This document shows positions 1 through 43,933 of a stretch of 43,933 bases of DNA, in pieces; positions within the stretch are counted from its first letter, which is position 1; each line of letters starts with the position of its first letter. Under the pieces are notes generated by a model. It ran no database searches. It saw nothing but the letters and a program-made list of their open reading frames with translations, and was not told the origin of the DNA. This DNA comes from a virus, in IMG/VR virus record IMGVR_UViG_3300048927_000029, positions 1 to 43,933 of that record. One strand, given 5' to 3'. Made by a program: the position numbers and the translations under genes.

Positions 1-119
1 AGGTGGCTGATTGCCGATTGTGTCACGCCGCAGCGCTGCGCCATCTCAATTTGCATAATGCCTTTCGCACGCATGGTTTCACGAAGGCGGGCACTAAACT
101 CGGTCGGTTGTGGCTTCAT
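1..119 (-). CDS. HTH regulator, 5' part only (duplicate of 43704..43925)
   Basis: The start codon (119..117) and first 39 or so codons of the Cro/C1-type HTH gene lie in the left copy of the end repeat. The complete gene is at 43704..43925. On the circular genome this is one gene, and its 5' end faces the rightward early arm, so the two form a divergent pair around 120-275. Confidence 0.85.
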   Translation of the reverse strand, partial: MKPQPTEFSARLRETMRAKGIMQIEMAQRCGVTQSAISH

Positions 120-127
120 TACATAGC
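1..127. repeat. Terminal direct repeat (left copy)
   Basis: These 127 bases are identical, base for base, to 43807..43933. A 127-base end overlap is what a de Bruijn assembler leaves when it opens a circular or circularly permuted genome at k=127, so it is more likely an assembly overlap than a biological terminal repeat. One copy should be removed to get the true length (about 43,806 bp). Confidence 0.95.
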
Positions 128-148
128 TCCTTAGTTGTTTGTCGTCAT

Positions 149-178
149 AATATACATCAGTAATCCTGCGCCGTACAA
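149..178 (-). promoter_or_regulatory. Leftward promoter candidate for the HTH gene
   Basis: On the minus strand, TTGTAC (178..173), an 18-base spacer and TATATT (154..149) resemble a sigma70 promoter. It would start a transcript about 20 bases upstream of the HTH start codon at 119. The -35 matches consensus in only three positions, so strength is uncertain. Confidence 0.4.
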
Positions 179-203
179 GCTGAAAATTATTTTACTAAAG
201 TGC

Positions 204-232
204 TTGCGCTACAGGTATTACTTAGATATTAT
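204..232 (+). promoter_or_regulatory. Rightward early promoter candidate
   Basis: TTGCGC (204..209), 17 bases, TATTAT (227..232), preceded by an A/T-rich stretch at 183-196. It lies just upstream of the first rightward gene (275). The same -35 (TTGCGC) with the same 17-base spacer recurs at 20011, and TTGCGT with 17 bases at 28464, which supports it being a real element. Confidence 0.5.
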
Positions 233-274
233 TACTCCATCGAAACAAAACATACAGATAGCGAGAACAAAATT

Positions 275-460
275 ATGGACAAAAATCACGCAGATAGAAT
301 TCGCATGGCGGTTCGTAAATTAGTTGCAGCAGAGACCGCAGCAGCTGTAAGTCTGGAAAATGACAACCCTCTCTATGCTAAATATGAGAAAGAAGCTGAA
401 ATTGCTATGTCTTTTCTGGATTCACTTATAACCAAAGCAACGAAAATCGAGGAATGCTAA
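275..460 (+). CDS. Hypothetical small early protein
   Basis: This encodes 61 residues, mostly helical, with an Ala-rich run and a charged C-terminus ending IEEC. I recognise no family. The reading frame stays open upstream to a GTG at 200, but that lies inside the -35 element, so the ATG at 275 (MDKNHADRIR) is preferred. It is the first gene of the rightward early arm and overlaps the upstream boundary of the next gene, so the two are probably translated together. First genes of early operons in such phages are often host-takeover proteins, but nothing in the sequence proves that. Confidence 0.6.
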   Translation: MDKNHADRIRMAVRKLVAAETAAAVSLENDNPLYAKYEKEAEIAMSFLDSLITKATKIEEC

Positions 461-462
461 GA

Positions 463-699
463 ATGGCTAAGATTGTTGAGATTCTGGTACGTGAAATATC
501 ACGTCTTGAGGCGGTCGAGAAACAGAATGAAGTACTTCAACGTCAGGTTCTAAGATTAGAACATATCGAGCGTAACTACTTCACTATATGCGAGAAAATT
601 CGTAGCCCGGTAATATCAACAGGGGACTCTTACCACGATGTTGCAAAACATCTAAATGAAACCATTAAATTACTAAACGATTTAGCGCCAAAATACTAA
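463..699 (+). CDS. Hypothetical coiled-coil protein
   Basis: This encodes 78 residues. The first 45 form an amphipathic heptad pattern (KIVEILVREISRLEAVEKQ, then VLQRQVLRLEHI) typical of a dimeric coiled coil. The ATG at 463 is chosen over 454 because the GAGGA motif at 449-453 is correctly spaced (9 bases) only for 463. Function unknown. It is followed by a short 5-bp hairpin region (709-728) before the next gene. Confidence 0.65.
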   Translation: MAKIVEILVREISRLEAVEKQNEVLQRQVLRLEHIERNYFTICEKIRSPVISTGDSYHDVAKHLNETIKLLNDLAPKY

Positions 700-745
700 A
701 CGGCAACGCCGGGGCCACAATCCGGCATATAAAAGGAACCAAGCA

Positions 746-1255
746 ATGTTAGATAAATTTCTCGTACTGTTAGAACGTTTCGTAGTCGCTCATGAACTGA
801 TTGCGGCGAACTCTGCGAAATCGAAAAGCGTAGGCGCGCTGACTGTAGATGTTTCGACAACGGGTGTTGAGGCTGTTAATGCTGCTATAGAAAAAGCTAA
901 AAAAGAGCTTAACATCGAAGGCGAAGACGTTATCGACACCAAACCAGCTAAAGCCAAACCGGAGCCAGAAGACGACCTGGACGACGAGCCGGAAGAGAAG
1001 CCGAAGCGCAAGCCGCGCCAGGCCAAACAGAAAGAAGAGCCGAAAGGCGCGGACGTAGCGGCGCTGCGCGAAGAGATTAAGACCATCGCTAAAGCCATCG
1101 CTGCCGGTGATTCCGACGAATGCGCCGACAAGTTCGACGAGCTGCTGGAAGACTACAAAGTCCGCACCGTGACCAAGCTGGCCGACGAAGACGTCGAAGC
1201 GTTCCACAAAGACGCAACGAAGCTGGTTGGCAAATATTACGAAGTAGAGGAGTAA
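746..1255 (+). CDS. Hypothetical acidic/basic linker protein
   Basis: This encodes 169 residues in three parts: an N-terminal helical segment (1-60), a highly charged low-complexity linker (about 70-110, with alternating acidic DDLDDEPEE and basic KPKRKPRQ stretches), and a C-terminal helical segment (110-169). The start is supported by AAAAGGAACC upstream. Two small domains joined by a charged linker resemble adaptor or DNA-transaction accessory proteins, but I cannot name the family. Long ORFs on the opposite strand here are shadows of its biased codons. Confidence 0.75.
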   Translation: MLDKFLVLLERFVVAHELIAANSAKSKSVGALTVDVSTTGVEAVNAAIEKAKKELNIEGEDVIDTKPAKAKPEPEDDLDDEPEEKPKRKPRQAKQKEEPKGADVAALREEIKTIAKAIAAGDSDECADKFDELLEDYKVRTVTKLADEDVEAFHKDATKLVGKYYEVEE

Positions 1256-1258
1256 TAG

Positions 1259-1384
1259 ATGAAAACAACGTGGCCTCTTTACTTGATTGGCGCGGTAACA
1301 GGGCAACTGTACTTTAGCAACGGTTTAGTATTTGAGCCCGCGGTGTTGCTGACGTCGTGTTTGTTATTAATCTTTTTAAACTAA
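1259..1384 (+). CDS. Small membrane protein, 41 aa
   Basis: The ATG at 1259 directly follows the previous gene, with an AGAGGAG ribosome site at 1246-1252. It encodes 41 residues with two hydrophobic segments (about 5-17 and 23-41, the latter rich in Leu/Val/Ala and ending LLLIFLN), so it is probably an inner-membrane hairpin peptide. It ends eight bases before a hairpin terminator. No family recognised. Confidence 0.6.
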   Translation: MKTTWPLYLIGAVTGQLYFSNGLVFEPAVLLTSCLLLIFLN

Positions 1385-1391
1385 CAGCCGC

Positions 1392-1415
1392 GCCCTGGTT
1401 CGCCAGGGCCTTTCC
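1392..1415 (+). terminator. Hairpin terminator or attenuator
   Basis: A perfect 7-bp stem GCCCTGG/CCAGGGC closes a TTCG loop and is followed by CTTTCC. The T tract is weak, so partial readthrough into the next genes is likely. Confidence 0.5.
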
Positions 1416-1432
1416 TCAAGAGGGTTAGAGCT

Positions 1433-1642
1433 ATGAAAGTTAAATTATTAAACAATGGTGGTTTTCTCGGTTTCGGAAAAACTAAGTTTCCGGTAATTGT
1501 CGAAGGCTCCTTTCACAAAGAAGATATTGGGCGAAAGGCGCATTTTAAGGTGTCGGCTTCTGAATTAAAACGTATCGGTGGCAGATTTGTCCCTGATTGC
1601 GGTCTTAATTTCACAACAGACGAAGCGGAGGAAGCGGAATGA
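1433..1642 (+). CDS. Hypothetical protein
   Basis: This encodes 69 residues and looks like a small beta-rich fold: MKVKLLNNGGFLGFGKTKFP, then a GSFHKEDIGRKAHFKVSASE stretch, and an acidic C-terminus. AAGAGGGTTAGAG lies upstream of the ATG. It overlaps the next gene by four bases (ATGA), indicating translational coupling. No family recognised. Confidence 0.65.
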   Translation: MKVKLLNNGGFLGFGKTKFPVIVEGSFHKEDIGRKAHFKVSASELKRIGGRFVPDCGLNFTTDEAEEAE

Positions 1643-1875
1643 AATACGCACTCTATGAAGCCGTAGATAACCGCGACGGCAAGCCGATGCTCTGGCTGCA
1701 CGACACAGTTAATCACCGCGTTGCCGTGTTCTTCATCAAGACAGCGCCGTCGCGCATTAAGCAACGCACCGCCGCCGCACCAGAGGGGATTGTCTGGGAG
1801 CCGGAAACATCGATGCTGGTACATGCGCGCCTCGGAGACGCGAAGCATCTGGACGCGTGGGAGTTTCAGTCATGA
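1639..1875 (+). CDS. Hypothetical protein
   Basis: This encodes 78 residues, starting in an ATGA overlap with the previous gene and with GGAGGAAGCGGA as ribosome site. It contains aromatic-rich beta-like stretches (MLWLHDTVNHRVAVFFIK; GIVWEPETSMLVHARLG). No family recognised. It sits between a small unknown and the DUF551 gene in one coupled operon. Confidence 0.65.
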   Translation: MKYALYEAVDNRDGKPMLWLHDTVNHRVAVFFIKTAPSRIKQRTAAAPEGIVWEPETSMLVHARLGDAKHLDAWEFQS

Positions 1876-2093
1876 GCAAGTGGATTAGTATTGATGACAA
1901 ATTACCTGAAGCTGACGTATGGGTGCTTATATCAAACATTAGGTTAGGTGGTGTTGATATGGGTATTTATCGTGATGACGAACATCTTGAAGCTGACGAG
2001 CATTGGCAGAATGAACAGGGCGAGCCTATTGACGCCTATACCGGTTTCCCGGTAACCCACTGGATGCAATTACCGGAGCCACCAACAGAATGA
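1872..2093 (+). CDS. DUF551 domain protein
   Basis: This encodes 73 residues beginning MSKWISIDDKLPEADVWVL and ending with a THWMQLPEPP motif. That opening and the closing HW...LP..P are the hallmarks of the DUF551 family, a small protein of unknown biochemical role common in enterobacterial phages and prophages. The start at 1872 overlaps the previous stop (ATGA). An upstream GTG at 1857 in frame would add only five residues and lacks support. Confidence 0.85.
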   Translation: MSKWISIDDKLPEADVWVLISNIRLGGVDMGIYRDDEHLEADEHWQNEQGEPIDAYTGFPVTHWMQLPEPPTE

Positions 2094-3538
2094 AACTAAA
2101 ATCCAAGAACACCAGCGGCAGCAACCAGGAACACGCGTTACTGTCGCCATCGTCCGCAAAGAAATGGCTAGCCTGTAGTGCCTCTCTGGCGTGTGAATTT
2201 GGTCTGCCTAACGAGTCCGGGCAGGCCGCGGTAAACGGCACAGTGATGCATCTGGTAGCCGAGACCGTGCTTAACCGCGTCATTAAGGGCGAGGATATCA
2301 GCGCGGACACGTACAAAGGCGTGTACGCACTGAACGAAGGCAAAGGCCCTATCAAGGCGCTGGTGAAGCCGGAGAAAGGAGCCGTGCTAATCACGGATGA
2401 CTTCGTGTCGCAGGCTAACAAGTACGTTGACTACTGCCGTCCGATTATCGACGCTGCCGAACTGGTCGAGGTGGAGTCCCGCGTTAACCTGACGCGCGTT
2501 CTGCACCCGGGCGTCGAAATGTATGACCCTAGTGTTAACCAAGGTGCTGGCGGTAAAAAACCATTGCAGACCTTCGGCACCGCGGACCTGGTAGCCGTCA
2601 TGCCTGACGGTATGCTCATTGTCGGTGACCTGAAGACCGGGCGGCATAAAGTGCTGGCGAAAGAGAACAAGCAGATGATGCTCTATGCTCTCGGCCTGCT
2701 GCGCGTCTATAAACGCCTGTACGATATCACCGCGGTGCGTCTGGTCATCTTCCAGCCATATGCGGGCGGTGCTGACGAGTGGGACACGACACCGGAAGCG
2801 CTGGAGCAGTTCGGTAAGTTCGCCAGTAAGGCGGCGCTTAAGGCCATCGACGCGTTCCAGCGAGGTAAGAAAGGTCTTAAACCGGCAAACTTCCGCCCGG
2901 GCAACGATGCTTGCCAGTGGTGCCGCTTCGCGGAAAAATGCACGGCAAAACGTAAAGTAGCATCATCTGTAGTGGAAGACGACTTAGCCGACGGGCCTGA
3001 ACCTAGCGCGGAGGAAGCGTTAAAGGCCATCCATAAATTCTGCAATGATGCGGATTATATGGACGTTTGGGGTGATGTATCTGCTTCGGATATTTTACGC
3101 TTAATCCCTGATTTTGACGGGCGACCGAATAAAGCTGCTAAAAGTAAAATAGAACCTACAGAAATGTCGCTTGACCAGCTCAAGGCTGAATACGATAAGT
3201 TGCCGTTGATGCGCCAGCACATCGCTGACATTGAGAAAGCCATGTACGCGGCGCTGATGCGTGGGGAGCAGGTGGAAGGGTTAAAATTGGTCGAAGGCAG
3301 ACCGGGTAATCGGAGCTGGAGCGATACCGAAGCGGTTGAAAAGATTATCGATGGCGACGATTTGCTATACAAAAAAGTGTTGTTATCGCCTACAGAGGCT
3401 GAGAAAGTTCTGTCGGAAGACGAATGGGCTACCATCGGTCATCTCGTAACACGGAAGCCGGGCCAGCCGTCCATCGCAACGGCAGACGACAAGCGGCCAG
3501 CTTGGACACCGGCAACCGATTCAGACCTGGAGGATTGA
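2090..3538 (+). CDS. DUF2800 family, RecB/PD-(D/E)XK-type nuclease with probable Fe-S cluster
   Basis: This encodes 482 residues. Residues 19-29 (LSPSSAKKWLAC) match the DUF2800 N-terminus. The core nuclease signature is visible as GTAD (163-166) followed by GDLKTG (179-184), giving D166, D180 and K182 as metal-site residues. C29 together with C275, C278 and C284 fits the four-cysteine Fe-S arrangement of Cas4/AddB-like exonucleases. The C-terminal part (300-482) is helical and less conserved. It is ATGA-coupled to DUF551 and lies just upstream of the DUF2815 and polymerase genes. The likely role is a DNA exonuclease in replication or recombination. The nuclease and Fe-S readings come from motifs. 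Confidence 0.85.
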   Translation: MKLKSKNTSGSNQEHALLSPSSAKKWLACSASLACEFGLPNESGQAAVNGTVMHLVAETVLNRVIKGEDISADTYKGVYALNEGKGPIKALVKPEKGAVLITDDFVSQANKYVDYCRPIIDAAELVEVESRVNLTRVLHPGVEMYDPSVNQGAGGKKPLQTFGTADLVAVMPDGMLIVGDLKTGRHKVLAKENKQMMLYALGLLRVYKRLYDITAVRLVIFQPYAGGADEWDTTPEALEQFGKFASKAALKAIDAFQRGKKGLKPANFRPGNDACQWCRFAEKCTAKRKVASSVVEDDLADGPEPSAEEALKAIHKFCNDADYMDVWGDVSASDILRLIPDFDGRPNKAAKSKIEPTEMSLDQLKAEYDKLPLMRQHIADIEKAMYAALMRGEQVEGLKLVEGRPGNRSWSDTEAVEKIIDGDDLLYKKVLLSPTEAEKVLSEDEWATIGHLVTRKPGQPSIATADDKRPAWTPATDSDLED

Positions 3539-3540
3539 TT

Positions 3541-3717
3541 ATGTTTTGGATTATATACGTCCCTGCTATTGGCTTCTTTTGGATGCTGGTGGCGGGTGAG
3601 GCCTATAAAAAGCATGAATTTAGTAAGTTAAAAGTATTTGGTAGTTGGTTTGACACTTTGATGTGCTGGTTTGTTACAGGATGGACACCGTTTATTATCG
3701 CTAAATTTTTAAACTAA
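3541..3717 (+). CDS. Small two-segment membrane protein
   Basis: This encodes 58 residues with hydrophobic stretches at 2-19 (FWIIYVPAIGFFWMLVAG) and about 40-56, separated by a basic loop. The ATG at 3541 is chosen because TGGAGGATT lies immediately upstream and the longer upstream frame overlaps the DUF2800 gene. It follows DUF2800 by two bases. No family recognised; probably an inner-membrane peptide. Confidence 0.65.
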   Translation: MFWIIYVPAIGFFWMLVAGEAYKKHEFSKLKVFGSWFDTLMCWFVTGWTPFIIAKFLN

Positions 3718-3721
3718 TCGC

Positions 3722-3750
3722 TTGACACTGAATTATTAAACTATTATCTT
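3722..3750 (+). promoter_or_regulatory. Rightward sigma70-type promoter
   Basis: Perfect TTGACA (3722..3727), 17 bases, TATCTT (3745..3750), in the only gap (88 bp) before the DUF2815 gene. A CCGGG/CCCGG hairpin follows in the leader (3762-3779). The same spacing and identical -10 recur at 7451-7479. Confidence 0.65.
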
Positions 3751-3805
3751 AAGCATCACTGGCCGGGCAGCTTCCCGGAGTAAACTGAAAAGTGAGACAT
3801 AGACG

Positions 3806-4501
3806 ATGGGCATCAAATTAAACCTGAAAAACGTTCGTATCGGCTGGGTAAATGTGTTCGAGAAAGCACCAGATTCTGTTGATAAAGATGGGAAGCCGGT
3901 TAAAGGTAAATTCCAGCTTACCGCCTACCTTGACAAGAACGACCCTCAGATTTCCAAGCTGGATTCAACTGTACTGGAAGTGCTGACCGAAGGCATGAAG
4001 TCTTCCAAGGCTGCCGAGAAGTGGATGGACAAAAATTACGGCTTCGGCAACCACGCAGATAAATGTGCTGTGCGCGACCTGGAAGAACGCGATAAGCCGA
4101 TTGAGGGCCTGGAAGAAGGTCTCTACTTCAAAGCTACAAGCCAGAAACGCCCGGTCATTATGACTTCTGCCGGTGAGCGCCAGGGTTCAGAGCGCGGCCT
4201 GACCGTTGACGGCGACGATATCGAAGGCAAAGAAGTTTACGCAGGCTGCTACGCCAATATCTCTGTTGAAATCTACTGGTTTGAGAAGTATAAAACGCTG
4301 CTCGTGAACCTGCTTGGTGTGCGCTTCCGTGAAGATGGCGAAGCGTTCGGCGGTGCGGGCGAAGTGGCGACCGATAACGACCTGGACGATGACGACGATA
4401 AGCCGTCAAAGCCTAAGCGCCGTCCGAGCCGTGACGAGGACGACGAAGAGGAAGAACGCCCGCGCAAAAAGCGTCGCAACTATGAAGACGACGAAGAATA
4501 A
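3806..4501 (+). CDS. DUF2815 family ssDNA-binding-type protein
   Basis: This encodes 231 residues. Residues 1-190 match the DUF2815 pattern (LNLKNVRIGWVNVFEKAP; later an ISVEIYWFEKY strand), a family thought to adopt an OB-fold and act as the phage single-stranded DNA-binding protein. The last 40 residues alternate acidic and basic blocks and end YEDDEE; an acidic C-terminal tail is the usual protein-interaction device of SSBs. It has its own promoter upstream and a strong terminator downstream, implying high expression. Position between the DUF2800 nuclease and DNA polymerase fits a replication role. Confidence 0.85.
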   Translation: MGIKLNLKNVRIGWVNVFEKAPDSVDKDGKPVKGKFQLTAYLDKNDPQISKLDSTVLEVLTEGMKSSKAAEKWMDKNYGFGNHADKCAVRDLEERDKPIEGLEEGLYFKATSQKRPVIMTSAGERQGSERGLTVDGDDIEGKEVYAGCYANISVEIYWFEKYKTLLVNLLGVRFREDGEAFGGAGEVATDNDLDDDDDKPSKPKRRPSRDEDDEEEERPRKKRRNYEDDEE

Positions 4502-4521
4502 GGATATTCGATAACGACAAG

Positions 4522-4545
4522 GCCCGCTGATGCGGGCTTTTTATT
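4522..4545 (+). terminator. Rho-independent terminator
   Basis: GCCCGC, loop TGAT, GCGGGC, then TTTTTATT. It lies 20 bases after the DUF2815 stop. Confidence 0.85.
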
Positions 4546-4562
4546 AACTCGGAGTAGCAGCC

Positions 4563-4742
4563 ATGTTTAAAATCATAAGATACATCGATAATTTAGGAAG
4601 TCATGTCTGGACCGTTATTGCGTACGCTGATAACGAAATTGACGCAGAACACGCTAGAGACTTCTTCGAGGCTAATTGGCCTTGGGAGGAATCTGAAGTT
4701 CAAGGCCGCGTTTACTATTCGTATGAGGTGCAACGTGGCTAA
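4563..4742 (+). CDS. Hypothetical protein, 59 aa
   Basis: The ATG at 4563 has GGAGTAGCAGCC upstream. It encodes 59 residues (MFKIIRYIDNLGSHVW...) with several Trp/Tyr and an EARDFFEANWPWEE-like acidic helix, ending VYYSYEVQRG. It overlaps the start of the polymerase by eight bases, so it is probably translationally coupled to it. No family recognised. Confidence 0.65.
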   Translation: MFKIIRYIDNLGSHVWTVIAYADNEIDAEHARDFFEANWPWEESEVQGRVYYSYEVQRG

Positions 4743-6942
4743 TTTTGACCTTTTATTTCTCGATACAGAAACATTCTCCCCGGTCGACCTTAAGAAGTCC
4801 GGGGCTTACGCGTATTCGGAACACCCCGAAACCGAAATCATGATTTGTTCGTATGCGTTCGACGACGAGCAGGTGCAGGTCTGGGATAGTACAGACGACA
4901 GCCGGATGCCGGAGGAACTGCGCAAAGGTCTTCGCCAGGTGCAGCGCGGCAAGGCTAAACTAGTCATGCAGAACGGTTTACTCTTCGACCGTCTGCTGAT
5001 GCGCGAGTGCTGGGATATCGACATCGACCCGCGCAACATTATAGACACCATGATTTGTGCGTTCCGCCACTCCCTCCCCGGCAGCCTGGACGCGCTGTGT
5101 CAGGTGTTGCAGGTGGAAGAGGAGAACGCCAAGGACAAGCGCGGTAAGGCGCTCATTCAGCGCTTCTGTAAGCCTACGCCGAAGAACTACAAAGTGCGAC
5201 GCTACACCAGCGAAACGCACCCCGGCGAATGGGCTGAGTTCCTGGCCTACGCCAAATCAGATATTTCCGCAATGCGTGAGGTGTATCACTCGCTGCCGCA
5301 GTGGGGCAACACCGAGTTCGAGAACACCGTCCTGGCCGTCGACCAGCGCATCAACGACCGCGGCTTCTACGTCGACACAGCGCTGGCTAATGCTGCAATC
5401 GACGCGGTGAAGCAGCACAAGATTGAACTCCAGGCGGAAGCAAACGCGAAATGGGGTGCAGGGCTTACCGGTGCTGCGTTCCTGCCGACGTTGCGCGACC
5501 TCGCGCCAGGTCATGAGATTCTCAACGCGCAGAAGTCCACACTGAACGACCTGCTGGCCGACGATGACCTGCCGGATGACGCACGCACGATTATCGAAAT
5601 GCGCCTGGGGGCCAGCTCCACGGCATCGACCAAGTACAACCCGCTTCTGCTGGGTCTTTCCGCCGACGGTCGCCGCCGCGGTTGTCTCCAGTATGGCGGT
5701 GCTAAGCGAACGCTGCGCTGGGCCGGAAAGGGCTTCCAGCCGCAGAACCTGGCGCGTGGTCACTTCTCAGGTGACGAACTGGACCAGGGCATTGATATGC
5801 TGCTGAAAGGCAGGGCGCACTGGCTTTACGACGTGTCGAAGCTGACGGCGTCGACGGTGCGCGGCTGCATCATACCGACCGCCGGCAACAAGCTTGTTGT
5901 TGCCGACTATTCCAACGTTGAAGGGCGCGGCCTGGCTTGGCTGGCGGGCGAAGAGTCGGCCTTGGTTACGTTCCTGGCGGGTCTGGATATTTACTGCGTG
6001 ACCGCCGGTAAGATGTTCGGCCTGGAGCCGGACTTTATCAAGAAGGAACGCAAAGACCTGCGCCAGATTGGTAAGGCGTGCGAGCTGGGCCTGGGGTATG
6101 GCGGCGGCGTCGCGGCGTTCCTGACCTTTGCCAAGAACCTCGGCCTTGACCTGTACGCGATGGCGGAGACGATGAAAGGCACATTCCCGGACCACATCTG
6201 GGCGGCGGCCAAGCGGGGTTATGAATATGCGCGCATCCAGGAGAAGAACAAGAAAGGCTTTGCAGGCCAGAAGGCGGAGCGCCCTTCTTATGACCTTCCG
6301 AAGAACGTTTGGCTTACCTGTGACAGCATCAAGCGCATGTGGCGAGAATCTCACCCGGCAACCTGCCAGTTCTGGAATGACCTCGAAAGCGCAGCGATGA
6401 ACGCCATCAAAGACCCGGGTACGTCTTACTGGGCGGGCGCAGCGGTGCGTGAGAATGGCGACCGGGCGATTAAAATTACCCGCACGTTCACCAAAGAGAA
6501 AGGCGAACGCGTGCCGGGGTGGTGGCTTAAAGTCGAGTTGCCGAGTGGCCGCGTACTGAGTTATCCGGGGATTGGTATTTCGGTCGAGAAACAGATTGAC
6601 GAGGACGATGCCCGCACAGAGTACCGCGAGCGCATCCGTTACATGGGCGAGAACCAGACCACACGGCAATGGGGTAAACAATACACCTACGGTGGGAAAC
6701 TGGCGGAGAACATCACACAGGCGCTCTGTCGCGACCTGCTGGCCTACGCACTGGTTCGCGTGGATAAAGAACCAGGATGGGATATTATACTCCATATCCA
6801 TGACGAATTGGTATGCGAGACGCCAGATACAGCAGAATATTCTGTTTCTAAGCTTGAGTCCATGATGTGCGAGCTGCCGTCGTGGGCGCAGGGCTTCCCG
6901 TTGGTAGCTGAAGGTGCGGAGTTAAAACGCTATGCAAAGTAA
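4735..6942 (+). CDS. DNA polymerase, family A, with 3'-5' exonuclease
   Basis: This encodes 735 residues. The exonuclease motif I is DTET (D10, E12). Polymerase motif A is DYSNVE (D391, Y392, S393, E396). Motif B includes K447 and Y455 (GKACELGLGYGG). Motif C is HDE (689-691). The N-terminal 5'-3' exonuclease of bacterial Pol I is absent, as usual for phage replicases. The GTG at 4735 is preferred because GAGG at 4725-4728 is well spaced for it, whereas the in-frame ATG at 4723 has no ribosome site. It synthesises both strands of the phage genome. The last 11 bases are overlapped by an HNH gene, and the C-terminus (ELKRYAK) may have been set by that insertion. Confidence 0.95.
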   Translation: MANFDLLFLDTETFSPVDLKKSGAYAYSEHPETEIMICSYAFDDEQVQVWDSTDDSRMPEELRKGLRQVQRGKAKLVMQNGLLFDRLLMRECWDIDIDPRNIIDTMICAFRHSLPGSLDALCQVLQVEEENAKDKRGKALIQRFCKPTPKNYKVRRYTSETHPGEWAEFLAYAKSDISAMREVYHSLPQWGNTEFENTVLAVDQRINDRGFYVDTALANAAIDAVKQHKIELQAEANAKWGAGLTGAAFLPTLRDLAPGHEILNAQKSTLNDLLADDDLPDDARTIIEMRLGASSTASTKYNPLLLGLSADGRRRGCLQYGGAKRTLRWAGKGFQPQNLARGHFSGDELDQGIDMLLKGRAHWLYDVSKLTASTVRGCIIPTAGNKLVVADYSNVEGRGLAWLAGEESALVTFLAGLDIYCVTAGKMFGLEPDFIKKERKDLRQIGKACELGLGYGGGVAAFLTFAKNLGLDLYAMAETMKGTFPDHIWAAAKRGYEYARIQEKNKKGFAGQKAERPSYDLPKNVWLTCDSIKRMWRESHPATCQFWNDLESAAMNAIKDPGTSYWAGAAVRENGDRAIKITRTFTKEKGERVPGWWLKVELPSGRVLSYPGIGISVEKQIDEDDARTEYRERIRYMGENQTTRQWGKQYTYGGKLAENITQALCRDLLAYALVRVDKEPGWDIILHIHDELVCETPDTAEYSVSKLESMMCELPSWAQGFPLVAEGAELKRYAK

Positions 6943-7447
6943 TATTAACTGGGGTGATTATTTTAGTTATGACTCAGAAACTGGAAAGATTTTTTGGAAG
7001 ATTAAGCCTAAAAATAGACCAATACCAATTGGTGCGGAGGCAGGCAGTAGATGTAAGCGCGGATATATCTGCATTGTTCTTAACAATACCAGCTACAAGG
7101 CGCATCGGATAGCGTGGGATATCATGCATCCGGAAGACCGATTAACTGCGGAAGATGAAATCGACCACATAAATCATATTCTTGACGACAATCGCGGGGT
7201 TAATCTTCGCAAGGTTTCACGGCTCCAGAACAATCAAAACGCCTCAAGGAGAAAAGATAACTCATCTGGCGTTACGGGCGTTTACTGGAACCGTAAAAAT
7301 CAGCGATGGACCGCGCAGATAGTTGTTGCCGGTGTGTATAACTTTCTCGGTAATCATCTTAGTTTGTTTGACGCCATTTGCGCCCGTAAGTCCGCAGAGA
7401 TATTCTTCGGCTTCCACGAGAACCACGGCAGCGCACCAGTTAAATAA
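6932..7447 (+). CDS. AP2/HNH homing endonuclease
   Basis: This encodes 171 residues. The HNH core is EIDHINHILDDNRGVNLR followed by the NN..N..RR pattern (about 83-115), the layout of free-standing HNH homing endonucleases. The C-terminal part (about 120-165, TGVYWNRKNQRWTAQI) is an AP2-type DNA-binding domain. It starts inside the last codons of the polymerase gene, a typical position for a selfish endonuclease that targets the conserved polymerase locus of relatives. A relative of the same architecture is at 10180..10671. Confidence 0.9.
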   Translation: MQSNINWGDYFSYDSETGKIFWKIKPKNRPIPIGAEAGSRCKRGYICIVLNNTSYKAHRIAWDIMHPEDRLTAEDEIDHINHILDDNRGVNLRKVSRLQNNQNASRRKDNSSGVTGVYWNRKNQRWTAQIVVAGVYNFLGNHLSLFDAICARKSAEIFFGFHENHGSAPVK

Positions 7448-7450
7448 TAT

Positions 7451-7490
7451 TTGACTAATACTTAGCGATGGCTTATCTTTAGGTCATCGC
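7451..7490 (+). promoter_or_regulatory. Rightward promoter with inverted repeat over the -10
   Basis: TTGACT (7451..7456), 17 bases, TATCTT (7474..7479). The -10 is enclosed by an inverted repeat GCGATG (7465..7470)/CATCGC (7485..7490). It lies in the 68-bp gap created downstream of the HNH gene and serves the 7516-10862 operon. The repeat could be an operator or could form a leader hairpin. Confidence 0.6.
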
Positions 7491-7515
7491 TTAAACACAT
7501 CCGGAGACAGCCAAC

Positions 7516-7698
7516 ATGATTAACGAAAATATGCGCGAACTTTATACCGCAATTGCTCAAGTTTCTAAAGCCTACGCAGACCAAGCCGTGGCCGGTGAGG
7601 ATTACCAATCACGTGATTATGCCTTTTCAGAGGTAATCAGGGCTGAAGAAAATCTGGAGAAGGCGCTTAACAACCTGGAGGAACGCATCCGTGGCTGA
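7516..7698 (+). CDS. Hypothetical helical protein
   Basis: This encodes 60 residues, helical throughout, ending EENLEKALNNLEERIRG. CGGAGACAGCC lies upstream of the ATG. It is the first gene after the promoter at 7451 and overlaps the next gene by eight bases. No family recognised. Confidence 0.65.
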   Translation: MINENMRELYTAIAQVSKAYADQAVAGEDYQSRDYAFSEVIRAEENLEKALNNLEERIRG

Positions 7699-8092
7699 CA
7701 TCTTCGACAAAATAAAACGACAGAAACTGAAGTTTTTCACCGCCTACCCATATCCGGCGCAGGTTATTGTCTACATCCTCGGTGAAGACGAAGCTCTACT
7801 CCGCGCAATCCCCGACCATCCGGAACACGACGAAGGCGTTAATGGACGCTGTTGCTGGATGAAGAAAGACGGCTACAACATTATAACCATTGGCATTAAA
7901 CGCGACCTGAGCGACTTTATGGCGGTTGCCGCGCACGAATGCTACCACGCTATGAACGCCTGCTATAACTGGTTTGGCGCGTATCACGATAATGAAAACG
8001 ACGAGCCCGGAGCTTATTTCTTAGGACATCTGGTGCGTGAATTTACCATCTGCTTTGCCGAACTGACGGAGGTAAAGGAAAATGACGCCTGA
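7691..8092 (+). CDS. Putative zincin-like protein (HExxH motif)
   Basis: This encodes 133 residues from a GTG start with GGAGGAACG upstream. Residues 78-88 read AVAAHECYHAM, giving the HExxH zinc-protease signature (H82, E83, H86). A later acidic patch (EPGAYFLGHLVREF, about 103-117) could supply a third ligand. The flanking sequence (FMAVAAHECYHAMNACY) looks like a minimal metallopeptidase core of about 130 residues. It overlaps both neighbours and is co-translated with VRR-NUC. Protease activity is inferred only from the motif; I do not recognise a named family. Confidence 0.75.
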   Translation: MADIFDKIKRQKLKFFTAYPYPAQVIVYILGEDEALLRAIPDHPEHDEGVNGRCCWMKKDGYNIITIGIKRDLSDFMAVAAHECYHAMNACYNWFGAYHDNENDEPGAYFLGHLVREFTICFAELTEVKENDA

Positions 8093-8402
8093 AGGGAAAG
8101 TGCAAGCCTACAGCAAAAAAAGCCTTACTGAAAAAGGCTGTCTAGTACGAAAATTAAGTTATGAGGGTCGCCGAGGCGCAACGGACCATCTTGTACTTGT
8201 GCCCCCAAGAGAATCTTTATGGTGCGATATTTTACCAGCTAAGACCCTGTTTCTTGAGTATAAGCGCGACGAAGACACGCAGCCCGAAGAACACCAGCTA
8301 CGCGAACATGCCCGGATGCGCGCGGTCGGCGCTGACGTGAGAGTCATCGGCAGCAAGCGTCAGGTTGATGAACTGGTTAAGGAGTTATTCCCATGCGACT
8401 AA
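8082..8402 (+). CDS. VRR-NUC domain nuclease
   Basis: This encodes 106 residues, the length of stand-alone phage VRR-NUC proteins. The GRRGATDHLVLV motif (D35), LFLEYK (E59, K61) and Q72 form the PD-(D/E)XK-type metal site. Members of this family cut branched DNA and usually sit beside helicase genes, as here (SNF2-type helicase two genes downstream). It starts 11 bases inside the zincin-like gene. Confidence 0.9.
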   Translation: MTPEGKVQAYSKKSLTEKGCLVRKLSYEGRRGATDHLVLVPPRESLWCDILPAKTLFLEYKRDEDTQPEEHQLREHARMRAVGADVRVIGSKRQVDELVKELFPCD

Positions 8403-8575
8403 CCCCCAAAGAACCAGAACCGCGCAAGCGATGCATCCAGTGCCGGGAGCGCCTGCCGCTGTCGGCGTTCCATAAGTCCAGTGTAGCCAGCATCGACGGT
8501 TACCGTAACGTGTGCAAAAGCTGCCGTCGTGCTATAGAGGCGGCGCGGATTCGTGAGAAACGAGGAAAAGAATAA
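8393..8575 (+). CDS. Zinc-finger protein, 60 aa
   Basis: This encodes 60 residues with two CxxC knuckles: CIQC (about 14-17) and CKSC (about 41-44), separated by LPLSAFHKSS and NVCKSC. This is the small treble-clef or zinc-ribbon type found in many phage operons. The C-terminus is strongly basic (RREAARIREKRGKE-like). It overlaps VRR-NUC by 10 bases and the next gene by one. Nucleic-acid binding is likely; the exact role is unknown. Confidence 0.75.
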   Translation: MRLTPKEPEPRKRCIQCRERLPLSAFHKSSVASIDGYRNVCKSCRRAIEAARIREKRGKE

Positions 8576-8754
8576 TGTCTAAATTTATCCGCGTAGTGAT
8601 TGAGACTGGAATAGCAGGCGGCGATACTGTTGAGATAGTAGAGCTTGACGACAATGCCTCGCAAAAAGACATGGAAGAGGCCGCCCGCGATGAATTTTTC
8701 AACCGGTGCAGTTACGGCTGGTCTGAATGCGACGAGGAAGGCAATGAACTTTGA
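8575..8754 (+). CDS. Hypothetical acidic protein, 59 aa
   Basis: This encodes 59 residues (MSKFIRVVIETGIAGGDTVE...). One beta hairpin is followed by an acidic helix containing EEAARDEFFNRCSYGWSE. It starts on the last base of the zinc-finger stop codon and overlaps the helicase start by 11 bases, so all three are coupled. The pattern looks like a conserved small phage protein, but I do not assign a family with confidence. Confidence 0.65.
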   Translation: MSKFIRVVIETGIAGGDTVEIVELDDNASQKDMEEAARDEFFNRCSYGWSECDEEGNEL

Positions 8755-10183
8755 GCGCAGACCTTATCAGAAGCTAATAACAGCGCACATACTGAAACAC
8801 CCCAGGGTCAATGTATTCGCCACGATGGGTAGCGGCAAGACGGGCGCAACACTCTGGTCGTTAAATAAAATGTTCCAGTCCGGCATCCTGGAAGACTGGG
8901 ACCAGGAAAACTGGAAAGGCGACAGGGTTCTTGTTTTAGCGCCGCTACGTGTAGCGTCGGGTACGTGGCCGTCTGAACAAGTTCGCTGGCAATTTCCCGC
9001 GCTGCGCGTCGTCGACGGCACCGGCAGCCGCCAGTACCGGGAAGACGTGATGTTGAACGACGACGCGAACGTGGTGTGCTGCAACTACGATATCCTGGAG
9101 TGGCTCGTCGAGTTCTGGGGTGACCGCTGGCCGTTCACGGTCATTGTTGCCGATGAGTCAACTAAGTTGAAGTCGTTCCGTAGCCGCGGCGGTAGCAAGC
9201 GCGCACGGGCGCTCGGCAAGGTGGCGCACAAGAAGATTAAGCGCTTCATCAACCTGACCGGTACGCCAGCGCCAAACGGCCTGAAAGACCTGTGGGGGCA
9301 GTGCTGGTTCCTTGACGCAGGACAGCGCCTTGGCAGCAGCTACCAGGCGTTCACCGACCGCTGGTTTGTCTCTATACAGGAGGGCAGTCACCATGCCGCT
9401 AAATCGTACAAGCCTCGTAGCGGCGCTGATACCGAGATTCACCAGAAGATTGCCGACATCAGCCTTACTGTGGACGCCGCCGAATACTTTGGGTGCGACA
9501 AACCCGTCGTGGTCCCCGTCGTGGTCCCGCTGCCGTCTAAGGCCCGAAAAGTCTATGACCAGATGGAGAAAGAACTATTCGCCCAGCTCGAAGCCGGAGA
9601 GGTGGAAGCGGCGAACGCGGCAGCGCGCACCCAGAAATGTCTCCAGATAGCCAGCGGTGCCGTGTACACGACGGGTGAAGACGGTGAAGCAAGCCGTGAC
9701 TGGGAACCAGTGCATAACGCCAAGCTGGATGCACTGGACTCCATCTACGACGAGCTGAACGGCGCGCCGCTGCTTGTGGCGTACCAGTACCAGCACGACC
9801 GCGCACGCATCCTGAAGAAGTTCCCTGATGCCGTTGCACTGGCGAAAGGCCAGAAGGGTAATCGCCAGATTGAAGCGTGGAACCGCGGCGAGATTCCGAT
9901 GCTGCTGGTGCATCCGGCGTCTGCCGGGCATGGCGTCAATTTACAGGATGGGGGCTGTCACTTAGCATTCTTTAGTATGACGTGGTCGTACGAACAGTAT
10001 GCACAGGTGATTGAGCGCATAGGCCCCGTACGGCAATTTCAGTCCGGCCATCCTCGTCCGGTATTTATCTATCAAATACAGGCGGAAGACACGCTTGACC
10101 AGGTCGTACAAGCACGTCTTGAAGGGAAAGCGGATGTACAAGACCTGCTCATGGAATATTGTAAGAGGAAAATTGACAAATGA
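8744..10183 (+). CDS. SNF2/SF2-type DNA helicase
   Basis: This encodes 479 residues. Walker A is MGSGKT (K32). Motif II is VADEST (D137, E138). Motif III is LTGTP. The second RecA lobe shows GHGVNLQDGG and the QVIERIGPVRQ arginine motif. This is the compact SNF2-like helicase typical of this phage type, probably unwinding or remodelling forks with VRR-NUC. The ATG at 8744 (MNFERRPYQ) is preferred because GAGGAAGGCA precedes it; the frame continues upstream to 8645 but through the previous gene. It ends in an ATGA overlap with an HNH gene. Confidence 0.9.
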   Translation: MNFERRPYQKLITAHILKHPRVNVFATMGSGKTGATLWSLNKMFQSGILEDWDQENWKGDRVLVLAPLRVASGTWPSEQVRWQFPALRVVDGTGSRQYREDVMLNDDANVVCCNYDILEWLVEFWGDRWPFTVIVADESTKLKSFRSRGGSKRARALGKVAHKKIKRFINLTGTPAPNGLKDLWGQCWFLDAGQRLGSSYQAFTDRWFVSIQEGSHHAAKSYKPRSGADTEIHQKIADISLTVDAAEYFGCDKPVVVPVVVPLPSKARKVYDQMEKELFAQLEAGEVEAANAAARTQKCLQIASGAVYTTGEDGEASRDWEPVHNAKLDALDSIYDELNGAPLLVAYQYQHDRARILKKFPDAVALAKGQKGNRQIEAWNRGEIPMLLVHPASAGHGVNLQDGGCHLAFFSMTWSYEQYAQVIERIGPVRQFQSGHPRPVFIYQIQAEDTLDQVVQARLEGKADVQDLLMEYCKRKIDK

Positions 10184-10671
10184 GTGAATTAGACTACGAC
10201 CCGGAAACAGGTCTATTCACCTGGAAAGCCACAAACAGACGCGGGTTCGTCGGTAAGCAGGCCGGATGTTTTTGTCCGAGGGATGGCTATATTCGAATCA
10301 GAATAAACAGCAAACTGGAGCTTGCACACCGGCTTGCCTGGAATATGACATACCCCGACGACCCGGTCGGGCCGGACGAGCAGATAGACCACATTAACCA
10401 CGTCAGAACAGATAACAGAATCATTAATCTGAGAAAGGCCAGTAACACCGAGAATAGCCGGAACGCTTCCATTGGCATTAACAACACAAGCGGCGCGCTA
10501 GGCGTATGGTTCGAGAAGCGGCGGAATAAGTGGGCCGCAGAAATAAAGGTAGACCGTAAAAAGATACATCTCGGTCAGTTTGCAGAGTTTGCCGATGCGG
10601 TAGCGGCCCGTAAAGCTGCTGAAGTTAAATACGGATTCCATGAAAATCACGGTAAGAAGAGAGGTATATGA
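10180..10671 (+). CDS. AP2/HNH homing endonuclease (second copy type)
   Basis: This encodes 163 residues. HNH core: EQIDHINHVRTDNRIINLRKASN, shown here only as a motif at about 65-90. The AP2-like C-terminus is at about 105-150 (GALGVWFEKRRNKWAAEI). It shares N-terminal (Y..ETG.F.WK), HNH and C-terminal (KYGFHENHG) features with the gene at 6932..7447, so the two are homologous but diverged. It is ATGA-coupled to the helicase stop, again a selfish element placed directly behind a replication gene. Confidence 0.9.
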   Translation: MSELDYDPETGLFTWKATNRRGFVGKQAGCFCPRDGYIRIRINSKLELAHRLAWNMTYPDDPVGPDEQIDHINHVRTDNRIINLRKASNTENSRNASIGINNTSGALGVWFEKRRNKWAAEIKVDRKKIHLGQFAEFADAVAARKAAEVKYGFHENHGKKRGI

Positions 10672-10862
10672 TGGTTCAGAGATACGCAGCGATAGCTATA
10701 CGCGAGTACGAGACAGCTACAGGTGCTTTCGTTAAATACGAAGACTATCAGGAACTCGAAGCTGAGAACGCCAGACTACGGCAGCAGCGAGACGCGGCAA
10801 ACGCGCAACTGGATTTCTTAATAGAAAATACAAAAGTCAAAAATATAGATGACCTGATGTAA
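10668..10862 (+). CDS. Hypothetical MVQRY-type coiled-coil protein
   Basis: This encodes 64 residues (MMVQRYAAIAIREYETATGA...), with KYEDYQELEAENARLRQQRD forming a leucine-zipper-like coil. Its N-terminus and YEDY motif resemble the product of 38871..39095 (MVQRY...VSYEDYAKLKE), suggesting distant paralogues in the early and middle regions. It is the last gene of the rightward arm; a bidirectional terminator follows immediately. Confidence 0.65.
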   Translation: MMVQRYAAIAIREYETATGAFVKYEDYQELEAENARLRQQRDAANAQLDFLIENTKVKNIDDLM

Positions 10863-10890
10863 AAAAAAAGCCCCGAAAGGGGCCTTATGT
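10861..10890. terminator. Bidirectional terminator between convergent arms
   Basis: GCCCC (10870..10874), loop GAAA, GGGGC (10879..10883). On the minus strand the stem is followed by ten T residues, a very strong terminator for the tailspike transcript. On the plus strand the T tract is weaker (CTTATGTTT). Confidence 0.9.
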
Positions 10891-12951
10891 TTAGTCTTTA
10901 TTAGACCCTGACACAATTATACGGGCGGAAGACGCCGTTGTAACGGAACTGCCGGTTGCATTTGTGGCTTCAAAGGTAATCGTAGTTCCGATAGGTACAA
11001 ATTCCCTCGGCAAAGTGACACTGCCAGAGTTCTGACACGAAAACTGTTCTACTCCGTTAATTTTTAGCCTGATGGTCAGAGCCGCCGAGGCCGGGACGGA
11101 AATTGACACAGTCAAAGAGTCGAATTTATGTGTAGTTACGATACCTCCAGATGACGTATCGCCGTAATAAAACTGATAATCTCCTGTAGCTTCTCTCGAA
11201 GAAAATCCTAGTGGAGCCGTTCCCGACGCGGGAATCGACACAACATCGACCGCCATTCGGATAATCGGCTGTAAACCATGAATCCAGTTAACGTTCCCGC
11301 TACCAATCTCCGACGCAAGAGTACCAAATCCTTTACGAAACGCGCGCGGAGATACTTCGAAATTGAACGACGGTGAGGTGCTATATACGATTTTTTTAGT
11401 ACGTGTTGAGCTCGTATAGAAATTACACGTTGAATCAGCAGAGAATGTGCCCTCGTAAGGGTCAACCCTGATGGCAACTAATTCACTGTTACCGTTCAGC
11501 ATACTCCCCTGGCAATTACTGAACGATACCGCACTGTATTTACTATCTGAAGAGCCAACTATGCCCGAGTTATTATCGACGGCCATTAACAGACCCGCGC
11601 ATTCAACGTGGGTGCCTGTAATTTTTGCGCTACCAAATGGGTTCCCGTACAGCGAAGAACTTACCTGGCGTAGTTGCACGATTACACCATCGTTATCAAC
11701 ACTTGAAACTGCTTCGCCTGCTGTCTGATACGCTATGCCGCCAATGCAGTGGAATACTGCTTTGGTATAGGAAAAAGCTGGCTGAGGCTCGCACAAGAGA
11801 CTGCCATTGATTGTAGCTATAGCTTGCGAGCCATTTATCTCTGCCACACAGTTACAACGGTTAGTTTGTAAATTTAACTGTATCTCTGAAATTTGAAGGT
11901 CTGAACCATCACCAATGCGAACGGCGCAAGGGAAGTTACGAACACGAATTGTGTCCGAACACACATTGCTCAACAATCCCGTGAGGGGTGCGATAAGCGA
12001 CGGCAATCCACCTTTAAACTCAATTGCGTACGTATAGTTATTGGCTGTAGCCTCTATAAGTGGGGAGCCAGTTATGGAGAAGAAAGTGGCGTTTACCACT
12101 GAAATCATCGCGGTTTTTGCTGTTGTTGCCGTCGCCAGAATGTACGTACCGTCGAAGTGGATATTAAAATTGCTCATGTCGCGAAGTTCGACAGAAGTAA
12201 TTTCTATACCAAATGATGGTACATAAAGACTGCGCGTAATAGTCCCCGGACGACGACATAAAAATGTCGCTGCGTTTTTAATCGCCAGGTCTACATTATC
12301 ACCATCTTTAACACCCCAAGCTCTTAAATCATTAATTTCCCAGCGCTTATCAAGAAGATATGCAGTACCACCACTGGTAGTAACTACATTCCCGGAGACA
12401 GAGCTAACCGTTCCTGAGTCCCCGACAAGGGTATACAGAACGTCGTTATATAAATAGTCAGCGCCAGCGGTAACCATAGCACCAGTACCCGGGAAAGGTG
12501 CATAGTTGTCTGTGCCTACCACATTTGAGATAACTTCTACTAAAGGTTTTAAGGATGAGTCCCCGATAGGTTGCCAGGCTGTTGCTGAAATTCCACCGGT
12601 ACTGTTTGGGGTAGAGCTAGCCGGAATTGTTTTCGGATAAGAGCCACGCCATACGTAATATTGCCCATCGCCACCAGGGGCGGGCCATAAGACGGCCTTA
12701 TCAGTATCTGTTGCCGATAGGGTTCCGCCAGTATCGAAACTAAAGGAGGCTGGGCGGAAACCTGCATCGCGCAGCACCGCCGGTAATGTTTTCTGCGATT
12801 GGCCTGTAACCGGATTAGTTGCATAGTCAATATCAGCCCCACCGGCAACACCTCCTTGTTTGCCTGTTATAACCTCAGCTTCGAATAACTGATGTTTCTT
12901 TGCTGTCTGCAAGTCCGAAAGGCTTAAAACGTCGCCGCATCCGCTAGACAT
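10891..12951 (-). CDS. Tailspike protein with TSP1/Gp66-type N-terminal adaptor
   Basis: This encodes 686 residues. Residues 1-140 form the adaptor domain seen in many enterobacterial podo- and siphovirus tailspikes (YYVWRGSYPKTIPASSTPN; TAWQPIGD). About 150-560 are repetitive short beta strands consistent with a right-handed parallel beta-helix, the fold of capsule or O-antigen depolymerases. The C-terminal 100 residues look like a beta-sandwich (trimerisation or carbohydrate binding). It binds and probably cleaves a surface polysaccharide, so it sets host range. Which sugar is cut cannot be read from the sequence. It is the last gene of the tail operon. Confidence 0.85.
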   Translation of the reverse strand: MSSGCGDVLSLSDLQTAKKHQLFEAEVITGKQGGVAGGADIDYATNPVTGQSQKTLPAVLRDAGFRPASFSFDTGGTLSATDTDKAVLWPAPGGDGQYYVWRGSYPKTIPASSTPNSTGGISATAWQPIGDSSLKPLVEVISNVVGTDNYAPFPGTGAMVTAGADYLYNDVLYTLVGDSGTVSSVSGNVVTTSGGTAYLLDKRWEINDLRAWGVKDGDNVDLAIKNAATFLCRRPGTITRSLYVPSFGIEITSVELRDMSNFNIHFDGTYILATATTAKTAMISVVNATFFSITGSPLIEATANNYTYAIEFKGGLPSLIAPLTGLLSNVCSDTIRVRNFPCAVRIGDGSDLQISEIQLNLQTNRCNCVAEINGSQAIATINGSLLCEPQPAFSYTKAVFHCIGGIAYQTAGEAVSSVDNDGVIVQLRQVSSSLYGNPFGSAKITGTHVECAGLLMAVDNNSGIVGSSDSKYSAVSFSNCQGSMLNGNSELVAIRVDPYEGTFSADSTCNFYTSSTRTKKIVYSTSPSFNFEVSPRAFRKGFGTLASEIGSGNVNWIHGLQPIIRMAVDVVSIPASGTAPLGFSSREATGDYQFYYGDTSSGGIVTTHKFDSLTVSISVPASAALTIRLKINGVEQFSCQNSGSVTLPREFVPIGTTITFEATNATGSSVTTASSARIIVSGSNKD

Positions 12952-12962
12952 AGTGTGTCCTC

Positions 12963-15539
12963 TTATAAATAACCGTTACTGAATCCTGCGCTGAATGCGC
13001 GACCGAATGGCGATACGCCGTCGTACAGATAATAATCTGGATGGTAGTTATACGCTGTTATCTTGGTCGTCCTGTCGCTTCCGGGGTCGACGGTACTAAC
13101 TAACATCATCTGAGCATTATGCCTTTGTTCGCTGCCGAATGAAAACTCTGTTTTAAGTGCGCTGTTTCCAGTGTAGATAGCCTCTTGCGGGGCTGCCTGC
13201 ATGACCACTTTACGTTCAGAGGTTCCTGGTGTAACGGCCACACTCTGTACGGACCCATCACGCTTCTTCAGAATCACAGAATGGTCGTCGCCTTCGTCAA
13301 AGGAAACTGGCTGCGATAGCGTCAACTCCAGTCCATTAACGGCAACAACATATCCGTCATATGGCGCGACGCGTGAGCCTTTAACAACCGATATAGGCCG
13401 CCCTGGAATGGCGAAGATACCCTCTTCGGTTGCCGTGAATTCTACAGAAACTTTATTTAGAGTGTTCTTCTGGTACCTGCGCCAGGCGTGCCAGTATGCC
13501 TGCTGGTAGTTACGCACGCCTTTAGAGTCATAAGTGTCCGTTTTAATGCCACCATCAGGGGGGATTGTTATTGTTTCTTTAATATTAGTGTCCGGGTCAA
13601 TATAGCTGTACTTAACCGAATCGAAAGCGTCCTTATCGCTAAACTGACGGGTCCATTTTTCGGCATCCGGATTTTTGCTACGGTGCGTGAACACCATTTC
13701 CGGGCCCATGCGAGGCCGCTCAAAGTCCAGCATGATATTCTTGCCGTTGCGGTATGATGTGCAAAAAATTGCCTCAGCTATAGTCGTGATGATGTCCTGC
13801 GCGGTGGTCTGGTAGTTATCAAACGTGTAGCAGAATTGCCCGGCTTTTGCTGACTGGAAATAGGACTCAACTTCATTCTGTACGTCCAATAACTGGTCCA
13901 TATTGGACGCAGTAAGGTCAAGACCGCCAACAACAGGGTCCCGCATCAGGCGAATAAGAGACTGTATAGCTTGGGTGTTGTTTGTCCACGCTGTGTCGAA
14001 CACGCCATTCCCAAGATATTTTTGCACCTTCTCAGTAACAATTAATTTAATCTGCGGTTGCTTAACGGCAGAAGCGCGCGGGGTTTGTCTACGCGCCGTA
14101 TGAATAGTTGTTCTGTTGCCGTAGTTTGGTGTATTGTCAAGAACCTGGCCGTACAGGTTGACGTATTTAATTTCATCAACCACCTGTCCGCTAAATTTAA
14201 GGTCAAGGTCAGTCACCCGCCGGGCGCGAACCCTCACCGCAGATGGAGATGGGAGGGTGGCGATAATAGACACACCAGTAAAGTCGGCAGAACGACCTGT
14301 AACCGTTCCTTGCTGTGTGTAAATAGGGCCGTATGGAACGCCATCGTCGCCTATCAATTGGTATTGCAGTTCGGCGGTTACAGATGTGCTCTGCTTGCTG
14401 CGCTTGCCGCTGTCCTTATACATGCCATTGTCGGCGCTGATATTAGCCACAAGGCGCTCTGACTTTATGCGGTCGATGGTCACCCAGTCAGTCAGGCTTT
14501 TAGTGTACGTGTCGGCCGGGCCTATTGTGGCATCGTCGAAGGCTTCCAGTGGCCAGGTAGTGCTACCAAGCAGGAGCCATTGCGAATTATTACCGGAAAT
14601 GTTGACGCGTATTTCAACGCTGCTAACAGATGTTACGAGGTAATCCCCGCTAAGAAACGCGTTAGAGTTGTCGCCCGGTAAATCGACCTGGATATGGTTA
14701 AACCGTGCAATGTCGCCGACAGAAAGGAATTCGTCGAACTGAGAATCACCAGTAGGGTCAACAATTATGCCTAATGTTCCGCCTGTTTGTTGCACGGTAC
14801 TGGATGCGCCGATGTTGGTAGCCAGGTCGTTCTGCGCCTTCAGCACCTGACCGTCAATCTCATTTGACGCAACGGTAATGAACAGGTCTTCCGTGGGTGC
14901 GCTGCCGATTACCGTTTGTGGACTGCCGCTGTTAGGTGAAGTAAACGGACCGTACACGGCAGCGGATGAACCTGTGATTTCAGACAACAACGTGTCGCCA
15001 TCCGTGATACCTGATGCCGGGGTGTCCAGATAGCCACGGCCTACATCATAATATCCGTATTCGATTACTTCACCTGCGGCATCGAACAGGCGATATGTAG
15101 TCATCAGGTCATTCGGAATACTCTGAACAGTGCCGCAGATATCGTAAGTACGCTCATATGGGCGCGGCTTATTATTACGGTCGGTCAGACTGTTATTAGG
15201 GCTTTCGCTTTGTCCGTTAGCCAGGTTAGAGCTGGGTGACTTAGCCGATGGGAAAATAATTTTATTGATACGGTTAATGACCCCTAGTGGGTCAAGTACC
15301 TTCATGATACCGCCCAGACCGCCTCCGCCAGCGCCCTCGACGATATGGAATGTGGCCTGCTCTTTGAGTGCTTCAAAGTCTTCGGTGACTTTATTATCTT
15401 CGCCGATTTCGTCGATGTATATTTCAAACGGCACGCCGTCCGGGATGTTTGCAACAACAAACTCCATTGGGTTGCCGTAGAGGCGCTTATGGTCGAATCC
15501 GCCGTTTGCGTTTCGTGCGTAATGGTTAATCAGCGCCAA
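12963..15539 (-). CDS. Tail tip / host-specificity-type protein (J-like)
   Basis: This encodes 858 residues. N-terminal MEFVVANIPDGVPFEIYIDE and the following hydrophobic GGGGLGGIMKVLDPLG segment resemble the start of tail tip proteins. A long beta-rich middle is followed by a region (about 500-700) with NTQAIQSLIRLMRDPVVGG and CTSYRNGKNIMLDFERP motifs typical of the central tip protein of lambda-like tails. It lies between the NlpC-like gene and the tailspike. The C-terminal end (SAGFSNGYL) probably docks the tailspike. It forms the tail tip and may contact the cell surface. Confidence 0.8.
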   Translation of the reverse strand: MALINHYARNANGGFDHKRLYGNPMEFVVANIPDGVPFEIYIDEIGEDNKVTEDFEALKEQATFHIVEGAGGGGLGGIMKVLDPLGVINRINKIIFPSAKSPSSNLANGQSESPNNSLTDRNNKPRPYERTYDICGTVQSIPNDLMTTYRLFDAAGEVIEYGYYDVGRGYLDTPASGITDGDTLLSEITGSSAAVYGPFTSPNSGSPQTVIGSAPTEDLFITVASNEIDGQVLKAQNDLATNIGASSTVQQTGGTLGIIVDPTGDSQFDEFLSVGDIARFNHIQVDLPGDNSNAFLSGDYLVTSVSSVEIRVNISGNNSQWLLLGSTTWPLEAFDDATIGPADTYTKSLTDWVTIDRIKSERLVANISADNGMYKDSGKRSKQSTSVTAELQYQLIGDDGVPYGPIYTQQGTVTGRSADFTGVSIIATLPSPSAVRVRARRVTDLDLKFSGQVVDEIKYVNLYGQVLDNTPNYGNRTTIHTARRQTPRASAVKQPQIKLIVTEKVQKYLGNGVFDTAWTNNTQAIQSLIRLMRDPVVGGLDLTASNMDQLLDVQNEVESYFQSAKAGQFCYTFDNYQTTAQDIITTIAEAIFCTSYRNGKNIMLDFERPRMGPEMVFTHRSKNPDAEKWTRQFSDKDAFDSVKYSYIDPDTNIKETITIPPDGGIKTDTYDSKGVRNYQQAYWHAWRRYQKNTLNKVSVEFTATEEGIFAIPGRPISVVKGSRVAPYDGYVVAVNGLELTLSQPVSFDEGDDHSVILKKRDGSVQSVAVTPGTSERKVVMQAAPQEAIYTGNSALKTEFSFGSEQRHNAQMMLVSTVDPGSDRTTKITAYNYHPDYYLYDGVSPFGRAFSAGFSNGYL

Positions 15540-15901
15540 AATTCTATCTCCTGGTAAACCTGCTTTAAGTCTGATAATACATCAAGTTTAACCTGTCGCG
15601 CGTACATTGCGCAATGACTGACCATACCGTCGTAATACACACCCGCGTGCCACACAATACGGCCGCCCGTTTTAACACCCATCAATACCGCATCAAAGTT
15701 CTTCGGGGTGAATACCTGTTCTAATCCTTTCGTTGCCGCGTGGCCGTCGTCGAATGCCTGATTGATGTCCCGCGGCGACATCACATTAAACTCTGGCGTA
15801 TAGAGACCGGCGTCAGCGCGCACGTTACGGACATGGTGCCAACAGTTCCTAGTGCGAAAGTTATAAGGCAAACCAGTATATGAATTTATGTTTACGGTCA
15901 C
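15530..15901 (-). CDS. NlpC/P60-like distal tail protein
   Basis: This encodes 123 residues. Cys20 in TRNCWHHVRNV and His85 in RIVWHAGVYY match the Cys/His catalytic pair of the NlpC/P60 papain-like superfamily found in lambda K-type tail assembly proteins. It probably cleaves peptidoglycan stem peptides during DNA entry or assists tip assembly. It overlaps the tip gene by 10 bases and the upstream DUF1833 gene by four. Confidence 0.8.
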   Translation of the reverse strand: MTVNINSYTGLPYNFRTRNCWHHVRNVRADAGLYTPEFNVMSPRDINQAFDDGHAATKGLEQVFTPKNFDAVLMGVKTGGRIVWHAGVYYDGMVSHCAMYARQVKLDVLSDLKQVYQEIEFWR

Positions 15902-16410
15902 GATAATACCCCGCGCAGAATAGGAATCTCCGTAGGCGTCATCAGAATGCCCGTAGGACGCTCGTTAAGGCGCGGAACGCCAACGTCGGCCGTAAACACG
16001 CCCTTGGCCTGTGAGAGCGACTGTAGGTCGTAGGACACCGGCCCTTTGCACGGATAAGACAGGTCGGTGCTGACATAAGCGCGAAAGGTAAACACCGGCC
16101 ATTCCTGGTTATTTAGCGGGATGCGCGACATCTCGTCATCGAGCTGGTTGCCAACATCCGGCAGCGTAAAGGCCGCTTGCTGGTCCATATCGTTATTGTT
16201 CGCCGCGTTCTTTGAGTCCATTGGTGATGGCTCGAACGTAACTACCTCTCCGGTTTCCAGTGTTGCCGTAAGTGGCGATGTGCCGCGCACAATAAGATAA
16301 CGCTTAGATAACAGTGAGTGCGTAATCTCAACCGTCGTGTAATCAATCTGGCCCTCCGGGTTGGAGGCCAGTTTAAGGCGATACGCCGCCAGGACTGATT
16401 CTTCACTCAT
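15898..16410 (-). CDS. DUF1833-type distal tail protein
   Basis: This encodes 170 residues. The C-terminal RPTGILMTPTEIPILRG and the general beta-sandwich pattern match DUF1833 tail proteins, which sit between the distal tail protein and the NlpC/tip genes in siphoviruses (lambda L-like position). Four-base overlaps with both neighbours indicate a single coupled tail operon. Confidence 0.75.
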   Translation of the reverse strand: MSEESVLAAYRLKLASNPEGQIDYTTVEITHSLLSKRYLIVRGTSPLTATLETGEVVTFEPSPMDSKNAANNNDMDQQAAFTLPDVGNQLDDEMSRIPLNNQEWPVFTFRAYVSTDLSYPCKGPVSYDLQSLSQAKGVFTADVGVPRLNERPTGILMTPTEIPILRGVLS

Positions 16411-16901
16411 TGCATAGGGTCCCAGATACGAGGAAATGTTGACTGTGCAACACCATAAGCAACCAGGAATTCACCGAGGCAGTCACCATAGCAACCGAAC
16501 AGGTCGGGCAAATTAGCCGTAAGGCAGGTATCTTCCTGAATCGCGGTACGTTCAGCAGTTGCCGTGAATGTAATAACCCAGTTCTTACCGTCATCAGTGC
16601 TGTCGCTGATAGTGCTCGTGATATAAATCTGATGGTCTTCAATGCCGAGGCCAGTGTCGTGCGGCATAATAAAGGAGTCCGCGCCGCCACTGATATTGTT
16701 CAGGAAGCTGTAAAACGCCTGGCGGCCGAGATTTGACACGACCAGCGTGACACTAATAGGCACCGGTTCAAAATAGGTGTCACGCCCCTGTCGGGGCACC
16801 CCGCCCTGGACATCGACACGCCAGATGTTACTGCCGCGAGTCTGCGAATAGCCTTTCGACACTATCGGCTTCAGAGAAGCCGGAAAACGTAAATTTCCCA
16901 T
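16407..16901 (-). CDS. Minor tail protein (lambda M-like position)
   Basis: This encodes 164 residues, beta-rich, with four Cys near the C-terminus (EDTCLTANLPDLFGCYGDCLG) that could bind a metal. It follows the tape measure and precedes DUF1833, the place of the lambda gpM-type distal tail protein. Family name is inferred from position; the fold is compatible. Confidence 0.7.
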   Translation of the reverse strand: MGNLRFPASLKPIVSKGYSQTRGSNIWRVDVQGGVPRQGRDTYFEPVPISVTLVVSNLGRQAFYSFLNNISGGADSFIMPHDTGLGIEDHQIYITSTISDSTDDGKNWVITFTATAERTAIQEDTCLTANLPDLFGCYGDCLGEFLVAYGVAQSTFPRIWDPMQ

Positions 16902-19135
16902 TAGGAGAACCCTGGCTGGCCGCGAGTCGCGCGACGTGATTTAGAAATCTGGCTGTTGCTGTCCTGCAACGCGCGAGATACCGTTTCACTAATAATAACA
17001 CGTAAGCGCCCCTCGTCATCCTGTTCAGTCGTCGCCGAGTCGATACGCCCGGAGGTGTTATTGACGATGGTGACCGCTGGTGTTCCGTTAGCATTCGCAC
17101 CCTTGCCACCCATCATCTGCTGCACCTGTTCCATTGTGCGCACGCGAGACGCGCCGGCGGGCATGATTAACTCGGCCTTGTTACGCTCACCGACCATAGA
17201 GATACCACCGGCAGCAAGAGAACCGCCCTGCTCACGGGCGGAGCGAATCTTAGCAACGTTAGCAAGACCCGCAGCAACGGCCGCAGCAGCGGCTACAGGA
17301 GCAGCAATCCACCCAACCAGTGGGATAGCCGCTGCCGACTGGAACGCCGCTACAGCACCCTGATAGGTGTTCATAATGGCATTGGCAATAGCGAACGCTT
17401 TATATGCTTTGTTACCCTCACCCAGGGCAGTTTTCAGGTCGTCAGTAGTCTGGCCGAGCATGGATGAGTATTTAGCTACGCGCTCCTTGTCAAATGCCGC
17501 AGCGATGTTCTCTTTGGCGGTCTGATAATCAGACTCGCTAACCAGACCCTGGTTATAGAAATCATCCAGCTTTTGTTGCTTAACGCCGTTCTGTCGGTCT
17601 ATTTCGGCCAGTTCACCTTCGTTCTGTGCCCGTAACTGTTCAAGATATGAATCGGCGCTATTCTGCTTCTTCATCCTTTCTTCAGTTTGTTTCTGCAACA
17701 GGTCATTACGTTCCGCATCGGCATCAAGCGCAATCTGCGTCTTGGCATCTTCAAACTGTTTGCCGACAATTTGTCCCTGCTGATTAAATTGCTGAAGCTT
17801 CTCTAACTTCTGCTTCTCTTTCGCGTCAATGGCAGCCAGTTCATCCTGGTTCTGGCGTTCAATGGTAGCCAGGAAATTATCAGCAGCAGTCTGTTGCCGT
17901 TGGGCTTCAGTTTCGGCTCGTTTCGTTTGTTGTGCCGCGCGGTTGTCCGCAGCTTTCTGTTCCGCGGCTGCACGTTTAGCTTCAGTGTCATTAACGCGCT
18001 GAATATCCTGGCGGGCTTCCTCGTCTCGTGCGGCGTTGTACGCGTCAATCTGTTCCTTAGTTACGCCTTCGCGCTTGGCAAAAGCTTCCTTATCCGCCTG
18101 CGCCTGCGCGGCATACCGGTCGCGGTCGGCCATGTTACCGATTTGGACGTTCTTAATAATCTGGTCATTCTGTTCTTTCAGACGTTGCGTCGTGGAGTTT
18201 ACAGACCGGCCGAGCTTGTCCTGTGCACCAGAAAGGGTATCAGACTTGGACGCCGCTTCCTGCATCTGCCCGATGTTCTTGAACAGCTCTCCGTTGAACT
18301 TGACAAGTTCACTATTGGTGCCGTTGTATTTGTCACTCAGGCGCGCCGTTTCGTCAGACAGCGCTTTGATATTCTCCGGTGATGCGTTTTTCTGAACGGC
18401 AGCCAGCAAAGGTACGAGTGTTTCAGCTTCCTGATTGGTAATGCCGAACTTGCTTGCCAGGTCTTCAATATACCCAGTGAGGGATGAAGTATTCTGGCCT
18501 AACTCAAGAGAACGCTGAGCGCCAATAGCCGAGCCGTTAGTCCAGGTATCGAGACTATCTATCAGGTCTGTGATAGCCTCTTTCGCACCTTCGGTCTGCG
18601 TTACGGTTGCTGACTGTGCTTCGTAGAATTTGGCCTGCGCCTGTGACGCGGTATCGATGTTATTTGCCAGCTCGACGAAGCTGTCGGATAACTCGTAAGT
18701 ACCGTCTTTGTTCTTCTGGAGAACGTCGTCCAGCGTCTTGGTCGACGCCTGGAGTTCTTCGGCGCTGACTTTTGCACCGCCTAACGATTTAACCAGAGTA
18801 CCGCCAACGGCAGCAGACAGGGCGATGATTGCACCTATTACCGCGCCGCCCGGGCCGAACGCACCGGCGAGCTGGGAACCCTGTTGACCGATTGCTACAA
18901 AAGCAGATGTGCCGCCCTGAATCTGGACAATCATGTCCTGAACCTGGTAGCCAATCTGCTGTGCGCCGGTGCCAAAGCCTTTTAATTTGGGGGTAGCCTT
19001 GTCGACGGACGAGGACATCTTGGTTGCCGAAGTATCGGCCTTTCCGGCAGATGTGGCGAAATCGTCGAGCTGTTTAGCTGACTGTTCCGCGCCTTCTGTT
19101 TTTACTCTAGCAATTAGCGAAGCTGTATCAGCCAT
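16901..19135 (-). CDS. Tail tape measure protein
   Basis: This encodes 744 residues, the longest tail gene. A Gly/Ala-rich hydrophobic stretch lies near 65-120 (AFGPGGAVIGAIIALSAAVGG), a long alpha-helical Gln/Glu/Lys/Ala-rich coiled coil at about 290-560, and a second Ala-rich hydrophobic part at about 590-630. This is the normal plan of a tape measure that sets tail length and is ejected with DNA. The ATG at 19135 (MADTASLIARVK) is chosen with GAGGGCCGGG upstream; a TTG at 19150 lies in frame but is less likely. It overlaps the end of the frameshifted chaperone by eight bases. Confidence 0.92.
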   Translation of the reverse strand: MADTASLIARVKTEGAEQSAKQLDDFATSAGKADTSATKMSSSVDKATPKLKGFGTGAQQIGYQVQDMIVQIQGGTSAFVAIGQQGSQLAGAFGPGGAVIGAIIALSAAVGGTLVKSLGGAKVSAEELQASTKTLDDVLQKNKDGTYELSDSFVELANNIDTASQAQAKFYEAQSATVTQTEGAKEAITDLIDSLDTWTNGSAIGAQRSLELGQNTSSLTGYIEDLASKFGITNQEAETLVPLLAAVQKNASPENIKALSDETARLSDKYNGTNSELVKFNGELFKNIGQMQEAASKSDTLSGAQDKLGRSVNSTTQRLKEQNDQIIKNVQIGNMADRDRYAAQAQADKEAFAKREGVTKEQIDAYNAARDEEARQDIQRVNDTEAKRAAAEQKAADNRAAQQTKRAETEAQRQQTAADNFLATIERQNQDELAAIDAKEKQKLEKLQQFNQQGQIVGKQFEDAKTQIALDADAERNDLLQKQTEERMKKQNSADSYLEQLRAQNEGELAEIDRQNGVKQQKLDDFYNQGLVSESDYQTAKENIAAAFDKERVAKYSSMLGQTTDDLKTALGEGNKAYKAFAIANAIMNTYQGAVAAFQSAAAIPLVGWIAAPVAAAAAVAAGLANVAKIRSAREQGGSLAAGGISMVGERNKAELIMPAGASRVRTMEQVQQMMGGKGANANGTPAVTIVNNTSGRIDSATTEQDDEGRLRVIISETVSRALQDSNSQISKSRRATRGQPGFS

Positions 19136-19906
19136 CGTCCCGGCCCTCAAATATCGCGTCTATACCCATGATAAGTTCAGCCTCAAGCAGACTTATCGTG
19201 TCCCTGGTAACTGACGTATACGCTACCAGGTCCTGCCATTTGATTATATCACGAGGACATAATACCAGTGATTCTCCGGTGTCGCGCTGTATGAATTTGA
19301 GGTCGCGGTACTTGCCCCATACGCTGACAAAGATAGCTGGCAGTGTTGGGTGCTCCTGTTCTTTTCTCGCTGCCGGTTGAATCTGTCCGATGGCGATTAA
19401 GAAAGCCTCGTGGCCCGCGCCTATGTCGTCGAATTTCTGTTTCTTCTGGCGGTCGACATAGTTCCAGCGGGCGAATGCATACAGCGCTGCTACTTTTCCG
19501 ACAGAGACTGTTTGCTCTCTTGGAAATGCTTGGCAACTACGGTGCCGAGGCCTTTATACTGCTTCAGCAGTTCCGCCAGCGCTTCTTTACTAAATTCGTT
19601 GTCCATTGACCATCCAATTACAACCGCAAGCGCCAAGGCGTCGTTAAGCTCGTCTGCGCGCCAGTTAAATTCTGCGTTGTAACGCGTCCAGTCGTTCTTC
19701 TCTTTACATTCAGCGTCCAGCAGTGCCAGTTCTTCTTTGACGGCGTAATAGGCGCGATGATAATCACGACCGGCTTTCACTCCGTCATCGCTGGCCGGGC
19801 CGATGACGCGAAGCCACTCACCGGAGTCTTCACCATTCGGCAGCGGGATTGGCATCAGCGTACCCGCGGCGTGCTTGTCAGCGAAAAAGAAATCTTTCAG
19901 TTCCAT
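19128..19906 (-). CDS. Tail assembly chaperone, -1 frameshifted long form (G-T-like)
   Basis: I translated the -1 frame by hand from the end of the short form. After GGAAAAG at 19499..19493 it reads on without a stop (GKVAALYAFARWNYVDRQKK, ... DIIKWQDLVAYTSVT ..., ending IFEGRDDG) to a TGA at 19130..19128, about 120 further residues. It overlaps the tape measure ATG. No start codon with a ribosome site is visible for this segment alone, so it is best explained as the T domain made by programmed frameshifting, as in lambda G-GT. The fusion would recruit the tail tube to the tape measure. Confidence 0.8.
19490..19906 (-). CDS. Tail assembly chaperone, short form (G-like)
   Basis: This encodes 138 residues ending ...SKQSLSEK. 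It lies directly upstream of the tape measure with the right size for lambda gpG. It is helical with an acidic, Trp-containing C-terminal half (WRADELNDALALAVVIGWSMD). AAAGGATAAATA is its ribosome site. The last codons carry a slip-prone GGAAAAG run and the -1 frame stays open to the tape measure start (see 19128..19906). Confidence 0.85.
   Translation of the reverse strand: MELKDFFFADKHAAGTLMPIPLPNGEDSGEWLRVIGPASDDGVKAGRDYHRAYYAVKEELALLDAECKEKNDWTRYNAEFNWRADELNDALALAVVIGWSMDNEFSKEALAELLKQYKGLGTVVAKHFQESKQSLSEK
19493..19499 (-). promoter_or_regulatory. Candidate -1 ribosomal frameshift site
   Basis: The heptamer reads G GAA AAG in the zero frame, three bases before the UAG. The A-site Lys tRNA can re-pair with AAA; the P-site Glu tRNA re-pairs imperfectly with GGA, so this is not the ideal lambda GGGAAAG. 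The adjacent stop codon may help pausing. Confidence 0.6.
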
Positions 19907-20010
19907 TATTTATCCTTTGGTTAACAGGGTATTGGTTGATTAAAGCGCCAGGCGGTAACCAACCGCTCTTCCAGGGCGACTGTAGGCGCAAAATTATTCT
20001 ATCTTTTTTG

Positions 20011-20039
20011 TTGCGCTTTTGCTAATCGGCGTTTATATT
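20011..20039 (+). promoter_or_regulatory. Rightward promoter of the 20 kb island
   Basis: TTGCGC (20011..20016), 17 bases, TATATT (20034..20039). An A/T-rich AAAATTATTCTATC block lies upstream at 19990-20003. It points against the surrounding tail operon and drives 20070..20695. The gap 19907-20010 otherwise holds only a weak GCGGT/ACCGC hairpin and no clear leftward promoter for the chaperone gene. Confidence 0.6.
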
Positions 20040-20069
20040 AGTTTCATAATACACATGAGGATAAACTTA

Positions 20070-20432
20070 ATGAAAACTTTACTTGCTGTTCTACTCGGTT
20101 CTTCCCTAGCTCTTAGCTTCTCTGCTGAGGCTGTATCTTGTCGCGACATCGGCGCGGCGGTCGTCGACCAGTTTGTTGCCGTTGCTCGCTTCAAGGTTGA
20201 AACGCCGGAACAGATTCAGGGTTACAACGGTCTGGTTGCTTCGCAGGTGCAGACCTGCATCGACGGTAAGAAGCTGCGCCTCAGCGGTGCGTCTCCCAAA
20301 GATGCGGGCCTGGCTATGACTCTGGTGGCTGCGCAGGCAGTCGACCGCGGCAACAGTGACAAAACGTCGGGTCTTAACGCTATTGCTATGACTCAGACAT
20401 CCTTCGCTTACGGCTATGCATTTGGGGAGTGA
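20070..20432 (+). CDS. Secreted or periplasmic protein of unknown function (moron cargo)
   Basis: This encodes 120 residues. Residues 1-21 are a clear Sec signal peptide: positively charged start (MK), hydrophobic core TLLAVLLGSSLALSF, and an AEA cleavage box before VSC. The mature part (about 99 residues) has two Cys (near 24 and 64) that could form a disulfide in the periplasm, and helical segments ending AYGYAFGE. The ATG at 20070 has GAGGATAAACTTA upstream. It is on the opposite strand to all tail genes around it, with its own promoter and terminator. It may alter the host envelope (exclusion, stress tolerance), but no family is recognised. Confidence 0.75.
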   Translation: MKTLLAVLLGSSLALSFSAEAVSCRDIGAAVVDQFVAVARFKVETPEQIQGYNGLVASQVQTCIDGKKLRLSGASPKDAGLAMTLVAAQAVDRGNSDKTSGLNAIAMTQTSFAYGYAFGE

Positions 20433-20437
20433 TTGAG

Positions 20438-20695
20438 ATGACAGTAGACAGAACACGTTTTAATATAAATTTAGGATTAGCTAAGTACGATGAAACAGCA
20501 ATCCCTGTCGACAGTAATGTAGTTACTCTGGAGAAAGTGTTACATATTGACCTTGATAGCGTCATTGTTGGTTGTGAAGCTCAGATATATTTTTTAAAGC
20601 CGACGGCTAAGGGCTTTATTTATCTATCAGATATAAAAGAAGTGGCGGACGCTTATGACGCAGGAGAGTTATACCATTCTAGCGGAAACTATTAA
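20438..20695 (+). CDS. Hypothetical protein, second gene of the 20 kb island
   Basis: This encodes 85 residues (MTVDRTRFNINLGLAKYDET...), with alternating hydrophobic strands and a KPTAKGFIYLSDIKEVAD stretch. It is cytosolic by composition. GGGGAGTGATTGAG precedes the ATG at 20438; an in-frame GTG at 20429 is less well placed. It follows the secreted gene by five bases and is followed at once by a bidirectional terminator. No family recognised. Confidence 0.65.
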   Translation: MTVDRTRFNINLGLAKYDETAIPVDSNVVTLEKVLHIDLDSVIVGCEAQIYFLKPTAKGFIYLSDIKEVADAYDAGELYHSSGNY

Positions 20696-20698
20696 AAC

Positions 20699-20722
20699 TA
20701 AGGCCCCGAAAGGGGCCTTTCT
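20699..20722. terminator. Bidirectional terminator
   Basis: AGGCCCC (20701..20707), loop GAAA, GGGGCCT (20712..20718), followed by TTCTCTT on the plus strand. It ends the rightward island and also lies just after the tail-tube stop on the minus strand. Leftward transcription to the chaperone and tape measure must pass it, unless another promoter exists. Confidence 0.8.
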
Positions 20723-20723
20723 C

Positions 20724-21890
20724 TTATGCGTAAGCGATACGCTGAATAACGATAGACGACTGCATCGCGTTGCCTGTCGCCTGTCCTTCCAGAGACAATG
20801 TAACGGACTCTGGACCGCCAATCTCTGGGGTAGCTGCCGTTAGTTCCGCGCGCTTCAGCGTGAATGACATCGCGCCGTCCGGACCTGCCAGAATAGATGT
20901 CAGTTCAATTTGTGTTTCGTTCAGGAACAGATTCAACAGAGTCATGTCATACAGCTTACCCGCCAGCGAGAAGGTGTTAGCCGCGCGGCCGCGCTCGACA
21001 AACGCCACACTGTCGTTACCCAGTTCGAACTGTGCTGATGCACCGTTATCGTTGGTGATGGTGAAAGTGTCAATCAGCTTCAGAGGTGCGGTGCCGTTGA
21101 ATGCCGACACGTCTACCGAAGCAAAAGGCTGCGCATCGAAGTTAACGGTGAACGTTGAACCCGCAGGTGGCGCACTCAGAATTTCCTGATTCAGACCGAT
21201 GAACGGGAACGAGCCAGTAACCATTGCGTTGACTGCCTGCTCGATAGTAAAGCCGGTGAACTCCACGCCTCGGGTAATAACGTAGCTGTCTGCGCCACCG
21301 CAGCGACCTTTGAACCAGGTAAGAATAGAGTAGGTCTTACACAGATTCCCGGTCTCCAGCTTATCCGCGATAACCAGGTCAGACGTAACGGCGGATTCAT
21401 CTGTCAGGGTGTGGTTAATAGCTTCGCCCGTAACAACCAGTGCGGACACGGCTGTTGCGATGAACGGCTTGCTGTTATCGCCGGTCAGACCAGGGAAGCG
21501 CACCAGGTCACCAACCTCTACGGCAGTGGTGTAATCACCGGCAGCGCGGGTAAAGGTTTTCGCGTCTGCGTCGACAGTTACGGACAGACCCGCAACGGTA
21601 GAACCGGCAACCCAGGAACTGGTCATCGCACCCGCCAGTAATTCGTCCTGACTTTCTGCGCTCAGTTCAATGGCGTACTCACCAGTAACCTGTTTGTTAC
21701 CGGTACGAATGGATGATGTTTCACGGCTGCCGTCCAGTTCGTTAGAAACCAGAGCATCGCGGGTTACGGCCGGAATACCGCCTGTGTTGCGCAGTGGCGA
21801 CCAGCTCGGAGAAGTAGGCGTCACGCCTGGCGTTGTTTCCAGCACGTAGAACTGTGCGGTATTCGCGCCCTTGTATGGTTGCAGTGCCAT
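20724..21890 (-). CDS. Major tail (tube) protein
   Basis: This encodes 388 residues. It opens MALQPYKGANTAQFYVLETTPGVTP and contains the SNELDGSRETSSIRTGNKQVTGEYAIEL signature spread over residues 45-75, typical of phage tail tube proteins of the tail_3/TTP type. It is beta-rich throughout, with no long helices. It polymerises into the tail tube around the tape measure. Its position between the tail terminator and the chaperone genes is the standard one. Confidence 0.88.
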   Translation of the reverse strand: MALQPYKGANTAQFYVLETTPGVTPTSPSWSPLRNTGGIPAVTRDALVSNELDGSRETSSIRTGNKQVTGEYAIELSAESQDELLAGAMTSSWVAGSTVAGLSVTVDADAKTFTRAAGDYTTAVEVGDLVRFPGLTGDNSKPFIATAVSALVVTGEAINHTLTDESAVTSDLVIADKLETGNLCKTYSILTWFKGRCGGADSYVITRGVEFTGFTIEQAVNAMVTGSFPFIGLNQEILSAPPAGSTFTVNFDAQPFASVDVSAFNGTAPLKLIDTFTITNDNGASAQFELGNDSVAFVERGRAANTFSLAGKLYDMTLLNLFLNETQIELTSILAGPDGAMSFTLKRAELTAATPEIGGPESVTLSLEGQATGNAMQSSIVIQRIAYA

Positions 21891-21892
21891 CG

Positions 21893-22306
21893 TTATATCC
21901 TCGCAGTGAAGGCAATGAAATTAATTGACAACGGGCGCTTAGCCCATCCATTTTCTACAATCAGTGGCCCCAGGCTAACCGACTGCACTTCGGCGCAAAT
22001 AGCGTTACGCTGGAAAGTGCTTCCTGCTTTGAACGCCGTATTTAATAAGTCTGCCATTTTATTGATTGGCGCGCTACCTTTAGCGGAGGCGACGTTGATA
22101 TCAATCTGATAAATCCCGGCACGCTGCTCGGTGAAGAACAGGTCCGCCTGTTCCGTGTCGGCAAGAAGCATGAAGCTCGACAGATACGGCGTTGCTGTGC
22201 TTGTGGGTGCGTCAATGTTCTCCAGGGCAACGGCAATGCTATTTGTGCTGCCGAAGGACTTCAGCGCAATGTCGAATACTTTTGTCAGGTCTTCAAAGTA
22301 GCCCAT
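21893..22306 (-). CDS. Tail terminator-like protein (DUF4128 type)
   Basis: This encodes 137 residues. The N-terminal helix (FEDLTKVFDIALKSF), the middle with FFTEQRAGIYQIDINVA, and the MADLLNTAFKAGSTF helix match the DUF4128/tail-terminator fold that caps the tail tube and joins it to the head. It abuts the next gene upstream (shared base at 22306) and the tail tube downstream. Confidence 0.75.
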   Translation of the reverse strand: MGYFEDLTKVFDIALKSFGSTNSIAVALENIDAPTSTATPYLSSFMLLADTEQADLFFTEQRAGIYQIDINVASAKGSAPINKMADLLNTAFKAGSTFQRNAICAEVQSVSLGPLIVENGWAKRPLSINFIAFTARI

Positions 22307-22845
22307 TATCTCACCTTCGCCGCTTCTTCGTTAAGCAATGTGTTGAACCTTGCTATATTAACACGGACCATTCCCTGTGGCGCTTGTTTAGAGTAGCCGT
22401 TCACTGTCTTTGAGACGTACCCACGGCGTTTTGGACCTACGAAACTGGAGAATTTATGCGGGCCAACAAAACTAACAAGATTAGACGCGTTTGGCCTGGC
22501 CGGGCCGTGATGCCCAGAGGAATACCCGCCGAACTCCAGTAAAGGGCCGTACGGCAAATTATTTGATAGCGTTAACTCTGTCCATGCCGGAGTAGTCATG
22601 ACGTGCCTAGTTGCGTCCGCTACGGCCTTTTCACCAGTTTTATCGAACCCTTTTCTTGTAACCAGAGCGGGTAACGCACCAGAAGCTATCCAGTTCATGC
22701 GAAAACGCCCAGTGTCAACAGGGCTGGCCTTAATGATTGCGCTAAACAACTTTAGCGTAACAGCTCTCATCACCGTTTCATTATTCTTTTTTGTCTTCTC
22801 GACAAAATTACGTATATCTAGGGTAAAACTACCTGTCTTTATCAT
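22306..22845 (-). CDS. Head-tail joining / HK97 gp10-like protein
   Basis: This encodes 179 residues. The motif SPVDTGRFRMNWIASG (about 48-62) is characteristic of HK97 gp10-type or minor tail neck proteins, as is a basic Arg/Lys-rich C-terminus. The ATG at 22845 (MIKTGSFTLDIR) overlaps the previous stop (ATGA), so the longer upstream frame to 22866 is rejected. It acts at the head-tail interface. Confidence 0.8.
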   Translation of the reverse strand: MIKTGSFTLDIRNFVEKTKKNNETVMRAVTLKLFSAIIKASPVDTGRFRMNWIASGALPALVTRKGFDKTGEKAVADATRHVMTTPAWTELTLSNNLPYGPLLEFGGYSSGHHGPARPNASNLVSFVGPHKFSSFVGPKRRGYVSKTVNGYSKQAPQGMVRVNIARFNTLLNEEAAKVR

Positions 22846-23201
22846 TTGCGCACCTGAATAAACCACGCCACAATGTCGTCGTTAACGATTTTCTTCTCAA
22901 TACCAACGACGGACCATTGCTCGCCCGCAAACTCGACCTTATCTTCCATCTTCGGCAGCACTCTATAGTCAGCTTTCACGACCATATCGCCCGCCTGGAT
23001 GGTTGTTCCGTTGATAAGTCCCGCGTTAACAGGCACCGGAACCGCAGTAAGAGGAATCTGAGTATCAGGCTGTTGCACGTATTCCCCTAGGTCTTCATCC
23101 CAGACCTTAGAGCCCGCCCGGATCAGCGTTACAGTGCTGCCGTATTTACCGAGCAGGCGTGTCGCCACGCCCTGCATTTTCTTGCTGAATGCTGTGCTCA
23201 T
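22842..23201 (-). CDS. Head-tail connector / neck protein
   Basis: This encodes 119 residues. It starts MSTAFSKKMQGVATRLLGKYG and then forms a small beta-barrel (STVTLIRAGSKVWDEDLGEY, DKVEFAGEQWSVVGIEK), matching head closure (stopper) proteins. The ATG at 23201 overlaps the upstream stop (TAATG) with GGAGCC as ribosome site. Confidence 0.75.
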   Translation of the reverse strand: MSTAFSKKMQGVATRLLGKYGSTVTLIRAGSKVWDEDLGEYVQQPDTQIPLTAVPVPVNAGLINGTTIQAGDMVVKADYRVLPKMEDKVEFAGEQWSVVGIEKKIVNDDIVAWFIQVRK

Positions 23202-23815
23202 TATACTGGCTCCAGTCGTGAAATGACGAGTAACGCAGACGGCGCGGTACCCCATGCGGTTACAGTGGCCGCCTGTGGATAGACTCCGCCGAAGTTAGAG
23301 CCAGCACTGTCACGCATAATCTGGACAATGAATGTCTGCCCTGCTGTGGCGTTAATTACCACACGAGATTCTGTCGGCGTAGTGGCATCAGTCTGTGTCA
23401 TTTTTACCGCAGCAGGGCTTCCGATTTGCGCGCCGCCAAGCAGCAATCTGCTTAACAGAATGGAAGTGCCCGTGGCTCCGGTACGTCCGCACTGAAGCTT
23501 AATTCGTACCGCATAAGTACCAGCGGTATTGAACGTAACCAGTCCGGCGGCGTTAATCATGACAGGGTTAGCCGCCGAGTTCTGCGCGGCACCGAAAGTT
23601 AACTGCAAAGCGGTATCGACGGCAGATGGCGCTTGTGCAACCGTGGAAGGGGCGCGTAGCACCTCAACCTCTTTCATACCGGCGGCAGCATAAAGCATAG
23701 AATCAGCAAGCTGCGTTGTTACTTCGCGAAGCTTGGCGGGTGTGATTGCGCCACTATCGTTATCAGGTAAATTCGTACCGATAAGGGTAAACATACCGGA
23801 TTTATCAAGAGCCAT
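23201..23815 (-). CDS. Virion structural protein with C1q/TNF-like beta-sandwich pattern
   Basis: This encodes 204 residues. The N-terminal helix (TPAKLREVTTQLADSMLYA) is followed by a beta-rich domain (about 65-204: LVTFNTAGTYAVRIKLQCGR..., AGQTFIVQIM) that resembles trimeric C1q/TNF-like head or neck decoration proteins. It lies between the two connector genes in the structural operon. It may form neck whiskers or a decoration. No precise family is claimed. Confidence 0.6.
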   Translation of the reverse strand: MALDKSGMFTLIGTNLPDNDSGAITPAKLREVTTQLADSMLYAAAGMKEVEVLRAPSTVAQAPSAVDTALQLTFGAAQNSAANPVMINAAGLVTFNTAGTYAVRIKLQCGRTGATGTSILLSRLLLGGAQIGSPAAVKMTQTDATTPTESRVVINATAGQTFIVQIMRDSAGSNFGGVYPQAATVTAWGTAPSALLVISRLEPV

Positions 23816-23817
23816 GA

Positions 23818-24327
23818 TTAACCCCGATACACGTTAAAGGAGAAGCCATTGTTAGAGCCACACAGTAGCGGACGCAAAGCATCATCAGCGGCGGTGATAG
23901 AGATAGTCGCCCCGGTGTTGCCGTTGTTAGCGTATTGCACTGTCACAGCACCCTCCACACGTTCCATAGTTGTTACGCGGCCGTCTGAACTGGCCCGCAC
24001 ATCTGCGCCATTTCCGTATTCAACGCCAGCAATAACCTGTGCCAGTTTTACCTGGTCCGGAATAACGTTATTCGCTACAGGAAAACCGTACAGGCTAATT
24101 CCGGTGCGCGGGAAGGATAAAGATTGCGCCGCAGAGACGCGACGACCGCACATAGCAGGCTCCTGCAAACCGACGTACATCGCGCCATTGCGCAACGCAG
24201 CTTCAGCTTCGGTATCGTCAGCGGGTAGGGCATAGCCGTATTTAGCCGCCAGTGCGCGGGCGTCCGACAGGCTAAGATAGCTGTCAGCCCCGGCAACGAT
24301 AGAACCATCTTCGACGACTAAAGCCAT
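23818..24327 (-). CDS. Head-tail adaptor (DnaT-like / gp6-type connector)
   Basis: This encodes 169 residues. It opens MALVVEDGSIVAGADSYLSL, with SDARALAAKYG and AALRNGAMYV helices, and then LSFPRTGISLYGFPVANNVIPD, the pattern of the DnaT-like ssDNA-binding fold used by phage head-tail adaptors. It sits directly after the capsid gene cluster. CGAGGAATAACC is the ribosome site. Confidence 0.78.
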   Translation of the reverse strand: MALVVEDGSIVAGADSYLSLSDARALAAKYGYALPADDTEAEAALRNGAMYVGLQEPAMCGRRVSAAQSLSFPRTGISLYGFPVANNVIPDQVKLAQVIAGVEYGNGADVRASSDGRVTTMERVEGAVTVQYANNGNTGATISITAADDALRPLLCGSNNGFSFNVYRG

Positions 24328-24330
24328 TGG

Positions 24331-24522
24331 TTATTCCTCGAACGTGCGGCGACGACGGCGTTTAGGTTCTACGCCACCACCGTTATTGTGCGCTTCTTCG
24401 TTATCCGGTTGTGTCGCTACCAGTTCTTCCGGCAGCACAGTTCCGCGCTGAGGTACGAGCTGGCCGTCAATCTCTACCAGACCATTATACTTCTCACGGA
24501 TTACATAATTGTCATTAGCCAT
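24331..24522 (-). CDS. Hypothetical basic-tailed structural operon protein
   Basis: This encodes 63 residues. A small beta segment (VEIDGQLVPQRGTVLPEEL) is followed by a linker and a strongly basic C-terminus (KRRRRRTFEE). It lies between the Ig-like gene and the adaptor; such short proteins in this position are common and of unknown role. AAGGAATCACG precedes the ATG. Confidence 0.6.
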   Translation of the reverse strand: MANDNYVIREKYNGLVEIDGQLVPQRGTVLPEELVATQPDNEEAHNNGGGVEPKRRRRRTFEE

Positions 24523-24536
24523 CGTGATTCCTTATG

Positions 24537-24554
24537 ACGGCCCCGAAGGGCCGT
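24537..24554 (-). terminator. Intra-operon hairpin (attenuator candidate)
   Basis: ACGGCCC, loop of four, GGGCCGT directly after the Ig-like gene. On the minus strand no T tract follows (CATAAGG), so it is more likely an attenuator or mRNA-stabilising hairpin than a full terminator. Confidence 0.5.
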
Positions 24555-24558
24555 TTAA

Positions 24559-24909
24559 TTAAGATACTGTTACAACGGTGCTGTCTGAGATGATATTACC
24601 ATAAACATCCTGGACAACAACTTTGTAAGTACCGGAATCAGTCCCGGCGACGGTAGGCGTCTTGGTGTAAGTCGCTGCCGTTGCGCCGGAAATGGCGTTA
24701 CCGTTCTTGAACCACTGATAGCTGTATGGGGTTTGACCGCCAGCCGCGACCACGGTAAGCGTCAGTGCCGCCGGTGCAGTTACGGCGGTGGTGTCGTTGA
24801 GACCAGTAGAGAATGACGCTGGAGAAATATTCTCCATGACAATCTCAACCTGGCCGTCGTCGTTTGCGTCGTCTACACCCGTGGTGCGGCGTTTGATTAC
24901 ATCAACCAT
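24559..24909 (-). CDS. Ig-like domain virion protein
   Basis: This encodes 116 residues. About 40-116 form one Ig-like domain of the phage surface type (PYSYQWFKNGNAISGATAAT, then SGTYKVVVQDVYGN). Such domains decorate heads or tails and may bind carbohydrate weakly. A second Ig-like protein is encoded at 29728..30192. It lies between the head fibre and connector genes, so it probably belongs to the head. Confidence 0.8.
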   Translation of the reverse strand: MVDVIKRRTTGVDDANDDGQVEIVMENISPASFSTGLNDTTAVTAPAALTLTVVAAGGQTPYSYQWFKNGNAISGATAATYTKTPTVAGTDSGTYKVVVQDVYGNIISDSTVVTVS

Positions 24910-24923
24910 TTTTCAATGCTCCT

Positions 24924-25214
24924 TTACATTTGACCGGCGTTTTTAACGGCGGTAAGAAGATTTGCTACGGTAGTACGCAGCGCGGTTACATCGGTACGTA
25001 GCGCGTTATACTTCGTGATTAAATCATTAAGGTCAACGACAGCACCGGCCGCGTCCGTCGCAGTGGATGCTGTGTCGGCGGTAGCGGTAATTGCCGCAGG
25101 GGCTGCTACAGTTGATGCTTTCTTAACTCCGCCAGCGGTACTGGTTGTTGCCTCTGGGATAGGAATAACCGCGCCTTTCAGACTGCGCGGCAGCCCTTTA
25201 CCTGTGGTAGCCAT
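24924..25214 (-). CDS. Head fibre protein (Phage_fiber_2-like)
   Basis: This encodes 96 residues. The N-terminal basic segment and TSTAGGVKKASTVAAPAAITA match the head fibre family related to phi29 gp8.5. The C-terminal half (about 60-90) is a heptad coiled coil (DLNDLITKYNALRTDVTALR). It probably forms trimeric fibres on the capsid. A strong terminator between it and the capsid gene suggests lower expression than the capsid. Confidence 0.75.
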   Translation of the reverse strand: MATTGKGLPRSLKGAVIPIPEATTSTAGGVKKASTVAAPAAITATADTASTATDAAGAVVDLNDLITKYNALRTDVTALRTTVANLLTAVKNAGQM

Positions 25215-25235
25215 ACATTTCTCCTGTATGAATGT

Positions 25236-25260
25236 GAAAAGAGGGGCCGTAGCCCCTCTC
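25236..25260 (-). terminator. Terminator after the major capsid gene
   Basis: On the minus strand GAGGGGC, loop, GCCCCTC (25258..25241) is followed by TTTTCACATT. It would make the scaffold-capsid mRNA more abundant than the downstream structural genes, with readthrough needed for the rest. Confidence 0.8.
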
Positions 25261-25275
25261 GATTATACGCTACCG

Positions 25276-26325
25276 TTACACGCCTACGCCAGTAACCAGG
25301 AACGCGATTGGAACGTGTTTACGCTCTACTACGCGGTTCCAGTTGGTGGCGTTCGCCAGGTCCTGCCAGGAAGCAGAACGTGCGATGGTTTCGGAGCCGT
25401 TACCGGTGATTACCGCGCTGGTGAAGCTGTAGCCGAGTGGGTGCAGCAGCCAGGTTTTACGGGTCCACAGGGTTTCAACGCCACCACCGTTACCGCGAGA
25501 TGCTTCACGCTCGTATTCCAGTGGGTTAGTTGGAGTGCCTTCGCCGTAGCCGATTGCGCCGTTGCCGAAGATGATACTGATGAACTTACGGTCTGCACCG
25601 GTGCCTACAACGGTCATGCTGTCGTCAACAACCACACGGTAGCCCTGGTATGTTGCGAACATGGTGTTGTTTTCGGAGTCACGGATGAAGTCAATCAGGT
25701 TAGCTTTACGTGCCTGGCCGTAAACGAAGCTGTGCATTGCGATAGCACCCAGCACTTCACCGGTAGAACCCATCAGCGCGTCGCCCATTGTCTGGGTTGC
25801 GTCGATGAATGCACCTGCGTCGAAGCCCAGGGTAGCGGACACGTCGATAACCATGTCGTTCTGGGTGTGGTACGCGTCGGTTGCAGCAACGTTATCGTTG
25901 TACAGGCCGAGGGCGGTCGCAATAAGACGACGCTGTGCCTGGCGCTGCCAGAAGTTATCCAGGCGGTTAGCCACGGATTGCAGCGGGTTCTGGCTGGTCA
26001 GTTCAACAGTCAGGTCGGCCTGGCCGAAACCTTCGTTCAGGTACGCTACGCGCGCCATCATCTCGCCGGTCTGCACGTTACGCGGAGTAGCGATATCCTG
26101 GTACACATCGTTCGAGTAGTTTGGCTCGATAGAGGTGTCGATGGCTTTCCAGAAAGGAATGTTAGCCAGGTTGGACGGACCGTTAGCGATAGCGGCAGCA
26201 TACGGAGTTGGGGTCAGAATACCGGATTCGAAGAACGCAGTTTTCTCTACCGGGTCCTCTGTCATGTAAGACAGGATGACAGGTTCGTTACCGGTTACGA
26301 TATCGCCAATTGTGGTAATAGCCAT
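25276..26325 (-). CDS. Major capsid protein
   Basis: This encodes 349 residues. The sequence (MAITTIGDIVTGNEPVIL...; FWQRQAQRRLIATALGLYND; MHSFVYGQARKANLI) matches siphoviral HK97-fold capsid proteins made without an N-terminal delta domain or fused protease. It follows the scaffold gene with one shared base, the usual order. Its strong codon bias produces a 638-codon open frame on the opposite strand, which is a shadow. Confidence 0.9.
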   Translation of the reverse strand: MAITTIGDIVTGNEPVILSYMTEDPVEKTAFFESGILTPTPYAAAIANGPSNLANIPFWKAIDTSIEPNYSNDVYQDIATPRNVQTGEMMARVAYLNEGFGQADLTVELTSQNPLQSVANRLDNFWQRQAQRRLIATALGLYNDNVAATDAYHTQNDMVIDVSATLGFDAGAFIDATQTMGDALMGSTGEVLGAIAMHSFVYGQARKANLIDFIRDSENNTMFATYQGYRVVVDDSMTVVGTGADRKFISIIFGNGAIGYGEGTPTNPLEYEREASRGNGGGVETLWTRKTWLLHPLGYSFTSAVITGNGSETIARSASWQDLANATNWNRVVERKHVPIAFLVTGVGV

Positions 26326-27029
26326 TATTTCTTCCTCTGGGCTTCAAGTTGCCGTTTAAATTCGGCTGGGTCAGATTTACTGAACGCGATTCGCTCAGCG
26401 TCGTTCATTTCACTTAACGTTTTCGCGGCCCCGCCGCCTTTGCCACCGGAAGCCCCGCCACCGGATGCTGCATTAGCCTTAATCAAATGGCTGAATGCCT
26501 TGTGTTCACGCAGATACTTGCGGAACTGTTCAGGGTCAGTAGTAATCACGCTACCGTCGGAACCGACGAATTTAGTAACTACGTCATCACCTTCAAATTC
26601 TGTACGCACAAACGGTGCGAGGATGTCTACCGCTTCCGGCGTAATGAAGTCACCTGCGAAGCTACCCAGTACCGCTTTACGCTCGCTGCCGAGTACACGG
26701 TTAGCCAGCGCGGAATACTTCTCTTCTTTCTCTTTCAGTACAGGCTCATACTGGCTACGAATCGTCTTTTCGAACTCATCCATTTTGCCCGCCGACTTCA
26801 GCGCTTCCTGTCGCGCCAGGCGTTCCTGTTCTTCAATAGCGGCGGCTTTACGCAAGGCTTCTTTCTTCTCGGTCAGCAGCGCTTCGTTATTCGCCTTCAG
26901 GCCTGCGACCTCGTCGGCAATCATCTGCTGAACCTGCTCCAGTGTGAAAGTCTGAGGTGCTGCGCCGCCTGCTGGTTTATCTTCTGCGCCCGCTTCGTTC
27001 ATGAGCGGAAAACGTAAAAAACGATTCAT
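26325..27029 (-). CDS. Scaffolding protein
   Basis: This encodes 234 residues. About 25-110 form a charged Ala/Glu/Lys coiled coil (EALLTEKKEALRKAAAIEEQ...). A middle alpha/beta part follows, then a Gly-rich segment (about 187-203) and a short basic helical C-terminus (FKRQLEAQRKK) that would contact the capsid protein. Length, composition and position immediately before the capsid gene identify a scaffold. AGGGGACATACTGACT precedes the ATG. Confidence 0.85.
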   Translation of the reverse strand: MNRFLRFPLMNEAGAEDKPAGGAAPQTFTLEQVQQMIADEVAGLKANNEALLTEKKEALRKAAAIEEQERLARQEALKSAGKMDEFEKTIRSQYEPVLKEKEEKYSALANRVLGSERKAVLGSFAGDFITPEAVDILAPFVRTEFEGDDVVTKFVGSDGSVITTDPEQFRKYLREHKAFSHLIKANAASGGGASGGKGGGAAKTLSEMNDAERIAFSKSDPAEFKRQLEAQRKK

Positions 27030-27055
27030 AGTCAGTATGTCCCCTGGACGTTAGT

Positions 27056-27072
27056 AGCCGGGCCACCCGGCT
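27056..27072. other. Leader hairpin of the scaffold mRNA
   Basis: AGCCGGG/CCCGGCT with a three-base loop lies between the leftward promoter (27084-27112) and the scaffold start at 27029, so it is transcribed as a 5' leader structure. It may stabilise the mRNA. Confidence 0.45.
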
Positions 27073-27083
27073 TTACACTGTCA

Positions 27084-27112
27084 AGAATAAATTATTCCAC
27101 ATCAGAAGGCAA
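27084..27112 (-). promoter_or_regulatory. Leftward promoter of the capsid/tail block, with operator-like palindrome
   Basis: Minus strand TTGCCT (27112..27107), 17 bases, TATTCT (27089..27084). It uses the same -35 and spacing as the terminase promoter at 35090. A palindrome GAATAA-A-TTATTC (27085..27097) covers the -10 and lies 25 bases from the -35 of the divergent rightward promoter at 27122. The same half-sites recur at 28413-28460. Confidence 0.6.
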
Positions 27113-27121
27113 CTATTCCTA

Positions 27122-27150
27122 TTGACACTGTTATATTACTGTTCTAATAT
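27122..27150 (+). promoter_or_regulatory. Rightward promoter of the DUF3268 island
   Basis: Perfect TTGACA (27122..27127), 17 bases, TAATAT (27145..27150). It points opposite to the surrounding late genes and serves 27177..27545. Identical -35, spacing and -10 occur on the minus strand at 40081-40109. Confidence 0.65.
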
Positions 27151-27176
27151 AATTGGCAACTTAAACAGGAGGGTGA

Positions 27177-27545
27177 ATGATTACCTGTGATTATTGCGGT
27201 AAACCCGCAACACTAACTAGTGGAGCTTCAATATACCCACACAGGCCAGATTTATACAGATTGCAGTTTTGGTCGTGCGAAGACTGTAAAGCTTGGGTTG
27301 GCTGCCATAAAAACACCGATGCAAAACCTTTAGGTCGTCTGGCGAATGCGCAACTAAGAAGGGCGAAAAGTGGAGCACACGCGGCTTTCGACCCAATATG
27401 GAAAAGTGGAAGATTAACCCGGCAACAGGCTTATGCGTGGCTTAGTAGAGAAATGTCATTGCCCCGCGAAGAATGTCACATTGGGATGTTCGACCTTGAG
27501 CAATGCCAGCGGGTAGTATTTATCTGTGCAACTAAAGCCCCATAA
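27177..27545 (+). CDS. DUF3268 zinc-finger protein (moron cargo)
   Basis: This encodes 122 residues. CDYC (4-7) and CEDC (34-37), with the IYPHRPDL, AWVGCHK, PLGRLANAQLRRAK and AHAAFDPIWKSG blocks in between and after, match DUF3268, a zinc-finger family in phages and bacteria. GGAGGGTGA precedes the ATG. It has its own promoter and terminator on the opposite strand to its neighbours, so it is an independently expressed island. Biochemical role unknown. Confidence 0.88.
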   Translation: MITCDYCGKPATLTSGASIYPHRPDLYRLQFWSCEDCKAWVGCHKNTDAKPLGRLANAQLRRAKSGAHAAFDPIWKSGRLTRQQAYAWLSREMSLPREECHIGMFDLEQCQRVVFICATKAP

Positions 27546-27556
27546 GGGGCTTTTCT
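27533..27556. terminator. Bidirectional terminator
   Basis: AAGCCCC (27535..27541), loop containing the TAA stop of the DUF3268 gene, GGGGCTT (27546..27552) and TTTCTC. It ends the rightward island and the leftward spanin operon at the same place. Confidence 0.85.
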
Positions 27557-27795
27557 CATTCTGTCACGTTCTTAATCCAGTCCTGCAACCGGTACACCTT
27601 CAGCCTTAACTGGCGCACACATTCTGCGTTCTGCACATCCACTGACAAATCCTCATCCGCATCCGCTTTAGCATCGCCTAACTTACACGGCGCGGTCATG
27701 AGCTGCGGGTCTACCGGCGGCAATGTGTTCGGTGTGTACTCCGGCGCACAACCCGTTATTCCAATTATTACAGCCAACAGGAATAATTTATTCAT
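27556..27795 (-). CDS. Outer-membrane spanin (Rz1-like lipoprotein)
   Basis: This encodes 79 residues. The signal is MNKLFLLAVIIGITGC, with a lipobox (ITGC) giving a lipidated Cys at residue 16. The mature part is short and Pro/Thr-rich (APEYTPNTLPPVDPQL), ending in a basic helix (LRLKVYRLQDWIKNVTE). The start at 27795 overlaps the inner spanin by eight bases in another frame, the usual Rz/Rz1 nesting. It joins with the inner spanin to fuse inner and outer membranes at lysis. Confidence 0.85.
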   Translation of the reverse strand: MNKLFLLAVIIGITGCAPEYTPNTLPPVDPQLMTAPCKLGDAKADADEDLSVDVQNAECVRQLRLKVYRLQDWIKNVTE

Positions 27796-28147
27796 GGTCG
27801 TAGCCTTCGATGTGATTGGCATTATCGACGGCGGTCTGTTTCAGCTTAACGCGCGCTTCGTCGAACGTGCAGACATTACGACCAGGAGTGCGGATGTACT
27901 TAACGACTTCCTGAGTGATAGTTACGGTGCGGGCAGCACCCTGCTGTTCGGCGGAGGCGGCACGATCGTCATTCTGTTGCTGCCGTGTGACTTGCTTCTC
28001 CAGCTTAGCCTGTGCCTGTTGGCGCTGCTGCGTTACCAGAGCGGCGCGGCCTTCTTTCCAGCCGTCACGATATTGCATGTTGCCGTAGAGATAATAAGCC
28101 CCGACGACAAAGACGAAGGCAGCTACGTAAAGATAGGTTCGATTCAT
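27788..28147 (-). CDS. Inner-membrane spanin (Rz-like)
   Basis: This encodes 119 residues. One N-terminal membrane segment (YLYVAAFVFVVGAYYLYGN) is followed by a periplasmic Gln/Glu/Lys coiled coil (about 30-85). The ATG at 28147 with GGGAGACAAC upstream is chosen; a longer frame to 28231 has no ribosome site. It works with the lipoprotein at 27556..27795. Unusually, both lie about 9 kb from the holin/endolysin genes. Confidence 0.85.
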   Translation of the reverse strand: MNRTYLYVAAFVFVVGAYYLYGNMQYRDGWKEGRAALVTQQRQQAQAKLEKQVTRQQQNDDRAASAEQQGAARTVTITQEVVKYIRTPGRNVCTFDEARVKLKQTAVDNANHIEGYDHE

Positions 28148-28412
28148 GTTGTCTCCCAACCCCTCGTAACAGTGGGGGAAGCCTAAAGCGTACCCCACAC
28201 CATTACTTTGCGGCAACACACTAATAATCATTGTTGCCGTAAGTCATTGAGGGATAAGGTGTCCGTTGATTCTGCGCGACTCGTAACAGACCCCGGCCCT
28301 TCCGCGCGGTCGCCCGAATGCTCGTTGTGCCGGAGGCACCTCGCTACGTGCGCCTTGCGGCGTTCGTAGAACGAAGTGAGGTTATCAGAATAATTTGTAA
28401 TAGTCCACTTTT
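28148..28412. other. Structured non-coding gap
   Basis: About 265 bases with no supported gene. It contains an inverted repeat CGGCAACA (28211..28218)/TGTTGCCG (28232..28239), a hairpin GTGCC-GGA-GGCAC (28327..28339), paired arms CTACG/CGTAG with CCTC/GAGG at 28340-28381, and a 10-base direct repeat CTCGTAACAG near 28163 and 28277. It is GC-rich up to 28380 and then turns AT-rich. It must contain the leftward promoter of the spanin operon, which I cannot identify with confidence. Confidence 0.5.
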
Positions 28413-28460
28413 GGAATAATTTATTCCACTTTATTTTTATAGGTGGAATAATTGGAATAA
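28413..28460. repeat. GGAATAA operator-like repeat cluster
   Basis: GGAATAA (28413..28419), T, TTATTCC (28421..28427) form a perfect 7-1-7 palindrome. Two further direct copies of GGAATAA follow at 28445..28451 and 28454..28460, just upstream of the promoter at 28464. A close match lies at 27085-27097. This looks like a set of repressor or activator binding sites. Confidence 0.55.
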
Positions 28461-28463
28461 TAG

Positions 28464-28492
28464 TTGCGTAATAAATAACCTGTGACTAGTAT
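28464..28492 (+). promoter_or_regulatory. Rightward promoter of the phosphoesterase island
   Basis: TTGCGT (28464..28469), 17 bases, TAGTAT (28487..28492), immediately downstream of the GGAATAA repeats and 50 bases before the gene start at 28542. Confidence 0.5.
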
Positions 28493-28541
28493 TTATCCGA
28501 TGCTGCCATTAGAATCAGATAAATCCTAAAGAGGGCTTACC

Positions 28542-29675
28542 ATGCCGATAGCTAAGAAGATAACGGACGAGCAGTTACGCGACTGCCTGAATCAGGGAAT
28601 GACAGAGAAGTCTATTGCCGAGAGGTACGGCATGAACATACGTAACGTGCAAATCCGTAAAGCAAAGCTGGCTAAGAAAGGGTTAGGCCACGGCCGGGAT
28701 GTCAGCGACCTGGTGCCAGATGGTTATCGCATTAAAGGCACGTCAGCGCTCACGGACGAATTCGGCAACATCAAACTGCAATGGATTAAGACCGACGTCG
28801 ATGCCGAGCGCCAGCTCGAAATCATGCGCGCCGTTGTCGATGGCATGTGTTCCGAGATTACCCCTGTTGCCCCAGTTAAAAAGCCCGCGCGCAAGACCGA
28901 CGACAAACTGCTAAACCTCTACACCGTTTCAGACTTCCACCTTGGCATGCTGAGCTGGGCCGACGAAACTGGTGACGACTGGGATATGAAAATAGCGGAG
29001 GATTTATTCTCGCGTTGGTTCGATGCCGCGTTTCAGCAGGCCCCGGCTGCCGGTGTTGGCATTATTAACCTGCTGGGTGACCTGGCGCATTTTGATTCTC
29101 TCGACGCCGTAACCCCGGCATCCGGCCACGTGCTGGACGCAGACACGCGCTATCAGAAACTTGTCCGCACCATGATTCGCATGGTCCGTCGCGTTGTCGA
29201 CATGGCGCTGGTTAAACATCCTGTCGTGAAGTTGCTTATCGTCCAGGGGAACCACGACGAGAGTGGCATGATTTGGCTGGCAGAGATGTTCAGCGCGCTC
29301 TACGACAACGAGCCGCGTGTGTTCGTAGATACGTCTGCTGATGTGTATAAGATGGTGCAACACGGCAAAACAACGCTGTTCTTCCACCACGGTCATAAAG
29401 CACGCTTCGACGCTATCGAGCCAATCATGATTGCCAAGTTCCGCAAGGCGTTCGGTGACAGTGAATATAGTTACGCGCATGTCGGACACCTGCATCATCA
29501 GAAGCTGGTAGAGTCGCGTAACATGATTGTCGAGCAGCATCGGACGTTGGCTGCGAAAGATGCGTATGCGTCGCGCGGCGGCTGGATGTCCGGGCGCAGT
29601 GCGAATGTGATAACATACAGTGCGGAGTATGGCGAAGTTGGCCGTCTGACTATTTCACCGGAGATGTTGAAATGA
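28542..29675 (+). CDS. HTH-metallophosphoesterase fusion protein
   Basis: This encodes 377 residues. Residues 8-45 (DEQLRDCLNQGMTEKSIAE... IRKAKLAKKG) form a helix-turn-helix. The C-terminal domain (about 123-340) is a calcineurin-like metallophosphoesterase with D131-x-H133 (SDFHLG), GD180 (LLGDLAHFD), GNHD (236-239), HHGH (282-285) and GHLH (315-318). It resembles Mre11/SbcD-type nucleases found in phages. The HTH suggests it recognises DNA before cutting or dephosphorylating it. It is transcribed rightward within the leftward late region and ends at a bidirectional terminator. AAAGAGGGCTTACC precedes the ATG. Confidence 0.85.
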   Translation: MPIAKKITDEQLRDCLNQGMTEKSIAERYGMNIRNVQIRKAKLAKKGLGHGRDVSDLVPDGYRIKGTSALTDEFGNIKLQWIKTDVDAERQLEIMRAVVDGMCSEITPVAPVKKPARKTDDKLLNLYTVSDFHLGMLSWADETGDDWDMKIAEDLFSRWFDAAFQQAPAAGVGIINLLGDLAHFDSLDAVTPASGHVLDADTRYQKLVRTMIRMVRRVVDMALVKHPVVKLLIVQGNHDESGMIWLAEMFSALYDNEPRVFVDTSADVYKMVQHGKTTLFFHHGHKARFDAIEPIMIAKFRKAFGDSEYSYAHVGHLHHQKLVESRNMIVEQHRTLAAKDAYASRGGWMSGRSANVITYSAEYGEVGRLTISPEMLK

Positions 29676-29701
29676 AAGATGAATTTGATGGCTTCTAATA
29701 A

Positions 29702-29727
29702 TTAAGGCCCCGGAAGGGGCCTTTTCT
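29702..29727. terminator. Bidirectional terminator
   Basis: AAGGCCCC (29704..29711), loop GGAA, GGGGCCTT (29716..29723), TTCTTT. It separates the rightward phosphoesterase island from the leftward head operon that ends at 29728. Confidence 0.9.
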
Positions 29728-30192
29728 TTACTCTGCTTTTGGCTTAACTTCAGCGGCTTTCGACACAGCCTGTACTCCATCGGCATCCGTCACGACGGCC
29801 CAGTATCGCCCGGCCTCCGTAACTTTCAGCGAAGTACCGCCGTCTGGCACGTTAACAACCTGCTTGTCGTCTTTGTACCACTGCACGGTGTATGGTGCTT
29901 TACCCGCTTTCGGTGTTGCCGTGAGTGTGGTCGCAGTCGAGCCTAGCTGTGCGTCTTCTGGCTGCACTGCGAAATACACGTCGCCTGCGTCTTCCAGGTA
30001 CGGGACTTCAAACAGGGTGCCGCCAGCGGCAACCGCAATACCTGTCTTATCCGCATACGGCATTTCATCTACGGCTTTACCCAGGACGGATTCATCTTCC
30101 AGGTGGATAGCGCCTTCAGCCGAGCCTGAGACACGTTTGTACTGTACGACGCGGCGCGCCGGAACGTCTGTTACTGTGAAAAAGCCTGCCAT
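29728..30192 (-). CDS. Ig-like virion protein
   Basis: This encodes 154 residues. The N-terminal part (1-75) is beta-rich. The C-terminal part (about 76-148) is an Ig-like domain (GKAPYTVQWYKDDKQVV; AGRYWAVVTDADG). It follows the SPP1 gp7-like gene with one base between, in the head morphogenesis operon. Together with 24559..24909 it gives the virion two different Ig-like proteins. AAGGGGTTATGAC precedes the ATG. Confidence 0.8.
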   Translation of the reverse strand: MAGFFTVTDVPARRVVQYKRVSGSAEGAIHLEDESVLGKAVDEMPYADKTGIAVAAGGTLFEVPYLEDAGDVYFAVQPEDAQLGSTATTLTATPKAGKAPYTVQWYKDDKQVVNVPDGGTSLKVTEAGRYWAVVTDADGVQAVSKAAEVKPKAE

Positions 30193-30193
30193 G

Positions 30194-31237
30194 TCATAAC
30201 CCCTTCAGGTAGTCGGCCACTCGCTTATCGAGGTCAGCCATCTGTTGTAGTGTAAGCGGGCGGCCGAAGCCGTCAACGGAAATTACGCGGAACTCTTCCG
30301 GGCTGATGCCGGAGTTACGGAATATTTTACCACGTACTGGGCCTAAAGCCTCGTCCTGGAACCAGGCTGGCTGTTGCTTCAGGAAATCGTAATAGGTCGT
30401 GCTTGCGTCGACCTGCGTACCGCCTTCCGCACCCTTGGCAGCGCGTTTAGCGCCAGCGTCCAGGAAGTCGTATTCTGAACTGATTACGGGGGCTGTACTC
30501 GACCGACAATTAGCGTGCGCCGGTGGCAGCGGGCCTTTACCAATCTCGTACTTCTGGCCGTCGCGACTACGGCAGATAGTCGACGTGCGGCTGTCCAGAG
30601 TAGATACCCATTCGTATTTCTCTACGATCTCGCTGTTCTTCTTGTATGTCGTTTCGCGCGCCTGCGTCGATACGTGGTTCAACGCCGTGCGAATCACCGT
30701 TGCCGCGTTGCGCTGGCTGATGTCAGCCAGGCCGCCAGCTCCTACGACTTCCTTAACAATTTGGCGCGTTGTCTTGCCCTGCACGAAGCCCATCTTAACG
30801 CCGGTAACGAGACGGTTAATCTCGGTGTCGCCCCATCCGGCCATCATGCCGAAAAGGTCAGCAGGCTTATCATTCAGCGCCAGCGGATTCCACTTAACCG
30901 CAGACCAGACCTGCTCTGGCGACGGAGTGACAAACTCGGCATCGACGTTAGCGGTAAGCGTCTTCGTCGTCCAGTCGGCCTCGTAGCCCGCCAGCGTCTG
31001 CAAGTCCTCTGTCAGCTTGTCCTGCCAGTCCGTGGTAATGCCGTCGAGGATGTCTTCCAGGTCCCGCAGGAGCTTCTCCAGATTACGTCTTTCTCTGTTA
31101 TCGTCTCCAAACTGGAGAACCTGTTTGCGCACCTCGTCGCGCATCTGCTGGATGAACGGCGCAAGCTCGTTCACCTCATGCGACGCGTTACGCTGTAGCC
31201 AGACCTGATGGCTGATGAAGCTTTCTATCAGGCTCAT
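30194..31237 (-). CDS. SPP1 gp7-like head morphogenesis protein
   Basis: This encodes 347 residues. The family core (about 150-255) shows NVSTQAR-like helices, YEWVSTLDSRTSTICRSRDG and LPPAHANCRSSTAPV, the canonical Phage_Mu_F/SPP1 gp7 signature with conserved Cys and His. It acts with the portal during head assembly and DNA ejection. It is coupled (ATGA) to a 33-residue membrane peptide upstream. Confidence 0.92.
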   Translation of the reverse strand: MSLIESFISHQVWLQRNASHEVNELAPFIQQMRDEVRKQVLQFGDDNRERRNLEKLLRDLEDILDGITTDWQDKLTEDLQTLAGYEADWTTKTLTANVDAEFVTPSPEQVWSAVKWNPLALNDKPADLFGMMAGWGDTEINRLVTGVKMGFVQGKTTRQIVKEVVGAGGLADISQRNAATVIRTALNHVSTQARETTYKKNSEIVEKYEWVSTLDSRTSTICRSRDGQKYEIGKGPLPPAHANCRSSTAPVISSEYDFLDAGAKRAAKGAEGGTQVDASTTYYDFLKQQPAWFQDEALGPVRGKIFRNSGISPEEFRVISVDGFGRPLTLQQMADLDKRVADYLKGL

Positions 31238-31335
31238 ATATTTTTATACACATAGTACGTAGCCACTGACGTGGCTACACCAAGCATAAAACCCAACACA
31301 TCCTTTACAAGGAAGAAAAAATCTACGGAGTTCAT
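31234..31335 (-). CDS. Membrane micro-protein, 33 aa
   Basis: ATG at 31335 with AAGGAACCGCA upstream. The protein is MNSVDFFFLVKDVLGFMLG and then 14 more residues ending YYVYKNI. It has one likely membrane segment. Its stop overlaps the gp7-like ATG (ATGA), the same coupling used across this operon. No family recognised; placement inside the head operon is unexplained. Confidence 0.6.
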   Translation of the reverse strand: MNSVDFFFLVKDVLGFMLGVATSVATYYVYKNI

Positions 31336-31382
31336 TGCGGTTCCTTACATGTCTGGTTGTTTAGTATTACTATACTATATGT

Positions 31383-31454
31383 TTATTGGAGCATCATGTA
31401 AAGAGTGACCGCAACGGCGGCCACCAGGAAAATGTTAAGCTCGGTTCTGCTCAT
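31383..31454 (-). CDS. Membrane micro-protein, 23 aa
   Basis: An ATG inside the last codons of the portal gene opens MSRTELNIFLVAAVAVTLYM plus three residues. It has a charged N-terminus and one membrane helix, with GGTGGGAACGCGG upstream. It is very short, so it could be chance, but a second membrane micro-gene follows 48 bases later and the composition is typical of a real single-pass peptide. Confidence 0.4.
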   Translation of the reverse strand: MSRTELNIFLVAAVAVTLYMMLQ

Positions 31455-32928
31455 CCGCGTTCCCACCGTTCTGTTGGTCAGGCTGGTTAGCATTAGCCGG
31501 GATATCGCCGGTTACAGTCGTCGCATTCGGCAGCGGCTGGTCGGCGATTGCATTCATGATATCTTCATCGGTCCAGTCAGTCACGCCAGCTTTGCGCAGG
31601 GCTGCATAGTAGGCTGTTGCCGGGAGGTAGCCCGCGTTGATGTCAGCAACCCATGCGGCACGGTCTTGCGCAGTCATTGGCTGGAGGAAGAAGTCCATAT
31701 TCAGCTTGAACTCAATCTCCACACCTTCACGCAGACCCATCATTGCAGCAACCCATTTCAGCGCGTCGGTGTAAGCCATGCTGACGTTGCGCGCGATGGT
31801 CGCCATAACAGAAGTGTCCGCGCCTCGCTGTAGACGTGCGCTTTCGGCGGTAATCTGCTGCGTCGGCGTGATAAGCTGCGCCCCAATCTGGATAGCCTGC
31901 GTTTCTTTGTCCAGCATGTTCTGCTTGGCAAGGTTATTCTCGGTCGCCTGGACCAGTTTAGCATCGCCACCAGCGCCGAGGTTGTGTCCCGTGCGGCTGC
32001 CGAATTTAATACCGTTGGGGTTGGCAGCCTCAAAGGCCTGTAAACTCATCTGCTCGCCAGGGAAGATAAACAGCGTCGGCTGGCCTACGACGAAGCTGGA
32101 CTCCTCGTTGTCGGCGCTGTTGCGGAAGTGACCGATGTTCAGTTCAGCCAACGGCAGCAGCGGCGCATCGTCCACTGAAGCGTCGTTATTGCTGGCACCA
32201 ATGAACGTGAACGGAATTTTACCTTCTAGCTGAGGCCCCAGGTTCGGGTAAATCGTTTCTACAGGTTCCGCGTCGCCGCCGGATGCCTTGAACTTATACA
32301 GGCGCTGGCGGTACTTGCCTTTCTCGTCCAGGTCCAGCACGCGATACTGCTCGCCGTATTTAACGACAAACTCGTCGTCTGATTCGTAATACTCCCAGAC
32401 TTCACGCAACACAATCATTACGACACGGTTCACCGAGCCGAAGCGCTTCATGCGCCAGTTGATGATGTTCTCTGCGGTGTAGAATGCGATGACCGGGTTT
32501 AGTAATCCTTCGTTCTGCTCGGCCGCCGTGGCCGCGGCAGTCTCCGGGGCATCCACCAGCAGGCCGCCACGACCGACAGAATCAATCTCCATCAGCGTGT
32601 CCTGCGCGTGCTGCCACAGACCGACGCCGGAACCGTCGCAGTTCCGCAGCAGGTATTCCAGTTCAGGCGGAATAATCTGTTCCGGGTCTTTACGCATGAC
32701 GCTGCCGACCATGCCGGACAGTGTGCGCTTCGTAAAGTTGTAGCAGATAGCGCCCTGCTCATACTCGGCCTGGCGTGCCTCACCGTAGGCTTTATCCGGC
32801 TCATTAAGGCCGACGTTGCGCAGGTAGCTGATAAGGTCGCCGCCAACAGCGTTACGCACCTTCTTCCATTTCTCGTAGTGGAATTGCCACTCGCGGTGTT
32901 TTGTTCTTACGCTGTTGTCGTTGCTCAT
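31435..32928 (-). CDS. Portal protein (DUF4055 type)
   Basis: This encodes 497 residues, a usual length. YNFTKRTLSGMVGSVMRKDP (about 63-82), DSVGRGGLLVD, YTAENIINWR and the later helix-rich stem match DUF4055 portals. It forms the dodecameric DNA gate at the capsid vertex. GAGGTCCTGCA precedes the ATG. The C-terminal tail is Asn/Gln-rich (NANQPDQQNGGNADEQNRA). Confidence 0.9.
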   Translation of the reverse strand: MSNDNSVRTKHREWQFHYEKWKKVRNAVGGDLISYLRNVGLNEPDKAYGEARQAEYEQGAICYNFTKRTLSGMVGSVMRKDPEQIIPPELEYLLRNCDGSGVGLWQHAQDTLMEIDSVGRGGLLVDAPETAAATAAEQNEGLLNPVIAFYTAENIINWRMKRFGSVNRVVMIVLREVWEYYESDDEFVVKYGEQYRVLDLDEKGKYRQRLYKFKASGGDAEPVETIYPNLGPQLEGKIPFTFIGASNNDASVDDAPLLPLAELNIGHFRNSADNEESSFVVGQPTLFIFPGEQMSLQAFEAANPNGIKFGSRTGHNLGAGGDAKLVQATENNLAKQNMLDKETQAIQIGAQLITPTQQITAESARLQRGADTSVMATIARNVSMAYTDALKWVAAMMGLREGVEIEFKLNMDFFLQPMTAQDRAAWVADINAGYLPATAYYAALRKAGVTDWTDEDIMNAIADQPLPNATTVTGDIPANANQPDQQNGGNADEQNRA

Positions 32929-33104
32929 TGCAGGACCTCAAAGTTGTAATCGCTATCGTGTGGGACGTCGTCGTGAACATAAACAAAACCGCCTTCGTCC
33001 AGCGGGTCTTCTACGTCTCTCACAATTAACGGCTCGCCGGTTTCTTCGTCAATAAAAGGTTCGATGTCACGCTGGCAAAACGGGCAGTAATGTTTATTTT
33101 TCAT
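32925..33104 (-). CDS. Zinc-knuckle protein, 59 aa
   Basis: This encodes 59 residues starting MKNKHYCPFCQRDIEPF. One CxxC knuckle is followed by an acidic segment (EDPLDEGGFVYVHDDVPHD). It overlaps the portal start (ATGA) and the previous gene's stop (TAATG), so it is fully embedded in the coupled head operon. No family recognised. Confidence 0.65.
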   Translation of the reverse strand: MKNKHYCPFCQRDIEPFIDEETGEPLIVRDVEDPLDEGGFVYVHDDVPHDSDYNFEVLQ

Positions 33105-33256
33105 TAGTGGATACCCTCGTTTTCATCGTGGAAACACTCCATCAGCGCAACAATGTTAGGCGGTAGTGTCTCTTTAATATCATTAAGCGCGTCCAGGATT
33201 TCAAAGACACGCGCCATTAGTTCCGCTTCAATCTGGTAAAATTCTTGGTCTTCCAT
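33104..33256 (-). CDS. Acidic helical micro-protein, 50 aa
   Basis: This encodes 50 residues (MEDQEFYQIEAELMARVFEI...), an amphipathic acidic helix ending CFHDENEGIH. GTGAGGCATCT precedes the ATG at 33256; its stop shares a base with the next start (TAATG). It lies between the large terminase and the zinc-knuckle gene. Confidence 0.6.
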   Translation of the reverse strand: MEDQEFYQIEAELMARVFEILDALNDIKETLPPNIVALMECFHDENEGIH

Positions 33257-33263
33257 AGATGCC

Positions 33264-34535
33264 TCACAAGGCGAAAGATACAGGGATGTTAATCACAGGT
33301 TTAACAATCGGCATTTCATAAGCGATTGGGTAGCCAGTCGCGTCGTTCTGGTGGTCGTTGCCGCTGGACTTGTTCGGCTCGCCATTCTTGTCGTAAGCCT
33401 GCTGCTCAAGACAGCGCGACGTGACGGGGCAAGCCTGCTCGTTAACCATCAGCATACCAGATTCCAGCGCTTTATTGACAGCGGCAACACGGTCTTTCAC
33501 GGCCGGGTTAGTTGACTTGGCGCGAATCTCGAATCCGGCCTGCTGTAGCTGCGCAATGTCGGACGTTGACGCGTTGTTACTCTTGCGGTTCTTTCCGCTG
33601 GCGTCCGGGTACATAACGATATGATGTCCGTTGCGCTTCCAGCGCTCACTAATGGCGCGAATGACGTCCGGGGTGTCGTACATCTCTTTCAGTTCGGCAA
33701 CCGCGTGCCAGACGTGGCCCCGCTGCACGTAGACCGTTGAGGCCATCTGCCCGACGTTGAAATCCTGCCCGATGTACAGCGTTTCGCCGGGATTAATCGT
33801 CTCGCGGCTACTGTGGCGCTGCCGGTTGTAGGCGTAGTACACGGTGCCGGATGTCAGGTTGGTGAACTCGCCGTTAATGTACGCTTCGATAAGTTGATCC
33901 GGATATGTCGCACGCAGCGAGTCAACATAATCCTCCGGCAGAAACGGATTCGACAGCGTGGACGCCTGAATCATCTCGTAGCCAGGCTTCTTATTCACTA
34001 CCCAGCGGTCATGGACGAAACGGAAGCCTTCCGGCGTGGTGAAAATAGACACCGTGTTAACCGGCTTCGGCGATGTCGGTACGTAGGTGTCCGGCTTCTG
34101 GCGGTTACGGGCGATGATTTTGTTCCACGCTTCCTGTGCATGGTCCATCTTCAGGGTGTCAAGCTCGTCCACTTTAGCCCGGAACGACTCATAACCGACG
34201 ATACGCGCCGGGTTGTCCAGGGTGCGCAGAACGAAGTCGCCAAGCTGCCGGTTGGAAGTGTAGATGATGTTGTCCGATTTGTTATAGCGGTAGCGTACGC
34301 CCCACTCCTGGAGCTTCTCCTCCATACGCGGTGCCAGGATAAGGCGCACCAGGTCGTAGGTCGGCTCGTACATGGCAATCATTGACGCAGAACCGCCTTC
34401 CAGACTATCCAGCAGGGCAGAGTTACACATGACCTCTGATTTGCCCGTGCCAAAACCGGCAACAAAGGCCGGGAATTTACAGTGCATGCCGAGGAATGCG
34501 GCCTGTGGCTCAGTCGCCTTTATACTTATCTGCAC
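33264..34535 (-). CDS. Large terminase subunit
   Basis: This encodes 423 residues. Walker A is GFGTGKS (K32). A Walker B-like VDE lies at D123-E124. The RuvC-like nuclease metal site is D258 (GQDF), D311 (YPDASGK) and D398 (HQNDAT). It is the ATP-driven packaging motor and DNA cutter. Its start overlaps the small terminase by 26 bases. Family resemblance is to terminase_3/6-type enzymes; headful or cos mode cannot be decided from this sequence alone. Confidence 0.93.
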   Translation of the reverse strand: MQISIKATEPQAAFLGMHCKFPAFVAGFGTGKSEVMCNSALLDSLEGGSASMIAMYEPTYDLVRLILAPRMEEKLQEWGVRYRYNKSDNIIYTSNRQLGDFVLRTLDNPARIVGYESFRAKVDELDTLKMDHAQEAWNKIIARNRQKPDTYVPTSPKPVNTVSIFTTPEGFRFVHDRWVVNKKPGYEMIQASTLSNPFLPEDYVDSLRATYPDQLIEAYINGEFTNLTSGTVYYAYNRQRHSSRETINPGETLYIGQDFNVGQMASTVYVQRGHVWHAVAELKEMYDTPDVIRAISERWKRNGHHIVMYPDASGKNRKSNNASTSDIAQLQQAGFEIRAKSTNPAVKDRVAAVNKALESGMLMVNEQACPVTSRCLEQQAYDKNGEPNKSSGNDHQNDATGYPIAYEMPIVKPVINIPVSFAL

Positions 34536-35016
34536 TGACGACCTCCACGACGACTTTCTGGATTGGCTCGTTGCTCTGTTCTGATTCTTCTTTAGTGGCC
34601 TTCCAGCCGTGGCGGTCCTGCATGAACAGGTTCAGCAGGCTTGTACCGATACCGGCGGCGGCTAGCTCTACAGCGAAGGACTGCTGGAGTTGTCGGGCCA
34701 TCTGATAGGCTTCGGCAAATTCAGGGTGTCGGCGCTGCCAGTCGTCCAGCACACGGGTAGATACACCGATGCTGTGGCACCAGCGGGCGACAGTAGGGAT
34801 TTTGCCGGAGGGGATAGCCTTCATGCTACCCTTCATGTCTTCGTTGATTACCCAGGAATTTGGATTGGCGAAATAGTCGACGATGGCCTGGCAGTATTCC
34901 GGGCGGTAGTTAGTCGGGCGGCCAAAGACGTAGCCCTCCGGCTTTTCCTTGTCGCCTGTTTTACGTGCTGGCGTCACACCGGCAACACCTTTCGGTTTAG
35001 CCTTGCCAATCTTCAT
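34510..35016 (-). CDS. Small terminase subunit
   Basis: This encodes 168 residues. PTNYRPEYCQAIVDYF, the helix-turn-helix-like PTVARWCHSIGVSTRVLDDWQ stretch (split over about 70-90) and EFAEAYQMARQLQQ match phage small terminases that recognise the packaging site. The ATG at 35016 is chosen because CAGGAGATTTACCCC precedes it and because the promoter -10 at 35090 lies inside the longer frame to 35118. Confidence 0.9.
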   Translation of the reverse strand: MKIGKAKPKGVAGVTPARKTGDKEKPEGYVFGRPTNYRPEYCQAIVDYFANPNSWVINEDMKGSMKAIPSGKIPTVARWCHSIGVSTRVLDDWQRRHPEFAEAYQMARQLQQSFAVELAAAGIGTSLLNLFMQDRHGWKATKEESEQSNEPIQKVVVEVVSADKYKGD

Positions 35017-35040
35017 GGGGTAAATCTCCTGTCGAATGCG

Positions 35041-35057
35041 GTTATGACCATCATAAC
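35041..35057. promoter_or_regulatory. Inverted repeat downstream of terminase promoter
   Basis: GTTATG-ACCAT-CATAAC, a perfect 6-5-6 palindrome between the promoter and the small terminase start. It could be an operator near the transcription start, or the recognition element of the packaging site that is usually close to this gene. Confidence 0.4.
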
Positions 35058-35089
35058 GCATGAGACGCGCCCTGCGCACCTCTGAGGGG

Positions 35090-35118
35090 ATTATATAGCG
35101 AGATATTGACAAAGGCAA
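35090..35118 (-). promoter_or_regulatory. Leftward late promoter (terminase/head operon)
   Basis: Minus strand TTGCCT (35118..35113), 17 bases, a perfect TATAAT (35095..35090). It drives terminases, portal and head genes to the terminator at 29704. Confidence 0.7.
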
Positions 35119-35141
35119 AAGAAGCCCGCACAGAGGCGGGC
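35113..35141 (-). terminator. Terminator upstream of the terminase promoter
   Basis: GCCCGC/GCGGGC stem (35124..35141) followed on the minus strand by TTCTTTTG. It insulates the terminase operon from the small-gene operon at 35150-36785. Its T tract merges with the -35 region of the next promoter. Confidence 0.8.
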
Positions 35142-35149
35142 AGGAGGAG

Positions 35150-35335
35150 TTATAACTTAGTTATGCCTACTGCGATGATTCTTAGTTTCTCATCGGGGTA
35201 TTTGTCTACTAACTTTTGCGCTTTCTCCTTGTCCGGGAATACTGCTTTAACTTCTTCGTATCGTTCGTGTACGACAGAAACACAGGCTAACGACCCACGC
35301 TCCACTACTGCGTAAAATACTGCGTCTTTGTTCAT
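35150..35335 (-). CDS. Hypothetical protein, 61 aa
   Basis: This encodes 61 residues, an alpha/beta pattern (AVFYAVVERGSLACVSVVHE; DKEKAQKLVDKYPDEKLRII), the last gene before the terminator at 35113. It overlaps the upstream gene by four bases. Length and pattern recall small phage proteins that read as one beta-sheet with a helix; no family is claimed. Confidence 0.65.
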   Translation of the reverse strand: MNKDAVFYAVVERGSLACVSVVHERYEEVKAVFPDKEKAQKLVDKYPDEKLRIIAVGITKL

Positions 35336-35550
35336 AACCCGTTCGCCCTCTCCGTTTTGGTTACGCCACGGCGCGAGTACAGCACCGGGCTGGTTTTCTG
35401 GTGCGTCATCAGACGACCGTTATGTATTACGTGCTTCTCACAACCGGTGTCGAACCGGTACTTTGCGATGGTCAGTTCGCTAAGGCCAGTCTCACGGCAG
35501 GTTGCTGCGATGCTGCCGTGTTTGGCGATAAGTTCCGGGATGCTCGTCAT
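35332..35550 (-). CDS. HTH-like small protein
   Basis: This encodes 72 residues. MTSIPELIAKHGSIAATCRE then TGLSELTIAKYRFD reads as a helix-turn-helix of the resolvase/antitermination type; the rest (GRLMTHQKTSPVLYSRRG) is basic. The ATG at 35550 overlaps the stop of a 26-residue membrane peptide (ATGA). It resembles short NinH-like or regulator proteins but is not assigned. Confidence 0.65.
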   Translation of the reverse strand: MTSIPELIAKHGSIAATCRETGLSELTIAKYRFDTGCEKHVIHNGRLMTHQKTSPVLYSRRGVTKTERANGL

Positions 35551-35627
35551 AGCCACCACCCCATTTCCTTAAGCGCCGCTATAACCAGCGGCGCGCCGAG
35601 GATTGTTACCATGATGATGTTAGTCAT
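35547..35627 (-). CDS. Membrane micro-protein, 26 aa
   Basis: MTNIIMVTILGAPLVIAALK plus six residues (EMGWWL): a single membrane helix. It starts in an ATGA overlap with the previous gene and stops in an ATGA overlap with the next, so it fills exactly the space between two real genes. That double coupling makes chance unlikely despite its length. Confidence 0.6.
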   Translation of the reverse strand: MTNIIMVTILGAPLVIAALKEMGWWL

Positions 35628-35839
35628 TTGTACGCTTTCCCACATAAAGAACAAACCCAGTTGGAATGTTCCGCAAGCCCAATTTTACGCCAGTCATGCG
35701 CACATAATACATCCGGTATAAGGTCGATGAGCAAACGATACGCCTTGAGCTGGTATTCCTCGTTCAGCGACAGGTCACCGTAACTCTCCAGGCGGCCGAT
35801 ATTCTCGGCCAGGGATTCTTTAGTTACTTTGGTGGTCAT
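35624..35839 (-). CDS. Zinc-binding small protein
   Basis: This encodes 71 residues: an N-terminal helical part (SLAENIGRLESYGDLSLNEEYQ) and a C-terminal Cys/His cluster (CAHDWRKIGL...H..WVCSLCGKAYK) that probably binds zinc. ATGA overlaps on both sides. Confidence 0.65.
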   Translation of the reverse strand: MTTKVTKESLAENIGRLESYGDLSLNEEYQLKAYRLLIDLIPDVLCAHDWRKIGLAEHSNWVCSLCGKAYK

Positions 35840-36168
35840 AACTTAGCCTTGCAATAGAGACAGGTTTCGCGGCTGTCGTTTATCGTGAAATCATGCTCGC
35901 AGTGCATATCAATGCCACACTTCTCGCAGAACAATCCGCCGTCGGGGAATCCTTCTGTACCAGGAACAATAACTTTAGGGATATGACTACACCCCTTATT
36001 CAGATTGTACTGATTCACAATCTCCCGGCGCGCTTCCTGTGCTTTAGCCAGTGCTGCTTCCAGAGTGGCAATGTGCTCATCCCATTGCTGCAGCTTGTGC
36101 TCGCCTTCGAAGCGGTCATAACAACCGGCGGCGGCGATGCTGGCGGCTTCGTATTCCTGGTTAGTCAT
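35836..36168 (-). CDS. Zinc-ribbon-like protein
   Basis: This encodes 110 residues. The N-terminal coiled coil (about 30-50) is followed by Cys/His pairs: CSH, CEKC, MHCEH and CLYC (about 60-107), enough for two zinc sites. It overlaps the genes on both sides by four bases. Likely nucleic-acid or protein binding; no family recognised. Confidence 0.7.
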   Translation of the reverse strand: MTNQEYEAASIAAAGCYDRFEGEHKLQQWDEHIATLEAALAKAQEARREIVNQYNLNKGCSHIPKVIVPGTEGFPDGGLFCEKCGIDMHCEHDFTINDSRETCLYCKAKL

Positions 36169-36284
36169 TTCTTACCCCTCCTATCAAACCCAGCATTCCA
36201 TCCGCGATGGTACGCAAACAGATAAACATACCAATACCCGAACACAACGATAATAGTCAGTAAAGAGTATAGTGTTTCGCTCAT
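36165..36284 (-). CDS. Membrane micro-protein, 39 aa
   Basis: MSETLYSLLTIIVVFGYWYV begins a single membrane helix, followed by a basic C-terminus ending DRRGKK. ATGA overlap with both neighbours, with GGAGAAACGTAA upstream. Confidence 0.6.
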   Translation of the reverse strand: MSETLYSLLTIIVVFGYWYVYLFAYHRGWNAGFDRRGKK

Positions 36285-36454
36285 TTACGTTTCTCCAGCA
36301 TGCGGTCCAGGTGGCGGTTGTTATTCACTGAGCCGAAGCTATTGCGTGACAGCAGTTCTTCGCGGCTCGGCATCGGGCGGTTCGGCTTATCGTACTTTGG
36401 TGCTGCCGTAGATACGCCGTGGTTTTGATAGTCGTAGGTCCAGTCGTAAGCCAT
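36281..36454 (-). CDS. Hypothetical protein, 57 aa
   Basis: This encodes 57 residues (MAYDWTYDYQNHGVSTAAPK..., ending HLDRMLEKRK), probably disordered or nucleic-acid-binding. The ATG at 36454 has GGGGAG at a proper distance; the in-frame ATG at 36460 overlaps the previous stop but would touch its ribosome site. Confidence 0.55.
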   Translation of the reverse strand: MAYDWTYDYQNHGVSTAAPKYDKPNRPMPSREELLSRNSFGSVNNNRHLDRMLEKRK

Positions 36455-36456
36455 TC

Positions 36457-36597
36457 TCATCTCCCCTTATACGCAGCTTTCAGCGCCTGCATCGCAGCCC
36501 ACCAATAAGACTCTGGAGCTACCAGACCAATGCTATGAACGGCCAGGCGAGCCATTATTTGTGCGTCTTCGAACGCGAGTTTGTCGGCGATTTTCAC
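36457..36597 (-). CDS. Hypothetical protein, 46 aa (GTG start)
   Basis: This encodes 46 residues (MKIADKLAFEDAQIMARLAV..., ending QALKAAYKGR), all helical. The GTG start overlaps the upstream stop (GTGA), the same coupling as its neighbours. Confidence 0.5.
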   Translation of the reverse strand: MKIADKLAFEDAQIMARLAVHSIGLVAPESYWWAAMQALKAAYKGR

Positions 36598-36785
36598 AGG
36601 ATTACCTCCAGACACTCAACCTCTACGCCGTCGCAAAGGTATTTTTTCTCCGGGTGCCCATACGGCAAATCAATAATGCGCTGAATCTCAGCAGCCCTAG
36701 CTTTTGCGTCTTTCTCACGGGCATATGTGCTGTCGATGATAAAGCCTTCGTAATCATATTCTAACTGCACGATGTAAACTTTCAT
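36594..36785 (-). CDS. Hypothetical protein, first gene of the small-gene operon
   Basis: This encodes 63 residues (MKVYIVQLEYDYEGFIIDST..., EVECLEVIL at the end), a compact beta-alpha-beta pattern. It follows a good leftward promoter (36820-36848) by 35 bases, with AAAGAGAA upstream of the ATG. No family recognised. Confidence 0.65.
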   Translation of the reverse strand: MKVYIVQLEYDYEGFIIDSTYAREKDAKARAAEIQRIIDLPYGHPEKKYLCDGVEVECLEVIL

Positions 36786-36819
36786 TTCTCTTTGACCTCA
36801 TGTTGTATGGTGTAATCAG

Positions 36820-36848
36820 ACTATAGGCCGGTCATAGATATTATGCAA
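36820..36848 (-). promoter_or_regulatory. Leftward promoter of the 36.8-35.1 kb operon
   Basis: Minus strand TTGCAT (36848..36843), 17 bases, TATAGT (36825..36820). Confidence 0.6.
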
Positions 36849-36865
36849 CTATTATTTGCGAATAA

Positions 36866-36898
36866 GATAAAAAAAAAGCCCCGAGGGTTAGTCGGGGC
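36866..36898 (-). terminator. Terminator of the lysis operon
   Basis: Minus strand GCCCCGA (36898..36892), loop, TCGGGGC (36884..36878), followed by nine T residues. It separates the lysis operon from the promoter at 36820. Confidence 0.9.
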
Positions 36899-36911
36899 AA
36901 AGGCTGGCTGG

Positions 36912-37001
36912 GTGGAATTTGTTGCGGCGCTGGTGATTGGCTCCAGTCTGGCAGGTTTTGCGCTGCTACGCTATCCAGGTATCACAAGGACATGCCGCTA
37001 A
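36912..37001 (+). CDS. Possible membrane micro-protein, 29 aa
   Basis: A GTG at 36912 opens a single hydrophobic helix (VAALVIGSSLAGFALLRY) with a basic tail, on the plus strand between the lysis terminator and the endolysin stop. The ribosome site is weak and no plus-strand promoter is visible. The gap 36899-37015 otherwise holds nothing I can identify. Confidence 0.25.
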   Translation: MEFVAALVIGSSLAGFALLRYPGITRTCR

Positions 37002-37015
37002 GAAGAATCCTAGCA

Positions 37016-37498
37016 CTAATTAACCGCACGTCCAACTTTTTCCGCCTGTTGCCAGAGCATTCCGTCAAACAGTGCCAGGCGACCGGTTGCACGACGGCGC
37101 AGGCCGAGCAATGGTTTGCCGTTCTGGTTGATGAACTGCGGCAGCTTCTGGCGCAGCGTGGCGACGTCGCCAGCTCGTAATGCCTTACCGGTTCCTGTAG
37201 ACGCCGCAATTGCCCCGGGGCCGACGTTAAATACCAGGTCGACCATCGCGTCGAACTGAGATTGATTAAGCGACGGATGCGCTACAGCATCGACAGCTTT
37301 AACGGCAGCCGCCATATCTTTGTTCAGCAGGATAAGGGCCTGGCCTTCGGTAATCTTCTGGCCCTCTTTGACATGCGGACCGTAGCTGCCGTAGCCAATC
37401 GTCCAGTATTTCTCTGCTGAGGTGGCCTTGTATGCCGTGCTGCGGAACTGCTCCCACGCAGCACTAAAGTGCAATCCATTATCTGAAATGTTTCGCAT
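37016..37498 (-). CDS. Endolysin, GH24 (T4/P22 lysozyme-like)
   Basis: This encodes 160 residues, the usual length of the family. Glu16 (WEQF) and Thr33 (WTIGYG) align with the catalytic Glu and Thr of T4 lysozyme. The position of the catalytic Asp is Ala25 (AYKATSAEKY), with E29 the nearest acid, so the active site differs from the classical Glu-8-Asp-5-Thr triad. NVGPGAIAAST and FDGMLWQQ further on match the lysozyme C-lobe. No signal or SAR sequence, so it needs the holin. GGAGGAAAT precedes the ATG. It overlaps the membrane protein upstream by 20 bases. Confidence 0.9.
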   Translation of the reverse strand: MRNISDNGLHFSAAWEQFRSTAYKATSAEKYWTIGYGSYGPHVKEGQKITEGQALILLNKDMAAAVKAVDAVAHPSLNQSQFDAMVDLVFNVGPGAIAASTGTGKALRAGDVATLRQKLPQFINQNGKPLLGLRRRATGRLALFDGMLWQQAEKVGRAVN

Positions 37499-37778
37499 AT
37501 TTCCTCCGGTGTTTGAAGTAGCGAACCGTCTTAACGGTTATATCCCGAAGGACAAGCATAGCAAAAATAACAATGATGCTCACGCCGACGGCGGTCGTCA
37601 CATAACTGCTTGTCCATCGGAATAACCCGGCAACGCACGTTAAGGCCAGGGCCATATAAAGCAGACGCCCGACCAGACCGTCTTCAATCCAGTGGGCGTA
37701 AATGTTGATGAGGGAAACTACCCCCAGTACCACCAGACAGATAACGCCGAGTGGGGTATTCAGGAAAGTAGCAGGCAT
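37479..37778 (-). CDS. Membrane protein of the lysis cassette (holin/antiholin candidate)
   Basis: This encodes 99 residues with three likely membrane segments (about 10-28, 38-54, 61-79) and a strongly basic C-terminus (RYFKHRRKYAKHFR). Placement between the holin-like gene and the endolysin suggests a second holin or antiholin. No named family. Confidence 0.7.
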   Translation of the reverse strand: MPATFLNTPLGVICLVVLGVVSLINIYAHWIEDGLVGRLLYMALALTCVAGLFRWTSSYVTTAVGVSIIVIFAMLVLRDITVKTVRYFKHRRKYAKHFR

Positions 37779-37779
37779 A

Positions 37780-38061
37780 TTATTTACTCCACGGTAACCT
37801 GATGTTGCCGATGGATGCGTCTGCGGCTTCGAATAGCTTCAACCAGAACATACCAACGCCAAACGGCACCAGGTACTGACCATCAGAATTTGATAACTCA
37901 TAGTAGCTGATAATCACCGGAGATGCATATACGGCGCAGGCGGCTCCTGCGGCCAGGTGACAGAGGCGACGCCATAACGGGATGGTCTCGCCTTTCTTGA
38001 TTTGGGACACGGCACCACCGCAAATAGCGGCAATAGCGAGCCAGAAGTGTTTATCGTCCAT
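37780..38061 (-). CDS. Holin (LydA-like)
   Basis: This encodes 93 residues (MDDKHFWLAIAAICGGAVSQ..., WRRLCHLAAGAACAVYASP, GMFWLKLFEA), with two to three membrane segments and the pattern of LydA/phage-holin proteins. GGAGTCCTCTCACCG precedes the ATG at 38061. An in-frame ATG at 38094 would add 11 residues (METNLYGVLSP); a dual start, as in lambda holin, is possible. TTGACA sits at 38116-38111 on the minus strand without a clear -10. Confidence 0.75.
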   Translation of the reverse strand: MDDKHFWLAIAAICGGAVSQIKKGETIPLWRRLCHLAAGAACAVYASPVIISYYELSNSDGQYLVPFGVGMFWLKLFEAADASIGNIRLPWSK

Positions 38062-38133
38062 CGGTGAGAGGACTCCGTATAGGTTGGTTTCCATACGGAG
38101 ATTATCAGATTGTCAATAGAGATTCACTTATTT

Positions 38134-38478
38134 TTAGGATTTATCCGAAGTGTTCCGGCGGGTATATAGCCGCTTTTCTGTCTTAGTCGGCGCTTGCCCA
38201 AGGCCAGACTTAACCCAGTACGCATAAAGCCGGTACGCAATAGACGCACGCTCCTGTGTGTGGAAGATACCCACGGCAATAACCTGATTATCGACGCAGT
38301 AGCAGGCGCGCCACATACGACGCTCTGGCATCCAGTGAACACCTTTCACTGGCGTATGCTCTGGTGCTTTATACTTCACGGCCTGTCGCTTCGGATAACT
38401 GTGCGGCTCCCGGCGTTCGACTTTGCGCGATGGAATAAGGCTGCCGCTGTGCTTCAGGATGTCAGTTGCGAGACTCAT
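38134..38478 (-). CDS. AP2-domain DNA-binding protein
   Basis: This encodes 114 residues. About 48-97 (KGVHWMPERRMWRACYCVDN..., FHTQERASIAYRLYAYW) form an AP2-like domain similar to the C-terminal part of the HNH homing endonucleases here, but there is no HNH motif. It could be a regulator or the remnant of a homing endonuclease. The ATG at 38478 overlaps the DUF3310 stop (ATGA). Confidence 0.75.
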   Translation of the reverse strand: MSLATDILKHSGSLIPSRKVERREPHSYPKRQAVKYKAPEHTPVKGVHWMPERRMWRACYCVDNQVIAVGIFHTQERASIAYRLYAYWVKSGLGQAPTKTEKRLYTRRNTSDKS

Positions 38479-38792
38479 GACACCCACTTGCCACATTTCG
38501 GGCACCACCATGAGCAAACTTCAGAATCATATGTTCTAATGTGGTCGCATACATCATGCTTAGGGTCAGGCTTGCTGCCCATCACGGCAACCAGACGGTT
38601 CAGATACCATTGCGCCTTCTTGACGTCTTCCACACCGTTCTTCAGCTCGTATCGCCACAAGTATTTAATGACGTTAGCCACACAGACTGCTTCGATACCG
38701 GTTTTGTTTACAGTGGCCGCCGTGATAGCGACGATGCACTCAACTCCGCCCTGGGTGTAGTGGTCCGGCTGGTTCACATTATCTTTTGGCAT
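38475..38792 (-). CDS. DUF3310 (SaV-like) protein
   Basis: This encodes 105 residues. VNQPDHYTQGGVECI and VIKYLWRYELKNGVEDVKKA with QWYLNRL are the signature of DUF3310 phage proteins, a family suggested to be related to nucleotide kinases but without proven activity. A C-terminal zinc-like CxxC (WCPKCGKWVS) is added. The ATG at 38792 has CAGGAGAATGCCC upstream; earlier in-frame ATGs lie within the 31-residue gene before it. Confidence 0.85.
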   Translation of the reverse strand: MPKDNVNQPDHYTQGGVECIVAITAATVNKTGIEAVCVANVIKYLWRYELKNGVEDVKKAQWYLNRLVAVMGSKPDPKHDVCDHIRTYDSEVCSWWCPKCGKWVS

Positions 38793-38874
38793 ACGGGCAT
38801 TCTCCTGTTCTGTACCATTCATCGAGTAATTCATCCTGTTCCTTGCGGTCGGCGGCGCGTTCTTCGTCAATCAT
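38779..38874 (-). CDS. Micro-protein, 31 aa
   Basis: MIDEERAADRKEQDELLDEW then 11 residues ending CPYAKR: acidic helix with a basic tip. It starts in an ATGA overlap with the previous gene and overlaps the DUF3310 start by 14 bases. Its role may be mainly translational coupling. Confidence 0.45.
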   Translation of the reverse strand: MIDEERAADRKEQDELLDEWYRTGECPYAKR

Positions 38875-39095
38875 TTCGTCAACTCATTTTCAATCATGTC
38901 GGTCGGCTCCAGCCCGTAAGAAATACATGCGTCGCATAAAGCCCCGTGTTGACCATTAACCTCCAGCCATTTCTCACTCAGAGCGTCGTACATCTCTTTA
39001 AGCTTCGCATAATCCTCGTAACTAACCCAATCGCCGTGTTCATCCTCTTCCATTTCCGAAGCGCCGTAACCACCTTCAATATATCTCTGAACCAT
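38871..39095 (-). CDS. Hypothetical MVQRY-type protein
   Basis: This encodes 74 residues (MVQRYIEGGYGASEMEEDEH..., SYEDYAKLKEMYDALSEKW). N-terminus and YEDY block resemble 10668..10862. The C-terminal part has CDACISYGLEPTDM. The ATG at 39095 is chosen with AAGGATAAGTGAGA upstream; a GTG at 39101 is also in frame. Confidence 0.65.
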   Translation of the reverse strand: MVQRYIEGGYGASEMEEDEHGDWVSYEDYAKLKEMYDALSEKWLEVNGQHGALCDACISYGLEPTDMIENELTK

Positions 39096-39097
39096 TC

Positions 39098-39295
39098 TCA
39101 CTTATCCTTATTAAGTCGTTTCGTGTTACAGAACGCCCGGACCTGGAAGTCTTCGGGCTTGTTGTCGAAGGCCAGAGGCGCGTTCTCTGCGTTGCGTGCT
39201 GCCGTGAGGCACGCCTCCAGTGTGTAGAACGTTTCAGTGCCTTCCAGATGGAGCTGGCCCGCACTGAGGACCCACACGAATAACACTGTAGTCAT
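39098..39295 (-). CDS. Probable exported or membrane-anchored small protein
   Basis: This encodes 65 residues. N-terminal MTTVLFVWVLSAGQLHLEG is a short hydrophobic segment that could be a signal or anchor. The remainder has two Cys (ACLTAARNAEN; AFCNTKRLNKDK). ATGA overlap with the upstream gene. Confidence 0.6.
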   Translation of the reverse strand: MTTVLFVWVLSAGQLHLEGTETFYTLEACLTAARNAENAPLAFDNKPEDFQVRAFCNTKRLNKDK

Positions 39296-39855
39296 AGGAA
39301 GTTCCCACACTTAGAACAGAATCCGATATTAGTGTCGACACGACCTTCTGGATGGTCGCACACCTGCGTATCGTCTTTACGGCAACCTGCTTGTTCTGGT
39401 TCAGCGCCGTGCTCGTAAGCAAATACAAGAGCCTTTAACGAATCCATATCCGCTTTCATTCCGGCAATCGTACTCCGGTACTTCGACGACTGCTCGCGCA
39501 ACTGCTTAACCGTGTTCTCCAGCTCCTTGACGCGGCGCTCTGCGGCACGGGCGCGGTCGAACAGGTCGGGTTTAATTGTAACATCCGGTTTTTGCCACTG
39601 ATTGCGTCGGCACGCCTCAACATCGGCAGCCAGGGCCTTGTCGTTCAGTCCGGGTGAGTTAGCTTCGACTGCGCGGATAACAGACTTCACGTCCAGTAGG
39701 TTTAACGTCTGGTCTAACTTCATGGTAGCCCCGGCGTTAACAAGGGATAATAGGTCATGCATCGCATGGGCCAGACGTGACGCAGAGGCAGGAATACCGC
39801 TGCCGGATGCGAGCAGGTCAACCATCGCCTGTTGGTGGTCTTTTAGAGTAGCCAT
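39292..39855 (-). CDS. Coiled-coil protein with C-terminal zinc ribbon
   Basis: This encodes 187 residues. The N-terminal half (MATLKDHQQAMVDLLASGSG...) is helical. About 95-140 form a coiled coil (RAAERRVKELENTVKQLREQ...). The C-terminus (CRKDDTQVCDHPEG ... FCSKCGNFL) holds four to five Cys fit for a zinc ribbon. Looks like a phage EA/early accessory protein (recalls Ead/Ea22-like tails), not assigned. AAGGGGCTTTGTA precedes the ATG. Confidence 0.7.
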   Translation of the reverse strand: MATLKDHQQAMVDLLASGSGIPASASRLAHAMHDLLSLVNAGATMKLDQTLNLLDVKSVIRAVEANSPGLNDKALAADVEACRRNQWQKPDVTIKPDLFDRARAAERRVKELENTVKQLREQSSKYRSTIAGMKADMDSLKALVFAYEHGAEPEQAGCRKDDTQVCDHPEGRVDTNIGFCSKCGNFL

Positions 39856-39941
39856 TACAAAGCCCCTTGCATTAGTAACTGCCCGATGTATACACACCAG
39901 ACGCCGAAGCATATCAAAATAACACCGAATGCTAATTCCAT
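39855..39941 (-). CDS. Membrane micro-protein, 28 aa
   Basis: MELAFGVILICFGVWCVYIG plus eight residues: a single membrane helix. It has one of the best ribosome sites of the region (GGAGGACGAAGAATA) and TAATG overlaps on both sides. Confidence 0.6.
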   Translation of the reverse strand: MELAFGVILICFGVWCVYIGQLLMQGAL

Positions 39942-40051
39942 TATTCTTCGTCCTCCGTGGCTGTTACTGATTTATTATCCCCATCGCAGACCATAGCGAA
40001 GCCGTTTACGTAGTAGTAACTCTCGCACAAAGCAATTGTTATAATTTCCAT
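39941..40051 (-). CDS. Micro-protein, 36 aa
   Basis: MEIITIALCESYYYVNGFAM then 16 residues ending VTATEDEE. ACGGAGAACTACC precedes the ATG. It is the first gene after the promoter at 40081 and shares the TAATG junction with the next gene. Confidence 0.55.
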   Translation of the reverse strand: MEIITIALCESYYYVNGFAMVCDGDNKSVTATEDEE

Positions 40052-40080
40052 GGTAGTTCTCCGTTGGTTAACTGATACTC

Positions 40081-40109
40081 ATATTAGATGAGTAGTATTC
40101 TGATGTCAA
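40081..40109 (-). promoter_or_regulatory. Leftward promoter
   Basis: Minus strand perfect TTGACA (40109..40104), 17 bases, TAATAT (40086..40081). Serves the genes from 40051 leftward. It overlaps the end of the gene at 40106. Confidence 0.65.
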
Positions 40110-40291
40110 CGCAATTTCTTAAGCCAGGCAGGATTCGGTCGGTAGTGGCGTGGGTGGCGGGCCCACTGACGCCACACCTGCACCACGTAACGCTCGCTGC
40201 CGTTGCGCTGGTAAACCTGGACGATTACCCCGATGTGCGTCTTACCGCTTCGTGGGTGTGTCCAGGTGACGATATCTTTTAGTGCGAACAT
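40106..40291 (-). CDS. Hypothetical basic beta-barrel-like protein
   Basis: This encodes 61 residues (MFALKDIVTWTHPRSGKTHI, GVIVQVYQRNGSERYVVQVW then RQWARHPRHYRPN), strand-rich and strongly basic, resembling a small SH3-like or KOW-like fold. It starts within the stop region of the previous gene (13-base overlap). Confidence 0.6.
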   Translation of the reverse strand: MFALKDIVTWTHPRSGKTHIGVIVQVYQRNGSERYVVQVWRQWARHPRHYRPNPAWLKKLR

Positions 40292-40455
40292 GTCAGTGAC
40301 TCAACATAGTTACGAAGCCGTGTACGGGCGTCCATGAGCTTATTGATGGCGTTAAACTCCTCCTCGCTGTTATCGGGTGCTTGCCGGAAGTCCAGATACC
40401 GCGACTCTACGGCCTGAATTAGCTGGTTCAGTTTTACTTTCTGCTCTGCTGTCAT
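40279..40455 (-). CDS. Hypothetical helical protein, 58 aa
   Basis: This encodes 58 residues (MTAEQKVKLNQLIQAVESRY..., NAINKLMDARTRLRNYVESL), an all-helical hairpin. GAGGTGTGAAA precedes the ATG at 40455. No family recognised. Confidence 0.65.
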   Translation of the reverse strand: MTAEQKVKLNQLIQAVESRYLDFRQAPDNSEEEFNAINKLMDARTRLRNYVESLTCSH

Positions 40456-40522
40456 TTTCACACCTCTGCAATAGGATATATCTTAGTTACGCGTGCGACG
40501 GGGTTGAGAACTTGTATGGTAG

Positions 40523-40716
40523 TCAGACAAGACATCTACTCAGTCGCCCGCCACAATTAGCCATAAATTTGTCTTCTACTTTAGTCGGCGGACCCACCAG
40601 CCCACCTTCGGTCTTACTGCCAGTAAAAATGTAGGGCAAAATAAAGTAAACCTCTCAGTGTTACTGCGCCAGTGGTCCATTCCCAGAATCATTCTTGCTT
40701 TAGCGTTGTTGGTCAT
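40523..40716 (-). pseudogene. Frameshifted small gene (46-aa frame continued in -1 frame)
   Basis: AGAGGAG and an ATG at 40716 start MTNNAKARMILGMDHWRSNT and end after 46 residues at 40576. The -1 frame from the GAGAGG region (about 40655) reads EVYFILPYIFTGSKTEGGLV then GPPTKVEDKFMANCGGRLSR to a TGA at 40525..40523, which looks more protein-like than the zero-frame tail. A one-base indel (real or sequencing), or recoding, could explain this. Candidate weak leftward promoter elements lie at about 40757-40795. The rest of 40456-40522 shows nothing. Confidence 0.4.
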
Positions 40717-40858
40717 CTTTCACATCTCCTCTGTTGGTGTACACAGACATTACTACACTAATACTATGATTGCAAGTAGCAGCCAACATTATTCTTTGCG
40801 CTGCCGGTGGTGCTTTAATCATTGCTGCCGTGTATCCTGCATGAATGAATAAAAGTCT

Positions 40859-41065
40859 AACGGACGGAGGGGTGGTGGACAACACCCCCATCCAGTCTGT
40901 TAAGACTAAGTCCGTCCGTTTGTCCGTCGGCAACAAAATCCTTATAAATCAAGGCGGACAAGCCGGACGGACAGGTTGTCCGGCAACTAATCTTGTCCGA
41001 CGATTTTGTCCGCATAACTATTCACTTTTTCTGCATAACTATTCACAGCCAACATTGTCCGACGA
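40859..41065. repeat. Repeat field, candidate replication origin
   Basis: About 205 bases without a credible gene. It holds a 10-bp inverted repeat AACGGACGGA (40859..40868)/TCCGTCCGTT (40911..40920), an inverted repeat GCCGGAC (40962..40968)/GTCCGGC (40978..40984), an 11-bp repeat TTGTCCGACGA (40993..41003 and 41055..41065), further TTGTCCG/CGGACAA copies near 40920, 40954, 40977 and 41006, and a 14-bp direct repeat GCATAACTATTCAC (41012..41025 and 41033..41046, 21-base period, two helical turns). It lies at the 3' end of the primase-helicase gene. Iteron-like origin is the leading reading; transcription termination of the primase mRNA is an alternative. Confidence 0.5.
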
Positions 41066-41075
41066 CACTGATTTT

Positions 41076-43379
41076 TCAGTCCGACAGGTCATCTTCGTCT
41101 TGTGTTGGCCGCACATCTTCGAAGTCTTTTGGTGCCTGTGGGACCCTGAACATGGTGTGGCGGTCGTCTTCTCCGTTCTGCAAACGACCCTTATTGTCTT
41201 TGCCGTAACACAGGATTCCGCGCTCGGCTAACTCTTTAACACAGGCCCGACGTCGCTGGTTACCGCCGCCCGGGATGCGCTTCATAATCTCGCTGATGGC
41301 GTAACCCTGTGGCCGGTTGTCCTCTGCCTGCAACTCTTCGATAGCGGCCAGGACCGCAGCCTCGTCGCCTTTAAGCTGCAGCTTGTCTTTGGTTTGTTTC
41401 ACCGCCTGGCGTCCCACATCGGCAGCTTTAGAGTCGAACGGGGCCAGGGCCACAGGGATGAGGACTAAGGTCTCGTCGCGCGGCTGAGAGTCCAGTGGCT
41501 TAATGGTCTGTCCTTCGAGGAACGCGGAGAAGTCTGGTGCTTCGCGGTCCGATTGCAGCGCCAGGATAGCGTCGGCATGGCCCTGTGCGACTTCAATCTT
41601 GCACTTCGCCAACAGGAAGCCCCGCGGCAATTGTTTCGTGCTGCCGCGGGCCTTCTCCATGTAGAAGTTCAGGCGCAGCGGTTCCGACTCGTCCGGCTGT
41701 TCAATGAAGTAGACGAAATCAACCGCGCCATGCAGCGCGCCGGAGCCGCGACCAATACGACGGGTGCCTTTCTCTGATTTGGCCGGGTGGTGGACGACGC
41801 CCGCACACGCACCGGTTTCATCGGCAATCGCTTTAAGCGCCGAAGCCACAGTGCCCATGTCCGAGGATGAGTTCTCGTCGAACGGCTTATCCGACAGCGC
41901 AACCGACTGGTTCAGGGAGTCGAACGCCACCAGGCCTACCGGGTCGGTGCCGGCCGTTGTGCGGATATGGCGGATAATGGCGCGCTGGCCCGCCTTGCTG
42001 GTGATGTCCCAGCCTTCAGATTGCAGGTCGATGATGTGCAACCAGTCCAGGTCGTCGCCGTATGTCTTCTGTAGTGCCTGCTTGCGGTCGAGCGTCGTGC
42101 TGCCGCCCTCGGCGTCGAAATAGAAGCTGTGCGATTTTATAACCTTCGCGCTAGCAAACGGCAGCCCGGCCGACGCGCATGCCATCTGCCCGAGCAGGAA
42201 GAACGATTTACCGATGTTGGACTCTCCAACCAGCTCGAACGTAGATTTAAAGTTGTACAGGCCGTCGATAATCGGGTCGCGCTTGGTGAACAGTGCGCAA
42301 GGTTCGTCCATCAGGTCTTCGTCCTGGCAGACGTGCGCATCCAGACCGTCGGCTGCTGCCTCTACCTGGTTACGGTGAACGTGCTCTACCTCGTCCTCAT
42401 CCATGAACGGGAACAGCTCGGCGATTTGCTTCTTCGAAATGTTATGCGCTTCTGGTAAATAACTGTTTGGCACGCCGACAAGCTGAAGCATCATGTGCTG
42501 GTGGCTGTTCAGGTTGCGACAGTGCGCGTGCTGGCAGACGAAGCGCACTTCAGGGTGCAGCGAATCCGGCAGCATGATAGCGGTGTCGCCCTCGGTGCCG
42601 TCGCGGCCATCGGTGTGGCTCATGTGATTCGGGCACTGGATAGCCCAGCCGCGCCCGGACGACATCATCTCCAGGCCCATTTCGAATGCCCAGCCTGCGA
42701 TAGCCTGCGAGTTCTCCGACGCAGCGGCGAGCGACTCTTCGGACCAGACCGTGTTGCCGGACTCGCTCGGCGGTTCATAGCCGTTGTTCAGCATCTGGCT
42801 GACGCGCACCGGCTTGCCTTTTCCTTCCCACCACTCAGCACCATACGGCGGCACGAACATGATGCGGGCGCGCTGGCAGGCGGTCATGTCGACACCTTCC
42901 ATCTCGTCCAGACCAATCCAGTTCAGAAAGCTGTGCTGTACATGCCAGATTTCGTCCGCATCCATTGGACGATTGGTCGGGATAAGGAAGCGAACCGCGC
43001 GGACGTCAGCCCCGCCTTTCAGCGCGTGACGGTCGGAACTGGTGCCGTGAGCGAAATAGGCATAACCCTTCTCGTCAAGGGTGCGGGTTACTTTGCGCAC
43101 CTGGCGGGTGGTCACGCCGTCCAGGTCAATAAACAGGATAGAGCGGCCAAGAACGGTGTCATTAGAGCGCACCTTATCCACGGCAGCGGCGATGTAGTTC
43201 TGCTGTTTCTTCTTGCGGTCGTACTGCTCTTTTGTTTCGTCGCCGGAAAACGTGATGCCGAAAGACGGCTCATCAATGTAGAGTTGCATCTCGGCGATGA
43301 ACTCCGGCCAGGTCATATCGTAGTTTTTGGCGCGACGGGATTTAGCATCGTTGCCGATGGAGAAGAGAATATTTTCCAT
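41076..43379 (-). CDS. Primase-helicase (AEP-type primase fused to RecA-like helicase)
   Basis: This encodes 767 residues. N-terminal domain (1-230): FIDLDGV with D85 and D87, HGTSSDRH and RFLIPTNR, the pattern of archaeo-eukaryotic-type primases. About 245-290: CPNH...CQHAHC, a zinc-binding segment. About 365-620: a RepA/AAA_25-like helicase with GESNIGKS (K391) and VAFDSL (D487). C-terminal 640-767: winged-helix-like, acidic end. It primes and unwinds DNA for the family A polymerase, and is encoded on the opposite strand from it. AAAGGTAGCAGC precedes the ATG. Confidence 0.88.
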   Translation of the reverse strand: MENILFSIGNDAKSRRAKNYDMTWPEFIAEMQLYIDEPSFGITFSGDETKEQYDRKKKQQNYIAAAVDKVRSNDTVLGRSILFIDLDGVTTRQVRKVTRTLDEKGYAYFAHGTSSDRHALKGGADVRAVRFLIPTNRPMDADEIWHVQHSFLNWIGLDEMEGVDMTACQRARIMFVPPYGAEWWEGKGKPVRVSQMLNNGYEPPSESGNTVWSEESLAAASENSQAIAGWAFEMGLEMMSSGRGWAIQCPNHMSHTDGRDGTEGDTAIMLPDSLHPEVRFVCQHAHCRNLNSHQHMMLQLVGVPNSYLPEAHNISKKQIAELFPFMDEDEVEHVHRNQVEAAADGLDAHVCQDEDLMDEPCALFTKRDPIIDGLYNFKSTFELVGESNIGKSFFLLGQMACASAGLPFASAKVIKSHSFYFDAEGGSTTLDRKQALQKTYGDDLDWLHIIDLQSEGWDITSKAGQRAIIRHIRTTAGTDPVGLVAFDSLNQSVALSDKPFDENSSSDMGTVASALKAIADETGACAGVVHHPAKSEKGTRRIGRGSGALHGAVDFVYFIEQPDESEPLRLNFYMEKARGSTKQLPRGFLLAKCKIEVAQGHADAILALQSDREAPDFSAFLEGQTIKPLDSQPRDETLVLIPVALAPFDSKAADVGRQAVKQTKDKLQLKGDEAAVLAAIEELQAEDNRPQGYAISEIMKRIPGGGNQRRRACVKELAERGILCYGKDNKGRLQNGEDDRHTMFRVPQAPKDFEDVRPTQDEDDLSD

Positions 43380-43393
43380 GCTGCTACCTTTAT

Positions 43394-43431
43394 TTGACTA
43401 TTTTAGCAACACGGCGCTATACTCGTGTTGC
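43394..43431 (+). promoter_or_regulatory. Rightward promoter with operator-like palindrome around the -10
   Basis: TTGACT (43394..43399), 18 bases, TATACT (43418..43423). The -10 lies exactly between the arms of an 8-bp inverted repeat GCAACACG (43406..43413)/CGTGTTGC (43424..43431), so a dimeric repressor bound there would block RNA polymerase. It points away from the primase gene. Confidence 0.6.
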
Positions 43432-43459
43432 GGGACTTGTTCCGTATGCCGCGCACGGC

Positions 43460-43487
43460 ATCTTAGGTTTTGTTGTAATGGTGACAA
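43460..43487 (-). promoter_or_regulatory. Leftward promoter candidate for the primase-helicase
   Basis: Minus strand TTGTCA (43487..43482), 16 bases, TAAGAT (43465..43460). It lies just downstream of the terminator at 43501 and about 80 bases before the primase ATG at 43379; its transcript would run through the palindrome at 43406-43431. Confidence 0.4.
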
Positions 43488-43496
43488 TCCACTTCG

Positions 43497-43534
43497 AGAA
43501 AAGCCCGCACTATACTTGGTCGCGGGCTTCTTTT
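43497..43534. terminator. Bidirectional terminator
   Basis: AAGCCCGC (43501..43508), 13-base loop, GCGGGCTT (43522..43529), TCTTTTT on the plus side and TTTTCTC on the minus side. It ends the plus-strand RNA candidate and the leftward HTH operon. Confidence 0.85.
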
Positions 43535-43707
43535 TACTCTACGTTTTTAGTTGATAAAAATTCCTCAATAATATCCAGACAGTCAGCCAGTACCATATCA
43601 ACATCTGTTTCCAGAGGGGGTACGTGCATGGCCGCGCGGCCTTTAGTAAAGTCATCTAAGGCCTTATTTATCCTTTGTTTAAGTAGTTGTGCTTTCGTAT
43701 TAATCAT
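43534..43707 (-). CDS. Hypothetical protein downstream of the HTH regulator, 57 aa
   Basis: This encodes 57 residues (MINTKAQLLKQRINKALDDF..., VDMVLADCLDIIEEFLS), two amphipathic helices joined by a short loop (GRAAMHVPPLETD). ATGA overlap with the HTH gene means the two are translated together, so it may modulate the regulator. Its stop sits in the terminator T tract. Confidence 0.6.
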   Translation of the reverse strand: MINTKAQLLKQRINKALDDFTKGRAAMHVPPLETDVDMVLADCLDIIEEFLSTKNVE

Positions 43708-43925
43708 TCCGCATCTCCTTCCGCCAGCCAGCGCGGGTCTACTTCCAGCACGTCTGCCATCTTGAACAGCAGGTTAACATCGGCAATATTGTTACGCCCG
43801 CAGCACAGGTGGCTGATTGCCGATTGTGTCACGCCGCAGCGCTGCGCCATCTCAATTTGCATAATGCCTTTCGCACGCATGGTTTCACGAAGGCGGGCAC
43901 TAAACTCGGTCGGTTGTGGCTTCAT
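43704..43925 (-). CDS. Cro/C1-type HTH transcriptional regulator
   Basis: This encodes 73 residues. An HTH_XRE domain covers about 8-66: FSARLRETMRAKGIMQIEMA, QRCGVTQSAISHLCCGRN (recognition helix), LFKMADVLEVDPRWL. It has no protease or dimerisation tail, so it is Cro-size. AAGGAGCTATGTA precedes the ATG. It faces the rightward early arm and is the most likely binder of the operator-like palindromes at 43406 and elsewhere. Without an integrase it probably times lytic transcription and does not maintain lysogeny. Confidence 0.9.
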   Translation of the reverse strand: MKPQPTEFSARLRETMRAKGIMQIEMAQRCGVTQSAISHLCCGRNNIADVNLLFKMADVLEVDPRWLAEGDAE

Positions 43926-43933
43926 TACATAGC
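43807..43933. repeat. Terminal direct repeat (right copy)
   Basis: Exact copy of 1..127. See the left copy for interpretation. Confidence 0.95.

Follow-up and report, generated by a model that had tools for sequence, protein, structure and literature searches.

A short antisense RNA is probably made by this phage and its relatives immediately before the primase-helicase gene, and the antisense unit, consisting of a plus-strand promoter (P+) and a terminator, is conserved and likely real as judged from comparison of sequences. The inverted repeat that encloses the -10 of this promoter is suggested to be better read as a hairpin in the leader of the primase mRNA, overlapping the antisense promoter, than as an operator.

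The window (the whole stretch of DNA analysed, 43,933 bases) was identified as deriving from a Cornellvirus-like phage of the Guernseyvirinae, with Salmonella Cornellvirus-like phages being its nearest relatives. Bases 1-127 were found to be identical to bases 43807-43933, and due to this exact 127-base end repeat the record is read as closed and circular, with a length of 43,806 bases. The order of features on the minus strand is the HTH_3 gene, a 57-aa ORF, the leader region in question and the primase-helicase gene, with the HTH_3 gene being upstream of the primase and in the same orientation. The features of the region are as follows:

41076-43379, minus strand, replicative primase-helicase (phrog_3228, 1039 bits)
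43391-43387, minus strand, AAAGG, ribosome-site-like sequence of the primase-helicase, identified from sequence
43394-43423, plus strand, P+, predicted antisense promoter, present at an equivalent position in each of the 16 distinct clade leaders
43394-43399, plus strand, -35 of P+ (TTGACT), identified from sequence
43418-43423, plus strand, -10 of P+ (TATACT) after an 18-base spacer, identified from sequence
43406-43431, minus strand, inverted repeat GCAACACG-N10-CGTGTTGC, best read as a primase mRNA leader hairpin overlapping P+
43430-43535, plus strand, antisense RNA of ~106 nt, predicted from promoter and terminator
43446-43461, plus strand, 6-bp hairpin (ATGCCG-CGCA-CGGCAT), found only in the window and phage St162
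43502-43528, plus strand, terminator hairpin with a T-rich tail to 43535, the tail being weaker on the sense strand
43534-43707, minus strand, 57-aa ORF with no family match, replaced by other ORFs in relatives
43704-43925, minus strand, Cro/CI-type HTH protein of 73 aa (HTH_3)

Solved relatives of the HTH protein were found to be C.AhdI and the 434 repressor. The slot between its gene and the terminator (43534-43707; also L002, L010, L011, L021, L023 and L024) is a swap-in site, holding unrelated ORFs of ~57-86 aa, an HNH endonuclease or nothing among relatives, and the terminator hairpin was found to vary among relatives with different content in this slot. No relatives of the primase were found in bacterial genomes. 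In PSP2-22, the sequence of the HTH gene is kept, unannotated, beside antirestriction-type and packaging genes with no adjoining primase, while in PSDA-2 the primase is annotated in several fragments, due to sequencing error or decay, with a normal leader. Furthermore, three relatives of Jersey- or Kagunavirus type (L018, L019, L020) possess a second HTH gene directly after the primase on the opposite strand, the transcript of which could cross the whole primase in antisense, up to the conserved terminator.

P+ scored 12.9 with a simple sigma70 matrix, making it the joint second-best site of the window on both strands, with 99% of random 150-base pieces having no site above 11.2. Its predicted start lies near 43430. 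The arms of the inverted repeat (GCAACACG, 43406-43413; CGTGTTGC, 43424-43431) are a perfect 8 bp, with the -10 situated inside the 10-base loop, and an equally good repeat arose in 0.6% of trials in which the sequence 3’ of the left arm was shuffled. The TTGACT-18-TATACT promoter of the original prediction, with its -10 enclosed by an 8-bp inverted repeat, is present as described and is not attributable to chance.

Leaders were compared among Cornellviruses, Enterobacter phage phiEap-2, Hafnia phage TS33, Pantoea phage AH01 and several IMG/VR contigs, the clade leaders being those whose primase is ~76-97% identical, plus the partial contig L040 at 61%. Loss of the promoter in homologous phages would have spoken against the antisense RNA, and P+ was found to be kept in all 16 distinct clade leaders, with its -35 positioned 17-21 bases from the primase start in each. 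It takes the form TTGAYT-17/18-TATAMT or looser, with the -10 being the consensus TATAAT in several relatives and scores being at least 9.8 with the exception of L007 (7.4, the weakest). Among 13 distinct leaders, the hexamers of P+ had a mean identity of 0.87, which is higher than that of columns drawn at random from the region (permutation p 0.005), and mean column identity was 0.90 for the left arm, 0.69 for the neighbouring spacer and 0.52 for the loop. No sense-strand promoter was found at a constant place among the compared leaders; a candidate at 43487-43460 (TTGTCA-16-TAAGAT) was rejected, being limited to the window and St162. A recognizable P+ was not found in Klebsiella, Serratia, Jersey- and Kagunavirus-type relatives. 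The contig of Edwardsiella phage eiAU-183 (L042, primase 45%) has TTGCAT-17-TATACT here, overlapping the primase start region, with no repeat, which is a lead only. Taken on its sequence and conservation, P+ is quite likely to be an active promoter.

The terminator, predicted to lie about 75 bases past the start, was located at ~73 bases downstream of it, with the hairpin at 43502-43528 being followed by TCTTTTTA. A plus-strand hairpin with a U-rich tail follows P+ in 14 of 14 leaders, and on the sense strand the tail is poor in the outgroups phiEap-2, Hafnia phage TS33 and L007. The ~100-nt RNA proposed to lie opposite the primase-helicase leader was thus upheld as a prediction, at ~106 nt in the window and ~69-106 nt across relatives, with promoter and terminator being kept. 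Two features of the cis-antisense RNAs of replication genes, an opposite-strand promoter within the leader and a short transcript with an intrinsic terminator, are thereby predicted from sequence. Counter-evidence to an antisense unit is the weak promoter of L007 and the presence of the plus-strand terminator in relatives lacking P+ (Klebsiella, Serratia, Jersey- and Kagunavirus types); the terminator therefore need not have evolved for the antisense RNA, and is either older or has a further use.

The stretch from the repeat to the terminator was found to differ freely among leaders in both length and sequence. The keeping of P+ and the terminator around a drifting interior fits a cis-antisense RNA, or transcription as such, rather than a trans-acting small RNA; an unconserved interior is tolerable for a cis-antisense RNA because RNA and target, being the two strands of the same DNA, change together. 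The perfect 6-bp hairpin described earlier does exist, but was rejected as a functional RNA fold as it is not conserved across leaders, and no Rfam family was found above its gathering score anywhere in the window. The interval had also been described as free of genes, which holds in so far as no conserved gene is present, although one relative, Shemara, has a 46-aa ORF annotated across the region. This was rejected as a plus-strand small protein, as the Shemara ORF begins upstream of P+ and ORFs of its type vary between relatives in length, frame and sequence and are cut by early stops in L008, L022 and L005. No useful papers on transcriptomes of Guernseyvirinae or Jerseyvirus were found.

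The hairpin of the primase leader ends 26 bases upstream of the primase start codon, with P+ spanning it, and its fold has a z-score of -3.7. On the sense strand 88.6% of alignment cells were paired, with four of nine pairs changed on both sides, compared to 79.5% of cells paired on the plus strand, a gap that is mainly due to G-U pairs possible only in the sense RNA (~11 cells versus 1). The sense-strand covariation score was 0.301 (plus strand, 0.160), above all 500 shuffles, to which moderate weight is given, as shuffles of this kind can be exceeded by related sequences even when no structure exists. A hand count of separate changes favoured the sense strand by ~6 to 1 (one-sided binomial ~0.06), making the asymmetry suggestive and not proof. 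In one hairpin alignment the row of AH01 has a gap within an arm, which slightly lowered the count.

Reading the palindrome as a DNA operator over the -10, at which the neighbouring HTH protein would bind and switch the antisense RNA on or off, has in its favour the perfect 8-bp dyad around the -10, a left arm (CAACAC) that is nearly invariant and fixed 7 bases past the -35, a 9-mer (GCAACACAG) common to P+ and the HTH promoter in the Hafnia phage, and the absence of the palindrome from relatives that lack P+. Such control by a repressor, as was originally proposed, is nevertheless considered unlikely. The 26-base palindrome has no second site in the window when up to 3 mismatches are allowed, and is missing from the HTH gene’s own promoter both in the window and in other Cornellviruses. 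The loop between its arms is 10 bases in Cornellviruses and phiEap-2, 11 in AH01, 14 in L005 (with the same arms) and 8 in L006, a 3-bp difference between AH01 and L005 despite nearly identical HTH proteins, whereas constant spacing, and a copy at the repressor’s own promoter, would be expected of a dimer operator. A dyad of fixed spacing recurring at the repressor’s promoter was therefore not found (a single site, with a loop of 8-14 bases), and the substitutions, which preserve wobble pairs of the sense strand, favour a hairpin of the sense RNA. An operator or prophage copy in a host was also rejected, with palindrome plus -10 having no match in 84,980 bacterial and archaeal genomes; among viral contigs it had two matches only, both to already-known relatives, and a looser pattern of the palindrome, found in 21 viral contigs, was treated as chance. 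The divergent HTH/early-gene promoter region (128-260) contains a strongly conserved block, AAAGTGCTTGC, plus TATTATAGTT in relatives, and the TACTAAT/ATTAGTA-like words of this region could be the real operators of the HTH protein.

The drifting interior is also compatible with P+ acting solely by transcriptional interference, in which opposing polymerases reduce read-through on the sense strand and the RNA itself is without function; the conservation of promoter and terminator but not of RNA sequence fits this. Sequence leaves it inseparable from the antisense RNA model, and it was judged quite improbable as the sole explanation. The same feature, suggesting that transcription itself may be the important part, could point to a replication origin at P+, with a short transcript priming or opening the DNA beside the primase gene, a role known for transcription at the primary origin of T7. 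P+ adjoins the primase-helicase gene and the minimum of cumulative GC skew falls at the window ends, near the P+ locus, but the skew is confounded by gene direction, which flips there too. In addition, no iteron array was noticed in an unsystematic look, and relatives lacking P+ replicate using the same kind of primase, leaving an origin with a distinctly low probability. That the conserved block is simply the hairpin and ribosome site of the primase mRNA leader, with P+ being incidental, would agree with the good support for the hairpin on the sense strand and with the frequency of promoter-like words in AT-rich leaders. Yet the -35 and -10 fall outside the arms that pair and are among the best-kept columns, with the -10 reaching the consensus in several relatives, and an incidental P+ was regarded as very unlikely.

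The preferred reading is that the element is a compact cis-antisense transcription unit that lowers primase expression, for which the chances are put at about even. The promoter, the terminator, the conservation of both and the sense hairpin are well supported by sequence. Host RNA polymerase would start at P+ (~43430) and stop at the terminator (~43535), resulting in an RNA of ~106 nt. Between the terminator hairpin and the 5’ foot of the leader hairpin (43431-43406), this RNA would pair perfectly with the mRNA leader of the primase-helicase. The sense transcript would presumably arise by read-through from the HTH gene, or from a start at a weak, unconserved promoter, with its level being set by the HTH repressor at the HTH promoter and not at P+. 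Primase expression may then be lowered either by the antisense RNA or by opposing transcription as such, through cleavage of the duplex by RNase III, attenuation or polymerase collision; a direct block of translation is not obvious, as the antisense RNA does not reach the ribosome site. The production of the RNA, its repression of the primase and the route taken are what we infer.

Antisense RNAs beside a repressor gene that control replication are textbook for plasmids. In IncFII/R1, the antisense RNA CopA is of similar size and is directed against a replication-gene leader (CopT), working through loop-loop contact, while no conserved loop was found in the phage RNA. The copG-rnaII-repB region of pMV158, in which rnaII lies across the copG-repB intergenic region on the opposite strand, shares the order of a small repressor gene, a short opposed antisense RNA within the intergenic leader and a replication gene, with the RNA spanning the part of the leader that immediately precedes the translation start signals (PMC4485353). 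Its RNA is of 48 nt and belongs to a Gram-positive rolling-circle plasmid, unlike the predicted RNA of a lytic phage facing a primase-helicase gene. CopG, furthermore, is not an HTH_3 protein, unlike the HTH protein of the phage. The copR-rnaIII-repR region of pIP501 similarly has a repressor gene and a convergent antisense promoter in the leader of the replication gene, and CopR acts at the sense promoter and not at the antisense promoter, which is indirectly freed, an arrangement likened here to the phage layout (PMC4981023). The differences are that transcription attenuation is demonstrated for its 136-nt RNA while the phage RNA is predicted, and that repR has its own promoter, pII, with no conserved sense promoter in the phage. 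By analogy, the nearest phage precedent in kind is lambda OOP (pO-oop-tO), likewise a short antisense RNA of a phage, made next to replication genes between a promoter of its own and a terminator, and having a LexA site in the promoter region (PMC5869508). OOP covers the 3’ end of cII in a temperate phage, whereas the RNA described here would face the primase leader; membership of the OOP type was rejected on this ground and on the palindrome having no match to CTGT-N8-ACAG.

To our knowledge, there is no established case of such control for the primase of a lytic phage. It is possible but doubtful that a clade of lytic phages uses a plasmid-style copy-number circuit of repressor, antisense RNA and replication gene, in which the antisense promoter sits within the hairpin of the opposed mRNA; if true, the same 26 bases would be a promoter on one strand and a leader structure on the other. 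A single 26-base element used by both strands would be a neat and testable case. Guernseyvirinae are often isolated for work against Salmonella, and the antisense unit, if real, would give a simple handle on how these phages time DNA replication.
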